From positions 806,001 to 870,000 of the forward strand of contig NZ_CP110680.1 of assembly GCF_028583725.1 (NCBI RefSeq): a stretch of 64,000 nt of DNA, in the 5' to 3' direction. The notes beneath the pieces are model-generated. The model saw only the letters and a list, made by a program, of their open reading frames with translations. It did not search any database and was not told the origin of the DNA. This stretch comes from Cellulomonas fimi (GTDB lineage Bacteria > Actinomycetota > Actinomycetes > Actinomycetales > Cellulomonadaceae). This document shows, piece by piece, positions 1 through 64,000 of this stretch (position 1 is the first letter of the stretch; each line of letters opens with the position of its first letter). The translations under genes were made by a program, and so were the position numbers.

Positions 1-101
1 TCGCGGACGTCAAGCACGGCGCGCTGCACGGCTCGGTGCTCGACCCGGCGACCTGGCGGCAGGCCGTGCGCACGCTGCAGGACCGCACGGTGCGCCGATG
101 A
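1..101 (+). CDS. fliO: FliO, flagellar biosynthetic protein, C-terminal end only
   Basis: Frame 3 is open from the window edge and ends in a TGA at 99-101, giving a C-terminal peptide ending DPATWRQAVRTLQDRTVRR. FliO is a small membrane protein that helps assemble the FliP-FliQ-FliR export gate. The assignment rests on position directly before fliP, with a four-base ATGA overlap, and on the look of the tail (GSVLDPATW...RTVR), which resembles actinobacterial FliO ends. The start and the membrane segment lie outside the window. Confidence 0.7.
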   Translation, partial: ADVKHGALHGSVLDPATWRQAVRTLQDRTVRR

Positions 102-847
102 GCCTCGCCAGCACGCTCGCCGTCACCTGGTTCGCCCCGACGCCGCCCACGGCGCCGGACGCGCCCGCCGTCGGCGACACCGTGACCGTCGCGGTCAACG
201 GCATCAACGGCACGCCCAGCAGCTCGATCGTCGTGCTGCTCGCGATCACGCTGCTGTCCGTCGCGCCCGCGCTGCTGCTCATGACGACGAGCTTCACCAA
301 GATCTTCGTCGTCCTGTCGTTCACCCGGAACGCGCTCGGCCTGCAGGGCGTCCCGCCCAACCAGGTGCTCGCGGGTCTCGCGCTCTTCCTCTCCCTGTTC
401 ATCATGGCGCCGACCGTGAGCGACGTGAACGCGATCGGTGTCCAGCCCTACCTCGACGGGTCGCTGACCTTCTCGCAGGCCGTCGACGCGGGCTCGGGCC
501 CGCTGCGCGAGTTCATGCTGAGCCACACGCGCGAGCAGGACCTCGCGCTGCTCACGCGCGCCGCGCAGCAGGAGAACCCCGCGTCGCCCGAGGACGTGCC
601 GTTCACGACGCTCGCCCCGGCGTTCCTGCTCTCCGAGCTGCGGTCCGCGTTCATCATGGGCTTCGTCATCTTCGTGCCGTTCCTGGTCATCGACCTGGTC
701 GTGTCGGCGTCGCTCATGTCGATGGGCATGATGATGCTGCCGCCCGTGATGATCTCCCTGCCGTTCAAGATCCTGCTGTTCGTCCTGGTGGACGGCTGGG
801 GGCTGGTGGTCACGTCCCTCGTGGGCTCCTACGTGGGGAGCGGCTGA
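98..847 (+). CDS. fliP: FliP, flagellar type III export gate protein
   Basis: 249 residues, the usual FliP length. FliP forms the core of the membrane export channel with FliQ and FliR. The N-terminal stretch is hydrophobic and signal-like. It is followed by a membrane segment near residues 42-62, the conserved SFTKIFVVLSFTRNALG and PPNQVLAGLALFLS blocks, and two C-terminal membrane segments (residues about 185-245) with the MMLPPVMISLPFKILLF motif. The ATG overlaps the fliO stop, and the stop overlaps the fliQ start, so translation is probably coupled. Confidence 0.97.
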   Translation: MSLASTLAVTWFAPTPPTAPDAPAVGDTVTVAVNGINGTPSSSIVVLLAITLLSVAPALLLMTTSFTKIFVVLSFTRNALGLQGVPPNQVLAGLALFLSLFIMAPTVSDVNAIGVQPYLDGSLTFSQAVDAGSGPLREFMLSHTREQDLALLTRAAQQENPASPEDVPFTTLAPAFLLSELRSAFIMGFVIFVPFLVIDLVVSASLMSMGMMMLPPVMISLPFKILLFVLVDGWGLVVTSLVGSYVGSG

Positions 848-1119
848 TGGACACCACCGCGGTCCTCGACGTCGGCGTCGACGCGCTCGTCCTCGCTGCC
901 AAGCTCGCCGCACCCGTGCTGGTCACGGCGCTCGTCGTCGGGTTCGTCGTCTCCCTGCTGCAGTCCGTGACGCAGATCCAGGAGGTCACGCTCAGCTTCG
1001 TGCCCAAGGCGATCGCCGCCGCGGTCGCGCTCGTCGTGTGCGGGCACTGGATGATCTCCGAGCTCGTCACGTTCACGCACGAGCTGTTCGACCGCATCCC
1101 CGCGCTCGTCGGCGGCTGA
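847..1119 (+). CDS. fliQ: FliQ, flagellar export gate protein
   Basis: 90 residues with two hydrophobic hairpin segments (about residues 16-38 and 52-75) and the family pattern TQIQEVTLSFVPKAIAA. FliQ packs around FliP-FliR in the export gate. It starts with the ATG that overlaps the fliP TGA and is followed after one base by fliR. Length and order match the standard fliPQR operon. Confidence 0.97.
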   Translation: MDTTAVLDVGVDALVLAAKLAAPVLVTALVVGFVVSLLQSVTQIQEVTLSFVPKAIAAAVALVVCGHWMISELVTFTHELFDRIPALVGG

Positions 1120-1120
1120 C

Positions 1121-1891
1121 GTGGACCCGATCAGCATCGCCCTGCCCGTCGGGGCGGTGGAGACGACGATGCTCGCGAGCGTGCGCGTCGCCGCGTTCCT
1201 CGTGATCGCGCCGCCCTTCTCGCAGCGGGCCGTGCCGGCGACGATCAAGGTCGCCCTCGCGCTCGGGATCGCGCTCGCGGTGTCGCCGCGGCTCGACCCG
1301 TTGCCGTCCGACACGACGCCCGCGTTCGTCGGGTCGCTCGTCGGGCAGGCCGTCATCGGTGCCGCGCTCGGGTTCCTCGTCTCGCTGGTGTTCTCCGCGG
1401 TGCAGTCCGCGGGCTCGCTGATCGACCTGTTCGGCGGGTTCCAGCTCGCGACCGCGTACGACCCGATGAGCCAGACCAGCGGCGGCCCGTTCGGGCGGCT
1501 CTACCAGACGACCGCGATGGTGCTGCTGTTCGCGTCCGACGGGTACCAGCTGGTGCTCGCCGGGCTGGTGCGCACGTTCGACGCGCTGCCGCTCGGCGCG
1601 ATGCTCGACCCGGCCGCGCTCGGGCACACGCTCACCGACGGCCTCACGCAGATGTTCCTCGCGGCGCTGCAGATCGCCGGGCCGCTCATCGTCGTGCTGT
1701 TCCTCGCCGACGTCGGCCTCGGTCTGCTCACGCGGGTCGCGCCTGCGCTCAACGCGTTCGCGATGGGCTTCCCGCTGAAGATCCTGCTGACCCTGGTCTT
1801 CGGCTCGCTCGCGTTCCTCGCGCTGCCCACCGTCATGGAGGCGCTGACGGGACGCTCGGTCGAGCAGATGCTGGGGGTGGTCGTGCCGTGA
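1121..1891 (+). CDS. fliR: FliR, flagellar export gate protein
   Basis: 256 residues, GTG start, with about six membrane segments. The family signatures FSAVQSAGSLIDLFGGFQ and NAFAMGFPLKILLTL are visible. FliR closes the FliP-FliQ-FliR channel and contacts FlhB. The stop overlaps the flhB GTG by four bases. Nothing unusual is visible. Confidence 0.97.
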   Translation: MDPISIALPVGAVETTMLASVRVAAFLVIAPPFSQRAVPATIKVALALGIALAVSPRLDPLPSDTTPAFVGSLVGQAVIGAALGFLVSLVFSAVQSAGSLIDLFGGFQLATAYDPMSQTSGGPFGRLYQTTAMVLLFASDGYQLVLAGLVRTFDALPLGAMLDPAALGHTLTDGLTQMFLAALQIAGPLIVVLFLADVGLGLLTRVAPALNAFAMGFPLKILLTLVFGSLAFLALPTVMEALTGRSVEQMLGVVVP

Positions 1892-3105
1892 GCAGCGACG
1901 GGCAGGACAGGACCGAGAAGGCCACCCCGCAGCGGATGAAGGAGGTCCGCCGCAAGGGCGGCCTCGGCCGGTCGCAGGACCTCGCCGCGTGGGTCGGCCT
2001 CGGCGCCGCGGCCGCGGTGCTGCCGCTCGTGCTCGACAACGGCAAGGCGGCCGCGCTCGGGCAGCTCGCGGTCGTGCGCGACGCCGCGCTCGACCCGGAC
2101 GGGACCGACGTCGCGCAGGTCCTCGGCGACGGCCTCATGACCGTGATCACGACGCTCGCCCCGCTGTTCGTGGTCGGTGTCCTCGCGGCGATCGCGGTCA
2201 GCGCCGCGCAGGGCGGCATCCACCTGCACCGCCTGCGCTTCCACGCCGACCACCTCAAGCCGAAGGGCGTCGCGTCGCGGCTCGTCGGCGGGCAGGCGTG
2301 GTGGCAGGGCACCAAGACGCTGCTCAAGACGGCGGCCGTCGCGCTCGTCCTGCTGGTCGCGCTCCAGGCGCTCGTGCCGACGCTGCTCGCGTCGGGGCGG
2401 CTGCCGCTGTCGCACCTGCTCGGCATCGCCGCCGACGGCACCTCGACGCTCCTGCGCACCGGCATCGCCGCGGGCGTGCTCCTGGCGGTCGCCGACGTCG
2501 CCGTCGTGTGGCGCCGCAACCGCAAGCAGACCCGCATGACGCTCCGTGAGGTCAAGGAGGAGCACAAGCGGACGGAGGGGGACCCGATGCTCAAGGGCGC
2601 GATCCGCTCGAAGCAGCTGTCGATGAGCCGGAACCGGATGATGGCCGAGGTCGCGAACGCGGACGTCGTGCTCGTCAACCCCACGCACGTCGCCGTCGCG
2701 CTGCGCTACGAGCCGGGCACGGGCGCGCCGCGCGTCGTCGCGAAGGGCGCCGGGGCGGTCGCCGCGCGCATCCGGTCCGCCGCGTCCGACGCACGCGTCC
2801 CGATGGTCGAGGACGTGCCCCTCGCGCGCGCCCTGCACGCCGCGTGCGAGCTCGGCCAGGAGATCCCCGCGCACCTGTTCACCGCGGTCGCGCGCGTCCT
2901 CGCGTTCGTCATGGCCCTGCGCCGCCGCGGCGCCGCGTCCGGCCAGCACCGCGTCCCCGGCGGCTCGACGCTGCCCGCCGACGACACCACCGACCACCGC
3001 GCCGCGGCGCGGGCCGCCGTGCGCGACGCCGCGCGCGCCGGCCGCCGGCCCGCCGGCCCCACCGACCCCGCTGAGACCTCCACCGGTCAGGAGACCACCC
3101 GATGA
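1888..3105 (+). CDS. flhB: FlhB, export substrate-specificity switch protein
   Basis: 405 residues with GTG start. After the cytosolic N-terminal KATPQRMKEVRRKG motif come four membrane segments and a cytoplasmic domain with the self-cleavage site NPTH at residues 264-267. Cleavage between N264 and P265 switches export from rod/hook to filament subunits. The protein is longer than most FlhB because the last 55 or so residues form an Ala/Arg/Pro-rich tail without obvious domain. The stop overlaps the flhA ATG. Confidence 0.97.
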   Translation: MSSDGQDRTEKATPQRMKEVRRKGGLGRSQDLAAWVGLGAAAAVLPLVLDNGKAAALGQLAVVRDAALDPDGTDVAQVLGDGLMTVITTLAPLFVVGVLAAIAVSAAQGGIHLHRLRFHADHLKPKGVASRLVGGQAWWQGTKTLLKTAAVALVLLVALQALVPTLLASGRLPLSHLLGIAADGTSTLLRTGIAAGVLLAVADVAVVWRRNRKQTRMTLREVKEEHKRTEGDPMLKGAIRSKQLSMSRNRMMAEVANADVVLVNPTHVAVALRYEPGTGAPRVVAKGAGAVAARIRSAASDARVPMVEDVPLARALHAACELGQEIPAHLFTAVARVLAFVMALRRRGAASGQHRVPGGSTLPADDTTDHRAAARAAVRDAARAGRRPAGPTDPAETSTGQETTR

Positions 3106-5159
3106 AGTCCCGGTCCATCGCGCCCATGGCGGTGCCCGCCGGCGTCGTCGGCATCGTGCTGCTGCTCGTCGTGCCGCTGCCCGCCGCGCTGCTCGACGTG
3201 CTCATCGCCGTCAACATCACCGCGTCGCTCGTCATCCTGCTGACGTCCATGTACGTCAAGCGGCCGCTCGACTTCTCGGTGTTCCCGTCGCTGATCCTCG
3301 TGTTCACGCTGTTCCGGCTCGGCCTCAACGTCGCCTCGACGCGGCTCGTGCTGCGCGACGGCTACGCGGGCCAGGTCATCGAGGCGTTCGGGCACTTCGT
3401 CATCGGCGGGTCGCTCGTCATCGGCCTCGTGATCTTCCTCATCCTCGTGGTCATCCAGTTCGCGGTCATCACGAACGGTGCGGGGCGCGTCGCGGAGGTC
3501 GGCGCGCGCTTCACGCTCGACGCGATGCCCGGCAAGCAGATGGCGATCGACGCCGACCTCAACTCGGGTCTCATCGACGAGGACGAGGCGCGCCGCCGCC
3601 GCGCGGACGTCGCCGCCGAGGCCGACTTCTACGGCGCCATGGACGGTGGCTCGAAGTTCGTCAAGGGCGACGCGATCGCCGGCATCGTCATCACGGTCAT
3701 CAACCTCGTCGGCGGCTTCGTCATCGGCATGGTGCAGATGGGCATGTCCGCGGGCGACGCGCTCCAGCGGTTCAGCCTGCTGACCATCGGTGACGGCCTC
3801 GTCACGCAGATCCCCGCGCTGCTGCTGTCCGTGTCCACCGGCATCGTCGTCACGCGGGCGACCGCCGAGGGCGACATGGGCACGGCCGCCGCGAAGCAGC
3901 TCGGCCAGTCGCGCACCGCGCTGCTCATCGCCGGCGGCGGGGCCGTCGCGCTGGCGCTGCTCCCCGGCATGCCGAAGCTGCCGTTCATGCTCGTCGGCGC
4001 GACGCTGATCCTCGTGGCGCAGCGGGTCAAGGCCCGCGAGACGCGCGAGGCCGCCGCCGCGCTCGCCAAGCCCGCGGCGTCCGTCGCCGCGCCGCCCGCG
4101 GACACCCCCGAGCAGCTCATCGAGGACATGCGCGTGCACACCCTCGAGATCCTGCTCGCACCCGACCTCGTCGACCTCGTCGGCTCCGGACCCGACCAGG
4201 ACCTGCTCGCGCGCGTGCGCGGCCTGCGCCGCAAGACCGCGATGGAGCTCGGCATCGTCGTCCCGCCCGTCCGCACCCGCGACTCCGTCGACCTGCCGCG
4301 CGCCACCTACGTCGTGAAGATCGCCGGGGTCGAGGTCGGTCGGGGTCAGGCGCCCGCCGGCTCGATGCTCGCGCTCGGCGACGACCTCGGTGCCCTGCCG
4401 GGGACCGTCGTGCACGAGCCCGTGTTCGGCCTGCCCGGCAAGTGGGTGCCGGCCGAGCTGCGGCACGCCGCCGAGATGTCCGGCGCGACGGTCGTCGACC
4501 GCGTGTCCGTGCTCATCACGCACCTCGGCGCGCTCATCACGCAGAACGCGGCCCGGCTGCTCGGCCGCGAGGACGTGCGCGTCCTCACCGAGTCGGTCAA
4601 GAAGGTCAACCCCTCGGTCGTCGAGGAGCTCGTCCCGTCGTTGCTGTCGCTCGGCGAGGTGCAGCGGGTGCTGCAGGGCCTGCTCACCGAGGAGGTGCCG
4701 ATCCGCGACCTCGGGCGCATCTACGAGGCGCTCGCGCTGCGTGCGAAGCAGTCGACCGACGCCGAGGGGCTCGTCGAGGCCGCGCGCGCCGCGCTCGGGC
4801 CCGCGCTCGCCGCGCAGTACGCGCAGGACGGGACGCTGCGTGTCCTCACGCTCGACCCGGGCCTCGAGCAGTCGTTCGTCGAGGCGCTGCGTCCCGGCGA
4901 CGGTGGCACCCAGCTGCTCGTCGACCCGTCGCGCGTCGAGTCCGTGCTGCACCAGCTGCGCACCGCCGTCACCGAGGTCGAGGCCGACGGGCGCGCGGTC
5001 GTGCTCGTCTGCGCGCCCGTCGTGCGGCCCGCGCTGCGCCGGCTCGTCGCGCTCGGCCTGCCGCGCCTGCCCGTCCTGTCCTACGCCGAGGTGACCGGTG
5101 GCGGCCTGACCGTCGAGACCGTGGGGGTGGTGCGCGGTGACCACGCGATTGCTGCTTGA
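3102..5159 (+). CDS. flhA: FlhA, flagellar export apparatus protein
   Basis: 685 residues, normal for FlhA. The N-terminal half carries about eight membrane segments and the FHIPEP-family region, including LVFTLFRLGLNVASTRLVL and GKQMAIDADLNSGLIDE (residues about 65-165). The C-terminal half is the cytosolic ring domain that docks chaperone-substrate pairs. Its end overlaps the start of the FlhF-like gene by 23 bases in another frame, an unusually long overlap that suggests tight coupling. Confidence 0.97.
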   Translation: MKSRSIAPMAVPAGVVGIVLLLVVPLPAALLDVLIAVNITASLVILLTSMYVKRPLDFSVFPSLILVFTLFRLGLNVASTRLVLRDGYAGQVIEAFGHFVIGGSLVIGLVIFLILVVIQFAVITNGAGRVAEVGARFTLDAMPGKQMAIDADLNSGLIDEDEARRRRADVAAEADFYGAMDGGSKFVKGDAIAGIVITVINLVGGFVIGMVQMGMSAGDALQRFSLLTIGDGLVTQIPALLLSVSTGIVVTRATAEGDMGTAAAKQLGQSRTALLIAGGGAVALALLPGMPKLPFMLVGATLILVAQRVKARETREAAAALAKPAASVAAPPADTPEQLIEDMRVHTLEILLAPDLVDLVGSGPDQDLLARVRGLRRKTAMELGIVVPPVRTRDSVDLPRATYVVKIAGVEVGRGQAPAGSMLALGDDLGALPGTVVHEPVFGLPGKWVPAELRHAAEMSGATVVDRVSVLITHLGALITQNAARLLGREDVRVLTESVKKVNPSVVEELVPSLLSLGEVQRVLQGLLTEEVPIRDLGRIYEALALRAKQSTDAEGLVEAARAALGPALAAQYAQDGTLRVLTLDPGLEQSFVEALRPGDGGTQLLVDPSRVESVLHQLRTAVTEVEADGRAVVLVCAPVVRPALRRLVALGLPRLPVLSYAEVTGGGLTVETVGVVRGDHAIAA

Positions 5160-6369
5160 GGGCACCAGCCTCGCCGAGCTCATGGCGCACGTGCGTGCCG
5201 AGTTCGGGCCGCAGGCGCGCGTCGTGCGCGCCGAGCGCGTGCGCACCGGCGGGATCGGCGGCTTCTTCGCGCGCGAGCGGTACGAGATCACCGTCGACGT
5301 CCCGCCGCCGCCGGAGGCCCGGCCCGCCGCGCTGCGCGCCGTGCCCGCCGGCGGGCTGCCCGCGCTGCTCGCCGCCGCGGACGAGGCCGACGAGGTCGGG
5401 GGTGCCGTCGCGGAGGCGGCGGCCGCGGCCGGCGGTGGTGCGGACGCCGACGACCGGGACGGGCCGTCGTTCGAGCACGTCCTGGAGCAGGTGCGTGCCG
5501 TGACCGCCGACCCGCTGCCCGACCCCGGGCTGGCCGCCCCGCCCGCCGCCCGTGCGCTCCAGGCCGTGTCGCCGCGTGCCGCGGTCGCCGAGCCCCTGCC
5601 TGATGTGCCCTCCCCGCGTGCGCCCGTCGACGCCGTGCCCGTCACGTTCCCCGTCGCGTCCGCACCCGTCGTGGGCGCACCCGTCGCGCCCGCGCCGTCC
5701 GACCCGTCCGAGGACGCGGCCGACCTGCGCACCGCGCTCGCCGAGATCGGGGTCCCCGCGAGGCTGCTCGACCGCGAGCGCGTCACGCTGTCCGCCGTCC
5801 TCGCGGACGTCCCGCCCGCGCCGCAGCCGCCGCGCACCGCCGGGTCCGTGCTCGTCGTCATCGGCGCGGACGACGACGCCGACGCTGCCGCCGTGCTCCT
5901 CGCCGAGCGCCTGCGCCTGCCCGCCGAGGCCGTCCGCCTCGCCGGAGCGCCGAACGGTCGCGGTCGCGGCCGGGGCCGCACGCCGGGCCGGATGTCGAGC
6001 GCCGAGCAGGTCACCGCGTGGCGTTCGGGTGCGTCGGCCGCGGAGCATCCGTGGGTCGTCGCGCTCACGGTCGGCGCCGACCCGGAGGACCGCGAGCTCG
6101 CCCGGTCACTGCTGGCGGCGTCCGACGCCGACCAGGTGTGGGCCGTGCTGGACGCGCGTACGCGCACCGCCGACGCGCGCCGCTGGCTGCGGTCGGTCAC
6201 GCCCCACGTCGACGCGGTCGCCATGCGTGGGTTGCTCGACACGGCCGAGCCGGGCGCCGCCCTGGCCGTCGGCGTGCCCGTCGCGTGGATCGACGGCGTC
6301 CCCGCGACGCCGGTCGCGTGGGCCGCGGCGCTCAGCCAGGCCCTCGGCGACCGGGCCCGCTGGGACTGA
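5137..6369 (+). CDS. FlhF-like protein with degenerate GTPase domain
   Basis: 410 residues, GTG start inside flhA. The N-terminus (LAELMAHVRAEFGPQARVV, residues about 10-30) matches the FlhF N-domain. A long Ala/Pro-rich linker follows (about 60-200). The C-terminal part aligns by eye with the SRP-type GTPase of FlhF, but the P-loop position reads VVIGADDDADAAA near residue 243, where GPTGVGKTTT is expected. The DTAG position is only LTVGADPEDRELA and the TKLDE position is RGLLDTAE. So the fold seems kept and nucleotide binding lost. Position right after flhA is where flhF normally lies. FlhF proper sets flagellar number and placement; this one may act as a scaffold. The role is inference. 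Confidence 0.7.
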   Translation: MTTRLLLEGTSLAELMAHVRAEFGPQARVVRAERVRTGGIGGFFARERYEITVDVPPPPEARPAALRAVPAGGLPALLAAADEADEVGGAVAEAAAAAGGGADADDRDGPSFEHVLEQVRAVTADPLPDPGLAAPPAARALQAVSPRAAVAEPLPDVPSPRAPVDAVPVTFPVASAPVVGAPVAPAPSDPSEDAADLRTALAEIGVPARLLDRERVTLSAVLADVPPAPQPPRTAGSVLVVIGADDDADAAAVLLAERLRLPAEAVRLAGAPNGRGRGRGRTPGRMSSAEQVTAWRSGASAAEHPWVVALTVGADPEDRELARSLLAASDADQVWAVLDARTRTADARRWLRSVTPHVDAVAMRGLLDTAEPGAALAVGVPVAWIDGVPATPVAWAAALSQALGDRARWD

Positions 6370-6487
6370 CCGCGCGGACCGGTCGTCGGGCGGGGCCGGC
6401 CGCCGGCCCTCGTTCAGACGGCCGGGGTGACCGAACAGGCGTACGATGGGAGCAGTCTCAGGATGAACCGGCTCTCAGCCGAGGACC

Positions 6488-6515
6488 CGCCCTCCTTGGA
6501 CCACCAAGGAGGGCG
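6488..6515 (+). promoter_or_regulatory. Hairpin that masks the ribosome-binding site of the LapA-like gene
   Basis: A perfect 12-bp inverted repeat (6488-6499 and 6504-6515) with the four-base loop ACCA. The 3' arm contains the Shine-Dalgarno sequence AAGGAGGG (6506-6513), and the ATG begins three bases after the stem at 6518. A TACGAT hexamer at 6442-6447 could be the -10 box, giving a leader of about 64 bases. The hairpin as written would block ribosome entry. The stem is too close to the start codon to be a terminator of use for the gene before it. Confidence 0.7.
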
Positions 6516-6517
6516 TC

Positions 6518-6892
6518 ATGCCCGTCCAGAGCAACTCCACGCCCCGTTTCACCAGCGACCTCGAGCATCCGCTCCCGCTCGGTGACCGGCCCTCGCGCAC
6601 CGCTCCCGGCGCCCGGGCGCCCAAGCCCGTCCGCAGCCGCACCAGCGCCGCCTGGTTCGGGGTCTGCGTGGGCGCACTCGTCCTCGTCGCGCTCGTCGTC
6701 TTCATGATGCAGAACACCGAGCCCGTCGAGGTCGCCTTCCTCGGCATGGCCGGCAGCGCGCCCCTCGCGCTGGTGCTCGTCATCGCCGGTCTCGGTGTCG
6801 GTGTCGTCGCGCTCGTCGTCGGTGCCCTGCGCATCGGCCAGCTGCGGCGCCGCATCCGTTCGGACCGGCACACCACGCCGCCGACGCGCTGA
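6518..6892 (+). CDS. LapA-domain (DUF1049) membrane protein
   Basis: 124 residues. A cytosolic Pro/Arg-rich N-terminus (1-45) precedes two membrane segments (about 47-68 and 80-105), with the LapA-family core MMQNTEPVEVAFLGM between them and a basic tail. In enterobacteria LapA acts in lipopolysaccharide control; in actinomycetes the role is unknown. It follows the flagellar operon by 148 bases but has its own TACGAT -10 candidate and a leader with an unusual hairpin, so it is probably separately controlled. Confidence 0.8.
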   Translation: MPVQSNSTPRFTSDLEHPLPLGDRPSRTAPGARAPKPVRSRTSAAWFGVCVGALVLVALVVFMMQNTEPVEVAFLGMAGSAPLALVLVIAGLGVGVVALVVGALRIGQLRRRIRSDRHTTPPTR

Positions 6893-6947
6893 GCCCTCCC
6901 GGGCGGCTCGCCCCGCCGCCTGCCTCGTCTTCTCGAAGGGGTCGATC

Positions 6948-7403
6948 ATGACCACCGCCATCCAGCCGCACGCACCCGACGCCTCGACGGGCGACCTGCA
7001 CCTGCTCTCGATCCTCGAGTCCGGCCTCCCCGCCGAGCTCGGTACCGCCGACGAGCCCGCCACGTACACCGTGCCGGTCGTGTTCTCCCGCCAGGTCAGC
7101 CGGGACGAGCGCGCCCGCATCGAGGACCCCGCGACCGCCCGCCGGCTCGCCGAGCAGATCGGTGCGACCGGCCCGCCGCTCCGGCTCGCCGTCTCCGACC
7201 GTCGCCTGCTCGTCGAGAACACCAACCTCGACCAGCTCCGTGACGGCCTCGCCGCCGCGCTGGCCGCCATGCTGCGGGACCTGGGCGGCGAGCTCCGCGC
7301 CGCGAGCGACGAGCGTGCCGTCGCGGCCGACGCCCGCGTGGTCGAGGAACGACGGCGGTCTGACGCGACCCACGCCGCCGTCTCGACGATCCACTTCGAG
7401 TAG
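6948..7403 (+). CDS. Hypothetical protein
   Basis: 151 residues from the ATG at 6948, preceded by GAAGGGG as ribosome site; a longer reading upstream would run into the lapA-like gene and lacks a good site. The protein is soluble, acidic and Ala/Arg/Leu-rich, with a helical middle (LDQLRDGLAAALAAMLRDLGGEL, given here in outline only at residues about 95-117). I recognise no family. It lies six bases before the desaturase gene, so the two probably form a transcript. Confidence 0.6.
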   Translation: MTTAIQPHAPDASTGDLHLLSILESGLPAELGTADEPATYTVPVVFSRQVSRDERARIEDPATARRLAEQIGATGPPLRLAVSDRRLLVENTNLDQLRDGLAAALAAMLRDLGGELRAASDERAVAADARVVEERRRSDATHAAVSTIHFE

Positions 7404-7409
7404 GCCGCC

Positions 7410-8504
7410 GTGGACACCCCCGTGATCGCCCCGGCCACCACCCGCACCCCGTCCGCGCGCGAGCGCCAGGTCAGCGAGTTCACGACGCTGAGCAAGGCCG
7501 TCCAGGAGACCGGTCTCATGCGTCGCCGGCACGCCTACTACTGGGTGCGGTTCCTCGTGCTGACGGCGCTGCTGGCGCTGACGTTCACCGCGTTCGTCGT
7601 CGTCGGGCCGTCGTGGTGGCAGCTCGTCATCGCCGCGCTCGTCGCGGTCCTGCTCGGCCAGGTCATGTTCCTGGGGCACGACGCCGCGCACCGGCAGATC
7701 TTCGAGTCCGGGCGGTGGAACGACTGGTCGAGCCTCGTCATCGCGAACCTGTACGCCGGGATGAGCTACGGGTGGTGGCAGCACAAGCACTCGCGCCACC
7801 ACGCCAAGCCGAACCAGGTCGGCGCGGACCCCGACATCGCGACCGACGTCATCGTCTTCCACACCGAGGACCTCAAGGCCCCCCGGACGGGCCTCAAAGG
7901 TTGGCTGACGCAGCGGCAGGGCTGGTTGTTCTTCCCGCTGCTGCTGCTCGAGGGGCTCAACCTGCACGTCTCGGGCGTGAAGACGATCTTCGGCCGCGCC
8001 CCCGTGAAGCGGCGGCCGGTCGAGATCGCGTTCGTGATGCTCCGACTCGGCGGCTACCTCGCGCTCGTGTTCTGGCTGCTGCCGGTCGGGATGGCGTTCG
8101 CGTTCCTCGGCGTCCAGCTCGGGCTGTTCGGGCTCTACATGGGGGCCGTGTTCGCGCCCAACCACAAGGGCATGCCCCTGGTGCCCCGCGACGCCCGGAT
8201 CGACTTCCTGCGCCGGCAGGTGCTCATGAGCCGCAACGTCCGGGGCGGCCGCATGACCGACCTGTTCATGGGCGGGCTCAACTACCAGACCGAGCACCAC
8301 CTGTTCCCGAGCATGCCGAGCCCGAACCTGCGGCGCGTCCAGCCCCTCGTGCGGGCGTTCTGCGCCGAGCACCGGGTGCCGTACACGGAGACGACCCTGC
8401 TGCAGTCCTACGGGATCGTCGTCCGGCACCTGAACGCCGTCGGGCTCGCCGCGCGCGACCCGTTCCAGTGCCCGCTCGCGGCGGAGCTGCGGTCCGCCCG
8501 GTAA
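7410..8504 (+). CDS. Membrane fatty acid desaturase
   Basis: 364 residues, GTG start. The three histidine boxes of the membrane di-iron desaturase family are present: HDAAH (near residue 91), HSRHH (near 129) and QTEHH (near 297). Four membrane segments separate them. The QxxHH third box is shared with acyl-lipid desaturases that introduce double bases into membrane fatty acids (double bonds, by oxygen and electron transfer). The regiospecificity cannot be read from sequence. A strong hairpin terminator stands about 140 bases downstream. Confidence 0.9.
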   Translation: MDTPVIAPATTRTPSARERQVSEFTTLSKAVQETGLMRRRHAYYWVRFLVLTALLALTFTAFVVVGPSWWQLVIAALVAVLLGQVMFLGHDAAHRQIFESGRWNDWSSLVIANLYAGMSYGWWQHKHSRHHAKPNQVGADPDIATDVIVFHTEDLKAPRTGLKGWLTQRQGWLFFPLLLLEGLNLHVSGVKTIFGRAPVKRRPVEIAFVMLRLGGYLALVFWLLPVGMAFAFLGVQLGLFGLYMGAVFAPNHKGMPLVPRDARIDFLRRQVLMSRNVRGGRMTDLFMGGLNYQTEHHLFPSMPSPNLRRVQPLVRAFCAEHRVPYTETTLLQSYGIVVRHLNAVGLAARDPFQCPLAAELRSAR

Positions 8505-8643
8505 CCCCGTACCGGTGCCGGGAATGCCCGGCGAGGGCTGGCCGTTGAGCAGGGTGTCGCACCGCCCATGACCCCCGGGCTTCACCCTCAGCCGCCGCGA
8601 GCGGCCTCGCGCCGAGAGGCGTCATGCGGTGCGCACGTCGCGG

Positions 8644-8672
8644 AGGGCGGCCGGTCTCGTACCGGCCGCCCT
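8644..8672 (+). terminator. Hairpin terminator after the desaturase gene
   Basis: A 12-bp perfect stem (8644-8655 with 8661-8672) around the loop CTCGT, ending in TT. GC-rich stems with short T tracts are the usual form in actinomycetes. Confidence 0.65.
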
Positions 8673-8714
8673 TCCGCGTTCCGCGCGCCTTCGCGGCTGC
8701 CGTGCGCCGAGGGA

Positions 8715-8825
8715 GATGCGTGTCCCGCGGCAACGGATCCGCGGGCCAGGGTGGCCAGGCGACGCGCACGGACGATCACCCCCGCACCCTCGACGCTCTC
8801 CGGCGCGAGCGCCGCACCACGACCG
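8715..8825 (+). pseudogene. Dead duplicate of the MFS transporter leader and 5' end
   Basis: This stretch aligns without gaps, at roughly 80 percent identity by eye, with 9351-9461, the promoter and first codons of the MFS gene (offset 636). The -10 hexamer TAGGGT of the live copy is CAGGGT here (8747-8752), and the GTG start is GCG (8759-8761). The decayed reading ATRTDDHPRTLDALRRERR mirrors the live N-terminus MTASGDRPRTTDALWRERR. So the copy is transcriptionally and translationally dead. Confidence 0.75.
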
Positions 8826-8834
8826 CCGCACACC

Positions 8835-8927
8835 GCCGGGCACGTCGACCAGATCCGCGGCTCCGCCGACGAGGTCGCCCGCAAAGCGGTGCGTCTCGAC
8901 GAGCTGGTGGGACGGTTCAGGGGCTGA
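8835..8927 (+). pseudogene. Short remnant, possibly a chemoreceptor C-terminal tail
   Basis: In one frame the bases read HVDQIRGSADEVARKAVRLD followed by ELVGRFRG and a stop. This looks like the last 28 residues of a methyl-accepting chemotaxis protein (alternating polar helix ending ...LVGRFR). It is fused directly to the dead MFS leader and has no start of its own. The family guess is uncertain. Confidence 0.35.
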
Positions 8928-8984
8928 CCGGCGGCCGGCGGCCGGCGCGACGCCGTGCTGCCGTGAGCACGGGCTCGGGACGCT

Positions 8985-9293
8985 GTGCGCAGCAGCACGC
9001 TTCGGAGGTGCGGCCCGCGGTGTACTGCGCTCATCCTGAAGGCGCTTGCCTTCCGTGACCGGCTCGGCGCCGAGGACGCGACCGACCTGTGGCGTCTGCT
9101 CGAAGCCGCGGCCGCGGCGGGGCACACCGCGGACACGTGGCGGGGCTCGGCCGACGGTCGGACGGCCGCGCTCGCGATGCACACGCTGTTCGAGCCGGCG
9201 GTGCGTCGCGGGGCGCAGCTCGGTCCGGACCGTGCGGTCCGGGCGTGCGTCCGCGCGCTCGTCCAGCTCGTCGTGCCGCGCCCCGCGCCCTGA
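8985..9293 (+). pseudogene. Fragment resembling the C-terminal end of a nucleotidyltransferase-like protein
   Basis: An open frame of up to 102 codons whose residues from about 17 on read LILKALAFRDRLGAEDATDL and then WRLLEAAAAAG. The pattern (LKA..R....KDA.DLWRLLE) recalls the C-terminal part of AbiEii-like nucleotidyltransferase proteins. The N-terminal catalytic part is absent and no ribosome site is seen. Probably a remnant; it could still be a small gene. Confidence 0.4.
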
Positions 9294-9394
9294 GCCGCGC
9301 GGGTCGCCTCGTCGAGCGCGGGCGGACGCCCGGGCAACCGGGCGCGCGGAAATGCGTTTCCCGCGGCAACGGATCTGCGGGCTAGGGTCGCCAG

Positions 9395-10864
9395 GTGACA
9401 GCGTCCGGCGACCGCCCCCGCACGACCGACGCCCTCTGGCGGGAGCGGCGCACCACCACCGCCGCGCTCGTCACCCTGGTCGTCCTCGTCGCGTTCGAGT
9501 CCTTCGCCGTCGCGACCGTCATGCCGCGCGTCGCGGACGTGCTCGACGGGTACGCGCTCTACGCGTTCGCGTTCGCGGGGCCGCTCGCGACGGGCGTCGT
9601 GGGCATGGTCGTCGCCGGGTCGTGGTCGGACCGGAGCGGGCCGTTCCGCCCGTTCCTCGCCGGCGCGGCCCTGTTCGTCGCGGGGCTCGTCGTGGCGGGG
9701 CTCGCGGCCTCGATGCCGGTGCTGGTCCTCGGGCGGCTCGCGCAGGGGCTGGGGGGCGGCGCGGTCAACGTCACGCTGCTCGTGACCCTGGCGCGCGCGT
9801 ACCCGCCCGTGCTGCACCCGCGGGCCTTCGCGTGGTTCTCGGCGGCGTGGGTGCTGCCGTCGCTCGTCGGGCCCGCGGTCGCCGGGGTCGTCGCGGAGGC
9901 CGCCGGGTGGCGGTGGGTGTTCCTCGCCGTCGCGCTGCTCGTGGTGCCGACGAGCCTGCCGCTGCTGCGCACGCTGCGCCCGCTCGGCCCGCCCGCGACC
10001 GGGTCCGACGTGACCGCCGCCGAGGCCCGCGTCCGGGTCCTGCTCGCGGTCCTCGTCGCCGCCGCGGTCCTCGCGCTCAACCTCGCGGTCGAGCTGCCGC
10101 CCGTGCCGTCCGCGGTGCTGGCCGCCGTCGCGGGCGCCGGTGCGCTCGTCGCCGTCCGGCCGCTCCTGCCGCCCGGGTCCCTGCGCGCGCGACCGGGACT
10201 GCCGAGCGTCCTGACCACGCGTCTGCTCGTGTCCGGCGCGTTCTTCGGCGCGCAGGCGTACGTGCCCTACCTGCTCGCGGCGCGCGACGGCTGGGGGCCT
10301 ACGGCCAGCGGGCTCGCGCTCACGACCGCCGCGCTCGCATGGTCGGGCATGTCGGCGGTGCAGGGGCGGCTCGGGCAGCGGCTCGCGAGCCGGGACGCCG
10401 TGCGCATCGGCACCGTGCTCGTCGTCGGCGCGACGGTCGGGGCCTGGGCGACCGCGGCGGCCGGGCTGCACCCCGCGGTGCTCGTCACCACGTGGACGCT
10501 CGCGGGTGCGGGCATGGGGCTCGCGTCGTCGCGGCTCAACGTGCTGCTGCTCGCCTACTCCGGGCCGGGCACGCAGGGCCGGAACAGCTCCGCGCTGTCG
10601 ATCGGCGACGCCGTCGGCGCCGCGCTCGCCCTCGCGGTGAGCGGGGTGCTGTTCGCGCTGGTCTCCGGCGCGGCCGCCGCGGGAGGTCACGGCACGGGCG
10701 GGGGAGACGACGTGGTCGGCACCGCCGGCTTCGTCGCCGCGTTCGGGCTCACGGTCGTCCTGTCCGTGGTGGCCGCGCTCGTCGCGCCGCGCGTCGGGGT
10801 ACCGCCGACGGAGCGGCACGAGGAGGCGGCGGCCGTCGACGACGAGGCGGCCGCGCACCCCTGA
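9395..10864 (+). CDS. MFS transporter, drug-export type
   Basis: 489 residues with about 14 hydrophobic segments. After TM1 (VTLVVLVAFESFAVATVMPR) comes the motif AGSWSDRSGPFRPFL between TM2 and TM3 (residues about 69-83), typical of MFS exporters. The GTG start at 9395 sits six bases after a TAGGGT -10 box (9383-9388), so the message is probably leaderless. The substrate is unknown. A dead copy of its promoter and first codons lies 636 bases upstream. Confidence 0.88.
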   Translation: MTASGDRPRTTDALWRERRTTTAALVTLVVLVAFESFAVATVMPRVADVLDGYALYAFAFAGPLATGVVGMVVAGSWSDRSGPFRPFLAGAALFVAGLVVAGLAASMPVLVLGRLAQGLGGGAVNVTLLVTLARAYPPVLHPRAFAWFSAAWVLPSLVGPAVAGVVAEAAGWRWVFLAVALLVVPTSLPLLRTLRPLGPPATGSDVTAAEARVRVLLAVLVAAAVLALNLAVELPPVPSAVLAAVAGAGALVAVRPLLPPGSLRARPGLPSVLTTRLLVSGAFFGAQAYVPYLLAARDGWGPTASGLALTTAALAWSGMSAVQGRLGQRLASRDAVRIGTVLVVGATVGAWATAAAGLHPAVLVTTWTLAGAGMGLASSRLNVLLLAYSGPGTQGRNSSALSIGDAVGAALALAVSGVLFALVSGAAAAGGHGTGGGDDVVGTAGFVAAFGLTVVLSVVAALVAPRVGVPPTERHEEAAAVDDEAAAHP

Positions 10865-10983
10865 CCGACGGCCGCCCGGACGGCCGACGGGCGGCGGCGC
10901 GCGGGGCGGCGTACGGCGCGGCGCACAGGGCGGCCACAGCGGTGGCACACCGCGGGCACGGACCCGCTCCGTAGACACGGGGC

Positions 10984-12042
10984 ATGACTCCCGCAGACCT
11001 CACGTCCCCGCGCCGCCGGTCCAGGCCCGTCCGGCGCGCCGTCCTCGCGTCAGTCGCCGCCGTCGTTCTGGTGCTCGGCGGCACGACCGCCTGGGCGCTC
11101 GACCGGTACGTCGTCGAGCACGTCGCGATCGGCGACGTCGACGCGTACGAGGCGGCGCAGGGCGGCGGCGCCGGCTCGACGTCCGGCACCTCCGGCTCGT
11201 CCGGCTCGTCGGGCGCGTCGGCCGGCACGCTCACCGGCACCACCTACACCTCCGACGACGCCGACATCACCGTCTCGACCGTCACGACGGGCTCGGGCGA
11301 CGACACCGTCACCTACTACGTCGCGGACGTCGTGCTGTCCGACGCGACGGTCCTGCGCTCGGCGTTCGCGCAGAACCAGTTCGGCACCAACATCACCGAG
11401 ACGACGTCGGACATCGCCGCCGACAACGACGCGGTCCTCGCGATCAACGGCGACTACTACGGGTTCCGCGACACCGGCATCGTGATCCGCAACGGCGTCG
11501 TGTACCGCGACGAGGGCGCGCGCGAGGGGCTGGCGTTCTACCGCGACGGGCACGTCGAGGTGTACGACGAGACGGCGACGACCGCCGACGCGCTCGTCGC
11601 GGCGGGCGTGTGGAACACGGTGTCGTTCGGGCCCGCGATCGTCGAGGACGGGCAGGTCGTCGACGGGATCGAGGACGTCGAGGTCGACACGAACGTCGGC
11701 AACCACTCGATCCAGGGCGACCAGCCGCGCACCGCGATCGGCGTGGTCGACGACAACCACCTCGTCTTCGTGGTCGTCGACGGGCGGAGCCCCGGCTACT
11801 CCGCGGGCGTCACGCTGACGGGGCTCGCGGAGATCATGCAGGACCTCGGCGCGACCACGGCGTACAACCTGGACGGCGGCGGCTCGTCGACGATGGTGTT
11901 CGGCGGCGAGCTCGTCAACGACCCGCTCGGCAAGGGCCGCGAGCGCGGCACGTCCGACATCCTCTACGTCGGCGGCCTGTCCGCCGCGACCGGCACGACC
12001 GCCGCGACGGGCACGACCGCCGCGACCGGCGCGGACGGCTGA
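10984..12042 (+). CDS. Secreted phosphodiester glycosidase-family (NAGPA) protein
   Basis: 352 residues. An Arg-rich N-terminus and one membrane segment (about 19-37) suggest a signal anchor, followed by a Gly/Ser-rich linker (about 60-80). The NAGPA domain shows AINGDYYGFRDTG (near 157) and NLDGGGSSTMVFGGEL (near 296), the active-region signatures of this family, which removes N-acetylglucosamine from phosphodiesters. The tail holds the repeat AATGTT three times. It precedes a glycosyltransferase by three bases, so both may act on a wall polymer. The substrate is inference. Confidence 0.88.
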   Translation: MTPADLTSPRRRSRPVRRAVLASVAAVVLVLGGTTAWALDRYVVEHVAIGDVDAYEAAQGGGAGSTSGTSGSSGSSGASAGTLTGTTYTSDDADITVSTVTTGSGDDTVTYYVADVVLSDATVLRSAFAQNQFGTNITETTSDIAADNDAVLAINGDYYGFRDTGIVIRNGVVYRDEGAREGLAFYRDGHVEVYDETATTADALVAAGVWNTVSFGPAIVEDGQVVDGIEDVEVDTNVGNHSIQGDQPRTAIGVVDDNHLVFVVVDGRSPGYSAGVTLTGLAEIMQDLGATTAYNLDGGGSSTMVFGGELVNDPLGKGRERGTSDILYVGGLSAATGTTAATGTTAATGADG

Positions 12043-12045
12043 GCC

Positions 12046-13257
12046 GTGGTCGTCCTGGTCCCGGCGTACGAGCCGGACGCCCGGCTGGTGACGCTCGTGC
12101 AGGCGTTGCGCCGCGCGCGCCCGCACGTGCCGGTGGTGGTCGTGGACGACGGCAGCGGCCCGGGGTACCGGCCGGTCTTCGCCGCCGCGGGTCGCGCGGG
12201 CGCCGACGTCCTCACCCACCCCGTCAACCGTGGCAAGGGGGTCGCGCTGCGGACGGGTGTCGCGCACGTCCTCGCCCGGCACCCCGGTGCCGACGTCGTC
12301 TCGGCGGACTGCGACGGCCAGCACACCGTCGGCGACGTGCTCGCGGTCGCGGACCGCGTGGCGCGCGGCGACGTGGCGGTCGTGCTCGGCGCGCGGTCGT
12401 TCGCGGGGGACGTGCCGCTGCGCAGCCGCGTCGGCAACACGTGCACGCGCGTCGCGTTCCGGCTCGGCACGGGCGTGCCGGTGCGGGACACCCAGACGGG
12501 GCTGCGCGGGTACCCGGCGGACATGCTGCCGTGGCTGCTCGACGTGCCGGGGGACCGGTTCGAGTACGAGCTCGCGGTGCTGCTGCGTGCCGCCGACGAG
12601 CGGCGGACGGTCGTCGAGGTGCCGATCGCGACGGTGTACCTCGACGGGAACGCGTCGTCGCACTTCCGCCCGCTCGTCGACTCGGCACGCGTGTACGCGC
12701 CGCTGCTGCGGTTCGTCGCGTCGTCCCTCGCCGGGTTCGCCGTGGACGCGGTGGCGCTGCTCGCGCTCGCGGCCGCGACGGGGTCGCTGCTCGCCGCGAC
12801 GGTCGGCGCGCGGGTGCTCAGCGGGGCGGTGAACTTCGGCCTCAACCGCCGCTGGGTGTTCCGGCGCGGCGCGACCGGGCCGGTGTCGCGCGAGGCCGTG
12901 GCGTACGCGCTGCTCGCGGTGAACCTGCTGCTCGCGGGCTACGCGGGGCTGCGGGTGCTGACGCACGCCGGGGTGCCGCTGCTCGCCGCGAAGGTCGTCG
13001 CCGACCTCGTGCTGTTCCTCGTCGGCTACCGCGTGCAGCGGACCGCCGTGTTCCGCGGCCCCCGGGTCGCACCGGGGGCCGCGAGAACGGGTGCGCCGGG
13101 TCAGGCGGCGGGGACCTCGACGTCGACGCGCACGACGTCGCCGGTGCGCGCGAAGACGCGCCCGCTCACGTCGGCGTCGAGCACGCCGTCGGTGCCCTCG
13201 ACGCGCGAGCCGTCGGCCAGCACGGCGGTGACGCGCAGCGCCGACCCGCGCCGGTAG
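12046..13257 (+). CDS. Glycosyltransferase family 2 fused to a GtrA-like membrane domain
   Basis: 403 residues, GTG start. Residues 1-210 form a GT2 domain (VVVDDGSG near 25, ADCDGQH near 86 as the metal/sugar site), similar to polyprenyl-phosphate sugar transferases. Residues about 222-345 hold four membrane segments of the GtrA type, which flip or anchor lipid-linked sugars. The last 50 or so residues are low-complexity and are read opposite the end of the minus-strand gene that stops at 13101, a 157-base convergent overlap. The natural functional end is near VFRGPRV. Confidence 0.88.
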   Translation: MVVLVPAYEPDARLVTLVQALRRARPHVPVVVVDDGSGPGYRPVFAAAGRAGADVLTHPVNRGKGVALRTGVAHVLARHPGADVVSADCDGQHTVGDVLAVADRVARGDVAVVLGARSFAGDVPLRSRVGNTCTRVAFRLGTGVPVRDTQTGLRGYPADMLPWLLDVPGDRFEYELAVLLRAADERRTVVEVPIATVYLDGNASSHFRPLVDSARVYAPLLRFVASSLAGFAVDAVALLALAAATGSLLAATVGARVLSGAVNFGLNRRWVFRRGATGPVSREAVAYALLAVNLLLAGYAGLRVLTHAGVPLLAAKVVADLVLFLVGYRVQRTAVFRGPRVAPGAARTGAPGQAAGTSTSTRTTSPVRAKTRPLTSASSTPSVPSTREPSASTAVTRSADPRR

Positions 13258-16200
13258 ACGACGGGGACCTGGCAGAACGTGAAGGCCAGCGAGCCCGCGT
13301 CGAGCGCGATCGTCTGCTCCTGCTGCGCCGCGTCGTGGAAGCGGAACGTCGCGGGCGCCTCCGTCCACTCGTCGGCGCGCAGGAGCGCGGGCCGCACGAC
13401 GACGCGGCCGTCCTCGACCCGCAGCCCGAGCTCGCCGAGCCGCGTGAGGACCTCCTCCTTGACCTGACCGGTCATGCCGGGCTGGCGGGCACCGTGCCCG
13501 GCGGGCGTGTGCGAGTACGGGTCGACGGGGAACGCGCCGTAGACCTCGGGCGACTTGCAGTAGCCGAGCCCGAGCCGGACGTCCTCGTACGCGTCGGCCA
13601 GGCCCTGGACGACCGCCGCGTCGAGGCCCTGGGCGACCGCCCGCTCGTGGTTCTCCTGCACCGCGAGCAGCAGCTTGGAGACCATGTGCCAGTAGATGCT
13701 GCCGAGGCCCTCGTACGCGAAGAACGAGCCCGACCGGCCGGTGAACTCGGCGTGCCGGAAGACCTGCTCGAACACGTCCAGCACGGCGTCGCGCCCGTCG
13801 GCGACCTGCTGCGGTGCCACGCCGGGTGCGCCCGCGGCCAGCGCGTCGAGGGCTGCGACGACGTCGCGCGCGTTGTGCAGGCCCGGCGCGAACCGGTGCA
13901 CGCCGTGCACGTCGCGCAGCACGAGCGTCGTGTCGCCCGCGGCGACCAGCGCGTCGAGCAGCGGCGCGCTCGCGGCCTGGGCCTCGGTGATCGTGTTGCG
14001 CGCGAGGAACGTCGGCAGCTCGCGGTCGGGGTACAGCTGGTAGGAGTGCTGGTCCGCGCGGTACAGGGCGCTGCGGCGCAGCGCGTGCACGAGGTCGAGC
14101 GCCTCCGCGGGCGTCAGGAGCCCGGACGACAGGACCGCGACCTGGCCCTCGAGCATCTCCTGCAGGTGCCCGACGCGTGCGACGCCGCCGCGCAGGTCGA
14201 GCAGGTTGTAGGAGTGGAAGAGCCCGTCGGGCCGACGGTTCGCGCGCAGGCCCGCGTCGACGTACCGCTGCGCGACGTCGAGGAACGCCCGCACCCCGGC
14301 TGCGCCGACCGTCCGGTGCGCGCCGCCGAACCCGGCGTACACGCGCGTCCGGTAGGCGGTGCCTGCGGCGCCGAGGTCGTCCATGACGGCCCGTCGCCCG
14401 GCGTCGTCGAACCCGCCCTCGACCGACGCGGCGTGCGCGTCGAGCGCGGCGGTCACGTCGGCCAGCAGCCCGGCGAGCTCGTCGGTGACGGTGAGGTCGT
14501 GGTCGAGCAGGTCGCGGGCCAGCGCGAGCGCGCGGCGCAGGTACGCGAGCGTCACGACCGACAGGCCCTTGCCGACCAGCGCGTTGTTCGCGTCGTTCCA
14601 CTCGGGGCGCTGCGTGTTCATCCAGATGCCGCCGTCGGGCACGAGGTTGACGACCTTCGCGAGCACGAGCAGCAGCAGCTTCTCGCCGAGCGACACGCGC
14701 ACGAGGTCGCCGTCGGCGCCGTGCACGAGGCGGCCGTCGGCACCCTCCGTGCGGACCCGTGCCTGCACGCGCTCCTCGGCGGCGGTGTCGAACGTGATGG
14801 TCTCGATCGGCTCGACGACGGTCTGCTCGTACGACGCGATCCGGTACGGCACGTCCGCGTGCGTGAACAGCGCGCGGTCGACGAGCGCGTCGAGGCGGCC
14901 GGGGTGGAAGCGTCGCGACGTCTCCAGCAGCTTGACCAGGTAGACGATCTGGTGGTCGCTCCAGTAGCCGATGTTCGCCCACGGGTTCGACGGCTCGGGG
15001 ACCTCCCAGTCGATGCCCGAGCGCGAGATCCGGTACGGGTTGTAGCCGTCGGCGGTCGTCGCGTCGAGGAAGACCGCGACCATCGAATCGACGTAGCCCG
15101 GGAACGACCAGGCGAGCGCCTCCCAGTTCTGGAAGATGTCGCGCCAGTTGCCCTGGAAGTCGACGCGCGTGCGGCCCTTCGCGTCCGTGAGGGCGATCTG
15201 GAACTTGTTCCACGGCCGGCTCGGGTCGCCGTGCCGGCGGCTGAAGGTCAGCGGCAGGTACTCGCGCACCAGGCGCAGCAGGTCGACGTCGCCGCTCGCG
15301 TCGGCGCGCTCCAGCAGCGTGTCGAGGTCGGTGGTCGCGGGCAGCGCGTCGAGCCAGTCGCGGCGACGCGCGGCGGTCCGCGGCGAGCGCTGCGCGACGA
15401 ACGCGCGCAGGTCGTCGGCGGACACCGTGTAGCCGTCGACCGGCACGCCGCCGCGCATGACGTTGAACAGCACGTTCGCCGCGTGGTGCGCGGACGCGAG
15501 CTCGTCGCCGGTGACCTGCGCGGCGTCGGCGGTGCCGACCAGGCGGTCCAGCCGCTCGCGCGTCCCGACGACGTCGGCCTCCAGCGCGGCGGCCGCGGCG
15601 TCGGCGTCCGCGAGCTCGTCCTGCAGCCGGACGACGTCGGCGGCGCTCTGGTCGACGTCGGCGACGACCCGCCAGCGGCGCGTCTCGCCGGGCGCGAGCG
15701 CGACGTCCGCGACCACGAGGTACGCGCCCTTCTCGCCGCGGACCTCGTGCTCCGGGGCGACCGGGCGGCCCGCCGCGAACGCGCCGACCTGCCGCGTCGA
15801 GGTGAGGTGCGCGACCGGGTCGAGGCCCACCTGCCACGCGACCGTCGCCGCGAGCGACTCGCTCGGGTCGCTCTTGTCGGTCAGTGTCGAGTTCAGGTAG
15901 ACGAGCCCGAGGCCCGTCGCGGCGTCGACCTCGGTGCGCTTGTACGCGTCGAGCAGGCTGCTGAACTCGGCCTGCGTCTGGACGGTCACGCCCGCGGGCA
16001 GCAGGTCGACGAACCCGTCGAGCACCTGCGCGCGCACGGGCGCGTCGGCGACCGCGGTGAGCGCGACCTCCCGGACGACGCCGTACCGGGCGCTGGTCCG
16101 CCACGCGACCCGCGCGCGCAGGCCGAGGTCGGGGCGGGTCTCCTCGAAGACGAGCGTCGTGCCGAGGTAGTCCTTGAAGAGGTGGCGCTCGACGGCGGGG

Positions 16201-16550
16201 TCGTCGGGGCGGCGCTCGGCGAACGGCTGCCACGCGCGCGTGCCGGCGGGCGTCTCGACGCGCAGCAGCGTGAACCCGCCGGTGCGGCCGGCGCCCGCGG
16301 CCACCTTGTCGTCGGTCGAGTACGGGAACAGCGCGCGGTCGGCGTGCTCGCGACCTGCGGTGACGCCGCCCGTGCTCGACACGAACAGCCACAGGTCGCT
16401 CGCCCCGACGAGCGTCATGAAGAACGGCGGCAGGTCGTCGTACGACGCGATCCGGTAGAACCGCCGCCCGTCGAGGTCCACGGGCCCGCTCGTGACGAGC
16501 GCGTCGCCGGGCTCGTCGGTGCGTGCGGGCGTGAGGGTCTGCGACGCCAT
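13101..16550 (-). CDS. Large putative (alpha/alpha)6-barrel carbohydrate-active protein
   Basis: 1149 residues from the ATG at 16550 (GAAGGA ribosome site upstream; a longer frame to 16667 would cross a palindrome). It is cytosolic, without signal peptide. The N-terminal third looks like a beta-sandwich (GRRFYRIASYDDLPPFFMTL). The middle has very conserved-looking aromatic blocks, FQGNWRDIFQNWEALAWSFP and DGYNPYRISRSGIDWEVPEP, then NPWANIGYWSDHQIVYLVKL. These recall GH94-like cellobiose phosphorylase and cyclic-glucan enzymes, but I cannot place a catalytic acid. Family and substrate are uncertain. Confidence 0.6.
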   Translation of the reverse strand: MASQTLTPARTDEPGDALVTSGPVDLDGRRFYRIASYDDLPPFFMTLVGASDLWLFVSSTGGVTAGREHADRALFPYSTDDKVAAGAGRTGGFTLLRVETPAGTRAWQPFAERRPDDPAVERHLFKDYLGTTLVFEETRPDLGLRARVAWRTSARYGVVREVALTAVADAPVRAQVLDGFVDLLPAGVTVQTQAEFSSLLDAYKRTEVDAATGLGLVYLNSTLTDKSDPSESLAATVAWQVGLDPVAHLTSTRQVGAFAAGRPVAPEHEVRGEKGAYLVVADVALAPGETRRWRVVADVDQSAADVVRLQDELADADAAAAALEADVVGTRERLDRLVGTADAAQVTGDELASAHHAANVLFNVMRGGVPVDGYTVSADDLRAFVAQRSPRTAARRRDWLDALPATTDLDTLLERADASGDVDLLRLVREYLPLTFSRRHGDPSRPWNKFQIALTDAKGRTRVDFQGNWRDIFQNWEALAWSFPGYVDSMVAVFLDATTADGYNPYRISRSGIDWEVPEPSNPWANIGYWSDHQIVYLVKLLETSRRFHPGRLDALVDRALFTHADVPYRIASYEQTVVEPIETITFDTAAEERVQARVRTEGADGRLVHGADGDLVRVSLGEKLLLLVLAKVVNLVPDGGIWMNTQRPEWNDANNALVGKGLSVVTLAYLRRALALARDLLDHDLTVTDELAGLLADVTAALDAHAASVEGGFDDAGRRAVMDDLGAAGTAYRTRVYAGFGGAHRTVGAAGVRAFLDVAQRYVDAGLRANRRPDGLFHSYNLLDLRGGVARVGHLQEMLEGQVAVLSSGLLTPAEALDLVHALRRSALYRADQHSYQLYPDRELPTFLARNTITEAQAASAPLLDALVAAGDTTLVLRDVHGVHRFAPGLHNARDVVAALDALAAGAPGVAPQQVADGRDAVLDVFEQVFRHAEFTGRSGSFFAYEGLGSIYWHMVSKLLLAVQENHERAVAQGLDAAVVQGLADAYEDVRLGLGYCKSPEVYGAFPVDPYSHTPAGHGARQPGMTGQVKEEVLTRLGELGLRVEDGRVVVRPALLRADEWTEAPATFRFHDAAQQEQTIALDAGSLAFTFCQVPVVYRRGSALRVTAVLADGSRVEGTDGVLDADVSGRVFARTGDVVRVDVEVPAA

Positions 16551-16642
16551 GTCCTGATCGTCCTTCGTGCCGGGGCGCGGAGCGACCGGTCGGGGGAGCG
16601 GTCGGGCCGCGTCGGTGCGGCCGTGGGTGCGCTCCCATACAG

Positions 16643-16654
16643 TGACACGTGTCA
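16643..16654. promoter_or_regulatory. Perfect palindrome TGACACGTGTCA, putative operator
   Basis: A 12-bp perfect palindrome, 93 bases before the start of the minus-strand carbohydrate gene and about 140 before the plus-strand PLDc_N gene. On the minus strand it gives a TTGACA hexamer, so a regulator bound here could block that promoter. The regulator is not identifiable. Confidence 0.45.
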
Positions 16655-16792
16655 ACGAGGAAGGCAACGGCCCTCGGTCCCGCCGCGCGCGCTCGCCGGC
16701 GTCCGGGTCACCCGAACGCGCCCGCCCGGGCGGGCCGCTCCGCTAGCCTGCGTCCGCCGGGGCGCGGGGCCTGCGGCACCGGAGGAGGGGTC

Positions 16793-17206
16793 GTGCTCCG
16801 CTACCTGCCGTTCGTCGTCGAGATCGGCCTGCTCGTCTACTGCCTCATCGACTGCATCCAGTCCGACGAGGGGCGCATCCGCAACCTGTCCCGGACCGGC
16901 TGGCTCATCCTCATCGTGATCCTGCCGATCGCGGGCGGCGTCGCGTGGCTCGTCGCCGGACGCCCCAAGGACGAGCGCTCCCGCCAGGTGCCCTGGCCGT
17001 CGACCGGCACCGCGGGCTTCCCCGAGTACGAGCGGCCCCACCGCGCCCCCGACGACGACCCCGAGTTCCTCGACCGGCTGCGCCGCGACCGCGAGTCCGA
17101 CTCGAAGCACGAGCAGATGCTCAAGGACTGGGAGGCGCAGCTGCGCGACCGTGAGCAGCGGCTCTCCGAGCCCGAGGGCGGCACGGGCGGCACGCCCGCC
17201 CCGTGA
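16793..17206 (+). CDS. PLDc_N-domain membrane protein
   Basis: 137 residues from a GTG preceded by a strong GGAGGAGGGG site. Two membrane segments (about 2-22 and 37-58) enclose the PLDc_N signature CLIDCIQSDEGRIRNLSR, also found at the N-terminus of cardiolipin synthases. The rest is a charged cytosolic tail with a coiled region (FLDRLRRDRESDSKHEQ onward). No phospholipase HKD motif is present, so it is not itself an enzyme of that type. Confidence 0.8.
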   Translation: MLRYLPFVVEIGLLVYCLIDCIQSDEGRIRNLSRTGWLILIVILPIAGGVAWLVAGRPKDERSRQVPWPSTGTAGFPEYERPHRAPDDDPEFLDRLRRDRESDSKHEQMLKDWEAQLRDREQRLSEPEGGTGGTPAP

Positions 17207-17212
17207 GCCGCG

Positions 17213-17245
17213 GGGTGAGTCGCAGGTGAGTCGCGGGTGACTCGC
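17213..17245 (+). repeat. Three tandem 11-base repeats before csrA
   Basis: Units GGGTGAGTCGC, AGGTGAGTCGC and GGGTGACTCGC lie head to tail between the PLDc_N stop and the csrA promoter. The spacing, one helical turn, would suit cooperative protein binding. Chance repetition in GC-rich sequence is possible. Confidence 0.5.
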
Positions 17246-17291
17246 ACGTCGCGCGCGGGCGCCGCCGCGTGCGGACGGTAGGGTCGCTCGC

Positions 17292-17594
17292 ATGCTCGTG
17301 CTCAGCAGACGCGTCGGTGAGCGTCTCGTCATCGGGGACGACATCGTCGTCACCGTGATCGAGGTCCGCAGCGACGGCGTGCGCCTGGGCATCGACGCCC
17401 CCCGCGACGTCCGCGTGCACCGCGCCGAGGTCCTCGAGGCCCTCACGGCCGCCAACGCCGACGCCGCGGCCGCCGACGACAGCACCGCCGCGGCCCTCCG
17501 CCGCCTCGCGCCGCCGGCTGCGAGCCCGCCGGGCGAGAGCGGCACCGGCACCACCTCCGCCGATCCCTCAGCAGGGACCTCCACCGGCCGATGA
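17292..17594 (+). CDS. csrA: CsrA, post-transcriptional regulator
   Basis: 100 residues. The first 60 form a complete CsrA fold (MLVLSRRVGERLVIGDDIVV, then VTVIEVRSDGVRLGIDAP). The tail is an Ala/Ser/Pro-rich extension not seen in short CsrA proteins. CsrA binds GGA motifs in mRNA leaders. In flagellated Gram-positives it represses flagellin and is held by FliW, which is not in this window. A TAGGGT -10 box (17279-17284) lies so close to the ATG that the message is probably leaderless. It stands 48 bases before cheA. Confidence 0.93.
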   Translation: MLVLSRRVGERLVIGDDIVVTVIEVRSDGVRLGIDAPRDVRVHRAEVLEALTAANADAAAADDSTAAALRRLAPPAASPPGESGTGTTSADPSAGTSTGR

Positions 17595-17642
17595 GGTTGG
17601 GCGCCGGGCCGGCGCCGATCGCCTCCCGGTGGGGAGGCACGC

Positions 17643-20195
17643 GTGGAGGACATCGACGAGATCGTCCGCGAGTTCCTGGTCGAGAGCTACGAGAACCTCG
17701 ACCAGCTGGACCGGGACCTCGTGGAGCTCGAGGAGAACCCGGGCGACAGGCCGCTGCTCAGCAGCGTCTTCCGGACGATCCACACCATCAAGGGGACGAG
17801 CGGGTTCCTCGCGTTCTCCCGCCTGGAGCGCGTGACGCACGCGGGCGAGAACCTGCTGGTCGAGCTGCGCGACGGCCGCCGGCAGATGGACCAGGTGACC
17901 ACCGACGTGCTGCTGCGCACCGTCGACACCGTCCGCCTGCTGCTCGACGCGATCGAGCGGACCGGCGGCGAGGGCGACGTCGACGTCGACGTGGTCGTCG
18001 AGGCCATCGTGGCGGTGCAGGAGGGGCGCACGGCCGCCGCGCCCGCCACCGCGGCACCGGCCCCGGCCGCCGAGCCCGCCGTGACGCCCGCCGAGGCGGC
18101 GCCCGCCGCGGCAGAGCCGACCGACGCGGTCGAGCCCGCCCCCGAGCCGGCGACCGACGTGCCGCACCCCCGCGAGGCCCCCGCCGACGAGACCGCCGCG
18201 CAGGTCGGCGCGGCCGCCGCCGCGCCCGCGGCCGAGGCCGTCGCGACCCCGGACAAGGCCCCGACGATCAAGCAGATCGCGCGGCGCGTCCCGACGACCC
18301 CCGCCGCACCGCCCGCGCCGGCCGGCGGGTCCGGCGCCGGCGACGTGACGCCGGTGCTGCCCACGCCGCACGTCGACCCCGACGCGCAGCGCGCGGCCGA
18401 CGAGGCGCTGGAGGCGGCCGCCGTGCAGGCGCTCGCCACCGCGGCGCTCGCGGATCTCTCGACGGGGCGCGAGTACCAGCCGACGATGGCTCCCGCGGCC
18501 GCGCCGCTGGAGGAGGTCGGCACGCTGCGCGGCGCGAGCGAGTCGTCGGTGCGCATCGACGTCGACCTGCTGGACCGCCTCATGCGGCAGGTCGGCGAGC
18601 TCGTCCTGGTCCGCAACCGGCTCACCCGGCTCGCGGCGGAGTCGCAGGACGTCGACCTCACGCGGTCCGCGCAGCAGCTCAACCTCATCGCCTCCGAGCT
18701 GCAGGACGGGGTCATGCGGACCCGCATGCAGCCCATCGAGAACGTCTGGGCGAAGATGCCGCGCGTCGTGCGCGACCTCGCCGCGACGTGCGGGCGCGAG
18801 GTGCGCCTCGAGCTCGTCGGCGGCGACACGGAGCTCGACCGCAGCCTGCTGGAGGCCGTCAAGGACCCGCTGACGCACCTCGTGCGCAACGCGGTCGACC
18901 ACGGCATCGAGCCGCCGGCCGAGCGCGTCGCCGCGGGCAAGCCGTCGCACGGCACGCTCGAGCTGCGCGCCTTCCACGCGGGCGGTCAGGTCGTCGTCGA
19001 GGTCCGCGACGACGGCCGCGGCATCGACCCGCAGAAGGTCGCCGAGTCGGCGGTCCGCAAGGGCCTGCGCACGCCCGAGCAGGTCGCGTCGCTCGGCCAG
19101 GCGGAGATGCTGGGCCTGCTGTTCCTGCCGGGCTTCTCGACGGCCGCGGCGGTCACGAACGTGTCCGGCCGTGGTGTCGGCATGGACGTCGTGCGCACGC
19201 GCATCGAGGCGGTGGGCGGGACGGTCGACGTCGAGTCCACCGTCGGCGTCGGGACGTCGTGGCGCCTGCGGATCCCGCTGACGCTGGCGATCATGCCGTC
19301 GCTGTCCGTCGAGTGCGACGGCGACGTGTACGCGGTGCCGCAGGTCCACGTGCTCGAGCTGGTCGCGCTCGACGAGCGCGCGGAGCAGGCCGTCGAGCAC
19401 GTGCACGAGGCACCCGTCTACCGGCTGCGCGGCGAGCTGCTGCCGCTCGTGCCGCTGCACGACGTGCTCGGCCTGTCCGACGGCGAGCCCGCCGGGTCGC
19501 GGCCCGGGGTGATCGTCGTCGTGCAGGCGGACGACAACCGCTTCGGTCTGCTCGTCGACCGCGTGCTCGCGACCGAGGAGATCGTCGTGACGCCGCTCGC
19601 GGCGCAGCTCAAGTCCGTGAGCACCTACGCGGGCACCACCGTGCTCGGCGACGGGCGCGTCGCGCTCATCCTCGACATGCAGTCGATCGCCCGCGAGGCC
19701 ATGCCGCGCGAGCACGAGCACGCGTCGGTCGGGCACGCGTCGACGGTCGCCGAGGAGACGCACGAGACCGAGCAGCTGCTCGTCGCCCGCATCGGTGAGG
19801 GCCGGCTGGTCGCGATGCCGCTCGCCGGCGTCGCGCGCCTCGAGCACGTGCGGTCCGACGAGGTCGAGACGGTCGGCGACCGCGAGGTCGTGCAGTACCG
19901 CGGTTCGATCCTGCCGCTCGCCCGCGTCGACGCGCTGGTCGGTGCGACCCCCGAGGACCGCGACGAGCTCCTGCTCGTCGTGTACGAGCGGGGTTCGCGC
20001 AGCGCCGCGCTCGTCGTCGAGGACATCGTCGACATCGTCGAGGACCACGCCGAGCACTCCGACATCGACGCCGCCGGGCTCGTCGGCTCGACCGTCGTGC
20101 ACGGGCGCGTCACCGAGCTGCTCGACCTGCCCGCCGCGCTGCTCGCGGCTGACCACGACTTCGAGTCCGACGACCTGCTGGAGAGTGTCGCGTGA
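17643..20195 (+). CDS. cheA: CheA, chemotaxis histidine kinase with two CheW-like domains
   Basis: 850 residues, GTG start after a GGGGAGG site. The HPt domain has phospho-accepting H47 (TIHTIKGTSGFL). Residues about 125-275 are an Ala/Pro/Glu-rich linker with no clear P2 domain. Dimerisation and kinase domains follow, with the N-box HLVRNAVDHGIEP and G-box DDGRGIDPQKV and GRGVGMDVV. The C-terminus carries one CheW-like (P5) domain at about 555-685 and a second, more diverged one at about 700-830. It autophosphorylates and passes phosphate to CheY and CheB. The stop overlaps cheW. Confidence 0.96.
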   Translation: MEDIDEIVREFLVESYENLDQLDRDLVELEENPGDRPLLSSVFRTIHTIKGTSGFLAFSRLERVTHAGENLLVELRDGRRQMDQVTTDVLLRTVDTVRLLLDAIERTGGEGDVDVDVVVEAIVAVQEGRTAAAPATAAPAPAAEPAVTPAEAAPAAAEPTDAVEPAPEPATDVPHPREAPADETAAQVGAAAAAPAAEAVATPDKAPTIKQIARRVPTTPAAPPAPAGGSGAGDVTPVLPTPHVDPDAQRAADEALEAAAVQALATAALADLSTGREYQPTMAPAAAPLEEVGTLRGASESSVRIDVDLLDRLMRQVGELVLVRNRLTRLAAESQDVDLTRSAQQLNLIASELQDGVMRTRMQPIENVWAKMPRVVRDLAATCGREVRLELVGGDTELDRSLLEAVKDPLTHLVRNAVDHGIEPPAERVAAGKPSHGTLELRAFHAGGQVVVEVRDDGRGIDPQKVAESAVRKGLRTPEQVASLGQAEMLGLLFLPGFSTAAAVTNVSGRGVGMDVVRTRIEAVGGTVDVESTVGVGTSWRLRIPLTLAIMPSLSVECDGDVYAVPQVHVLELVALDERAEQAVEHVHEAPVYRLRGELLPLVPLHDVLGLSDGEPAGSRPGVIVVVQADDNRFGLLVDRVLATEEIVVTPLAAQLKSVSTYAGTTVLGDGRVALILDMQSIAREAMPREHEHASVGHASTVAEETHETEQLLVARIGEGRLVAMPLAGVARLEHVRSDEVETVGDREVVQYRGSILPLARVDALVGATPEDRDELLLVVYERGSRSAALVVEDIVDIVEDHAEHSDIDAAGLVGSTVVHGRVTELLDLPAALLAADHDFESDDLLESVA

Positions 20196-20611
20196 ACCGC
20201 TACGTCACGTTCACGATCGGCGACGACCTGTACGGCGTCGACGTGCTGCGCGTCCAGGAGGCGCTGCGCGCGCACGCCCGCACGCGCGTGCCGCTCGCGC
20301 CGCCCGGGATCGCGGGGGTCGTCAACCTGCGCGGTCAGGTCGTCGTGACCGTCGACCTGCGGCCGCGGCTGGGGCTGCCGGGCCTCGCCCAGGACGCCGA
20401 GCCGATGATGGTGGTCGTCCAGGTCGACGGCGAGCCGGTGAGCCTGCTGGTCGACGAGATCGGCGACGTCCTCGACGTGCCCGTCGAGGACGTGGGCGCG
20501 CCGCCGGAGACGCTCGACCCGGCCCTGCGGTCCCTCATCCGCTCGGCCTGCACGCTCGACGACCGGCTGCTGCTGGTGCTGGACGTCGACGAGGCCGCGG
20601 CCGCCGCCTGA
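20192..20611 (+). CDS. cheW: CheW, receptor-kinase coupling protein
   Basis: 139 residues, a single CheW domain (YVTFTIGDDLYGVDVLRVQE, GVVNLRGQVVVTVDLRPRLG). It bridges the receptor tip and CheA P5. Its GTG overlaps the cheA stop by four bases. Confidence 0.96.
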   Translation: MNRYVTFTIGDDLYGVDVLRVQEALRAHARTRVPLAPPGIAGVVNLRGQVVVTVDLRPRLGLPGLAQDAEPMMVVVQVDGEPVSLLVDEIGDVLDVPVEDVGAPPETLDPALRSLIRSACTLDDRLLLVLDVDEAAAAA

Positions 20612-20642
20612 GCAGCGCGGGGGTGGATGTCGCCCCGACCCC

Positions 20643-20669
20643 TCACAGCACCGCTGCCGTGGCCGATCT
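20643..20669 (+). promoter_or_regulatory. Candidate flagellar sigma-28 promoter for the receptor gene
   Basis: TCAC (20643-20646), 15 bases, then GCCGATCT (20662-20669). The known sigma-28 form is TAAA, about 15 bases, GCCGATAA. The -10 part fits well and the -35 part poorly. It lies 41 bases before the receptor ATG. Confidence 0.4.
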
Positions 20670-20709
20670 TGACGGACGACGGCGACGAAGCCCCTGACAA
20701 GGAGCAGTG

Positions 20710-22332
20710 ATGAGCAAGACCTCCCGCGACGGCGCCCCGCGTCGGCGCATGAGCCTGGGCAACCTGGGCATCCAGACGAAGATGATGCTGCTGCTCGGCC
20801 TCGTGGCGTTCGTCGCCCTCGGCTCGGGCGCGTTCGCCTACGTCGCCCTCCAGCGTGCCGCCCAGGACCTGCGGGACGTCGACGTCGTCGCCACCGAGGT
20901 GGCCGCGCTGTCCCGCTCGGTCGACGACGGCCAGCACAACGCTCGGCTCATCGTCGCCCAGATCGCGGCCGTCAAGAACCCCGTCATCCGCAAGGGCTGG
21001 GTCGAGCTGCAGCGGCGCAACGACATGGACATGGCCGAGGCGATCGAGGCGTTCGGGACGTCGAGCGGCGCGGTGGGCAACGCGGCCTGGCCCGCGTTCG
21101 TCGACTCGTACCAGACGTGGGTCGTGCTGCGGGACGAGAAGGTCGTGCCCGCCGCGCTGGCCGACGACGCCGACGCGTACTCCTCGATCTCCGACACCGT
21201 GAGCCAGCCGGCCATCGACGACTTCGTGCTGAAGTTCGACGAGGTCGAGAAGGCGATGGCCGCGCAGGTCACCGCGACGACCGACGCCGCGCAGGACCGC
21301 GTCGACATGGCGGGCTACATCCTCGGGATCAGCCTGTTCGCCGGTCTGGCGATCTCGATGTTCCTCGGCTTCAAGACGGCGTCCGGCATCCGCAAGAGCG
21401 TGTGGGACATGTGCCGCGCGCTCAACGGCATGGCCGTCGGCGACTTCACGCGGACCGTCCCGGGCACGTCGCGCGACGAGATGGGGCAGATGCGCGAGGC
21501 CCTCACCCGCGCCCAGGCCGGGGTCCGCGAGACGCTGACCGAGGTCAAGCACACGGCCGACGAGGTCGCCGTCGCGGCCGAGCAGCTCTCCGCGTCCTCG
21601 AGCCAGGTCGCGTCCGGCTCGGACGAGACGAGCGCGCAGGCGGGCGTCGTCGCGGCCGCGGCCGCGCAGGTGTCGCGCAACGTGCAGGCCGTCGCGGCGG
21701 GCGCCGAGCAGATGGGCGCGTCGATCCGCGAGATCGCGCAGAACGCGACCGAGGCCACGAAGGTCGCGCAGGCGGCCACGGGCGCCGCGGCGAGCGCGAA
21801 CGACTCCGTGTCGCGCCTCGGCTCGTCGAGCCAGGAGATCGGCAAGGTCGTCAAGCTCATCACGTCGATCGCGGAGCAGACGAACCTGCTCGCGCTCAAC
21901 GCGACCATCGAGGCCGCGCGGGCCGGCGAGGCCGGCAAGGGCTTCGCGGTCGTCGCGGGCGAGGTCAAGGAGCTCGCGTCGGAGACCGCCAAGGCGACCG
22001 AGGACATCGCGCGCCGCGTCGAGGCGATCCAGGCCGACACCACGGGTGCCGTCGCCGCGATCGGCGAGATCGGCACGATCATCGCGTCGATCAACGACTA
22101 CCAGCTGACCATCGCGTCGGCCGTCGAGGAGCAGACCGCGACGACCAACGAGATGTCCCGCGGCGTGGCCGAGGCCGCCACCGGTTCCGGCGAGATCGCC
22201 GCGAACATCACCGGGGTCGCCACGTCCGCCGCCACCAGCTCGCAGGTGCTCACCCAGATGGGCGACTCCGTCACCGAGCTGGCCCGCATGTCCGCCGACC
22301 TGCGCGAGCGGGTGTCGATGTTCACCTTCTGA
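20710..22332 (+). CDS. Methyl-accepting chemotaxis protein
   Basis: 540 residues from the ATG at 20710 with AAGGAG just upstream; a GTG three bases earlier is an alternative. TM1 (about 20-42) and TM2 (about 198-218) enclose a 155-residue extracellular helical domain of the four-helix-bundle type. A HAMP domain and the signalling domain follow, with the highly conserved tip [19 protein letters not shown]. There is no C-terminal CheR-docking pentapeptide. The ligand is unknown; the next gene encodes a binding-protein-like lobe that may be its partner. Confidence 0.94.
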
Positions 22333-22388
22333 CCGAAGGTGCACCACCGCCGGGCCACGGAAGGCCCGCCGGCACGAAGGAGACAGGG

Positions 22389-22808
22389 ATGTCGCGACGG
22401 AAGGCTTGGGCGGCGTCGGTCATGGCGCTCGCCGTGGCGGCCGCGTTCGCCCACCAGACCGGGGACGGCGAGGTCAGCGGCGACGCGCTCGCCCGGTGGC
22501 AGGCCACACGGCTCGTCGGCGTGACGCTGCCGGCGACCGGCTGGGCCGAGGAGGGCGACGTGCTCGTGCAGCGCCTCGCCCAGCTCGGGTACGGCGTGCG
22601 CGTGCACTACGCGCCCGACTCGGCGACCCAGGTCGCGCAGGTGCACCTGCTCGTCGACGGCGGTGCCGACGCGGTCGTCGCGGTCGCGGTCGCCGAGGGC
22701 ACCCTCGACGACGTGCTCCAGCAGGCCCGGCTGCGCGGTGTGGTCGTCGTCCCGTACGAGGCCGACGTCGCGACGAGCGTCGAGGCGCAGCTCGGCGGCG
22801 TCGCGTGA
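22389..22808 (+). CDS. Secreted one-lobe homologue of periplasmic sugar-binding proteins
   Basis: 139 residues, ATG start. A signal peptide (Arg-rich start, hydrophobic 8-21) precedes a domain like the N-terminal lobe of XylF/ChvE-type binding proteins: LVGVTLPATGWAEEGDVLVQ, then LGYGVRVHYAPDSATQVAQV, LLVDGGADAVVAVAV and GVVVVPYEADV. Family members have two lobes and about 330 residues; this one stops after the first. It lies between the receptor and cheB, whose GTG overlaps its stop, so it is translated with the chemotaxis set. It may feed ligand information to the receptor. Function is inference; homology is by eye. Confidence 0.6.
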   Translation: MSRRKAWAASVMALAVAAAFAHQTGDGEVSGDALARWQATRLVGVTLPATGWAEEGDVLVQRLAQLGYGVRVHYAPDSATQVAQVHLLVDGGADAVVAVAVAEGTLDDVLQQARLRGVVVVPYEADVATSVEAQLGGVA

Positions 22809-23938
22809 GCCGGATCCGGGTGCTCGTCGTCGACGACTCGGTCGTCGTGCGGCGCATCGTCAGCGACGTGCTCGGGCAGGACCGGCGCATCGAGGTCGTC
22901 GGGATCGCCGCGAACGGCCGGCTCGCGCTCACGAAGGTCGCGCAGCTCCAGCCCGACCTCGTGACGATGGACGTCGAGATGCCGGAGATGGGCGGCATCG
23001 AGACGGTCGCGGAGCTGCGCGCACAGGGCTACCGGATGCCGATCGTCATGTTCTCGACGCTCACCGAGCGCGGCGCGACGGCGACGCTCGACGCGCTCGC
23101 GGCCGGCGCGACCGACTACGTCACGAAGCCCAGCGGCACCGCGTCGGTGCACGAGGCGCTCGCCCGGGTCGCGCACGACCTGATCCCGCGCATCCTCGCG
23201 CTCGTCCCGCGCACCGAGGACGTCGTCGACGTGCGGCAGCCCGCGGCGCCCGCACACGCCGCGCACGCCGCCCCGCCGGTCGACGTGCTCGCGCCCGGCG
23301 CCGAGCCCGTCACGCGGCCGATGCCCGCGGCGCACCCCGTGCAGCTCGTCGTCGTCGCGTCGTCCACGGGCGGCCCCGAGGCGCTCACCCGCGTCCTGCG
23401 CGGCCTCACCGCGCCGCCGCCCGTGCCCGTCCTCGTCGTGCAGCACATGCCGCCCGTCTTCACGCGTCAGCTCGCCGCGCGGCTCGACCGGGTCGGTCCC
23501 GCCGCGGTCGTCGAGGCGGGCGACGACGAGCCGCTGCTGCCCGGGACCGTCTACATCGCCCCCGGCGACCGGCACCTCGGCGTCGACACCCGGACCGGCA
23601 TGCTGCGCACCGCGCTCGACGACTCGCCGCCCATCAACTTCTGCCGGCCCGCGGCCGACGTCCTGTTCCGCTCCGCCGTGCGCGCCGTGCGCGGCGAGCT
23701 GCTCGGCGTGGTCCTCACCGGCATGGGCGTCGACGGCCGGCAGGGCTGCGTCGACGTCGTCGGCGCGGGCGGGACCGTCCTCGTGCAGGACCAGCCGTCG
23801 AGCGTCGTCTGGGGCATGCCCGGAGCCGTCGCCACCGCCGGGCTCGCGCACCGCGTGCTGCCCGTCGACCAGATCCCCGCGGCCGTGGAGGACGTCCTCA
23901 GCCACGCCACCGCCGAACCCACCGGAGCGCACCGATGA
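22805..23938 (+). CDS. cheB: CheB, receptor methylesterase/deamidase
   Basis: 377 residues, GTG start. Receiver domain with phospho-acceptor D56 (TMDVEMPEMGG), a His/Ala/Pro-rich linker, and the methylesterase domain with catalytic serine in VASSTGGPEAL, histidine in VVQHMPPVF and aspartate in LTGMGVDG. It removes methyl groups from receptors and, with CheR, sets adaptation. Both ends overlap neighbours by four bases. Confidence 0.97.
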   Translation: MSRIRVLVVDDSVVVRRIVSDVLGQDRRIEVVGIAANGRLALTKVAQLQPDLVTMDVEMPEMGGIETVAELRAQGYRMPIVMFSTLTERGATATLDALAAGATDYVTKPSGTASVHEALARVAHDLIPRILALVPRTEDVVDVRQPAAPAHAAHAAPPVDVLAPGAEPVTRPMPAAHPVQLVVVASSTGGPEALTRVLRGLTAPPPVPVLVVQHMPPVFTRQLAARLDRVGPAAVVEAGDDEPLLPGTVYIAPGDRHLGVDTRTGMLRTALDDSPPINFCRPAADVLFRSAVRAVRGELLGVVLTGMGVDGRQGCVDVVGAGGTVLVQDQPSSVVWGMPGAVATAGLAHRVLPVDQIPAAVEDVLSHATAEPTGAHR

Positions 23939-24867
23939 GCCTCGCCCCCGACGCCTTCGCCTACGTCGCGGAGCTGGTGGCACGACGCGCCGGCATCAAC
24001 CTCGACGCGGGCAAGGAGTACCTCGTGGAGTCCCGGCTCCAGCCGCTCGCGCAGCAGGCCGGGCACACGCGGGTCGACACGTTCGTGCGCGAGCTGCGCG
24101 GAGTCGAGCGCGAGGCCGACGTGCGTGCCGTCGTCGACGCGCTCACCACCAACGAGACGTCGTTCTTCCGCGACGGCGCACCGTTCCACGCGCTCGCCGA
24201 GCACGTCGTGCCCGCGCTGCGTGGCCCGGACGGCACGCTGCCCCGCCTGCGGGTCTGGTCGGCGGCCTGCTCGACCGGGCAGGAGCCGTACTCGATCGCG
24301 ATGACGCTCGCCGACGCCGCACCCGACACGGCCGTCGAGATCGTCGCGACCGACATCAACGCGACCGTGCTCGACCGCGCGTCGCAGGGCCTCTACTCGC
24401 GGCTCGAGACGAACCGCGGGCTGCCCGCGCAGATGCTCGTCCGCCACTTCGAGGCCGACGGCACCGGCTGGCGCGTGCGCGACTCCCTGCGCCGGCAGGT
24501 CACGTTCCTGCGGCACAACCTCCTCGACGCGCCGCCGTTCGGCGGGGGCTTCGACGTGGTGTTCCTGCGCAACGTGCTCATCTACTTCGACCTGCCGGTC
24601 AAGCAGGCCGTCCTCGACCGCGTGCTCGCGGCCATGCGCCCCGGCGGGTTCCTCGTCCTCGGCGCCGCGGAGACGACGATCGGTCTCGACGACGGCTGGG
24701 AGCGGGTGCCCGTCGAGCGCGGAGCCGTGTACCGCGCCGCCGCCGTGCCCAGCCTCCTCGCCCCGACCGTCCGGCCGTTCCCCGCCCTTGCCCCCCTCGG
24801 TGTCGTGCCGTCCGCGCGCGCCGCCGCCGTCCAGCTGTCCGACAGCGTCCGAGGAGAGAGCCGATGA
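23935..24867 (+). CDS. cheR: CheR, receptor methyltransferase
   Basis: 310 residues. The N-terminal helical domain (about 1-75, LTTNETSFFRD) is followed by an S-adenosylmethionine-binding domain (RVWSAACSTGQEPYSIAM, IVATDINATVLDRA, DVVFLRNVLIYFD). It methylates receptor glutamates. A 50-residue Ala/Pro tail has no known role. The stop overlaps the following cheY. Confidence 0.97.
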   Translation: MSLAPDAFAYVAELVARRAGINLDAGKEYLVESRLQPLAQQAGHTRVDTFVRELRGVEREADVRAVVDALTTNETSFFRDGAPFHALAEHVVPALRGPDGTLPRLRVWSAACSTGQEPYSIAMTLADAAPDTAVEIVATDINATVLDRASQGLYSRLETNRGLPAQMLVRHFEADGTGWRVRDSLRRQVTFLRHNLLDAPPFGGGFDVVFLRNVLIYFDLPVKQAVLDRVLAAMRPGGFLVLGAAETTIGLDDGWERVPVERGAVYRAAAVPSLLAPTVRPFPALAPLGVVPSARAAAVQLSDSVRGESR

Positions 24868-25247
24868 GAGCACTCGTGGTCGACGACTCGCGGACGATGC
24901 GCCGCATCGTCGCGAACGTCCTGGAAGGGCTCGGGTTCTCGACGACCCAGGCCGCCGACGGCCAGGAGGCCCTCGACGCCCTCCAGCAGGAGGGGGCCGT
25001 GGACCTCGTCACCGTCGACTGGAACATGCCCGTGATGGACGGGCTCGAGCTCGTCACGCACGTCCGCAAGAACCGCGAGTGGCGCGGCGTGACGCTCATG
25101 ATGGTCACGACCGAGGCCGAGCAGTCCCAGATCGTGCGTGCGCTCGCGGCAGGCGCGCACGAGTACCTGATCAAGCCGTTCACCGCCGAGGAGCTGCGGG
25201 CGAAGCTCGACCTGCTCGGCCTCGTCCCCGTGGAGGAGACCGCATGA
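24864..25247 (+). CDS. cheY: CheY-like response regulator, first copy
   Basis: 127 residues, one receiver domain. D7-D8 bind magnesium, D52 (TVDWNMPVMDG) accepts phosphate, and T82-region and K (YLIKPF) complete the active site. There is no output domain, so it should act by protein contact, probably at the flagellar switch. It precedes cheX with a four-base overlap. Confidence 0.93.
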   Translation: MRALVVDDSRTMRRIVANVLEGLGFSTTQAADGQEALDALQQEGAVDLVTVDWNMPVMDGLELVTHVRKNREWRGVTLMMVTTEAEQSQIVRALAAGAHEYLIKPFTAEELRAKLDLLGLVPVEETA

Positions 25248-25711
25248 GCACCGACGTCGCGACCGACCAGGTCCTGCTCATCGCCCGTGACGTGTTCGCG
25301 TCGATGATCGACGGCGAGGACGGGCACCTGAACGCCTGGGAGGGCGGGACGCCCGCCGTCGAGGAGCCCGTGCACGCGTGGGTCGACCTGTTCGGCGAGC
25401 TGAGCGGCCGGGCGGTGCTCACCACGGCCACGTCGACGGCGCACGACCTGGCCCGGGCGCTGCTCGGGCTGCCCGCCGACGAGGAGGTCTCGCACGACGA
25501 CCTCGTCGACGCGTTCGGCGAGCTCGCGAACGTGGTCGGCGGCAACATCAAGGCGCTCATGCCGGACGCCGCCAAGCTCGGCCTGCCCGCGGTCGCGGAC
25601 ACGGTGCCGCTGCTCGAGGGCGCGCTGCGGGTCCAGGAGCTCGCGCTGTCGTGGCGCGGCCGCGCGATCGTGGTCGAGCTGTGGGTCCTGCTGACGGGGG
25701 GCGGACAATGA
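25244..25711 (+). CDS. cheX: CheX-family CheY phosphatase
   Basis: 155 residues. The ExxN phosphatase signature is E93-L94-A95-N96 in DAFGELANVVGGNIKAL. CheX-type proteins dephosphorylate CheY-P and replace CheZ in many bacteria. Placement right after a cheY supports this. It ends 76 bases before the second cheY. Confidence 0.82.
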   Translation: MSTDVATDQVLLIARDVFASMIDGEDGHLNAWEGGTPAVEEPVHAWVDLFGELSGRAVLTTATSTAHDLARALLGLPADEEVSHDDLVDAFGELANVVGGNIKALMPDAAKLGLPAVADTVPLLEGALRVQELALSWRGRAIVVELWVLLTGGGQ

Positions 25712-25787
25712 GTGCCGTCCTCGTCGTCCCCCGAACCGCCGCCGTGACGGACGCCCCCCGCCACGGCACCGAAGGAAGGAACCGTCC

Positions 25788-26150
25788 ATGATCCGCGTCC
25801 TCGTCGTCGACGACAGCCGCGTCATGCGCCAGATCGTGATCCGCACGCTCCGGCAGGCGGGCTACGACTGGGACGTGCGCGAGGCGTCCGACGGTGCGGA
25901 AGCCCTCGCGGCCGTCCGCGCCGACGAGCCCGACGTCGTCCTGTCGGACTGGAACATGCCCAACGTGTCGGGCATCGAGCTGCTGGAGGCGCTGCGCGCC
26001 GAGGGGTTCGAGACGCCGTTCGGGTTCGTGACGTCCGAGGGCTCGCCCGAGATGCGGGCGACCGCGGACGCCGCCGGCGCGCTGTTCCTCATCGCGAAGC
26101 CGTTCACCGCGGAGTCGTTCCGCGAGGTCATCGAGCCGGTGCTCGCATGA
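25788..26150 (+). CDS. CheY-like response regulator, second copy
   Basis: 120 residues. D8-D9, phospho-acceptor D54 (LSDWNMPNVSG) and the KPF lysine (LIAKPF) are intact. It shares the DWNMP block with the first copy but is clearly diverged. AAGGAAGGA lies eight bases before the ATG. One copy may drive the motor and the other act as a phosphate sink; sequence alone does not say which. Confidence 0.9.
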   Translation: MIRVLVVDDSRVMRQIVIRTLRQAGYDWDVREASDGAEALAAVRADEPDVVLSDWNMPNVSGIELLEALRAEGFETPFGFVTSEGSPEMRATADAAGALFLIAKPFTAESFREVIEPVLA

Positions 26151-26635
26151 GCGCGCTGACGCCGCTGGCCGGTGCCGTCGAGGTGCGCGACCTGCTCGAG
26201 AACCTCGTCGGCCGCGAGGTCGACGTGCTCACGGGCGCCAAGGGCCAGGACCCCGCCAAGGGCGACGGCTGCCTCGTGGGCGTGTACCTCGACGACACGC
26301 AGCAGATCGCCGCGCTCGTCCTGCTCGACGTGGCCGCCGCCGCCTACCTCGGCGGCGCGCTCGGGCTGGTCCCCGTGAAGATGGCGCAGCAGGCCGTGAA
26401 CCACGGCGGGCTGCCCGCGGGCCTGCTCGAGAACGCGAGCGAGATCCTCAACGTGCTGGGCTCGCTGCTCAACGCGGAGGGGGCGCCGCACGTGCGGCTC
26501 GACGTCGTCTACGAGCCGGGGCACCCGCTGCCCGCGGACGTCGCACGGCACGTGCCGGCGTTCGCGCGGCGGTGCGACCTCGAGGTCGACGTGGCGGGGT
26601 ACGGCCGCGGGGGGTTCTCGCTCGTCGTCGTCTGA
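26147..26635 (+). CDS. CheC/CheX-like protein, putative phosphatase
   Basis: 162 residues. The segment LLENASEILNVLGSLLN (residues about 94-109) carries an ExxN arrangement (E99, N102) as in CheC, CheX and FliY. The remainder is not recognisable. Its ATG overlaps the second cheY, repeating the cheY-cheX arrangement just upstream. The assignment as a second CheY phosphatase is inference. Confidence 0.55.
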   Translation: MSALTPLAGAVEVRDLLENLVGREVDVLTGAKGQDPAKGDGCLVGVYLDDTQQIAALVLLDVAAAAYLGGALGLVPVKMAQQAVNHGGLPAGLLENASEILNVLGSLLNAEGAPHVRLDVVYEPGHPLPADVARHVPAFARRCDLEVDVAGYGRGGFSLVVV

Positions 26636-26641
26636 CGCCGG

Positions 26642-26899
26642 TCAGCGCCCGGCGTCCGGGCCCGTCCGCGGTCGCCGCGTGCGGGCCCACACGAGCGCAC
26701 CCAGCCCGATGACGACGCCCGTCGCGCACACGACGGTCGGCGCCCAGTCGACGGCCCCGGTCCAGCCGAGCACGGCGCACACGACGAGCGCGACCGCCCA
26801 CAGGCCCGTGCCGACGAGCACCACGTGGGCGAGGTCCACCTGCACGGCGGGCGGCGGCGTGCGCTCGGGGCGCAGCAGCTTCTCCAGGAGGGACGGCAC
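26642..26899 (-). CDS. DUF2530 membrane protein
   Basis: 85 residues. Two membrane segments (about 24-45 and 52-70) follow a short basic N-terminus ending PPPAVQVDLAHVVLVGTGLW, typical of the actinobacterial DUF2530 family. Function unknown. It lies ten bases downstream of the phosphatase gene on the same strand and converges with the chemotaxis operon. Confidence 0.75.
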   Translation of the reverse strand: MPSLLEKLLRPERTPPPAVQVDLAHVVLVGTGLWAVALVVCAVLGWTGAVDWAPTVVCATGVVIGLGALVWARTRRPRTGPDAGR

Positions 26900-26908
26900 G
26901 GGCGAAGC

Positions 26909-27523
26909 CTACGACCGTCGCAGCGTGCCGACGATCGCCTCGACGGCCTGCGCCATCTGGTCGAACACGCGCACGTAGACCGCGTCGGACTGGCCGATCG
27001 GGTCGACGACGTCGTCGTCCTCGGGCGTGGCGTGCACCCGCCCGCGCTGCGCGGCGGCGAGCGTGACGAGCGCGCGCAGGCGCTCGGCGGGCGTCCCGCC
27101 GGCGGCCGCGAGCTCGGCGGGGTCGACGAGCGGCGCGAGCCGGGCGAGCTCGCGCAGCGTGAAGGTGCGGCGCACCGCGGCGGGCACGAGCTCGACGACC
27201 GCGGAGCGGTGGCTGCGCGTGAGCGCGAGCACGACGTCCGCCTCCCGGACGGCGGCCGCGTCGAGCTGCCGCGCGACGAACCGGTCGGCGACCAGCCCGC
27301 GGCCCGCGACGAGCGCCGCCATCTGCGGGCTCATGCCCGACCCGACGACCGCGCGCGTGCCCGCGGACCCGACCTCGAGCCCGCCCGCCGCCGCGTCGCC
27401 CCGGAACGCGCCGCCCGCGCCCGCGGCCAGCAGCCGCTCGACGGCGGGGGAGCGGCAGATGTTGCCGGTGCACACGGTGAGGACGCGCACGGGCGCGGCG
27501 GGGTCGACGGTCACGGCGTCCAT
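26909..27523 (-). CDS. Low-molecular-weight protein tyrosine phosphatase family
   Basis: 204 residues from the ATG at 27523; a GTG at 27574 would add 17 residues. The P-loop CTGNICRS (catalytic Cys and Arg) is near residue 18, and the aspartate acid is in DDVVDPIGQ near the end. It hydrolyses phosphotyrosine. It is larger than the 150-residue classical form because of inserts after the P-loop, as is common in actinomycetes. It could act on the tyrosine kinase at 32991-34556, but it is not in that operon. Confidence 0.85.
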   Translation of the reverse strand: MDAVTVDPAAPVRVLTVCTGNICRSPAVERLLAAGAGGAFRGDAAAGGLEVGSAGTRAVVGSGMSPQMAALVAGRGLVADRFVARQLDAAAVREADVVLALTRSHRSAVVELVPAAVRRTFTLRELARLAPLVDPAELAAAGGTPAERLRALVTLAAAQRGRVHATPEDDDVVDPIGQSDAVYVRVFDQMAQAVEAIVGTLRRS

Positions 27524-27648
27524 GATGCCCGGCGGGGCTGCACCGCCCGGTACCGCCGGGCGGGCGTCGTCCACGTCACCATGTGACGTTCATGTTGCGG
27601 ACGGTGGGAACCACCATGCGGACGCGATCGTTCTCCTACGATCTGCGC

Positions 27649-29148
27649 ATGGCTTCCCCCTCCGCCCCCGTCGCGCAGGACGAGACTCCCGCGCCACCCC
27701 GCAACGCGGTCGACCGCTACTTCAAGATCACCGAGCGCGGCTCGACGATCGGCACGGAGATCCGCGGCGGTCTCGTCACCTTCTTCACGATGAGCTACAT
27801 CATCGTGCTCAACCCGCTCATCATCGGCACCGTCGCGTCGGACGGCGGCAACGGCGCGTTCCTCGGCGGCGGCGACGCCCCGAACCTCGCGGCCGTCGCG
27901 GCGACCACCGCCCTGGTCGCCGGCGTCATGTCGATCCTCATGGGCGCGGTCGCGAACTTCCCGCTCGCGCTCGCCGCCGGGCTCGGCCTCAACGCCGTCG
28001 TCACCTACTCGATCGCGTTCCTGCCGGGCATGACGTGGCCGGACGCGATGGGCATCGTCGTGCTCGAGGGCCTCATCATCCTCGTGCTCGTGCTCACCGG
28101 GTTCCGCGAGGCCGTGTTCAAGGCCGTGCCCGTCGAGCTCAAGACCGCGATCTCCGTCGGCATCGGCCTGTTCATCGCGTTCATCGGCCTCGTCGACTCC
28201 GGCTTCGTGCGGATCCCGTCGAGCCTCGCGACGCCCGTCGAGCTCGGCATCGCCGGCTCGCTCGGCTCGTGGCCGCTGCTCGTCTTCTCGGTCGGTCTCA
28301 TCACCGCGATCGTGCTCATGGTCCGCAAGGTCAAGGGCGCGATCCTCATCGCCATCGCGACCGCGACGGTCCTGTCGATCATCGTCGAGGCGGTCACCAA
28401 GGTCGGCCCGTCGACGCCCGACGGCAGCAACCCCGGCGGCTGGAAGCTCAACACGCCCGCGATCCCCGACCAGGTCGTCGCGACCCCCGACTTCTCGCTG
28501 CTCGGCCAGTTCTCGCTGTTCGGCTCGGTCGAGCGCATCGGGATCGTCGCGGTCGTCCTGCTCGTCTTCTCGCTCCTGCTCGCCGACTTCTTCGACACGA
28601 TGGGCACGATGGTCGCCATCGGCGGCGAGGCCGGTCTGCTCGACAAGGACGGCAACCCGCCGCGCACCAAGCAGATCCTCGTCGTCGACTCGATCGCCGC
28701 GGCCGCCGGCGGCGCCGGCTCGGTCTCGTCGAACACGTCGTACATCGAGTCCGCCGCGGGTGTCGGCGACGGTGCCCGCACGGGCCTCGCCGCGATCACG
28801 ACCGGTGTCGCCTTCCTGCTCGCGACGTTCCTCGCGCCGCTCGTCGACGTCATCCCGTTCGAGGCCGCCACCCCGGCGCTCGTCGTCGTCGGGTTCCTCA
28901 TGGTCATGCAGATCACGGGCATCGACTGGAAGAACTGGGAGGTCGCCATCCCGGCGTTCCTCACGATCGTCCTCATGCCGTTCGCCTACTCGATCACCGT
29001 CGGCATGGGCGCGGGCGTCATCTCGTTCGTCGTCATCAAGGTCGCGCTCGGCAAGGCGAAGGCCGTGCACCCCCTCATGTGGGGCGCCGCGGTGCTGTTC
29101 GTCGTCTACTTCCTGCTCGGCCCCATCAAGGACGTCCTCGGCGTCTGA
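27649..29148 (+). CDS. NCS2/AzgA-type purine permease
   Basis: 499 residues with about 12 membrane segments. Family blocks include FFTMSYIIVLNPLI, LGLNAVVTYS, ADFFDTMGTMVAIGGEAGLL and SSNTSYIESAAGVGDGARTG. AzgA-type members import adenine, guanine or hypoxanthine with protons. A TACGAT -10 box (27637-27642) lies six bases before the ATG, so the mRNA is probably leaderless. A longer start at 27583 is unlikely. Confidence 0.92.
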   Translation: MASPSAPVAQDETPAPPRNAVDRYFKITERGSTIGTEIRGGLVTFFTMSYIIVLNPLIIGTVASDGGNGAFLGGGDAPNLAAVAATTALVAGVMSILMGAVANFPLALAAGLGLNAVVTYSIAFLPGMTWPDAMGIVVLEGLIILVLVLTGFREAVFKAVPVELKTAISVGIGLFIAFIGLVDSGFVRIPSSLATPVELGIAGSLGSWPLLVFSVGLITAIVLMVRKVKGAILIAIATATVLSIIVEAVTKVGPSTPDGSNPGGWKLNTPAIPDQVVATPDFSLLGQFSLFGSVERIGIVAVVLLVFSLLLADFFDTMGTMVAIGGEAGLLDKDGNPPRTKQILVVDSIAAAAGGAGSVSSNTSYIESAAGVGDGARTGLAAITTGVAFLLATFLAPLVDVIPFEAATPALVVVGFLMVMQITGIDWKNWEVAIPAFLTIVLMPFAYSITVGMGAGVISFVVIKVALGKAKAVHPLMWGAAVLFVVYFLLGPIKDVLGV

Positions 29149-29155
29149 GCCCCGC

Positions 29156-29617
29156 TCAACCGCAGGCGCGGGCCGGGTCCTCCTCCGGGAGGGCCCGGCC
29201 CGCCCGCGTCCGGGCGCGGCGCCGGGCGAGGAGCAGCGCGGCCACGCCGACGGCCGCGCCCAGGGTGTTGAGGACGACGTCCTGCACGGTAGGGACCCGC
29301 GACGGCATGGTGCGCTGCACGAGCTCGATCGCGGTCGACGTCGCCGCGGCCAGCCCGACGGCCCACCACGAGCGGCGCAGGAGCCACCCGACCAGCAGCC
29401 CGAACGGCACGAACAGCACGACGTTCGCGACGGCCTCGGTCCCCGCGTACGTCACCGGCAGCCCCCGGTCCTGCATCCACGCGAGGACGGCCCTCACCAG
29501 GCCGAACGTCGCGTCGGGGGCCGGCTCGGGCCACAGCGTCAGGCGCGCGACACCCGCCAGGTACACGACGAGCACCGCGACGACGGCGCGTCGGCGGGCG
29601 GCGGGAGAGGACGTCAC
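29156..29617 (-). CDS. VanZ-family membrane protein
   Basis: 153 residues from a GTG at 29617. Four membrane segments and the VanZ pattern ANVVLFVPFGLLVGWLLRRS, STAIELVQRTMPSRVPTVQD and VVLNTLGAAVG. VanZ gives low teicoplanin resistance in enterococci; most homologues have no known role. It converges on the purine permease. Confidence 0.85.
   Translation of the reverse strand: MTSSPAARRRAVVAVLVVYLAGVARLTLWPEPAPDATFGLVRAVLAWMQDRGLPVTYAGTEAVANVVLFVPFGLLVGWLLRRSWWAVGLAAATSTAIELVQRTMPSRVPTVQDVVLNTLGAAVGVAALLLARRRARTRAGRALPEEDPARACG
29169..29202. terminator. Bidirectional hairpin between the permease and VanZ genes
   Basis: A 13-bp stem with one G-T pair (29169-29181 with 29190-29202) and an eight-base loop, lying inside the last codons of the VanZ gene and 20 bases after the permease stop. 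Confidence 0.5.
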
Positions 29618-29746
29618 CCGGTCACGGTAGCCGTGACGACGGTCGACCCCCGGGTTTCCAGATGCCCGGGGCAGTTGTACCGTCGGACGCGGGTGCCGTG
29701 TCCGTGCGCGGCGCCGACGGCCCGGGGGAAGCCGAGGGGGACACTC

Positions 29747-30271
29747 ATGAACGTTCGACGCCAGATCGCCGCCGTGCTCGTCGCAGGCGGACTGCTCCTG
29801 ACAGCCGGGAGCGCAGCCGGCGCCGCGACCACCGACGACGGCTACCGTGCGCCGAGCGTCGTCGCGACGGTCTCCGACCCGACACCCGCGCCCGGGCAGT
29901 CGTTCACGTTCGTCGTGCAGTACACGCCGAGCACGCCCGTGAACCTCACGATCACGGCCCCGCCGTCGATCCCGGACAGCGCGATCACGATCGCGGGCAC
30001 GAAGTCGCTCACCAAGACGACCGACGCCGCCGGGTCCGTGACCTTCACCGTCACGCTCGCGCAGGCCGGCACGTACACCCTCACCGCCACGAACGCCGCG
30101 ACCGGCGCGGTCATCGCGACCGAGGTGCTCGCCGTGACGTCGACCGGGACGGGCGGGACGCTGAGCTCGACCGGCGCCGACGCGCTGCCGTACGTGCTCG
30201 GCGGCGTCACGCTGCTCGTGGTCGGCGCGGGTGCGCTGCTGCTCGCCCGGCACCGCAGCGCCACCCGCTGA
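29747..30271 (+). CDS. Secreted surface protein with LSSTG sorting signal, copy 1
   Basis: 174 residues from the ATG at 29747. Signal peptide (about 1-27), one beta-rich domain (about 35-130) and a sortase-type tail: LSSTG, hydrophobic stretch, then RHRSATR. LSSTG departs from LPXTG and is closer to the LAXTG motif of class E sortases. It is a clear paralogue of the protein at 32388-32903 (shared ITIAGTKS..., TDAAG, VTLAQ.GT). Upstream lies CCCCGGG/CCCGGGG around TTTCCAGATG (29650-29673). No sortase is in the window. Confidence 0.75.
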   Translation: MNVRRQIAAVLVAGGLLLTAGSAAGAATTDDGYRAPSVVATVSDPTPAPGQSFTFVVQYTPSTPVNLTITAPPSIPDSAITIAGTKSLTKTTDAAGSVTFTVTLAQAGTYTLTATNAATGAVIATEVLAVTSTGTGGTLSSTGADALPYVLGGVTLLVVGAGALLLARHRSATR

Positions 30272-30444
30272 CACCGGCGCGCCCCGCGGTCGCCGCCACG
30301 GCCGGCCGGGAACGCGGCGTGCGGACGGGTCGCGCGTCGCCGCGGGTCCGGCCCGTGCACAGCGCGCGCGGTTACCATCGAGCGCGCCGCCGGGCCCGGG
30401 TCCGCGCGGCGGGACGGTGACCCAAGCCGAGCGGAAGGACCTGC

Positions 30445-32298
30445 GTGACACATCCGGACTGGGGCGACGCCTGGTCCGCGCAGGTCGTGCCGGAGCAGAC
30501 GCCGCCCGTCGAGCCCCGCTGGCGGCGCCGCGTCGTGCTCGACCGGCGCGCCGTCCTGGGCGCCGTCGGTGCGCTCGTGCTCCTCGGTCTCGTGGGCGTC
30601 GGCTGGCTCGTCGCCGACGTCCTCGCCGCACGTTCCGCGCTGCTCGCCGCGCGGGAAGAGGTCGTCACGCTGCAGGAGCAGGCCACCGCGGGGGACGTCG
30701 AGTCCGCCCGCGCGACCGTCGCCCGCCTCCAGGAGGACGCCGCCACGGCCCGCACCCGCACCCGCGGTCCCGTGTGGTCGCTCGCCGGTGCGCTGCCGTG
30801 GGTCGGCGACCAGACCGGTGCCGTGCAGGTCGTCGCCGACGTCGTCGACAACCTCGCGCAGCACGGCCTGCCGCCGCTCGTCGACGCCGTCGCGCTCGTC
30901 GACCCCGCCGCGCTCGCCCCCGTCGACGGGCGCGTCGACCTCGATCCGCTGCGCGCGGCCGCGCCGCAGGTCGTCGGCGCCGACACCGCCGTGCAGGCGG
31001 CCGTCGCGCAGCTCGACGGCCTCGACACGTCGCGTCTCGTCGGCGAGCTCGCCGACCCCGTCGAGGAGCTGCACCGCCAGGTGGACGCGGTCGCCGCGAC
31101 CACGGCGACCGCCGCCCGTGCCGCGACGCTGCTGCCCTCGATGCTCGGTTCCGCAGAGCCACGCACGTACCTCGTGCTCGTCCAGAACAACGCCGAGCCG
31201 CGCGCGACCGGCGGGATTCCTGGCACCGTCCTGGTACTGCGGGTCGAGGACGGCCGGATCGAGGTCGCCGACCAGCGCAGCGGCGGATCCCTGACCGGAC
31301 TGGCGGAGCCTGCCCTGCCGCTCACGGAGACCGAGGTCGCACTCTTCAGCCCGCTGGTCGGCACCGACATGCGCGACGTCACCTTCACCCCTGACTTCCC
31401 CCGCTCTGCGGCGCTCGCCCGTGCGATCTGGCAGCAGGAGGTCGGTGGCGAGGTCGACGGTGTGCTCTCGGTCGACCCGGGCGCCCTCGCGCACGTCCTC
31501 GAGGCGACCGGGCCCGTGGCGCTCGACGGCGGCGGGGAGCTCACGCGGGACAACGCGGTGGCCGAGCTGCTCAACGGCGTCTACCTGCGCGTCGCGGACC
31601 CCGAGGCGCAGGATGCATACTTCGCGTCGACCGCCGCGACGGTGTTCGGTGCCGTGGCGAGCGGGCAGGGCGACGCCGGCGGGGTCGTCGATGCGCTCGC
31701 CCAGGCGGCGCGCGAGGGGCGGCTCATGGTCTGGTCCGCGCACGACGACGAGCAGGCGCTGCTCGCGCCGACGGTCCTCGCCGGGGCGCTCACGGGTAGC
31801 GCCGGCGACGACGAGGCCGTCGTCGGCGTCTACCTCAACGACGGCACGCAGGCGAAGATGGGCTACTACCTCGACCTGGACGTCACCGGGCAGGCCCGCG
31901 AGTGCCGGCCGGACGGGTCGCAGGTCGTCGACCTCGACGTGACGCTGACGTCGACCGCGCCCCCCGACGCCGCCCGCCTCCCCGAGTACCTCGTCGGCGG
32001 ACTCCTCCCGGCCGGTCAGGTGCAGACCAACGTGCTCGTGTATGGGCCGTCCGGGGGATTCATCGAGTCGGTGCGGGTGAACTCCACCGAGACCGGCGTT
32101 CTCGCACAGGTCCACGACGGGCTGGGGGTGGTGGGGCGGACATTCACGCTCGCACCCGGGCAAACCGCCACGCTCGATCTCGAGATCGTCACCGGAAAGT
32201 CCTCCACGGGGGACGTCGTGGTGCGTTCCACGCCCTTGGCCAGCGGCTCCGGGCCGACGATCCTGCCTTCCGGTTGCTCCAGCGAATCGGTACGGTGA
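30445..32298 (+). CDS. DUF4012 membrane-anchored extracellular protein, copy 1
   Basis: 617 residues, GTG start. A short cytosolic part, one membrane segment (about 37-58), then a large extracellular region with the DUF4012 pattern: MLGSAEPRTYLVLVQNNAEP, RATGGIPGTV, TPDFPRSAALARAIWQQEVG and VYLNDGTQAKMGYYLDLDV. Family function is unknown; members often lie in polysaccharide loci. It sits between two paralogous LSSTG proteins. A homologue lies at 47199-49130. Confidence 0.85.
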   Translation: MTHPDWGDAWSAQVVPEQTPPVEPRWRRRVVLDRRAVLGAVGALVLLGLVGVGWLVADVLAARSALLAAREEVVTLQEQATAGDVESARATVARLQEDAATARTRTRGPVWSLAGALPWVGDQTGAVQVVADVVDNLAQHGLPPLVDAVALVDPAALAPVDGRVDLDPLRAAAPQVVGADTAVQAAVAQLDGLDTSRLVGELADPVEELHRQVDAVAATTATAARAATLLPSMLGSAEPRTYLVLVQNNAEPRATGGIPGTVLVLRVEDGRIEVADQRSGGSLTGLAEPALPLTETEVALFSPLVGTDMRDVTFTPDFPRSAALARAIWQQEVGGEVDGVLSVDPGALAHVLEATGPVALDGGGELTRDNAVAELLNGVYLRVADPEAQDAYFASTAATVFGAVASGQGDAGGVVDALAQAAREGRLMVWSAHDDEQALLAPTVLAGALTGSAGDDEAVVGVYLNDGTQAKMGYYLDLDVTGQARECRPDGSQVVDLDVTLTSTAPPDAARLPEYLVGGLLPAGQVQTNVLVYGPSGGFIESVRVNSTETGVLAQVHDGLGVVGRTFTLAPGQTATLDLEIVTGKSSTGDVVVRSTPLASGSGPTILPSGCSSESVR

Positions 32299-32387
32299 CG
32301 CCGACCCATTTCCAGGGTCATCGGCCGGAAAACGCCCGCAAAGGGCATTTCGCGCCAATGTCGTCCGTCCCATGCTGGGGGAGCACC

Positions 32388-32903
32388 ATGAAGACCCGTC
32401 GCGCGTTCGTCGTCGCTGCAGCCGCCGCCGCCCTCGTCCTCGCACCGTCCGCCGCCTTCGGCTACGGCGCCGAGAACTACCAGGACAAGGGCACGGTCTC
32501 CGACACGACGCCCGCCACCGGCGAGGCCTTCAAGGTCACCGTCAAGGGCCCGGCGAACACCAACGTCACGCTGACCATCACGACGCCCGGGTCGGTCCCG
32601 GTCGACGCCGTCACCATCGCGGGCACCAAGTCGTTCAGCAAGCTGACCGACGCCGCCGGCAAGGCCGTCTTCTCGGTCACGCTCGCCCAGCCCGGCACCT
32701 TCTCGCTCGTCGTCACCGACTCCGCGTCCGGCGCGGTGCTGTCGACGCAGGCCGTCACCGTCGCCGGTGCCGCCGCCGCGCCGGCCGCGCTGAGCTCGAC
32801 CGGCTCGGACGCGCTGCCGATCGCCGCGGGTGCGGGCGCGCTGCTCGCCGTCGGTGCGGGCGCGATCGTCATCGCGCGCCGCCGCTCCGAGGTCCGCGCC
32901 TGA
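32388..32903 (+). CDS. Secreted surface protein with LSSTG sorting signal, copy 2
   Basis: 171 residues with signal peptide (1-25), one beta-rich domain and a tail LSSTGSDALPIAAGAGALL plus RRRSEVRA. It is about half identical by eye to the protein at 29747-30271, with DAVTIAGTKSFSKLTDAAG in common. Its 89-base leader is lower in GC than its surroundings and has small inverted repeats (GACCC/GGGTC near 32310). A strong terminator follows. Confidence 0.78.
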   Translation: MKTRRAFVVAAAAAALVLAPSAAFGYGAENYQDKGTVSDTTPATGEAFKVTVKGPANTNVTLTITTPGSVPVDAVTIAGTKSFSKLTDAAGKAVFSVTLAQPGTFSLVVTDSASGAVLSTQAVTVAGAAAAPAALSSTGSDALPIAAGAGALLAVGAGAIVIARRRSEVRA

Positions 32904-32918
32904 CGTACCCCTCGCACG

Positions 32919-32955
32919 ACGAAGGCCCCCGCCGGGATCCGGCGGGGGCCTTCGT
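32919..32955. terminator. Strong hairpin terminator after the LSSTG copy 2 gene
   Basis: A 17-bp perfect stem (32919-32935 with 32939-32955) and three-base loop GAT, between convergent genes. It probably serves both strands. Confidence 0.75.
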
Positions 32956-32990
32956 GTCGTCGGCGAGCGGTGTGGCCGCCGACGCGCGGC

Positions 32991-34556
32991 TCAGGGGCGC
33001 GGGCCGCCTCGCTGGTGCTGCGGCTGCGGCGTCGCGGTGCTGCGCAGCCGGGACTCGCTCAGCGCGTCGCCCGGCCAGATCGACCCGGTGTTGGTCGACA
33101 CCGGGACGGCGCCCGTCGTCGCGGCGGGCGTGGGGGAGGTCGCCGGGGCGGACGGAGCCGAGCGGCCCTTGCGGCGCCGGCTCGAGCGCGAGCGCCCGTC
33201 GACCGCGGGCGTCGGCGAGTAGTCGTAGTAGGTGTACTGCTCGCCGGCCTTGCGGCGTTGGCGGTTGAGCACGATGCCCAGCACGCGCGCGCCCACCGTC
33301 TCGAGCGACGACAGCGACTCCGCGAGCTGGTTGCGGTGCAGCTTGTCGGAGCCGGCGACGAGCAGCGCACCGCCCGTCAGCTTGGCCAGGATCGCGGCGT
33401 CCGTCACCGGCAGCAGCGGGGCCGTATCGAGCAGCACCACGTCGTAGCGCGACGTCAGCGTCGCGAGCAGCTGCGCCATCGCCTGTGAGCCGAGCAGCTC
33501 GCTCGGGTTCGGCGGCACCTGGCCCGCGGGCAGGACGTGCAGGTTGCCGTTCCCCCAGGGCTGGATGACGTCCGTGACGTCCGCGCGGCCGATGAGCGCC
33601 GTCGTGAGGCCGACGCCGCCCTCCAGGCCCATGTAGCGCGCCACGGCCGGGCGGCGCAGGTCCGCGTCCACGAGCACCACGCGCGTGCCCGCGTCGGCCA
33701 GCGTGATCGCCACGTTGATCGACGTCGTCGACTTGCCCTCGCCGGGCAGCGAGGACGTGATGACGATCGACCGCGGCCGGTCCGCCACGTCGAGGAACTG
33801 CAGGTTCGTGCGGACGCGGCGGAACGCCTCCGCGCGGTGGCTGTGCGGGCTGGACTGGACGATCAGCGGGTGCTTCGGGGCGTCCTCGTCGTAGGGGATG
33901 GTCCCGATCACCGACGTGTCGGTCACGCGGGTGATGTCGTCCTCCGTCCGGACCCGGGTGTCCAGCACCTCGCGCAGCACCGCGGTGCCGACGCCCAGCG
34001 CCAGTCCCACCAGGAGCCCCAGCGCCACGTTGAGCTTGAGGTTCGGGGACGAGGGCTCCGTCGGGGCCGCCGCCTCCCGCACCACCGACACCTTGACCGC
34101 CGACGGACCGCCGTCAGCCGGGGTCTCCAGCTCCGAGATGACGTCCTTGAACTGCGCCGCGACCGCGTCCGCCGTCGCTGCCGCGACCGCCGGGTTCTCG
34201 TTCGTCACCGTCACGTTGATCAGCGAGGTGTTCAGCGGCGAGTCCGCCTGCACGCGATCAGCGAGCGACTCGACCCGCACGTCGAGCCCCATGTCGTCGA
34301 TGACCGGCCCGAGCACGCTCGGGCTGTTGACGAGCTGCGCGTACGACGTCACCTGCTGGCGCGTGAAGTTCGCGCCCTGCAGCAGGTCCGACGTCGATGC
34401 ACCGCCCTGCACCGAGACGTAGAGCTGGGTCGTCGCCTGGTACACCGGCGTCATCGCCAGCGACGCGGCCACCGCACCGAGCGTGCACAGCGCCGTGATC
34501 GCGACGATCGACACCCAGCGCTTGCGCACGATGCGCAGGTAGTCCTGAAGCTCCAC
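32991..34556 (-). CDS. Polysaccharide co-polymerase and tyrosine autokinase (Wzc/CpsCD type)
   Basis: 521 residues from a GTG at 34556 with GGAAAGAGA upstream. A Wzz domain with two membrane segments (about 18-38 and 178-198) is fused to a BY-kinase: Walker A SLPGEGKSTTS, Walker A' VVLVDADLRRP, Walker B DVVLLDTAP. A tyrosine cluster YTYYDYS near residue 458 is the likely autophosphorylation site. It controls chain length and export of exopolysaccharide. It is divergent from the sugar transferase gene. Confidence 0.92.
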   Translation of the reverse strand: MELQDYLRIVRKRWVSIVAITALCTLGAVAASLAMTPVYQATTQLYVSVQGGASTSDLLQGANFTRQQVTSYAQLVNSPSVLGPVIDDMGLDVRVESLADRVQADSPLNTSLINVTVTNENPAVAAATADAVAAQFKDVISELETPADGGPSAVKVSVVREAAAPTEPSSPNLKLNVALGLLVGLALGVGTAVLREVLDTRVRTEDDITRVTDTSVIGTIPYDEDAPKHPLIVQSSPHSHRAEAFRRVRTNLQFLDVADRPRSIVITSSLPGEGKSTTSINVAITLADAGTRVVLVDADLRRPAVARYMGLEGGVGLTTALIGRADVTDVIQPWGNGNLHVLPAGQVPPNPSELLGSQAMAQLLATLTSRYDVVLLDTAPLLPVTDAAILAKLTGGALLVAGSDKLHRNQLAESLSSLETVGARVLGIVLNRQRRKAGEQYTYYDYSPTPAVDGRSRSSRRRKGRSAPSAPATSPTPAATTGAVPVSTNTGSIWPGDALSESRLRSTATPQPQHQRGGPRP

Positions 34557-34747
34557 GAAAAGTCTCTTTCCGTCCCGTGCCCCCGGCGGGCGCGTCATTG
34601 TCTCACGCCGTCGGATTCTCGCGCTGGCGCGTGCGCCGAGCGCTGCTCCTCGTGCATGCGAGGGCCAGCAGCGGGAGCGGGCGAAAATGCGCTCTGACTA
34701 TGCGACAAAGAGCCGCAAAACGCCTCGGTGACGACGCCTGCCACGGA

Positions 34748-34774
34748 TTGCGATACCGCTGCCCCGGGTACGAT
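34748..34774 (+). promoter_or_regulatory. Candidate sigma-70-type promoter for the exopolysaccharide operon
   Basis: TTGCGA (34748-34753) and TACGAT (34769-34774) with a 15-base spacer, 40 bases before the GTG of the sugar transferase. The spacer is shorter than ideal. Confidence 0.45.
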
Positions 34775-34814
34775 GTCGCGGTTAGTCGACGTCGACCGCA
34801 GACGGAGGGGGCCA

Positions 34815-36317
34815 GTGGTCGAGACGCACACCTCTGCGCCCTACGGTCGCTCTGCACGCACAGGCCCGCAGGGCGCGGACGCCGCCGGGGTCGAGCGCGT
34901 CGCGCCCTGGTGGCCCTGGTACGTCGCGCGCCTCACCATCACCGACGCCGTCGCGATCGTCGTCGCCGTCGGCGTCGCCTACGTCGTCCGGTTCGACTCG
35001 ACCGCGGCCGTGTCGGGCGACTTCTCGCCGTCCTACCTCGCTGTCTCCGGCGTGCTCGCGGTCGCGTGGCTGACGGCGCTCGCGGCCACCCGGTCGCGCG
35101 ACCGTCGCATCATCGGCACCGGACCGGTCGAGTACTCCCGCGTCTACAGCGCGACGTGGCGCCTGTTCGCGGTCGTCGCCATCGTCGCCTACCTGTTGAA
35201 GATGGACGTCGGGCGGGGGTATCTCGCCATCGCGGCGCCGCTGGGGCTCGCGATGCTTCTCGCTGGCCGGTACGGCTGGCGCCAGTGGTTGCATCGTCAA
35301 CGCGACGCCGGTCGGATGCAGCTCGGTGTCGTGGTCATCGGTCACCGGCAGAAGGTCGACCGCCTGATCAGGGACCTGCACGGAAGCCCTCGAGCCGGCT
35401 ACACCGTGGTCGGTGTCTGCATCCCGTCGGGCGAGGTCGCGGTCGGTGAGACGGTCGCCGGTGTGCCGGTCCTCGGCTCGATGGAGGACGCCGCCCGGAT
35501 CGCCGGAACGACGCATGCGTCCGCCGTGGCCGTCACCGGCTCCGACGCGATCACCGCCGACACGGTGCGTCGCCTCGGGTGGGACCTCGAGAAGTCGCAC
35601 GTCGACCTGGCCCTCACCCTGTCGCTCGTCGACGTGGCCGGGCCACGCGTCACCATGCAGCCGGTCGCCGGACTCCCCCTGATGTACGTCGACGAGCCGC
35701 AGTTCACCGGGGCGAAGTACGTCGCCAAGACCGTGTTCGACTGGACGGCCGCCGCATTCCTGGTCGTCCTGCTGTCGCCGGTGCTCGTCGTCATCGCCGC
35801 GGTCGTCGCCTCGACGAGCCGCGGCCCGGTCCTCTACGCGCAGGAGCGGATCGGCAAGGACGGTCGGCACTTCCGGATGTACAAGTTCCGGTCGATGGTC
35901 GCCGATGCCCACGACCGCCTCGCCGATGTCCTGGCCGCGGAAGGCGTGACCGAGGTGGGCCCGTTCTACAAGCCCAGGCACGACCCCCGGATCACGCCTG
36001 TCGGCCGCGTGCTCCGGCGGTACTCCCTGGACGAGCTGCCGCAGCTCTTCAACGTCTTGCGCGGTGACATGAGTCTGGTCGGGCCGCGCCCTCAGATCGC
36101 TGAGGAGGTGGCGAGGTACGACCGGACCGCCCAGCGGCGCCTCCGGGTCAAGCCCGGTCTCACGGGTCTGTGGCAGGTCTCCGGCCGCTCCGACCTGTCG
36201 GTCGAGGCAGGCGTGCGGATGGACGTCTCGTACGTGGAGAACTGGACGCTGTTCAACGACTTCCTCCTCCTCGCTCGCACCGCGAAGGCGGTCCTGATGC
36301 GGAACGGGGCGTACTGA
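34815..36317 (+). CDS. Polyprenyl-phosphate sugar-1-phosphate transferase (initiating, WbaP/CpsE type)
   Basis: 500 residues from the GTG at 34815, which has GGAGGGGG seven bases upstream; a start at 34728 would add 29 residues without a good site. Four N-terminal membrane segments, a nucleotide-binding-like middle, a fifth segment (about 320-342), then the bacterial sugar transferase domain: MYKFRSMVADA, RHDPRITPVGRVLRRYSLDE LPQLFN and GDMSLVGPRPQ, ending KPGLTGLWQVSGRS. It starts repeat-unit synthesis on undecaprenyl phosphate. Confidence 0.93.
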   Translation: MVETHTSAPYGRSARTGPQGADAAGVERVAPWWPWYVARLTITDAVAIVVAVGVAYVVRFDSTAAVSGDFSPSYLAVSGVLAVAWLTALAATRSRDRRIIGTGPVEYSRVYSATWRLFAVVAIVAYLLKMDVGRGYLAIAAPLGLAMLLAGRYGWRQWLHRQRDAGRMQLGVVVIGHRQKVDRLIRDLHGSPRAGYTVVGVCIPSGEVAVGETVAGVPVLGSMEDAARIAGTTHASAVAVTGSDAITADTVRRLGWDLEKSHVDLALTLSLVDVAGPRVTMQPVAGLPLMYVDEPQFTGAKYVAKTVFDWTAAAFLVVLLSPVLVVIAAVVASTSRGPVLYAQERIGKDGRHFRMYKFRSMVADAHDRLADVLAAEGVTEVGPFYKPRHDPRITPVGRVLRRYSLDELPQLFNVLRGDMSLVGPRPQIAEEVARYDRTAQRRLRVKPGLTGLWQVSGRSDLSVEAGVRMDVSYVENWTLFNDFLLLARTAKAVLMRNGAY

Positions 36318-36399
36318 TGGTCGCCTGGCACGGCGGGACGGGCCGCCGACACGTCGCGCACGCGGTCGCGCCCCGGACCTCGGGCGAGACGGCCTGACT

Positions 36400-37533
36400 G
36401 TGCGCGTCCTGCTCGCCACTCCCTACGATCCGGCGGTCGTGCACCAGCACGCGGCCGACGACGTGGGGCGACCGTTTCTCGCAGCGCTCGCGACCCTCGT
36501 CGAGCTGCACGTCTACGCCCCTGGAGCGACACCACGCTCCGCCGAGGGCTACGTCGTGCACGGCGGGGTGCGTCCGTCGACGGCACCGAGCCGACACCTC
36601 GGGGTGTTGCCCGCAGCAGTTCGCAAGGACTGGGGGCGAGCGAACGACGCGGAGTTCGGCCGGCTGCGCCGCATGCTGGTGCCCGACAGGACGCACTTCG
36701 AATACCTGCAGACGTTCGGCGCCGCGTTGAGCCAGCCTGACGACCGTTGGTCGATCACGCTGCACGACGTCAGCTCGACGGTCTTCAGCCAGCGAGCACG
36801 AGCCACCCACGGTGCAGAGCGCGCCTACCGACGCGTCGAGGCGGTCCGGGTTGCCGCGCTCGAGCGCCGAGCACTCGGGCGTGCCCGCCAGGCGTTCGCG
36901 CTCTCCGAACGCGACGTCCGGCAGATCGCGCCGGCGACGCGTGAACCGGTACTGCTCAGGCTCGGGGTGGATCGCCCGGACGTGGCATGGACACACCGCC
37001 GGACGGATGCGCCGACGTTCGTGTTCGCCGGCGCCATGTGGCGCGACGCGAATGCGAGGGCCGCGCGCTACCTGGTCGACGAGGTCATGCCGCACCTCTC
37101 GGCGGCGTGCAGCACGGCACGGCTGCGGATCGTCGGCGCCGGGCCGCCGGCCGATCTCGTGGCACGGTCGAGCGCGAACGTCGACGTCGTCGGCGCGGTC
37201 CCCGACTTCGACGACGAGTTCTTCGCGGCGGACGCGACGATCGCGATCTCGTTGGTCGACGCCGGAGTCCTGCTGAAGGCCGTGCGCGCCATGCGCTGCG
37301 GGGCACCCGTCGTGCTCAACAGCACGGCCGCCGAGCCGCTCGCGATCGAGGACGGAGTGCATGCGCTCGTGCGAGACGACCCTGCGCAGCTCGCTGCGGC
37401 TCTCCTGGCGCTCTGGCGCGACGAAGACCTCGCGACCCGGCTCGGCTCGGCTGGCGCGGCGCACGTCGTGGCACGAGGGGACTGGCACCGAACGGCCGAG
37501 GACTTCGTCCGGGCGCTCAGGGAGCAGCCGTGA
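36400..37533 (+). CDS. Glycosyltransferase, GT4-like
   Basis: 377 residues, GTG start. GT-B layout: N-terminal RVLLATPYDPAVVHQH, C-terminal FVFAGAMWRDANARAARYLV and a sugar-nucleotide region with CGAPVVLNSTAAEPLAIEDG. It probably adds one sugar to the lipid-linked repeat. Donor and linkage unknown. The 82 bases before it carry no gene. It overlaps the next gene by four bases. Confidence 0.82.
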   Translation: MRVLLATPYDPAVVHQHAADDVGRPFLAALATLVELHVYAPGATPRSAEGYVVHGGVRPSTAPSRHLGVLPAAVRKDWGRANDAEFGRLRRMLVPDRTHFEYLQTFGAALSQPDDRWSITLHDVSSTVFSQRARATHGAERAYRRVEAVRVAALERRALGRARQAFALSERDVRQIAPATREPVLLRLGVDRPDVAWTHRRTDAPTFVFAGAMWRDANARAARYLVDEVMPHLSAACSTARLRIVGAGPPADLVARSSANVDVVGAVPDFDDEFFAADATIAISLVDAGVLLKAVRAMRCGAPVVLNSTAAEPLAIEDGVHALVRDDPAQLAAALLALWRDEDLATRLGSAGAAHVVARGDWHRTAEDFVRALREQP

Positions 37534-38360
37534 GGACGGCCGCCATCGTCGTCGCTTACCGCTCGGAGTCGACGCTGCGGGCGTGTCTCGACGCGTTGGC
37601 GTCGAGCGGCGTCGACGAGGTGGTCGTGTGGGACAACTCGCCGGACCTGCCCGCGGGCGACGTCCTCGACGGCACGATGACCGACGTCGTCCGCGTGGCG
37701 ACGGACGGGACCAACCGTGGGTTCGGTGCGGGCGTCAACCGCGCCGCAGCGCTCGTGCCGGATGCGGACGCCGTCGTCCTCGTGAACCCGGACTGCATCG
37801 TCGACCGCGAGGCGGTGCGGGCCCTCGTCGACGGCGTGCGAGACCCTCGCACAGGCGTGGTCGGCGTGCGGGCGGTCTCCCCGTCGGGCGAGCCGCTCGT
37901 CTCAGGAGGGGCTCGACCGTCCCTCGTGAAGGAGACGCTCGCGTCGCTCGGTCTGGATCGGCTGGTGCCGCGTCGTCTCCGGCAACGGATCCTCGCGACC
38001 GGCGTCGTGGGCGGAGGAAGTCGTGAGCTGGGGCTCTCGATGCAGGCCGGACCGCCCATCGAGCTGGACTGGGTCTCCGGGTGCTGTCTGGCCGTGCGTC
38101 GCGAGGTGTTCGATGCGGTCGGCGGGTTCGACGAGGACTACTTCCTGTACTTCGAGGACGTCGACCTCTGCCTGCGTGTCCGAGACCTCGGGTTCCGCGT
38201 GATGCTGCTCCGTGACGTCGAGGTCTTGCACTTCGAGAGCACCAGCACCGGGCCGGCAGGAAAGTCGACGCACTACCGGCGCGGGTACGGAACCTACCTG
38301 GACCGGCACGCCTCGCGTCTCGCAGCCTCCGCCGCGCGCCTCGTCGGAGTCGCACGATGA
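37530..38360 (+). CDS. Glycosyltransferase family 2, rhamnosyltransferase-like
   Basis: 276 residues, GTG start. The GT-A fold shows AAIVVAYRSESTLRACLDAL, DGTNRGFGAGVNRA and VLVNPDCIVD as the metal site, then the acceptor-side block WVSGCCLAVRREVFDAVGGF followed by DEDYFLYFEDVDLC. These features match the rhamnosyltransferase branch of GT2. Both ends overlap neighbours, so it lies in one operon with 36400-40866. Confidence 0.88.
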   Translation: MRTAAIVVAYRSESTLRACLDALASSGVDEVVVWDNSPDLPAGDVLDGTMTDVVRVATDGTNRGFGAGVNRAAALVPDADAVVLVNPDCIVDREAVRALVDGVRDPRTGVVGVRAVSPSGEPLVSGGARPSLVKETLASLGLDRLVPRRLRQRILATGVVGGGSRELGLSMQAGPPIELDWVSGCCLAVRREVFDAVGGFDEDYFLYFEDVDLCLRVRDLGFRVMLLRDVEVLHFESTSTGPAGKSTHYRRGYGTYLDRHASRLAASAARLVGVAR

Positions 38361-39529
38361 GAGTCCTCGTCGTGACGCCCTGGGTGCCCGGGCCGATGCG
38401 CCCTCGGAGCCTGTACCTCATCGAGCGGCTGGCGGCGGAGCACGAGGTCACCCTCGTGGCGGCGACGTGGTCGACCGAGGACGAACGTGCGCTCGAGTCC
38501 GTACCCGTCCATCGGCGTGTCGGTGTGCGAGTCGGGCGCCTCGGAGGCCTCGCGCGTGCTGGCCTCGCGGTGTGGTCCCGCCGTTCGCTCCAGGAGGCCT
38601 ACGTCGGTTCCGTGCGCCTGCGTCGTACCGTGCAGCGCGTCGCCGAGGACACGAAGCCCGACGCCGTGATGTGCAACGTCCTGAGGACAGCGGGACTCGC
38701 CGACGTGACGGGCGCTCGCATCAGGCTCATCGACCTCGACGAGTTCCGGAGCGAGTACTACGCGCAGATGGCAGACCGAGGGACGACCTCGTTGCGGCGG
38801 CTGCTCGGTCACGTGGAGTCGGGGCGCATGGCGCGTCGAGAGCGGAGCATCGTCTCGAGCTTCGACGCCGTGCTCGTGTCGAGCGCGGCCGACCTGCGGC
38901 CCGAGGCACCCAACGTGCACCTCGTGCGCTCGGTGCACGCTCTGTCCGGCTCGACGGACCCCGGCCGGCGCGGAGGCGACGGTCCGGACGGGCCGACCGT
39001 CGCGTTCGTCGGTCGGATGAGCTACGGCGCCAACCACGATGCCGCGTGCTGGTTCATCGACCGCGTCTGGCCGCTTCTCCGCCAGGCTCACCCCGGCATC
39101 CGGCTGGAGGTCGTCGGCGACGCACCCCGCCGTGCCCTGCGACGGCGCAGCGCCGACGACGTCCGGATCCGGGGCCGCGTCCCCACGGTCGCCCCCTACT
39201 ACCGGGCCGCGCAGGTCGTCGTGGTGCCGGTGCGCATGGCGACCGGTGTGCAGATGAAGATGATCGAGGCGATGAGCCTGGGAGTTCCGACCGTCGTGAG
39301 TCCTGTGGTGGCGCGCGGGGCAGGTGTCGAGCATCTGCGCGAGACGCTCGTCGCCGACCTCCCGTCCGAGTGGGCCGCGCACGTCTCGCGGCTGATCTCC
39401 GACCCCCGGACCGCGGCCGAGATCGCGGACCGTGCACGCGACTGGCACGCGCGTCAGCACGGCCGCGATGCCGTCTCGAACCAGCTGCGGGCCGCGCTCG
39501 CCTCCGTGGACGGTTGGGCAGCCGGATGA
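38357..39529 (+). CDS. Glycosyltransferase, GT4 family
   Basis: 390 residues. The N-terminal MRVLVVTPWVPGPMRPRSLY and C-terminal VAFVGRMSYGANHDAACWF, MATGVQMKMIEAMSLGVPTV with the conserved glutamate pair region identify GT4. The K-MIEAM block binds the nucleotide sugar. It overlaps its neighbours by four bases on each side. Confidence 0.88.
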   Translation: MRVLVVTPWVPGPMRPRSLYLIERLAAEHEVTLVAATWSTEDERALESVPVHRRVGVRVGRLGGLARAGLAVWSRRSLQEAYVGSVRLRRTVQRVAEDTKPDAVMCNVLRTAGLADVTGARIRLIDLDEFRSEYYAQMADRGTTSLRRLLGHVESGRMARRERSIVSSFDAVLVSSAADLRPEAPNVHLVRSVHALSGSTDPGRRGGDGPDGPTVAFVGRMSYGANHDAACWFIDRVWPLLRQAHPGIRLEVVGDAPRRALRRRSADDVRIRGRVPTVAPYYRAAQVVVVPVRMATGVQMKMIEAMSLGVPTVVSPVVARGAGVEHLRETLVADLPSEWAAHVSRLISDPRTAAEIADRARDWHARQHGRDAVSNQLRAALASVDGWAAG

Positions 39530-40866
39530 CGCTGACCGCGCTGGCGATCGTGGTGCTCTCGATCTGGGCAGTGGGCGCTGCTACGAAGAAGACGGGACTC
39601 GCGGCCGTCATCATGGCCCTCGCTCTCGTCGTCTCCAGCATCATCCCGCGGTTCCTGACCTCGACGGGTCCCGCGGGCCATGTCGGGATCGCTCCCGCCG
39701 TACCCGCAGTCGCGACGTACGGCATCCTCGTCGTCGGTGGGGCCGCGCTCCTGGTGCTCGGGTCGGGGCTCCCTCGCAGATCCGCTGTGTGGCTGCCGTT
39801 CATCGTCTGGATGGCCGTCGGCACGGCGTTCGCATGGGACGTCGACGCTGCAGCATGGTCGGGCGTCGGTCATCTGCTGCTCGCCCCGGCGGCCTGGTTG
39901 ATCGGTTTCCGGACCGGCATGCGCGTCACCGCGGGGGCGCGTCGGGTCCTGCTGTTCACCGTCTCCCTGATCGTGGTCGCCGAGGCGTTCGTCGTGCTCG
40001 CTCAGACGGCGGGCATCGCCATCAACCCGATGTCCAGCGTCCAGGCAGTCCTCATGGAAGGCCGGTTCAACGGAACCCTCGACCACCCGAACATCCTCGG
40101 TCGGCTGGTCGTGCTCCTGGTCGTGCTCGTGCTGGCGCTGGCACCCGCCATGGATCTCCGCGGGCGTCGGCGGATCGCGGTCGTCCTCGTGGCGGCTCTG
40201 GGGCTCCTCCTCCTCACGGGCGGACGAGCCGCCGTCTTCGGGTTCCTGGCGATCCTGGTGACCTGGCTCGCGCTGCTCCCGGGCACGCGACAGCGTGTGG
40301 CGTGGAAGGTCGTCGCGACATGGGGGGTGATCGCGGCGACCGGCGTCGCCGTCGTCGCCCTCAGTGGCCGACTCGCCGACGACGGAGAAGGCGACGCCCG
40401 CCGTCACCTTGCGGTCGTCGCCGGTGACGTCATTCGGCAGGAGCCTGTGTGGGGCGTGGGACCGAACCACTACGTCTCAGCCGGAGGAGCGGTCGACGCG
40501 CTCACGGGGTCGGGTGTGCCCGTGCACAACGTCGGGCTGCTCGCTGCGGCTGAGCTCGGCTGGGTCGGTGCGGCCGCCCTCGCCCTTCCGCTCGCAGCTG
40601 CGGCCGTGCGCGCGCTGCCGCGACTGCGGAGCCGAGGTCCCGCCGGTGATGCGTCGCGCGCCCTCGTGGCGTTCTTGCCCGCACTCGCCCTGCTGGGCGG
40701 TACAGGCTGGAGCCTCCTCGCCGGGGTGCTCCTCCCGATGGTCTTCGTCGTCGTGGGTTTCCTCGACGGGGCGATGAGCACCTCGGCGGGTGACGGCGAC
40801 ATCGCTCACGCGTCGGACGATCACGCTGTGACGGCGACGACGGCCGCCGCCAGAGCAACGGCGTAG
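39526..40866 (+). CDS. O-antigen ligase/polymerase-like membrane protein (Wzy type)
   Basis: 446 residues with about 11-12 membrane segments and a larger extracellular loop. The ligase/polymerase family pattern is seen at FNGTLDHPNILGRLV, LLLLTGGRAAVFGF and GVGPNHYVSAGG near the long loop, with HNVGLLAAAELGWVG. It should polymerise exported repeat units. Its end overlaps the convergent flippase gene by 46 bases. Confidence 0.8.
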   Translation: MTLTALAIVVLSIWAVGAATKKTGLAAVIMALALVVSSIIPRFLTSTGPAGHVGIAPAVPAVATYGILVVGGAALLVLGSGLPRRSAVWLPFIVWMAVGTAFAWDVDAAAWSGVGHLLLAPAAWLIGFRTGMRVTAGARRVLLFTVSLIVVAEAFVVLAQTAGIAINPMSSVQAVLMEGRFNGTLDHPNILGRLVVLLVVLVLALAPAMDLRGRRRIAVVLVAALGLLLLTGGRAAVFGFLAILVTWLALLPGTRQRVAWKVVATWGVIAATGVAVVALSGRLADDGEGDARRHLAVVAGDVIRQEPVWGVGPNHYVSAGGAVDALTGSGVPVHNVGLLAAAELGWVGAAALALPLAAAAVRALPRLRSRGPAGDASRALVAFLPALALLGGTGWSLLAGVLLPMVFVVVGFLDGAMSTSAGDGDIAHASDDHAVTATTAAARATA

Positions 40867-42068
40867 GACGGCGCGGCGAGGCGCGCCGTCACAGCGGGCT
40901 CCAGCGCTCGGGTCCACAGCCCGAGCAGGCACGCGACGGGAGCCAGCGCGAGTGCGGCGACGAGGAACAGTCCGACCGCGAGACGCACGACGTCACCGTG
41001 GAGTGCGACCGACGACGACAGCAGCACGGCGGCCACGATGATCGAGGTGGCGGAGATCTGGGCGGTCGAACCTCGGCGGAGCAGACCTGCACTCGTCGCG
41101 TAGTAGGCGGTCATCGCCGGGAAGACGGCCGCCAGCATGAGCTGGACGTCGAGGTCGGGGTGGCGCGCCTCGGGGAGGGCGATCGGCAGAAGCGCGACTC
41201 CGAGCAGGACAAGCGCCCCGCAGCCCGCGCCGAGCGCCGCGTACCGCCGCCCGGCGCGGGTCACGGCACTCGTCAGGTCGTCCTCGCCGGCGAGCTGCAC
41301 GTCGACTGTCAGTAGCCCGTGGACGCTGGCAAGGACGGTCGTCGCGACGCCGGCGGCGAGGGCGAGATGGTGCAGCGGCACCGGGACTGCGCCGTTCGCG
41401 ATGACAGCTCCGGAGAGCCGAAGTCCCTGGACGATGATGGCGAAGGCGACGAGATGAGGGACGAGCAGGAGCGACCGCCCGAGCTGCCGCTTCAGCGCGT
41501 GCGGTCGCGGGGACCTCGAGTGCCGCAGGTACGGCCGGGCGACGACGATCGCCACCGCGACGCCGGCAGCGCACGTCCCCAGCGCGCCGAGGCGGAGCCC
41601 GCCACCGAGGGCCGACGTGAGGGCGGTCCCTGCGGGAAGGACCAGCGGCGGCAACGCGGCCACGACCATCTGCCGCGGTGCGTTGCGGAGTCGTGCGACG
41701 ACCTGGACCAACGTGCTCAGCGAGAGCAGCCCTGCCTGCCCGAGCGTCAGCGCCAGCACCGCCCGCCCCGGAAAAGCCGCCACCACGAGCCCGCTGAGGC
41801 ACATGCCGCACGAAACCGCCGCGCAGATCGTTGCCGTGACGCTGGTTCCCGAGCCCGTGGCGCGTTCTCTGGCCTCCGTGGGCAGCATTGGCGGGATACC
41901 CAGAGAAACGACGACCGCCACGACGGAGGCGACGGCGAGCGCTGTAGCAGCTGCAGACTCGGTGCGATTGTCGGCGACGATTGACACGACCGCCCAGCAC
42001 GCGAACGTCGCGGCGGCTCCGGCGAGCTGTACGATCGGCAGCAAGGTCCGTTCCGCCGCGGGAGACAA
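40821..42068 (-). CDS. Wzx-like polysaccharide flippase
   Basis: About 415 residues with roughly 12 membrane segments, in the arrangement of MATE/Wzx flippases. The start is uncertain. TTG codons at 42068 and 42074 are the best choices (AGAGAGA upstream); the open frame to 42542 is antisense to the next gene and is rejected. It moves lipid-linked repeat units across the membrane. Alone in its operon it is on the minus strand. Confidence 0.75.
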   Translation of the reverse strand: MSPAAERTLLPIVQLAGAAATFACWAVVSIVADNRTESAAATALAVASVVAVVVSLGIPPMLPTEARERATGSGTSVTATICAAVSCGMCLSGLVVAAFPGRAVLALTLGQAGLLSLSTLVQVVARLRNAPRQMVVAALPPLVLPAGTALTSALGGGLRLGALGTCAAGVAVAIVVARPYLRHSRSPRPHALKRQLGRSLLLVPHLVAFAIIVQGLRLSGAVIANGAVPVPLHHLALAAGVATTVLASVHGLLTVDVQLAGEDDLTSAVTRAGRRYAALGAGCGALVLLGVALLPIALPEARHPDLDVQLMLAAVFPAMTAYYATSAGLLRRGSTAQISATSIIVAAVLLSSSVALHGDVVRLAVGLFLVAALALAPVACLLGLWTRALEPAVTARLAAPSYAVALAAAVVAVTA

Positions 42069-42074
42069 CTGCAA

Positions 42075-42947
42075 GTGAGTCCGATCTCTCTCTATTGGTG
42101 GGCGCCTGGACGCGAAGGGCGTGCCTTCGCAGACGAGATGCGTGCGAACCCGGGGGCCTGGATGAGGCTGGGATTCGCCGCCCGTTCCGTGCCGCGCAAC
42201 TTCGGGGACGAGCTGAGCCGCCTCGTCGTGGAGTATTTCACGGGCCGACGCGTCCGATGGGCGCCGAGCAGCTCCGCCTCGCTCGTCGGAATCGGCTCGG
42301 TCGCGGAGCGATTTCTCGGGGTCAACCCCGAGGGTCAGGTCTTCGGCTCCGGAGCGCGCGAGTTCCGCCGTGACCCCTCCACCGCGGCCGTCGACCCTGC
42401 GCGGATCCTTGCTGTCAGGGGCGAGCTCACTCGGGACTTCTTGCGCCTGCCCGCCGGTGTGCCGCTCGGAGACCCGGGCCTCGCCGTCTCCGACCTCGTC
42501 CCGCGCAACGGGCGCCGCCGCGGGGTCGTCGTCATCCCGCATTTCCGGACCTATGGGTCCGCTGCGGGGAGATCGCAGCTGGCGCGACTTGTGGCGGACG
42601 GTTGTGAGGTCGTCGCCCCTTCGCGGTCCCCGCTCGAGGTGGCGACACGCGCCGCGCGATCAGATCTCGTGGTCACGTCGAGTCTCCACGGCCTCGTCGT
42701 CGCGAATGCGACATCGGTGCCGGCGATTCTCGTCCGATTTGCGTCGCGGACCCAGGAGCCGGACGCCAAGTACGCGGACTACCTCAGTGCATTCTCCCGC
42801 AAACCCCGTTGGTGGAGTTTCGACGAGGCACGGAAAATGCTCGCCGACCGTTCGTTCGCCGATGCCGTCGAGGAGCGGGACGTGATCACCTCGCGGCTGT
42901 CCGGTGTTCTCGAGGGATTGCACGGGGCGGCACGCGGAATTGCGTGA
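42075..42947 (+). CDS. Polysaccharide pyruvyl transferase family protein
   Basis: 290 residues, GTG start. The CsaB/ExoV-like pattern starts with ISLYWWAPG and NFGDELSRLVVEYF, continues with LVGIGSVAERFLG and VFGSGAREFR, and ends with SSLHGLVVANATSVPAILVR. Members add a ketal-linked pyruvate from phosphoenolpyruvate to a sugar, giving the polymer a negative charge. Its start codon abuts the possible TTG start of the divergent flippase. Codon use is noticeably less GC-extreme than that of flanking genes. Confidence 0.87.
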   Translation: MSPISLYWWAPGREGRAFADEMRANPGAWMRLGFAARSVPRNFGDELSRLVVEYFTGRRVRWAPSSSASLVGIGSVAERFLGVNPEGQVFGSGAREFRRDPSTAAVDPARILAVRGELTRDFLRLPAGVPLGDPGLAVSDLVPRNGRRRGVVVIPHFRTYGSAAGRSQLARLVADGCEVVAPSRSPLEVATRAARSDLVVTSSLHGLVVANATSVPAILVRFASRTQEPDAKYADYLSAFSRKPRWWSFDEARKMLADRSFADAVEERDVITSRLSGVLEGLHGAARGIA

Positions 42948-43261
42948 CGTCGTCGGTCGACCGTCGCGACGCTCCGTCGTCGGAGGGCGGCCGCGCCGTC
43001 CGGGCGGTTGACGCTCGCGACCTCGTCCTGCGCCGCACGACGCACCGGGGGCGCCGGCCGTCGACAGGGTTCGCTCGGGTCCGGCGGTGGCCGGCAGCCC
43101 TGACGTCATCGTCGAAGCCGTTCGAGATGCCCTGCGTCGAGCGCCGGACTCGCCGGATTCACCCGGTCTTGCACGATTACACCCGATTGCCCGGCGTCTG
43201 GCGGTGACTCCGGGCGCTAGCGTGACCGGACACACCGCCGTTCTTTCCCAGGGGGACTCCT
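42948..43261 (+). other. Non-coding stretch before UDP-glucose dehydrogenase
   Basis: About 314 bases without a supportable gene. It marks the shift from the lower-GC exopolysaccharide core to high-GC sequence. It contains short near-repeats (CGATTACACCCGATTGCCC near 43175-43193) and a TAGCGT hexamer at 43218-43223 that may be the -10 box of the next gene. No clear operator or terminator is seen. Confidence 0.5.
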
Positions 43262-44587
43262 GTGCGCATCTCCGTCATCGGCTGCGGCTACCTCGGCGCC
43301 GTCCACGCCGCCTGCATGGCCAAGCTCGGCCACGAGGTGATCGGCATCGACGTCGACCCGCGCAAGGTCGCGGCGCTGGAGGCGGGCGAGGCGCCGTTCT
43401 TCGAGCCCGGCCTGCCGGAGCTGCTGACGGAGACGAAGGCGACGGGCCGGCTGACGTTCAGCACGGACATGGCGGACGCGGCGGGTGCGCAGGTGCACTT
43501 CCTGTGCGTGGGGACGCCGCAGGTGCACGGCGAGTTCCGGGCGGACCTGTCGTACGTGGAGTCGGCGTTCGAGGCGCTCAAGCCGTACCTGTCGGGCGGC
43601 GACGTGGTCGCGGGGAAGTCGACGGTGCCGGTGGGCACGGCGGAGAACCTGGCGGACCGGCTCGCGGGCACGGGCGCGACGCTCGTGTGGAACCCGGAGT
43701 TCCTGCGCGAGGGCTTCGCGGTGAAGGACACGCTGCACCCGGACCGCCTCGTCTACGGCCTGCCGACGGACGACGAGGGCGTGCCGACGGCGGAGGGCGA
43801 CGCGGCGAAGGCGCTGCTGGACGAGGTGTACGCGACGCCGCTCGCGGACCGCACGCCGCTGGTGGTGACGGACTACGCGACGGCGCAGCTGGTGAAGGTC
43901 GCGGCGAACTCGTTCCTCGCGACGAAGATCTCGTTCATCAACGCGATGGCGGAGCTGTGCGAGGCGACGGGTGCGGACGTGACGCGTCTGGCGGACGCGA
44001 TCGGGTACGACGCGCGCATCGGCCGGCGGTTCCTCAACGCGGGCCTGGGCTTCGGCGGCGGCTGCCTGCCGAAGGACATCCGGGCGTTCATGGCGCGCGC
44101 GGGGGAGCTGGGCGTGAGCGACGCGCTGACGTTCCTGCGCGAGGTCGACTCGATCAACATGCGGCGTCGGGTGCGCATGGTGGACCTGGCGCGCGAGGTG
44201 TGCCACGGGTCGATCGTGGGTCGCCGGGTCGCGGTGCTGGGGGCGTCGTTCAAGCCGGACAGCGACGACGTGCGCGACTCGCCGGCGCTGTCGGTCGCGG
44301 CGCAGATGCAGCTGCAGGGTGCGCACGTGACGCTCACGGACCCGCAGGCGATCGGCAACGCGCAGGCGAAGTGGCCGGAGATGAAGTTCGCGGCGACGGC
44401 GCTGGAGGCGGCGGTCGACGCGGACGTCGTGCTGCTGGCGACGGAGTGGCAGGAGTACCGGGACCTCGACCCGGACGCGCTCGCGTCGGTCGTGGCGCAC
44501 CGGCGGATCCTCGACGGCCGCAACGTGCTGGACCCGGCGCGCTGGCGTGCGGCCGGGTGGACGTACCGGGCGCTCGGCCGCCCCTGA
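43262..44587 (+). CDS. ugd: UDP-glucose 6-dehydrogenase
   Basis: 441 residues, GTG start. Rossmann motif GCGYLGAVHAACMAKLGHEV, VGTPQ, STVPVGTAE, NPEFLREG and the catalytic-cysteine block GFGGGCLPKDIRAF. It oxidises UDP-glucose to UDP-glucuronate with NAD, supplying an acidic sugar for the exopolysaccharide. Codon use (GCG, GAC, ACG rich) is markedly GC-extreme compared with the preceding cluster. Confidence 0.95.
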   Translation: MRISVIGCGYLGAVHAACMAKLGHEVIGIDVDPRKVAALEAGEAPFFEPGLPELLTETKATGRLTFSTDMADAAGAQVHFLCVGTPQVHGEFRADLSYVESAFEALKPYLSGGDVVAGKSTVPVGTAENLADRLAGTGATLVWNPEFLREGFAVKDTLHPDRLVYGLPTDDEGVPTAEGDAAKALLDEVYATPLADRTPLVVTDYATAQLVKVAANSFLATKISFINAMAELCEATGADVTRLADAIGYDARIGRRFLNAGLGFGGGCLPKDIRAFMARAGELGVSDALTFLREVDSINMRRRVRMVDLAREVCHGSIVGRRVAVLGASFKPDSDDVRDSPALSVAAQMQLQGAHVTLTDPQAIGNAQAKWPEMKFAATALEAAVDADVVLLATEWQEYRDLDPDALASVVAHRRILDGRNVLDPARWRAAGWTYRALGRP

Positions 44588-44623
44588 CGGTCGGGCGGCC
44601 GGTGCGGCCGTTACGGTGACCCG

Positions 44624-45235
44624 GTGACGGGTGGTCCGACGACGGGTGGGGCGCCGGGTCGGTCCGACGACAGGCCGGCTCCCGCGTCGTCGGCGCGGTG
44701 GGGCTGGGTGCTCGTCGCCGTGGGCCTGCTGCTGGCGGTCCTGACGGTGGCCGCGTGGTTCGCGACGCGCACGGACGGCATGACGCCGGGGTCGCAGGAG
44801 GCGTCGGCGGCGACGCCGTCCCCGCCCGCGGCATCGGTCGATCCGCGGGCGCCGTGGTCGGCCGACGAGGCGCCGGGGGCGTACGCGCAGCGGCTCGTCA
44901 CGGCGACGAACGTGGCCCGGGCGGACGAGGGCCTGCCGACGCTGGCCTGGTCCGGGTGCGCCGCGGAGCAGGCCGGTCTGCGGGCGGACGCGCTGGTCGG
45001 CGCCCCCGACCTGACCCACGCGCCGATGGACGACGTCATGGCGGCGTGCGCGGTGTCGGTCGCGGCGGAGAACCTGAGCCGGGGTGCGGCGCCTGCGCAG
45101 GAGGTCGTCGACGCGTGGCTCGGGTCGCCGGGCCACCGCGCGAACCTCCTCGACCCGGGGCTGACGTCGGTGGGGATCGCGTGCGCACGCGAGGCCGACG
45201 ACACCCTCACCTGCTCGCAGGTCTTCCTGGGCTGA
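44624..45235 (+). CDS. Membrane-anchored CAP-domain (SCP/PR1) protein
   Basis: 203 residues, GTG start. One membrane segment (about 25-46), a short linker, then a CAP domain with LVTATNVARADEGLPTLAWS, HAPMDDVM and VVDAWLGSPGHRANLLDPGL. CAP proteins are extracellular and often bind lipids or wall polymers. A second, larger CAP protein lies at 56014-57123. Confidence 0.87.
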   Translation: MTGGPTTGGAPGRSDDRPAPASSARWGWVLVAVGLLLAVLTVAAWFATRTDGMTPGSQEASAATPSPPAASVDPRAPWSADEAPGAYAQRLVTATNVARADEGLPTLAWSGCAAEQAGLRADALVGAPDLTHAPMDDVMAACAVSVAAENLSRGAAPAQEVVDAWLGSPGHRANLLDPGLTSVGIACAREADDTLTCSQVFLG

Positions 45236-45307
45236 CCGGACCTGAGCCCGCCTGTCCGGCTCGTCCCCGGACGTCACGGTTCGTCCTCCGCGAACGTGCG
45301 CGCCACC

Positions 45308-45330
45308 ACTCATTACGCAAGGTAATGAGT
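45308..45330. promoter_or_regulatory. Operator palindrome of the MarR gene
   Basis: ACTCATTAC, five bases, GTAATGAGT: a 9-bp perfect inverted repeat (45308-45316 and 45322-45330). A TAGAGT -10 box (45331-45336) follows directly and the ATG is at 45344. A-T richness stands out in this GC-rich DNA. MarR proteins typically bind such sites and repress their own operon. Confidence 0.75.
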
Positions 45331-45343
45331 TAGAGTAATCACC

Positions 45344-45766
45344 ATGCCCACCGCCCCCGCTCTCGCCGGAGAGCTCCGCATCGCCGTCGGTCGGGCGTCG
45401 CGACGGATCCGTGCCGAGCGTGGTGCCCAGGGCCTCACCGACCCGCAGTTCACGGTGCTCGCCTGGCTCGCCAAGGACGGCCCGATGACGCCGGGCCAGC
45501 TCGCCGAGGCGGAGCGCATCCAGCCGCCGAGCATGACGCGCACCGTCAACTCCCTCGTCGAGCTCGGTCTGGTGCAGAAGGCCGAGCACCCCACGGACGG
45601 CCGCCAGGTCGTCGTCACCCTCACGGACGCCGGCAAGGCGGAGGTCGTCGAGACGCGACGCCGCCGGGACGCCTGGCTGACCGAACGCCTCAAGGGCATG
45701 ACCAAGGAGGAGCGTCAGCTCCTCGCCGACGCCGCCGAGCTCCTGCGGAGGATCGCCGCCTCATGA
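45344..45766 (+). CDS. MarR-family transcriptional regulator
   Basis: 140 residues, winged helix with FTVLAWLAKDGPMTPGQLAE, PPSMTRTVNSLVELGLVQ and the wing HPTDGRQVVVTLTDAG. It probably represses itself and the downstream MFS gene from the palindrome at 45308-45330 until a ligand binds. The message seems leaderless. Its stop overlaps the MFS start. Confidence 0.9.
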   Translation: MPTAPALAGELRIAVGRASRRIRAERGAQGLTDPQFTVLAWLAKDGPMTPGQLAEAERIQPPSMTRTVNSLVELGLVQKAEHPTDGRQVVVTLTDAGKAEVVETRRRRDAWLTERLKGMTKEERQLLADAAELLRRIAAS

Positions 45767-47106
45767 GTCCCACGTTCTCCTCGCTCCAGCACCGCAACTA
45801 CCGGTTGTGGTTCGCGGGGGCCCTGGTGGCGAACGTGGGCACCTGGATGCAGCGCGTCGCCCAGGACTGGCTGGTCCTGACCCAGCTGTCCGACGAGTCC
45901 GGCGTCGCGGTCGGCATCACCACGGCCCTGCAGTTCGCGCCCGTGCTGTTCTTGTCCGCGTGGGCGGGGCTGCTCGCGGACCGCGTCGACCGGCGCAAGC
46001 TGCTCGTCGCCACGCAGGTCGGCCAGGGCGTGCTCGCGGCCGGGCTGGGTGCGCTCGTGCTGTCCGGGCACGCCGAGCTGTGGCACGTCTACGTCTTCGC
46101 GGGGCTGCTGGGCGTCGTCGCCGCGATCGACGGGCCGGTGCGCCAGACGTTCGTCGCGGAGCTCGTGCCCACGAACCAGCTGTCCAACGCGGTCGGCCTC
46201 AACAGCGCCTCGTTCAACGCGGCGCGCCTGATCGGCCCGGGCGTCGCGGGGCTGCTCATCGCCTTCGTCGGCACCGGCTGGGTGTTCGTCATCAACGCGG
46301 TGACGTTCGCGGCGACGATCTTCTCGCTGACCCGGATGCGCACGAGCGAGCTGCGCCGCATGCCGACCGTCCCGCGCGCGAAGGGCCAGATCCGCGAGGG
46401 CATCCGCTACGTGCGGGGGCGCAGCGACATCCTCGTGATCATGGTCGTCGTCTGCGTGATCTCGACGTTCGGCCTCAACTTCCAGATGACGTCCGCGATG
46501 ATGGCGCGCACCGAGTTCGGCCGCGGCGCGGGGGAGTACGGCATCCTCGGCTCGGTCCTCGCGATCGGCTCGCTGACGGGTGCCCTGCTCGCCGCCCGAC
46601 GCGAGCGGCCGCGCGTGCGGCTCGTCATCGGCGCCGCGTTCGCGTTCGGCATCGCGACCGGCGTCATGGCGCTCATGCCGACGTACCTGACGTACGCGAT
46701 CTCGGCGATCCCCGTCGGTCTCGCGTCGCTGACGATGATGACGGCCGCCAACGCGACCATCCAGCTCAGCACCGACCCTGCCGTGCGCGGCCGCGTCATG
46801 GCGCTGTACATGATGGTGTTCCTCGGGGCGACGCCCGTCGGGTCGCCGATCGTCGGCTGGATCGGCGAGACGTTCGGCCCGCGCTGGTCGGTCGGCATCG
46901 GCTCGATCACCGCGCTGCTGGTCGCGACCGGCGCCGCCCTGTGGGCCCGCCGCGCGTGGCACGTGCAGGTCCGCTACCGGTGGCGCGCCCGCCCCCACCT
47001 CCAGGTGCTGCACCCGGACCCGGCCGACGAGGTGCCGACGCCGCGCTCGGAGACCGCGCTGCGCCTGGGCACCGACCAGGCGACCAACACGCGCTCGGTC
47101 GCCTGA
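45763..47106 (+). CDS. MFS exporter (EntS/MFS_3-like)
   Basis: 447 residues with 12 membrane segments. RNYRLWFAGALVANVGTWMQ, WAGLLADRVDRRKLLV and AAIDGPVRQTFVAELVP are typical of the MFS_3 group that exports siderophores or drugs. Co-translation with MarR points to efflux of a toxic compound. The last 50 residues are a charged cytosolic tail. Confidence 0.9.
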   Translation: MSPTFSSLQHRNYRLWFAGALVANVGTWMQRVAQDWLVLTQLSDESGVAVGITTALQFAPVLFLSAWAGLLADRVDRRKLLVATQVGQGVLAAGLGALVLSGHAELWHVYVFAGLLGVVAAIDGPVRQTFVAELVPTNQLSNAVGLNSASFNAARLIGPGVAGLLIAFVGTGWVFVINAVTFAATIFSLTRMRTSELRRMPTVPRAKGQIREGIRYVRGRSDILVIMVVVCVISTFGLNFQMTSAMMARTEFGRGAGEYGILGSVLAIGSLTGALLAARRERPRVRLVIGAAFAFGIATGVMALMPTYLTYAISAIPVGLASLTMMTAANATIQLSTDPAVRGRVMALYMMVFLGATPVGSPIVGWIGETFGPRWSVGIGSITALLVATGAALWARRAWHVQVRYRWRARPHLQVLHPDPADEVPTPRSETALRLGTDQATNTRSVA

Positions 47107-47198
47107 CACCGTCGGCGTCCGAGCCGGCTGCGGGGCGGCCGGGTGAATCCACCGGGTGATCGTGTCGGGCGGTTCGTCCGGCATGTCACGATCGCCGG

Positions 47199-49130
47199 GT
47201 GAGCACGCACGTCGGCGCCCCAGGCCCCGGTCCGGAGGGGACCTCGGCCGGCGCTGCCGACCCGCGCGGCTCCGGGGCCGACGACGACGGGCCGACCGGC
47301 GGCGCGCCGTCCCCGGCCGGCGACGCGTCGGCACCGGCCGCCGCCGACCCGGCCGCGGCCGCCCGCGACCGGCGTGCACGGCGTCGTCGGATCACGGGCC
47401 GCGTCGTGGTCGTGCTCGTCGTCCTGCTCGCGGTGGTCCTGCTGCTCGCGGGCTGGCTGGCGTTCCGTGCGGTCCAGACGGTGAACGCCCTCACCGACGC
47501 CAAGGACGCGGTCTCCGACGTGCGCGGCGCGCTCGACGACGGCGACACCCGGACCCTCGAGGCGGCGCTGCCGCAGATCCAGGACGCGACCGGGCGCGCG
47601 CACGCGTCGTCGTCGGACCCGGTGTGGCGGCTCGCGGAGCACCTGCCGCGGGTCGGGCCGCAGCTCGTGGCCGTGAGCACGGTGTCCGCGGCGCTCGACG
47701 ACGTCTCGACGGGCGCGCTGCCCGCCGCGACGACCGTCACGGACCTGCTGGGCGACGGGACGAGCATCCGGGGCGCGGACGGCCGCATCGACCTCGAGCC
47801 GTTCGTCGCCGCGGCACCGGACCTCGTCGACGCCGCCGCCGTGGCGCGCACCGCGTCGGCCGACGTCGCGCGCATCGACACCACGGAGCTCGTCGGACCG
47901 CTGGTGAGCCCGGTCGAGGAGGCCCGCGACGGCCTCGCGCAGGTCGCGGGCGCGCTCGACGCGGGTGCCCAGGCGGCGACCATGCTGCCGCCGATGCTCG
48001 GGAGCGAGGGGCCGCGCACCTACCTGGTGGCGGCGCTCAACAGCGCCGAGCTCCGCACGGCGGGCGGGATCGTCGGCAGCCTCGCCGTGATCCGCGCGGA
48101 CGACGGTGCGCTCTCGCTCGTCGACCAGCGCAGCACGGACGAGCTCAAGGGGCTCGCGGAGCCGGTCCTGCCGCTCACCGAGGAGGAGCTCGCCGTCGAG
48201 GGCCCGGGTCTCGGCCGGTTCGTGCAGAACGCGGTCATGACGCCGGACTTCCCGCGCTCGGCGCAGCTGCTGGCGGCGCGCTGGCAGCAGGACGTGGGCG
48301 GCGCCGTCGACGGTGTTGTCGCGACGGACCCCGTCGCGGTCGCGGCGCTCCTGCGCGAGGTCGGCCCGGTCACGGAGCCGGGCGGCACGACGCTCGACGC
48401 CGACACCCTGCTCGCGACGCTGCTGCACGACGCCTACCTGCGGTACCCCGACCTGCGCGCCGCGGACTCGTTCTTCGCGGACGTGGCGTCGACGATCTTC
48501 GGCGCGCTCGGCTCCGGCGGCGGGGACGTGCGCGGCCTCGTGGAGGTGGCCGCGGACGCCGGGGAGGAGGGCCGGATCCGGGTCTGGTCGGCCCACCCCG
48601 CGGAGCAGGAGCGGCTCCTCGCGACGGCGCTCGGCGGCGCCTTCCTGTCGGGACCGTTCGACGACGCCGCGGGCGTGTTCCTCAACGACGGCACCGCGGG
48701 CAAGCTCGACTACTACCTGCGCCCGACGCTCACGGTCGAGGAGCTGCGCTGCACGGGCGCGCAGCCGTCCGCGACGGTGCGCCTCGACCTCGCGTACGAC
48801 CCGCCGGCCGACGTCGCGTCGTTCCCCGAGAACGTCACCGGCACGAGCGGCGTGGTGCCCGTGGGGTCGCTCGCCACGAGCATCACGCTCTACGGGCCCG
48901 TCGGCGGTGCCCCGCAGGGTCTCGTGACGGACCAGGGCGTCGTCGGCGGCAGGTCCGCGACGGTCGCCGGGCGGCCGGTCACCGTCGCCGGCTCGCGGCT
49001 CGACCCGGGCGGCCGGGCGACCTACCGGTTCGAGGTCCCGGTGCGCGACGGCCGCCTCAGCGTGTGGACGACGCCCAGCCTGACGAGCCCGGGCAGCGTC
49101 GCGGCGACCTGTCCCGGCGCCGACCGCTGA
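47199..49130 (+). CDS. DUF4012 membrane-anchored extracellular protein, copy 2
   Basis: 643 residues, GTG start. A long Gly/Ala/Pro-rich cytosolic part (1-62), one membrane segment (about 68-90), then the same DUF4012 layout as 30445-32298: MLGSEGPRTYLVAALNSAEL, RTAGGIVGSLAVI, TPDFPRSAQLLAARWQQDVG and VFLNDGTAGKLDYYLRPTL. It is followed by a secreted LSATG protein, as in the first copy. Confidence 0.85.
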   Translation: MSTHVGAPGPGPEGTSAGAADPRGSGADDDGPTGGAPSPAGDASAPAAADPAAAARDRRARRRRITGRVVVVLVVLLAVVLLLAGWLAFRAVQTVNALTDAKDAVSDVRGALDDGDTRTLEAALPQIQDATGRAHASSSDPVWRLAEHLPRVGPQLVAVSTVSAALDDVSTGALPAATTVTDLLGDGTSIRGADGRIDLEPFVAAAPDLVDAAAVARTASADVARIDTTELVGPLVSPVEEARDGLAQVAGALDAGAQAATMLPPMLGSEGPRTYLVAALNSAELRTAGGIVGSLAVIRADDGALSLVDQRSTDELKGLAEPVLPLTEEELAVEGPGLGRFVQNAVMTPDFPRSAQLLAARWQQDVGGAVDGVVATDPVAVAALLREVGPVTEPGGTTLDADTLLATLLHDAYLRYPDLRAADSFFADVASTIFGALGSGGGDVRGLVEVAADAGEEGRIRVWSAHPAEQERLLATALGGAFLSGPFDDAAGVFLNDGTAGKLDYYLRPTLTVEELRCTGAQPSATVRLDLAYDPPADVASFPENVTGTSGVVPVGSLATSITLYGPVGGAPQGLVTDQGVVGGRSATVAGRPVTVAGSRLDPGGRATYRFEVPVRDGRLSVWTTPSLTSPGSVAATCPGADR

Positions 49131-49137
49131 CGCCCGC

Positions 49138-49153
49138 TCACCCGCGCGGGTGA
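49138..49153. repeat. 16-bp palindrome TCACCCGCGCGGGTGA
   Basis: Perfect palindrome eight bases after the DUF4012 copy 2 stop. It may be a terminator stem without a loop or a protein site. Confidence 0.35.
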
Positions 49154-49179
49154 CCAGGACCGTGCTGGGCGCGCGCGAC

Positions 49180-49203
49180 CGGGTGATTGTCCGAAATCAC
49201 CCG
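49180..49203 (+). promoter_or_regulatory. Stem-loop in the leader of the LSATG gene
   Basis: CGGGTGATT and AATCACCCG (9 bp, 49180-49188 and 49195-49203) enclose six bases. The word CGGGTGAT also occurs about 46 bases before the DUF4012 copy 2 start (near 47154). The octamer ATTGTCCG occurs at 49186 and again near 49253. A shared regulator is possible. Confidence 0.35.
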
Positions 49204-49283
49204 ATCTTCCCCTGGGGTGCGCCGGACCGGGCGGGGGAGGATGAGCACGAATTGTCCGTTCTGCCCATCGAGGGAGCAAGGTC

Positions 49284-49988
49284 ATGAGCAAGGTCATCCG
49301 GGCATGTGCCACCGCGCTGCTGGTGGCGGCGGCCGCCCTGGGCGTCCCCGCCGTGGCCCAGGCGGAGGTGTACCCGTCGCAGGAGCCCTCCGCGCCCACG
49401 CAGGAGCCGTCGGGCCCGCTGTACGGCTGCGAGGGCGACACCGACGAGTACGGCGCCCCGCTGCCGTGCGACCTGACGGTGTCCGTGCTGACGCCGATCT
49501 GCGACAACGACGTGCCGAAGCTGCGGTACGCGGTCGTGCCGAACGGCACGCCGAACACCACCGTGACGATCACGTGGGTCAACCCCGGCGGCCCGGACGT
49601 CGTGCAGTCCGGCCTGCCGCTGTCGGGCACGGTCCTGTGGCCCGGCGCGGTGGTCGGCCCCGACGGCAAGGGGGCCGACTGGCCCGGCTGGAGCCAGCTG
49701 TCCGACGGCTCGTGGGTCGAGGGTGACGAGTTCGACTGGGTCCGCCCGTCGGTGAGCGTGAACTTCGCGGTCAACCCGGAGATGACGACGACCGTCGCCT
49801 ACCCGCCGTCGAGCCCGAACTGCGCCACCAACCCGCCCGGTGAGGCCGTCCTGGCGTCGAACCAGGTCCTGTCCGCCACGGGCAGCAACACCGCGCCGCT
49901 GCTGTGGGCCGGTGCCGGCCTGCTCGTCGTGGGTGCGGGTGCCGTCACCGCCGTGACGCTGGTCCGCCGCCGGCACGAGGCGGCCTGA
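49284..49988 (+). CDS. Secreted surface protein with LSATG sorting signal
   Basis: 234 residues, ATG start. Signal peptide (1-27, AQA cut), an extracellular part with paired cysteines (CEGDTDEYGAPLPCD, PICDNDV, SPNCATN), and a C-terminal LSATGSNTAPLLWAGAGLL plus RRRHEAA tail. It is not an obvious paralogue of the two LSSTG proteins beyond the tail, but its place beside a DUF4012 gene is the same. Confidence 0.75.
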   Translation: MSKVIRACATALLVAAAALGVPAVAQAEVYPSQEPSAPTQEPSGPLYGCEGDTDEYGAPLPCDLTVSVLTPICDNDVPKLRYAVVPNGTPNTTVTITWVNPGGPDVVQSGLPLSGTVLWPGAVVGPDGKGADWPGWSQLSDGSWVEGDEFDWVRPSVSVNFAVNPEMTTTVAYPPSSPNCATNPPGEAVLASNQVLSATGSNTAPLLWAGAGLLVVGAGAVTAVTLVRRRHEAA

Positions 49989-50034
49989 CGCGACGCCGGG
50001 GTCGGTCGGAGGGGACCGGTCCCGGGGCCGTCGA

Positions 50035-50075
50035 CGACGAGGCCCGCTCCGCTTCTCGCGGGGCGGGCCTCGTCG
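50035..50075. terminator. Bidirectional terminator between the LSATG and serC genes
   Basis: A 17-bp stem with one G-T pair (50035-50051 with 50059-50075) and a seven-base loop, between convergent genes. Confidence 0.7.
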
Positions 50076-50111
50076 CGCGTGCGCCGTGCGCGGTGCGGGC
50101 GGCGCCCGTCG

Positions 50112-51332
<1,221 letters not shown>

Positions 51333-51371
51333 TCACCCGCCACGGCACGGACTGATGCGGGAGGCGTAGCG

Positions 51372-52073
51372 GTGAGCGACCTGATCGACACGACGGAGAT
51401 GTACCTCAAGACGATCTACGAGCTCACCGAGGAAGGGCGCACCCCGCTGCGGGCGCGCATCGCGGAGCGCCTGGGTCACTCGGGGCCGACGGTCTCGCAG
51501 ACCGTCGCGCGCATGGAGCGCGACGGCCTCGTGGTGGTCACGGGCGACCGGCACCTCGAGCTCACGCCCGACGGCCACGCGAAGGCGGTGCGCGTCATGC
51601 GCAAGCACCGGCTCGCCGAGCGCCTGCTCACGGACGTCATCGGCCTGGAGTGGCCGTACGTCCACGAGGAGGCGTGCCGCTGGGAGCACGTGATGAGCGA
51701 GCGCGTCGAGAAGCGGCTCGCGTCGCTGCTCGACCACCCGCACTTCGACCCGTACGGCAACCCCATCCCGGGGCTCGCGGAGATCGGCGAGGAGGTCACG
51801 CGCGAGGAGTTCCTCGACGGGGTGACGCCGCTGACGGCGGTCTCGCCCGCGCTGGGGCAGGACGGCGGACGCGCGGTCGTCGCGCGCATCGCGGAGCCGC
51901 TGCAGGTCGACGTCGAGCTGCTGAGCCGGCTCGCCGACGCGGGCGTGCGCCCGGGCAGCGAGATCGACGTCGAGCGGGGCGACGGCGTCGTGACCGTCGC
52001 GGTGCCGGGCTCGGCCACCGTGCTCGACCTGCCCGACGACGTGGCGCGGCACATCTTCGTCGGCACGCGCTGA
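51372..52073 (+). CDS. ideR: IdeR/DtxR-family metal-dependent regulator
   Basis: 233 residues, GTG start. Helix-turn-helix TPLRARIAERLGHSGPTVSQ, dimerisation and metal domain with the ligand block EEACRWEHVMSERVE, and a C-terminal SH3-like domain. M10-type, Cys, Glu and His metal ligands are in place. Length and motifs match iron-sensing IdeR more than manganese-sensing MntR, which lacks the third domain. It represses iron uptake when iron is plentiful. Confidence 0.88.
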   Translation: MSDLIDTTEMYLKTIYELTEEGRTPLRARIAERLGHSGPTVSQTVARMERDGLVVVTGDRHLELTPDGHAKAVRVMRKHRLAERLLTDVIGLEWPYVHEEACRWEHVMSERVEKRLASLLDHPHFDPYGNPIPGLAEIGEEVTREEFLDGVTPLTAVSPALGQDGGRAVVARIAEPLQVDVELLSRLADAGVRPGSEIDVERGDGVVTVAVPGSATVLDLPDDVARHIFVGTR

Positions 52074-52074
52074 C

Positions 52075-52104
52075 CGCGGGAGGGCCGTGCGCGGCCCTCC
52101 CGCG
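52075..52104 (+). terminator. Hairpin terminator after ideR
   Basis: A 12-bp perfect stem (52075-52086 with 52093-52104) with loop GTGCGC, starting just after the stop. Confidence 0.7.
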
Positions 52105-52227
52105 ACACGTCCCGTCCACCCGCGGGTGAGATCGACCACCTGCGCGTGTGCGCGCTCCCACGGCCGGGATGCCGTCGTCCCAGGTCGCCCCGGCGTGTTG
52201 CGCTGGCGCGCCGGACAACCGTCCAAC

Positions 52228-52278
52228 AGGAGCCGTATCTCTTCGTGATCGGAACGTGACAATCACGGGAAGGCTCCT
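52228..52278. promoter_or_regulatory. Nested inverted repeats at the nlpC promoter
   Basis: Outer arms AGGAGCC (52228-52234) and GGCTCCT (52272-52278); inner arms CGTGAT (52244-52249) and ATCACG (52262-52267). They overlap the promoter candidate, so they more likely bind protein than fold as RNA. Confidence 0.45.
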
Positions 52279-52285
52279 GTACGTT
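52256..52285 (+). promoter_or_regulatory. Candidate promoter of the riboswitch-nlpC transcript
   Basis: GTGACA (52256-52261), 18 bases, TACGTT (52280-52285), close to TTGACA/TAnnnT. Transcription would start near 52292, shortly before the riboswitch. Confidence 0.45.
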
Positions 52286-52325
52286 CGACCTGCTTCAAGG
52301 AACCCTCCTCCGCGAAGCCCTCGAG

Positions 52326-52505
52326 CGGAACGCCGAACCCTGCCGCCGCCCCGAGGTCCGTACGAACCGCCGGCAGGGGCGGGGGACCCACGTTTTGTGG
52401 TCCACCGGAGACGGTGACCTTGGGGTGAAGCCGAGGTGGCAGCAGGACCGCCGCCGACGCCGAGTGTTCTCCCACTCGAACCCGACAGCTCACCTCGCAG
52501 GCGAC
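52326..52505 (+). ncRNA. ydaO-yuaA (c-di-AMP) riboswitch
   Basis: The conserved ydaO blocks appear in order: CGCCGAACCCTG (52331-52342), CCGGCAGGGGCGGGGGACCC (52370-52389), GGGGTGAAGCCG (about 52422-52433), CTCGAACCCGACAGCTCACC (52475-52494) and TCGCAGGC (52495-52502). This order is specific for the class. In actinomycetes it controls wall hydrolases of the NlpC/P60 and Rpf types, as here; high c-di-AMP normally turns the gene off. The nlpC GTG follows 15 bases later. Exact borders are approximate. Confidence 0.93.
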
Positions 52506-52519
52506 AGGAGAGGCACCTA

Positions 52520-53293
52520 GTGACCGTGAGCACCACCCGCGCCCGGCACCGGTCTGCGCGTCGTCCCTCGACGCCCCTGACCGAGCTCGCTTCGGCCGCA
52601 TCGGAGCAGATGGGCACCGTCGGCCGCCGTACGGCCGTCGTCGCCGCGTCCTCCGGCCTCGTCGTCACGATGATCGGTGCCCCCGCGGGCGCCGCGTCGG
52701 ACAGCTCGGCGGCCGGAGCCCTGAACTCCGTCGACACCGCAGCACTGACCGCGTCCGCGCGTGCCGTGCTCAACACGTCCCCCGTCGTCAGCTCCCCGGC
52801 CGAGGCCGCGTGGACCTTCGACGCCCCGACCGTCACGGCCGTCAAGCCGACGCCTCCGCCGGAGACGCGCCGCGCCACGGCGACGACCACGTCGCGCACG
52901 GCGGCCCGCACGGCGACGCCCGCCGCGGCGACCACCAACGCGCCGATCCCGCAGTCGGTGGCCGGCAACGCGGTCCTCGAGATCGCCGCCCGCTACGTGG
53001 GCACCCCGTACGTCTCCGGTGGCTCCTCGCCCGCCGGCTTCGACTGCTCGGGCTTCGTCTCGTACGTCTACGCGCAGCTCGGCGTCTCCCTGCCGCGCAC
53101 GTCGTCGGGCATCAAGGCGGCCGCGACCGTCATCTCCCGCGACCAGGCGCAGCCGGGTGACCTCATCTGGAGCCCCGGCCACATCTCGATCTACGCCGGT
53201 GGCAACCAGCAGATCGACTCGCCGCGCCCCGGCAAGACGGTCCAGTTCCGCGCGATCTGGCAGTCCTCGCCGGTCTTCCTGCGGGTCGGCTGA
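52520..53293 (+). CDS. Secreted NlpC/P60 cell-wall endopeptidase
   Basis: 257 residues from the GTG at 52520 (AGGAGAGG upstream). A signal region (about 34-60) precedes a Thr/Ala/Pro-rich linker, and the NlpC/P60 domain fills the C-terminal 120 residues: catalytic Cys in GFDCSGFVSYVY, His in SPGHISIYAG and the third polar residue in NQQIDSP. It cuts peptidoglycan stem peptides. The c-di-AMP riboswitch in its leader ties wall cutting to osmotic and wall stress. Confidence 0.93.
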   Translation: MTVSTTRARHRSARRPSTPLTELASAASEQMGTVGRRTAVVAASSGLVVTMIGAPAGAASDSSAAGALNSVDTAALTASARAVLNTSPVVSSPAEAAWTFDAPTVTAVKPTPPPETRRATATTTSRTAARTATPAAATTNAPIPQSVAGNAVLEIAARYVGTPYVSGGSSPAGFDCSGFVSYVYAQLGVSLPRTSSGIKAAATVISRDQAQPGDLIWSPGHISIYAGGNQQIDSPRPGKTVQFRAIWQSSPVFLRVG

Positions 53294-53311
53294 CACCGAG
53301 AACGGCTTCAC

Positions 53312-53347
53312 CGAGGCCCCGACGACGTCCGCGTCGTCGGGGCCTCG
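53312..53347 (+). terminator. Hairpin terminator after nlpC
   Basis: A 15-bp perfect stem (53312-53326 with 53333-53347), loop GTCCGC, followed by TCGTT, 18 bases after the stop. The remaining 213 bases to the next gene hold no feature I can support. Confidence 0.75.
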
Positions 53348-53560
53348 TCGTTCCCCCAGGGCGTCGTCCGGCTCGTCGTGGCGTGTGAGGGCGACGGGGG
53401 CGGGTCCGTCGTCGTGGACTGTCGTCCGGGCGTTCACCCGCGCCGCGCGCCGACGTCCGATGGCCGTGTCCAGGTCGCCGCGTACGCTGGTCGCGCACCA
53501 CGCTGTTGCTTCGCCGGGCCGGCAGCCAGCCGGTCCGACCCGTGAGGTCGGGAGGACGCC

Positions 53561-54166
53561 GTGCTGACCGAGACAACTGCCCTCGCCCCCGAGGGGGGCG
53601 GGACGGTCGGCGCGAGCGCGCGTACCGTCACCGCCCCGCCCGCTACCCGGGCGATCCCGTCGGCGCTGTCGTCCGGCGCCCGCTCGCTGCTGCTGAACGC
53701 GAGCATGGAACCGCTGTGCATCGTGAGCCTGCGTCGGGCGGTGCTGCTCGTCATGAGCGGCAAGGCGACGGTGCTCGAGACCGACGGCCGCCTGCTGCAC
53801 TCCGAGCACACGGCCGTGCCGCTGCCGGTCGTGCTCTGCCTGACGCGGTACGTCCACGTGCCCGTGCGCCGGCCCGTGCCACCGACGCGCCGCACCGTCC
53901 TGCAGCGCGACGGCCACCGGTGCGCGTACTGCGGCGGCGGGGCCGACACCGTCGACCACGTGCACCCGCGCTCGCGCGGCGGCCGGCACGAGTGGACGAA
54001 CGTCGTCGCGGCCTGCGTCCGGTGCAACCACCGCAAGGCCGACCGGCTGCTGCACGAGATCGGGTGGGAGCTGCCGTTCCTGCCCCGCGCGCCGCGGTGG
54101 TCGGTGACGTTCGGGTCGGCGGCGGTGCGCACCGAGCCGTTGTGGGCCGCGTACGTCCGGTCCTGA
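53561..54166 (+). CDS. HNH endonuclease family protein
   Basis: 201 residues, GTG start. The N-terminal part (LLLNASMEPLCIVSLRRAVL and LVMSGKATVLE) and the HNH core CAYCG...DHVHPRSRGG...AACVRCNHRKADR match the widespread actinobacterial HNH_5 type. Two CxxC pairs bind zinc. The cell role is not known; it is not next to any mobile element. Confidence 0.88.
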   Translation: MLTETTALAPEGGGTVGASARTVTAPPATRAIPSALSSGARSLLLNASMEPLCIVSLRRAVLLVMSGKATVLETDGRLLHSEHTAVPLPVVLCLTRYVHVPVRRPVPPTRRTVLQRDGHRCAYCGGGADTVDHVHPRSRGGRHEWTNVVAACVRCNHRKADRLLHEIGWELPFLPRAPRWSVTFGSAAVRTEPLWAAYVRS

Positions 54167-54370
54167 CAGGGACGTGCCGGCGAGCGGGCACGTGCGCCGG
54201 TTCCGGGCGGTCCGTGCAGGTTCCCGGGTCAAGCATGTGTCAAACTACGGTATCGCTGCCGTCTCCTGGGAGCGCGGCGGTGATCCCGGGGGCCACACTG
54301 GACCTGGGTGAGGATCCGACGCCGGACGGCGCGCGACGCAGCGGTCGCGCGGCGAGGACGGGAGGCCCCG

Positions 54371-55306
54371 ATGGTGCGGGACGACGTGGTGCTCGTGGGG
54401 CTGGACGGTTCGGCCGCCAGCCTGCACGCGCTGGACTGGGCGGCCGCCGAGGCCTCGGTCCGCGGCTGGGGGCTCCAGCTCGTGTGCGCGTACTCGCTGC
54501 CGTCGTTCACGGCCGCGTCCCTCGACGGCGGCTACGCGGCGCTCGACGACACCGCGATCCAGCAGGGCGCGAAGGCGGTGCTCGCCGAGGCGTCGGCCCG
54601 GGTCGCCGCCTCCGGTGTGCCGGTCACCGCGACCGTGCAGACCGGGGACGCCGCGGGCGTGCTGGTCGAGATGTCGCACCGCGCCCGGCTCGCGGTCGTC
54701 GGGACCCGGGGCCGTGGCGGCTTCGCGGACCGGTTGCTCGGCACGGTGTCGTCCGCGCTGCCGGCGCACGCCTTCTGCCCGACGGTCGTCGTCCCGCTCC
54801 GGGAGGGGGGCCGTGCTCTCGCCGACGACGCCGCGCTGCCCGCGGTCAAGCCCGTCCGCCGGATCGTCGTCGGCGTCGACGGGTCGCCGCAGGCCGAGCG
54901 GGCGCTGGCGTACGCGATCACCGAGGCCGCGGCCTGGGGCGCGGAGGTGCACGCCGTCGCCGGCGTGCCGGCCAGCTCGCTCAGCGGGGTGCTCGCGTGG
55001 TTGCCCGACACGGTCGACCACGACCAGGTGCTCAAGGACGTCGCCGAGGGGCTCAACGTGGTCGTGGACCGCGCGCTGCTCGAGCACCCCGAGGTCGTCG
55101 TGAAGCGGCACGCGCTCGACGGCGGCGGCGCCGAGCTCCTCACGGAGTTCTCCGTCGCGACCGACCTCATCGTCGTCGGGTCGCGTGGGCGGGGCGGGTT
55201 CGCCGGCCTGCTGCTCGGGTCGACGAGCCAGGCGGTGCTGCACCACTCGGACTGCCCCGTGATGGTCGTGACGAACCGCTGCCAGAAGGACGAGCAGGGC
55301 GCCTGA
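54371..55306 (+). CDS. Tandem universal stress protein
   Basis: 311 residues from the ATG at 54371 (GGAGG upstream; an earlier start at 54308 is less likely). Two Usp domains, each ending in the ATP-binding motif: VGTRGRGGFADRLLGTVSS and VGSRGRGGFAGLLLGSTSQ. Such proteins respond to stress, starvation or low oxygen. The 204-base leader contains TGTCAA/GTCAAG words near 54228-54243, which on the minus strand read TTGACA. Confidence 0.92.
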   Translation: MVRDDVVLVGLDGSAASLHALDWAAAEASVRGWGLQLVCAYSLPSFTAASLDGGYAALDDTAIQQGAKAVLAEASARVAASGVPVTATVQTGDAAGVLVEMSHRARLAVVGTRGRGGFADRLLGTVSSALPAHAFCPTVVVPLREGGRALADDAALPAVKPVRRIVVGVDGSPQAERALAYAITEAAAWGAEVHAVAGVPASSLSGVLAWLPDTVDHDQVLKDVAEGLNVVVDRALLEHPEVVVKRHALDGGGAELLTEFSVATDLIVVGSRGRGGFAGLLLGSTSQAVLHHSDCPVMVVTNRCQKDEQGA

Positions 55307-55324
55307 CGCGTCGCCGGGCCCGGC

Positions 55325-55813
55325 TCAGTCGTCCGCGGCCGGGTCCGCGGGCACGTCGGGCCGGCGCACGAGCGCCGACAGGACGACGGTCGACCGGGTC
55401 CGGGACACGAACGGCTCCGCCGCCAGGCGCTCCACGACCCGCTCCAGGTGCCGCATGTCCCGCGCGCGCACCTGCACGACGAGGTCCACGTCGCCCGTGA
55501 CGGTGCTCGCCGCGACCACCTCGGGGTACTGCTCGACCGCGTCGCGCATCGTCGCGGGGCTCGTGGAGCCCTGGCAGAACAGCTCGACGAACGCCTCGGT
55601 GTGCCAGCCCATCGCGGCGGGGTCGAGCCGCACGGTGAACCCGCGGATGACGCCCGCCGCGCGCAGCCGGTCCACCCGTCGCTTCACCGCGGGTGCCGAC
55701 AGCGACACCTGCTGCCCGACCTGCGCGAACGTCGCGCGCGCGTCCTGGGCGAGGACCCGCAGGATCGCGGCGTCGAGGGCGTCGGTGCCGGAGTCGTCTC
55801 GCACGAGGTCCAT
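55325..55813 (-). CDS. Lrp/AsnC-family regulator
   Basis: 162 residues from the ATG at 55813. Helix-turn-helix (LDAAILRVLAQDARATFAQV, APAVKRRVDRLRAAGVIRGF) and a RAM ligand domain (VVAASTVTGDVDLVVQVRA). Such regulators sense amino acids. It stands near the ddaH-rocD pair, which it might control. A 12-bp palindrome GCCGGGCCCGGC (55313-55324) sits between it and the convergent stress gene. Confidence 0.9.
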   Translation of the reverse strand: MDLVRDDSGTDALDAAILRVLAQDARATFAQVGQQVSLSAPAVKRRVDRLRAAGVIRGFTVRLDPAAMGWHTEAFVELFCQGSTSPATMRDAVEQYPEVVAASTVTGDVDLVVQVRARDMRHLERVVERLAAEPFVSRTRSTVVLSALVRRPDVPADPAADD

Positions 55814-56013
55814 CTTCCCGGACGTGGGGCGGCCCCGGTCCGTCCTGGGCGCGTGTCCGCGTTCGGGTGGCGACATCGGGGCGCACCCGACACCCTGGCG
55901 GAGATCGAACGAAAGGGAACGGATCGCTCAAGACCGACCATGCGCGTGCCGAAGGGATAGTCGAGCCCCGCCACCGCCGACCGGTGGAGGGGTCGTCATT
56001 CGGGGGGAGACGA

Positions 56014-57123
56014 ATGGACGTGGACTCGAAGGACAGCGTGACGCAGACCGTCGCGCCGGTGGACGGTGCCCGCACCGCGGCGCCCGCCGGCACGATCCCG
56101 ACGCAGCGCACCCGCGCGGGCGGGCCCCGCCCGCACGGCGGTCGCAGCCGTCGCACCTGGTACGTCGTGGCGGGCGGTCTCGCACTCGTCCTCGCGGGCA
56201 CGACGACCGGGGTGGCCGCCCAGCGGTCCGCCGCGCTGCGCGAGGAGCAGGTCGCCGAGGCCCGTCTGCGGATCTCCGCCGTGCTGCCCGCGGCGACGAC
56301 GGACGCCGGGGTCCGCGACGCGCTCGACGCGCAGGCCGCCACCGCCGTCTACACCTCCGCCCGGACCGCGGCGGCGACGTCCGCCCAGCAGGTCGTCGAG
56401 CACGCGCTCGCGACGCTCGTCGCCTCCCCGCAGGCCGGCGACGGCCCGCGGGGCCAGCTGTACACCGCGGCGGGCACCGTGAGCACCGCGATCGCCGGGC
56501 CGAACGTCAGCATCACCGCGCTGCGCACCGCGACCGGCGGCGTGCCCGGCCTGGAGAAGGCCGTCGTCGACGCGCAGGCCGCGTGGGTGGCCGCCGAGCA
56601 GGCCCGCATCGCCGCCGAGCAGGCCGCGGCGGCCGAGGCGGCGCGGCAGGCCGCGGCGCGGGCGTCCACGAAGACCATGGTCAAGCCGCGCTCCACGCGC
56701 ACGACCACGACCACGACGCAGTCGTCCGGCGGTACCGCGGCGCCCGCGCCGACCGGCGGCGTGCCCGCGGGCGGCAAGGTCTGCCAGGGCTCCGGCGGGG
56801 CGGCGGCCGAGGCGAGCGCCGGTGCGGTGGGTCAGGCCATCAACGCCTACCGTGCGTCGGCCGGACTCGGCGCACTGTCGATCTCGCGGTCCGGCAGCCT
56901 CACGTCGCACGCGCTGAACATGGCCGCGACGGGCGGGATCTGGCACTCGGGCGGCGACAACATCGTCGGGTGCGTGAGCAACGGCAGCGCGTCGTCGCTC
57001 GTGGCCGCGTGGTCGCGGTCGCCCGGGCACAACGCGCAGATGCTGCGCACCGACGTCTCCAGCATGTCGGTCGGCGCCGCCACGAGCGCCGGGTGGCTCT
57101 TCGGGGCTGTCCGCTTCAGCTGA
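56014..57123 (+). CDS. CAP-domain protein with membrane anchor and coiled linker
   Basis: 369 residues, ATG start after GGGGGGAGA. A basic cytosolic N-terminus, one membrane segment (about 50-68), an Ala-rich helical region (about 70-220, AEQARIAAEQAAAAEAARQA), a Thr/Pro linker, and a C-terminal CAP domain (INAYRASAGLGALSISRSGS, SRSPGHNAQMLRTDVSSMSV). It probably spans the wall with the CAP domain outside. Upstream, TCAA-16-GCCGAAGG near 55929-55956 weakly resembles a sigma-28 promoter. Confidence 0.87.
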   Translation: MDVDSKDSVTQTVAPVDGARTAAPAGTIPTQRTRAGGPRPHGGRSRRTWYVVAGGLALVLAGTTTGVAAQRSAALREEQVAEARLRISAVLPAATTDAGVRDALDAQAATAVYTSARTAAATSAQQVVEHALATLVASPQAGDGPRGQLYTAAGTVSTAIAGPNVSITALRTATGGVPGLEKAVVDAQAAWVAAEQARIAAEQAAAAEAARQAAARASTKTMVKPRSTRTTTTTTQSSGGTAAPAPTGGVPAGGKVCQGSGGAAAEASAGAVGQAINAYRASAGLGALSISRSGSLTSHALNMAATGGIWHSGGDNIVGCVSNGSASSLVAAWSRSPGHNAQMLRTDVSSMSVGAATSAGWLFGAVRFS

Positions 57124-57153
57124 CCCACGCCGGCCCGCCGCTGCGCGGGCCGA

Positions 57154-57191
57154 CGACAGGGCCCGGGCGACACGTCTTCCGGGCCCTGTCG
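57154..57191. terminator. Bidirectional terminator between the CAP gene and rocD
   Basis: A 13-bp perfect stem (57154-57166 with 57179-57191) and 12-base loop between convergent genes. Confidence 0.65.
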
Positions 57192-57281
57192 CGTCCGGAG
57201 GGAAGGGCAGTCCGGACGGATGGCGCGGCGCCGGGCCGCGCACCGTGCGTGGTGCGGGGCCTCGCGCCGGCCCGACGGCCG

Positions 57282-58502
57282 TCAGGGCAGCGCGTCGGCG
57301 AGGCGGTCGAGCGCCGTGTCGAGGTCGGCGGGCGACATCGTGAGCGGCGGTGCGATGCGGATGGTGCGCCCGTGCGTGTCCTTCGCGAGCACGCCGCGCT
57401 CCAGCAGGCGGCTGCACAGCTCGCGGCCGGTCGCGGGACCGCCCGGGCGTCCGGGGGCGACGTCCATCCCGGCCCACAGCCCGACGCGTCGCACGGCGGC
57501 GAGCCGCCCCGCGTCGACCAGGGCGTCGAGGCGCCCGCCCATGTGGGTGCCGAGCTCCCGCGCCCGCGCCTGCGGCTCGCCGGTCGCGAGCAGGTCGACC
57601 ACGGCGAGGCCCACCGCGCAGGCCAGCGGGTTGCCGCCGAACGTCGACCCGTGCGTGCCCGCGGTGAGGACGCCCAGGACGTCGTCGCGGCCCACGACGG
57701 CGGACACCGGGACGATGCCGCCGCCGAGCGCCTTGCCGAGCGTGACGAGGTCCGGCCGGACGCCCCACAGCTCGCTCGCGAGCGTCGTCCCGGTGCGGCC
57801 GAGTCCGCTCTGGATCTCGTCGACGACGAGCAGGACGTCGGCCGCGGTGCACGCCGCGCGCACGGCCGGCAGGTAGTCCGGCGGCGGCACGACGACGCCC
57901 TGCTCGCCCTGCACGGGCTCCAGCAGGACCGCGACGGTGTCCTCGTCGAGCTCGGCCTCCAGCGCCGCCGCGTCGCCGTACGGGACCCGCACGAACCCGG
58001 GCGTGTACGGACCGAAGCCGTCGCGCGCGTCCGGGTCGCCCGAGAACGACACGATCGTCGTCGTCCGGCCGTGGAAGTTGCCGTCGACGACGACGATGCG
58101 CGCACGGCCTGCGGGCACGCCCTTGACGTCGTAGCCCCACTTGCGGGAGGCCTTGATCGCCGTCTCGACGGCCTCGGCGCCCGTGTTCATCGGCAGCACC
58201 ATCGGCGTGCCGACGAGGAGCGGCCCGACCAGCGCCGCGAGCCGGTCGGCGAACGGGTGCAGCAGGTCGTGGTCGAACGCGCGCGACGTGAGCGTGAGCC
58301 GGTCGAGCTGCGCGTGGGCCGCCGCGACGAGCGCCGGGTGCCGGTGCCCGAAGTTGAGCGCGGAGTACGCCGACAGCAGGTCCAGGTAGAGCCGGCCGTC
58401 GGTGTCCGTCACCCAGGAGCCCTCGCCGGAGACGAGGGTCACGGGCAGCGGGTCGTAGTTCCGCGCGAGCGTCGACGTCCGGGCGTCCTGCAGCGCGGTC
58501 AT
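57282..58502 (-). CDS. rocD: Ornithine aminotransferase
   Basis: 406 residues, ATG start. Class III aminotransferase signatures: NTGAEAVETAIKASRKWGYD, FHGRTTTIVSFS, VVDEIQSGLGRTG and the pyridoxal-phosphate lysine in LVTLGKALGGG. It converts ornithine to glutamate semialdehyde. It is two bases after the amidinohydrolase gene on the same strand, so both form one arginine-catabolic operon. Confidence 0.94.
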   Translation of the reverse strand: MTALQDARTSTLARNYDPLPVTLVSGEGSWVTDTDGRLYLDLLSAYSALNFGHRHPALVAAAHAQLDRLTLTSRAFDHDLLHPFADRLAALVGPLLVGTPMVLPMNTGAEAVETAIKASRKWGYDVKGVPAGRARIVVVDGNFHGRTTTIVSFSGDPDARDGFGPYTPGFVRVPYGDAAALEAELDEDTVAVLLEPVQGEQGVVVPPPDYLPAVRAACTAADVLLVVDEIQSGLGRTGTTLASELWGVRPDLVTLGKALGGGIVPVSAVVGRDDVLGVLTAGTHGSTFGGNPLACAVGLAVVDLLATGEPQARARELGTHMGGRLDALVDAGRLAAVRRVGLWAGMDVAPGRPGGPATGRELCSRLLERGVLAKDTHGRTIRIAPPLTMSPADLDTALDRLADALP

Positions 58503-58504
58503 CG

Positions 58505-59353
58505 TCAGTCTCCCGTCGGTGCCCCGGCCGGACGGATCTCGAGCGTGCAGCACTTCGCGCCGCCGCCGCCCTTGAGCAGCTCCGTGGTCTCGACCGGGAT
58601 GGGGGTGTACCCGCGCTCGCGCAGCGCGGCGGCGAGGTCGGTCGCGGCGGGCGCGACGACGACGTTCTGCCCGTCGGAGACGGCGTTGAGGCCGAGCGCG
58701 ACGGCGTCCTGCTCGGTCGCGAGCACCGCGTCCGGGAACAGCTGCTGGAGCACCGACCGCGACCCCGCGGAGAACGCGGGCGGGTAGTAGGCGATCTGCG
58801 GGTCGCCCGGGTCGCTCGACAGGACCGCCAGGGCGGTGTCGAGGTGGTAGTAGTGCGGGTCGACCAGCTCGAGCGACACGACGGGCCGGCCGAACAGCTC
58901 CTGCGCCTCGGCGTGCGCGGCCCGGTCGGTGCGGAACCCGGTGCCCGCGAGGACCATGTCGCCGACGACGAGCATGTCGCCCTCGCCCTCGTTGACCTGC
59001 GCCGCGGTGTGCGTGACGAAGCCGCGGTCGGCGAACCACTTCTGGTACGCCGGGCCCTCCGGGCCGCGCTCGGGGTAGCGGAACCGCGCCGAGTAGACGA
59101 CGCCGTCCACGACGGTCGCGCCGTTCGCCGCGTAGACCATGTCCGGCAGGCCGTCGATCGGCTCGATGGTGTCGACGCGGTGGCCCAGGTCGAGGTAGGT
59201 GTCGCGCAGCGTGCGCCACTGCCGGACGGCCAGGTCGACGTCGGTGTACCGCGTCTTGTCCATCCAGGGGTTGATCTCGTACGAGACGGTGTAGAAGCGC
59301 GGCTCGCACATCAGGTAGTGGCGGCGCGTGGCACCGGGGGCGGTCGTCGTCAT
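58505..59353 (-). CDS. DDAH-like amidinohydrolase, possibly arginine dihydrolase
   Basis: 282 residues, ATG start. The guanidine-modifying fold shows MCEPRFYTVSYEINPWMD, VYAANGATV, NEGEGDML, DPHYYHLDTALAVL with the catalytic histidine, and the nucleophile in GGGGAKCCTLEIRP. It is usually annotated as dimethylargininase (ddaH). The EINPWM block and the AANGA asparagine also fit the arginine dihydrolase type, which turns arginine straight into ornithine. The partner rocD uses ornithine, so I favour that reaction; this is inference. Confidence 0.88.
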   Translation of the reverse strand: MTTTAPGATRRHYLMCEPRFYTVSYEINPWMDKTRYTDVDLAVRQWRTLRDTYLDLGHRVDTIEPIDGLPDMVYAANGATVVDGVVYSARFRYPERGPEGPAYQKWFADRGFVTHTAAQVNEGEGDMLVVGDMVLAGTGFRTDRAAHAEAQELFGRPVVSLELVDPHYYHLDTALAVLSSDPGDPQIAYYPPAFSAGSRSVLQQLFPDAVLATEQDAVALGLNAVSDGQNVVVAPAATDLAAALRERGYTPIPVETTELLKGGGGAKCCTLEIRPAGAPTGD

Positions 59354-59414
59354 CGTGCTCCTCGTGGGGACGGCGGGAACGGACGGCAGTCATGTCGAGC
59401 CTAGGGGCCGCCCG

Positions 59415-59497
59415 TGACGCAAGCCGACACCGCGGATTGCGCGTCGGAGGCAGATCTGTTGCGTCGCTCGCGGATCCGGCGTCGATCCGTTGCGTCA
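59415..59497. promoter_or_regulatory. Repeated TTGCGTC boxes upstream of the ddaH-rocD operon
   Basis: TGACGCAA at 59415-59422, TTGCGTCG at 59459-59466 and TTGCGTCA at 59490-59497; the latter two share ATCTGTTGCGTC/ATCCGTTGCGTC. The first is the inverse of the third. They lie 62-144 bases before the ATG at 59353. The spacing of 31 bases (three turns) between the last two fits an Lrp/AsnC oligomer. Confidence 0.5.
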
Positions 59498-59950
59498 GAG
59501 GTGGTGCGCCTCGTCCTGCCGCGCCTCCGACGTCGCCAGCCGCAACGCGCGCCGCACCATGAGCGCCAGGAACGGTGCCGCCGCCGCCCGGGTCAGCGCC
59601 GCCGGCACCGGACCGGCCAGGTGCACCGACTCCGTCCACGACACGCGCGCGCTGTCCGCCCCCAGCGCCACGACCTCGATGCGCGCCGTCCCGCGCAGCA
59701 CCCGCCCGACCTTCGTGAACTCCGCGACGCCCGGTGCGTCGCCCTGCGGCGGGTCGAACCGGTCGACGCGCATCCGGTCGACGAGCCCGCCGCCGCCCCG
59801 GCGCGCCCGCGGACCCGTCACCGCGACCACGTAGCCGTCCGCGACGTCGACCCGCGTCAGCGGGACCCACCGCGCGTGGTTCCGCGCGTCCGCGACCAGG
59901 TCCCACGCGCGCGGGGCCGGCAGGGGGAGGACCTGCGTCGTCGTCGTCAT
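59495..59950 (-). CDS. SRPBCC-family protein
   Basis: 151 residues, ATG start. A START/Bet v1-like lipid or metabolite pocket is suggested by VLPLPAPRAWDLVADARNHA and RWVPLTRV at the start and a long C-terminal helix. Ligand unknown. It lies upstream of ddaH on the same strand; the box at 59490-59497 overlaps its stop codon. Confidence 0.75.
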   Translation of the reverse strand: MTTTTQVLPLPAPRAWDLVADARNHARWVPLTRVDVADGYVVAVTGPRARRGGGGLVDRMRVDRFDPPQGDAPGVAEFTKVGRVLRGTARIEVVALGADSARVSWTESVHLAGPVPAALTRAAAAPFLALMVRRALRLATSEARQDEAHHL

Positions 59951-60129
59951 CGTGTCTCCCTCCGCGGGTCGACCGCCGCCCGTCGTCCCCCATCCTGCGG
60001 TGCTCGGCGCGGGTCGGCGCGGCGGGCCGGCGCGCGGCGTCGCCGCGGTGCAGCCGGGCCGGTGCCGGGCGGGTGCGGGCGGGGCCGCCGTGCACGAGAG
60101 GGCGCCGCGGTCGGGGTAGCGTCGTCCAC

Positions 60130-61122
60130 ATGGAGACGCGGGTTCTGGGACGCACGGGTCGGAGCGTCGGGGTCGTCGGCCTCGGCTGCTGGCAGCTGGG
60201 AGGGGACTGGGGCGACGTCGGCGACGACACCGCGCTGGAGATCCTCGACGCCGCCGTCGACGCGGGCGTCACCTTCCTCGACACCGCGGACGTCTACGGC
60301 GACGGCCGCTCCGAGCGCCTCGTGGGCCGCTTCCTCGCCGCCCGCGGCGGGACCGGGTCCGGGCTGACCGTCGCCACCAAGATGGGCCGCCGCGCCGACC
60401 CGCACGTCGCCGACGCCTACACGCTCGACGCGTTCCGCGGCTGGACCGACCGCTCGCGCGCCAACCTCGGCGTCGACACGCTCGACCTCGTGCAGCTGCA
60501 CTGCCCGCCCACGGCCGTGCTGTCGCGCGAGTCGACCTACGACGCGCTCGACACGCTCGTCGACGAGGGCCGCGTCGCGGCCTACGGCGTCTCGGTCGAG
60601 ACCGTCGAGGAGGCGCTCACCGCGATCGCGCGACCGAACGTCGCGTCGATCCAGATCATCCTCAACATCTTCCGCCGCAAGCCGCTCGACGAGGTGCTCC
60701 CGGCGGCCGTCGACGCCGGGGTCGGCATCATCGCGCGCGTGCCGCTCGCGTCCGGGCTGCTGTCCGGCAAGTACGACGAGCACACGACGTTCGCCGCCGA
60801 CGACCACCGGAGCTTCAACCGGCACGGCGAGGCGTTCGACGTCGGCGAGACGTTCTCCGGGGTGCCCTACGACGTCGGCGTGGCCGCCGCGCGCGAGGTC
60901 GCCGCGCTCACGCCCGCGGGCGCGACCACCGCGCAGCTCGCCCTGCGCTGGATCGTCGAGCAGCGCGGCGTCTCCGTCGTCATCCCCGGCGCCCGCACGC
61001 CCGACCAGGCGCGCGCGAACGCGGCCGCCGCGGACCTCGCGCCGCTGGGAGCGGACACGTCGGAGCGCCTGCGCGCGATCTACGACGAGCGCGTCCGGGA
61101 GCACGTGCACGCCCGCTGGTGA
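60130..61122 (+). CDS. Aldo/keto reductase
   Basis: 330 residues, ATG start. TIM-barrel with the catalytic tetrad Asp/Tyr in FLDTADVYGDGRSE, Lys in VATKMG and His in LVQLHCPP; the NADPH region is VVIPGARTPDQARAN. Substrate unknown. A TAGCGT -10 box at 60116-60121 is eight bases before the ATG, suggesting a very short or absent leader. Confidence 0.9.
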   Translation: METRVLGRTGRSVGVVGLGCWQLGGDWGDVGDDTALEILDAAVDAGVTFLDTADVYGDGRSERLVGRFLAARGGTGSGLTVATKMGRRADPHVADAYTLDAFRGWTDRSRANLGVDTLDLVQLHCPPTAVLSRESTYDALDTLVDEGRVAAYGVSVETVEEALTAIARPNVASIQIILNIFRRKPLDEVLPAAVDAGVGIIARVPLASGLLSGKYDEHTTFAADDHRSFNRHGEAFDVGETFSGVPYDVGVAAAREVAALTPAGATTAQLALRWIVEQRGVSVVIPGARTPDQARANAAAADLAPLGADTSERLRAIYDERVREHVHARW

Positions 61123-61256
61123 CCCGCGGGCCGGCCGTCGCGGTGACGGTGCACGTCACGAGCGCCGCACGGCCGGTCCCGTCACCGGGCCGCCCGGTCC
61201 CGCACCCGCCGCGCACCCTGTCGGCGGGCGCGCGGCGGCGCCGAGCAGGGCGGACG

Positions 61257-62084
61257 TCAGGACTCGTCCGGCGCCGAGCTCTGGTCCGGGACCTTGGGGG
61301 TGCGGCGGCCGGACAGCGCGCGGAGCCGGCGACCCGCGCCACGCTGCTCGGGGACCGCGGTCAGCGTCGGCAGGACCGGTGCGCCGTCCTTGCGGTCGGC
61401 GACGATGAGCTTCGGCGTCTCGCCCGCGGCCACGACGATCGTCTCCGGGAACCGCGGCGGCGGCGGGCCGAACGCGGCGCGCGCACCCTGGACGACCGTC
61501 CGGCCGAGCGCGCGGGCACCCGTCACGCCGACGACCGCGCCGATCCCGTAGGGCACGAGCCGCCCGAGCGCGAGACCCGTGTGGCGGGTGAGCTGCGTGC
61601 GGACCATCTTGCGGGTGAGCGTCGAGTTGACCTTGCGGACCGTCGCCATCGGCATGCGCGTGAGCAGCACGCGCGCGGCGTTCGACGACGTGAACTCGGC
61701 CGCGTCACCCAGCACCTTCGCGCCCGACTCGCCGAGGATCGTCGCCAGCAGCAGCGCGCGCCGGCGCTCGACGTCCTCCACGTCGATCCCGTGGACGCTC
61801 GCCACGGCCAGCGCGAACGCCGCCGACGCGCCGAAGAACGTCGCCACGTCGCTCGCGGTCAGGGTGATCGCGAGGCCGGTGCCGACGGCCGGAGCCGCGG
61901 CGGCCGCACCCACGGCGCCACCGGCGGCTGCGACGACGACCAGGTACTCCTTCTCGAGGAGCCGCACGAGCTCCTCGGGCGTGGCCTCGGGGTTGCGACG
62001 GCGCAGCGAGTCGACGTGCGCGTGGATGGTCGACGACGGGATCGTCACCGCCTTCGCGAGGGCGGCCTCGACGAGACGCGGCAT
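61257..62084 (-). CDS. Hypothetical protein, possibly EcsC-like
   Basis: 275 residues, ATG start. An N-terminal helical part (PEATPEELVRLLEKEYL), a Gly/Ala-rich hydrophobic stretch (about 48-95, GTGLAITLTASDVATFFGAS), a further hydrophobic helix (about 180-200) and a charged tail. The layout recalls EcsC-type proteins but I cannot confirm it. It lies four bases after the OsmC gene on the same strand. Confidence 0.5.
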   Translation of the reverse strand: MPRLVEAALAKAVTIPSSTIHAHVDSLRRRNPEATPEELVRLLEKEYLVVVAAAGGAVGAAAAAPAVGTGLAITLTASDVATFFGASAAFALAVASVHGIDVEDVERRRALLLATILGESGAKVLGDAAEFTSSNAARVLLTRMPMATVRKVNSTLTRKMVRTQLTRHTGLALGRLVPYGIGAVVGVTGARALGRTVVQGARAAFGPPPPRFPETIVVAAGETPKLIVADRKDGAPVLPTLTAVPEQRGAGRRLRALSGRRTPKVPDQSSAPDES

Positions 62085-62088
62085 CGCG

Positions 62089-62655
62089 TCAGCGCTCCCC
62101 GGTCACCGTCAGGGTGACCGCAGCCCCGTGCTCCAGGGTGCGGCCGACGGTGCAGTGCTGGTCGACCGCGCGGTGCACGACCGTGAGCAGGCGCTCGCGG
62201 GCGGCCGGGTCGAGGCTCGACAGGTCGACGACGAGCTCCTCGGCGAACGCGGGGTAGCGGTCCTCGGTGTCGTGCGCCATGCCGCTGACCTTGATCGTCA
62301 CGTCGACGTCGTCGCCGAGCCGGTGCGCGAGGGCCGCGTCGGACGACAGGCCGCTGCACGCGGCGAGCGCGATCTTCAGCAGCTCGCCGGGCGTGAACCG
62401 GCCCTCGTCGCCGATGGACCCGATGAGCACCTCGGCGCCGCGCGACGAGCGGCCCGTGTACTGGCGCTTGCCGGTGCGCTCGACCCACAGCTCGGTGTCG
62501 CCGGCGTTCTTCGTCACGTCGGGCGTCGTCGGCACCGCGTGCACGGGTGCGGGCGTGGTCTCCTGCGCGGGCGCCGCGGACTCGGCCGCGGGCGCGTCGG
62601 GGGCGGTCGGGACCGCCTGCGGGGAGGCGCCCTGCACCGTCTGGTCGGTCGTCAT
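62089..62655 (-). CDS. OsmC-family peroxiredoxin-like protein
   Basis: 188 residues from the ATG at 62655. A 45-residue Ala/Pro/Thr-rich extension precedes the OsmC core. The two redox cysteines are in ALAACSGLSSDAAL and DQHCTVGRTL. OsmC proteins reduce organic hydroperoxides. The extension is not typical and may be unstructured. Confidence 0.88.
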   Translation of the reverse strand: MTTDQTVQGASPQAVPTAPDAPAAESAAPAQETTPAPVHAVPTTPDVTKNAGDTELWVERTGKRQYTGRSSRGAEVLIGSIGDEGRFTPGELLKIALAACSGLSSDAALAHRLGDDVDVTIKVSGMAHDTEDRYPAFAEELVVDLSSLDPAARERLLTVVHRAVDQHCTVGRTLEHGAAVTLTVTGER

Positions 62656-62774
62656 GCGCTCGATCCTGCCACGCGGCCGTCCGCGCGACCGCTCGGCCCG
62701 TGTTCGCCGTGCGAGGACGAGGTGCGGATCCCGTCGACGCCGTGCGGGCCGCCGGGTGCGCTGCCGCCGGGTGG

Positions 62775-63206
62775 TCAGTCGCCGGTGACGACCACGTCGA
62801 GGTAGTGCTGGTTGTACATGAGGCCGACGACGTTGCCGAACGGGTCGACCACGGCCGCGGTCACGAACCCGGCCCCGTACTCGGTGAGGGGCTGGAGCGG
62901 CGTCGCGCCCGCGGCGAGGAACTCGTCGAGCGCCTTCTGGACGTCGTCGACCGCCCAGTACGCGACGATCCCGCCCGGCTCGCCGGTGCGCAGCCCGGGC
63001 AGCGCGAAGCGGCGGTCGATGATGCCGAGCTCGGTGCCGTGGTCGCCCAGCCGGAACTCGAGGTAGCTCGGCGGTGCGGGCGGCTCGGGGCGGGCGTAGT
63101 ACGGCTGCACGCCGAGGAGGTCGGCGTACCAGGCGCCGGCGGCGGGGACGTCGTCGGCCCACAGCGAGAGCGTCGAGATCCCGCGGAGCGTGACCGGTGC
63201 GGCCAT
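62775..63206 (-). CDS. VOC-family (glyoxalase-like) protein
   Basis: 143 residues from the ATG at 63206. Paired beta-alpha-beta units with GISTLSLWADDVPAAGAWYA and VVDPFGNVVGLMYNQ are typical of the vicinal oxygen chelate fold. Enzyme activity cannot be told from sequence. Confidence 0.83.
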   Translation of the reverse strand: MAAPVTLRGISTLSLWADDVPAAGAWYADLLGVQPYYARPEPPAPPSYLEFRLGDHGTELGIIDRRFALPGLRTGEPGGIVAYWAVDDVQKALDEFLAAGATPLQPLTEYGAGFVTAAVVDPFGNVVGLMYNQHYLDVVVTGD

Positions 63207-63386
63207 GACCGTTCCTTCCGTCGTGGGCTGGTTCGTCCACGGTACCGACGGGGTCCGACACGTGATCCGGGCACGTCGCCGGCTCGGACGGGGCCTCACG
63301 ACGGGCGCGCGGCGTGTGGCTGGACGACACCCCCGCCACGCGCCAGGGTGAGCGTGCCGGTGGTGGTCGTCACGACGGAGGTCGGG

Positions 63387-64000
63387 ATGGGCGACGGGAC
63401 GGGGACGGACGCAACGGGTGCGACGGCGGGGACAAGGGCCGGGCACGCGCAGCGCACGCTCGTGGTGCTGGCCGCGGTCGTCGTCCTCCTGGCGGGCGTG
63501 TGGGCGGCGCGGGACCTGCTCGGACCGCTCGCGCTCGGCGCGGTGATCGTCGTGATCGTGCACCCCCTGAGGTTCCCGCTCGAGCGGCGTGGGTGGCCGT
63601 CCTGGGCCGCGACCACCGTCGTCGTGGTGGTCGGCTGGCTCGTCATCCTCACGATCGCCGGGCTGATCGCGTTCGCGGTCGCGCGGTTCGCCGTCATGGT
63701 CGGCGACTACACCGACGAGCTCGGCGCGGTCGTCGACGACGCGACGCAGCGGCTCGCCGACCTCGGGCTGGCTGGTGCGGCCGCCGACGCGGCGTCGGCC
63801 GCGGTCGACCCGGCGCGGCTCGTCGGCGTCGTCGCGTCGCTCGGGTCGTCCGCGCTGTCGCTGCTCGGCGCGCTGTTCGTCGTCTTCGCGTACGTGCTGT
63901 TCATGGCCGCGGACGGTGCGCGGTACGCGAGCGCGGGGCGGCTGTTCGGCGACGAGCGGGGGCCGGACCTCGCGCGCATCGCGCGGTTCACGACAGGCGT
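63387..64000 (+). CDS. AI-2E/PerM-family transporter, N-terminal part
   Basis: Open from the ATG at 63387 (GGAGG at 63377-63381) to the window edge, about 204 codons; in-frame GTGs at 63348 and 63354 are alternatives. The start TLVVLAAVVVLLAGVWAARD, the block IVVIVHPLRFPLERRGWPSW, and membrane segments near 82-104 and 155-180 match the AI-2E/PerM family. Members are multi-span exporters or ion antiporters. The C-terminal half lies outside the window. Confidence 0.82.
   Translation, partial: MGDGTGTDATGATAGTRAGHAQRTLVVLAAVVVLLAGVWAARDLLGPLALGAVIVVIVHPLRFPLERRGWPSWAATTVVVVVGWLVILTIAGLIAFAVARFAVMVGDYTDELGAVVDDATQRLADLGLAGAAADAASAAVDPARLVGVVASLGSSALSLLGALFVVFAYVLFMAADGARYASAGRLFGDERGPDLARIARFTTG

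Follow-up and report, generated by a model that had tools for sequence, protein, structure and literature searches.

A one-lobe ChvE-type protein in a Cellulomonas chemotaxis operon, the probable reduced descendant of a two-lobe sugar-binding lipoprotein

The binding proteins MglB and RbsB feed the receptor Trg, and LsrB reportedly works with Tsr; MglB, RbsB, LsrB and XylFII are all two-lobed and signal by ligand closure. A XylFII-LytS complex is the title of an entry (5xsd_B) among the structure matches listed in this work. Common to MglB/RbsB-Trg, LsrB-Tsr and XylFII-LytS is a binding protein that signals through a membrane receptor. Precedent also exists for single-domain binding proteins encoded close to MCPs: RmSBP of Rhodothermus marinus is a single-domain substrate-binding protein (SBP) whose gene lies near an MCP gene and for which no ligand was found and the function is given as unknown (PMC10805632). 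The statement in the initial annotation of the present locus, that no half-lobe chemotaxis partner had been described, must therefore be withdrawn. Engineered ribose-binding halves fold alone and bind no ribose (PMC10601554). Among the matches listed in a literature search for one-lobe binding proteins in chemotaxis there was solely the Rhodothermus work and these engineered halves.

The window analysed here, 64,000 nucleotides of Cellulomonas fimi (contig NZ_CP110680.1, positions 806,001 to 870,000), contains a che operon in which a gene for a one-lobe ChvE-type protein lies between the receptor gene and cheB (Table 1). Like RmSBP, the one-lobe protein is a natural single alpha/beta domain with an MCP gene nearby, and where RmSBP has a signal peptide it has an N-terminus that looks suited to export. 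RmSBP, however, resembles the C-terminal domain of Trp/Phe-binding proteins, according to its description (PMC10805632), whereas the one-lobe protein is a ChvE-type N-lobe; further, the one-lobe gene, unlike that of RmSBP, lies inside a che operon and has full-length relatives in the same operon of sister species. RmSBP (5z6v) was absent from the matches listed in the sequence and fold searches, an absence which excludes nothing. With ChvE and XylF (NF040907; PDB 3urm, 3m9w) the N-lobe is homologous, and ChvE-type full-length proteins occupy the operon of relatives, but the one-lobe protein has no C-lobe, RW, YDR or lipobox and falls far below the family cut-off. An isolated N-lobe is also found in the Thermotoga proteins RBP-N and RBP-CPN; these are laboratory constructs meant to model an ancestor (PMC10601554, PMC9815098), whereas the one-lobe lineage appears to have shrunk from two lobes to one naturally and to have kept the one. 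Unlike the two-lobed proteins that feed receptors, the one-lobe form cannot close. What is new here is a ChvE-type N-lobe with a visible history.

Table 1. Features of the che operon and segments of the one-lobe protein, in window positions
Feature	Position	Strand	Remarks
cheA	17643..20195	+	
cheW	20192..20611	+	
Receptor McpA (MCP)	20710..22332	+	outer domain about residues 47-200, boundaries chosen by us
AAGGAG, resembling a ribosome site	22377..22382	+	5' of the one-lobe ATG, from sequence
One-lobe ChvE-type protein gene (P0001)	22389..22808	+	139 aa; AlphaFold2 model
N-terminal hydrophobic segment, residues 1-21	22389..22451	+	MSRR...AVAAAFA, no Cys
N-lobe core, residues 40-122	22506..22754	+	b1-a1-b2-a2-b3-a3-b4; pLDDT blocks 92-97; superposes on ChvE 3urm
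b1-a1 loop, residues 49-52	22533..22544	+	RW of full-length proteins gone, 3 residues shorter
b4 loop, residues 123-126	22755..22766	+	YDRLI conserved in full-length proteins gone
C-terminal helix, residues 127-136	22767..22796	+	from the model; sequence support from group II tails alone
cheB	22805..23938	+	start codon shares bases with the one-lobe stop codon
cheR	23935..24867	+	
cheY	24864..25247	+	

The gene runs from an ATG at 22389 to a stop codon at 22806-22808, and the GTG start of cheB at 22805 gives a 4-base overlap (GTGA) with that stop; the initial annotation, which had placed a 139-residue protein with start-stop overlap between receptor and cheB, was right in this. The cheB/cheR and cheR/cheY overlaps are likewise of 4 bases, and so the overlap is ordinary in this operon. 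Upstream the gene adjoins the MCP gene, its ATG being separated from the mcpA stop codon by 56 bases. This spacer (22330-22388, stop codon included) is the same at 56/59 positions in genome G115 and at 51/59 in G114, and because it is so well conserved it offers no neutral yardstick for the one-lobe gene. From its hydrophobic N-terminus the protein may be exported or anchored. Elsewhere in the window, a large minus-strand ORF (13101-16667), which we take to resemble a cellobiose/cellodextrin phosphorylase, flanks the che operon and an ORF (17292-17594) that reads like csrA, while a c-di-AMP riboswitch (52321-52517; Rfam RF00379, 50.2 bits) lies at the start of ORF 52436-53293, the translation of which reads like an NlpC/P60-type secreted protein.

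Sequence profiles match the one-lobe protein solely to the N-lobe of ChvE/XylF-type proteins. The NCBIfam ChvE model NF040907 is matched over positions 1-87 of 324 with an E-value of 1.8e-11, but the score of 43.8 bits against a curated cut-off of 460 leaves the protein outside the full-length ChvE family. The Pfam family Peripla_BP_4 (PF13407) gave E 1.2e-6 and 28.7 bits, below the gathering cut-off of 35.1, although the same family is nonetheless assigned to the one-lobe orthologues in the protein collection; the ChvE structure 3urm was matched at E 2.3e-8. The AlphaFold2 model is a single lobe with the N-lobe fold, so that the protein is related to the ChvE type in N-lobe fold and in sequence but lacks the two-lobe form. 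PDB entries 7qsq and 7pu4 were among the Foldseek matches of this model, and PHROGs gave no result for the protein. A model of the record P0009 was poor (mean pLDDT 63.9) and was not used. The likeness to the XylF/ChvE N-lobe alone, noticed at the outset from motifs, is supported by the profile matches and by the predicted structure of the lobe by itself.

Short orthologues occupy the same slot in 7/81 genomes of the genus that were searched, with 139 residues in G000, G102, G115, G132 and G114 and 151 in G155 and G106. The reading frame is open in all seven and in the protein records P0008-P0012, and copies 96 percent identical are present in records named Cellulomonas septica, C. algicola and C. 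fimi HM71. When a large protein collection was searched with a profile of the seven short sequences, scoring the 7996 candidates that shared most words, 11 proteins were found, of which 10 belong to the short lineage, records of C. biazotea and C. chitinilytica included. An Ala/Pro-rich linker precedes the C-terminal helix in four of these ten (P0009, P0010, P0012 and the fragment P0014). The eleventh, P0013 (133 aa, from a 602-base contig), is likely a frameshifted fragment of a full-length protein and was left out of the lineage.

Of the 81 genomes, 61 yielded a cheB. The first comparison covered 42 che regions of the genus, the window included; seven carry the one-lobe form, 25 a two-lobe SBP in one frame, one a frameshifted two-lobe SBP (G125) and nine neither. 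Of these nine, G135 is possibly a false absence, since its region is cut by a contig end and an SBP lies near the end of a separate 36256-base contig. Another 13 regions were then compared, many of them broken off at the end of a contig, and yielded one two-lobe form (G124) and no one-lobe form; six of the 61 cheB genomes were left out or opened at short loci only, and G104, which is near the one-lobe clade by its cheB, was left unscored because its contigs break inside cheB and, judging by their length, soon after cheW. A TAG stop lies inside the cheB match of another genome (G153:C1:1660877-1661527), where the MCP matches of the region (L128) are split.

The usual order in the relatives is cheA, cheW, at least one MCP, SBP, McpB, cheB, with additional MCPs between McpB and cheB in G134, G127 and G144. 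In G125 the SBP and its receptor are upstream of cheA, and the SBP match is split over two frames (L129, 4669-5939, the cheB orientation being the reverse of the locus). A ChvE-type SBP stands beside its own receptor McpB in 24 che regions of the genus and, in other genera, at loci L135, L136, L137, L138, L140, L141 and L142. The pair is inside the che operon in 7/8 opened regions of other genera, which were picked for strong SBP matches and not sampled; G063 has it elsewhere. The pairing is not strict, as G113 has a McpB-type receptor (L101:9328-10920) and no SBP match in its che region. McpB is presumably of the type that is fed by a binding protein, as in the two-lobed systems above; a literature search for such a pair in che operons gave no description among the matches listed. 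One of the one-lobe genomes, G114, has a second, full SBP-McpB pair outside its che operon (L132:7216-10031; G114:C1, about 1970166-1971931, minus strand). This pair groups apart from the neighbour clade and may be a separate acquisition.

A tree of CheW, CheB and CheR was built from 36 of the 42 regions and rooted at the midpoint, six with short pieces (G132 among them) having been dropped. The one-lobe genomes, of which six of the seven are in the tree, group as a single clade at support 1.0, and their neighbours are G083, G117, G118 and G119, all two-lobe, the support of this neighbourhood not having been read. In the MCP tree, for which supports were not printed, a single clade holds all 24 placeable MCPs that directly follow an SBP, and two more, of G125 and G113, belong to it. 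The seven one-lobe genomes have their receptors outside this McpB clade, near upstream MCPs of G083, G117, G119, G165, G144 and G127 and also near MCPs of four genomes without an SBP; the remaining upstream MCPs sit in a different part of the tree. This placement indicates that the C-lobe and McpB were lost from the operon and that the upstream MCP (McpA) was kept. As a query, the N-terminal 197 residues of McpB found nothing above 25 percent identity at E 0.001 in 6/7 one-lobe genomes. A relationship between McpA and McpB can be recognised in their N-terminal portions when the membrane segments are counted in (E 5.6e-8 in G083). A tree of N-lobes leaves the exact origin unsettled because the short proteins evolve fast. 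With the two-lobe gene taken as the older state, these gene comparisons show that the one-lobe gene arose by reduction of a two-lobe SBP gene of the che operon, the partner receptor having been lost from that operon.

The reduction has removed more than the second lobe. The RW before the first helix and the YDRLI after strand four are each present in 25/25 full-length proteins and in 0/7 short ones, and a lipobox was found by pattern in 24/25 against 0/7 (for the full-length proteins a script picked the start sites). The short proteins have no Cys except for a sole Cys7 in G155 and G106. The cleft loops and helices aN, a1 and aC belong to the regions that agree worst with the full-length consensus. 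We take the DR of YDR to correspond to Asp89 and Arg90 of ribose-binding protein, and XylF presumably uses both the RW and the YDR motif, for which we assume a role with the ligand. Asp89 and Arg90 of ribose-binding protein are tabulated as binding-site side chains (PMC2630998). Since cleft motifs, second lobe and lipid anchor have all been lost, sugar binding is unlikely, and the one-lobe protein most likely no longer binds sugar.

How the C-lobe went may be seen in the C-terminal tail. For group II of the short proteins, all eight tails (mutually related, and cut to 23-residue pieces chosen by eye after the likeness had been noticed) match the SBP profile best, without gaps, in its return segment at column 298, with a mean score of 17.9 there and 6.6 at the next best position. 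Column shuffles reached the tail score anywhere in 27/3000 cases and at the place of column 298 in 0/3000; when 20,000 random 23-mers were drawn from che proteins, 0 to 0.4 percent matched the tail score at the return segment, and anywhere in the SBP profile 0.14 to 39 percent did as well. Searched alone with the SBP HMM, 5/6 tails went to the return segment with weak E-values of 0.03-0.32, a single second-domain match (P0012) was weak at E 0.64, and MAFFT unaided aligned the tails to that segment. Five of the eight, on the other hand, score higher in the longer McpB profile, at scattered places (mean best 13.6), and the tails of the window's own group make no consistent choice of the return segment. 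Superposed on ChvE, the model aligns as far as chain residue 282, which on our reading of the range would lie where the ChvE chain comes back to the N-lobe; this fit is not independent of the reading as an excision, since the model was built from an alignment that places the tails there. Internal excision of the C-lobe, with the return helix kept, is supported but not proven. A single deletion joining the SBP N-lobe to the end of McpB was rejected: the last 23 residues score -20 to -27 against the McpB C-terminus.

Selection on the gene was estimated as dN/dS by the Nei-Gojobori method with a script of our own. The ratio is 0.072-0.113 in four pairs among G000, G102, G115 and G132, near the values for cheW and cheA, rises to 0.30 and 0.35 in comparisons with G114 and to 0.42 for G155/G106, and reaches 0.69 and 0.60 between the two short groups, the highest among the six genes compared in those pairs. 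For G000/G115, 24/30 differences are at third positions (P 2.1e-7 for the excess), and for G155/G106 30/62 (P 0.0099). These codon changes therefore show clear purifying selection among the close relatives of the window and weaker constraint over the clade as a whole. Conservation of the one-lobe protein exceeds that of the McpA outer domain, with the domain boundaries that we chose, in 6/6 pairs (96 v 80, 96 v 93, 96 v 93, 75 v 60, 49 v 37 and 82 v 74 percent identity); measured against cheW, the one-lobe protein matches or slightly exceeds it in three close pairs and falls short of it in the five remaining pairs that have both values. Its first 30 residues are 0.60 identical between the two short groups, above 9/13 other segments, whereas those of the full-length proteins are 0.35 identical, below 12/13 other segments.

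In identity and origin, the protein is very probably a reduced descendant of the two-lobe ChvE-type sugar-binding lipoprotein of the che operon. The fuller reading that we prefer, held at a little short of even confidence, is that this SBP has been reduced to a retained, ligand-free accessory lobe, probably acting on McpA. In the ancestor of the clade the SBP C-lobe and the partner receptor gene mcpB were lost from the operon, leaving mcpA, one lobe and cheB, and the remaining lobe has been kept by selection although without cleft motifs, second lobe or lipid anchor. Exported, or held outside the membrane by its conserved N-terminal segment, the small lobe may contact the outer domain of McpA, itself a relative of the lost McpB, and may set the sensitivity or stability of that receptor; the role on McpA, taken by itself, is suggested tentatively and is somewhat doubtful. 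Counting against this explanation, eight che regions of the genus (nine with the cut G135) carry neither form, and the protein, with one lobe or two, is thus dispensable for chemotaxis in general. The weaker selection further out in the clade and the full SBP-McpB pair elsewhere in the G114 genome also speak against it, and part of the conservation could serve the translation of cheB. A more specific version, in which binding-protein evolution ran in reverse, with the C-lobe excised, the N-lobe closed by its own return helix and the product left as a ligand-free regulator on McpA after the loss of McpB, we regard as rather unlikely.

It is also conceivable, if unlikely, that the gene is kept mainly as a leader for stop-start translation of cheB and that its product contributes little. 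In all seven genomes the one-lobe gene shares 4 bases with cheB, and the mcpB stop already overlaps the cheB start in the four two-lobe neighbours G083, G117, G118 and G119, the gaps in other regions read being at least 28 bases (G126 was unreadable); the weak amino-acid selection between the two short groups fits such a leader too. Yet a leader has no need of a foldable core, the constraint on amino acids in close relatives is near that on cheW, silent changes exceed amino-acid changes, and neighbouring genes overlap in the same way. The initial annotation had proposed instead a sensory half that binds ligand jointly with the outer domain of McpA, or else by dimerising to restore the cleft. 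ChvE N-lobe homology and fold and the place in the che operon would suit such a half, and engineered ribose-binding halves are stable alone and regain binding when paired with the other lobe (PMC10601554). By the same source isolated halves bind no ribose, however, and no second match to a full SBP was present in the one-lobe che regions fetched; the absence of RW and YDR in 7/7 and of a McpB-type receptor from the operon weakens this proposal, which we consider improbable. Finally, a truncated gene would look like a piece of a larger one, and the annotation had named an intact two-lobe gene in a related genome, simply truncated here, as the finding that would count against it. The intact gene is indeed there in relatives, but the fact that seven genomes keep the short form, and that it is under selection among close relatives, rules out simple truncation to junk; with the frame open in the additional records P0008-P0012 also, a decaying pseudogene or an assembly artefact is very improbable.

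The change to a single lobe can be located on a species tree, with full-length, one-lobe and absent states all found within one genus, and the role of the lone lobe is therefore directly testable. The one-lobe protein is a natural counterpart to the laboratory halves that were made to study the origin of the binding-protein fold. Further, the SBP-McpB block, present in che operons across several genera, hints at where these bacteria may locate their sugar sensing.
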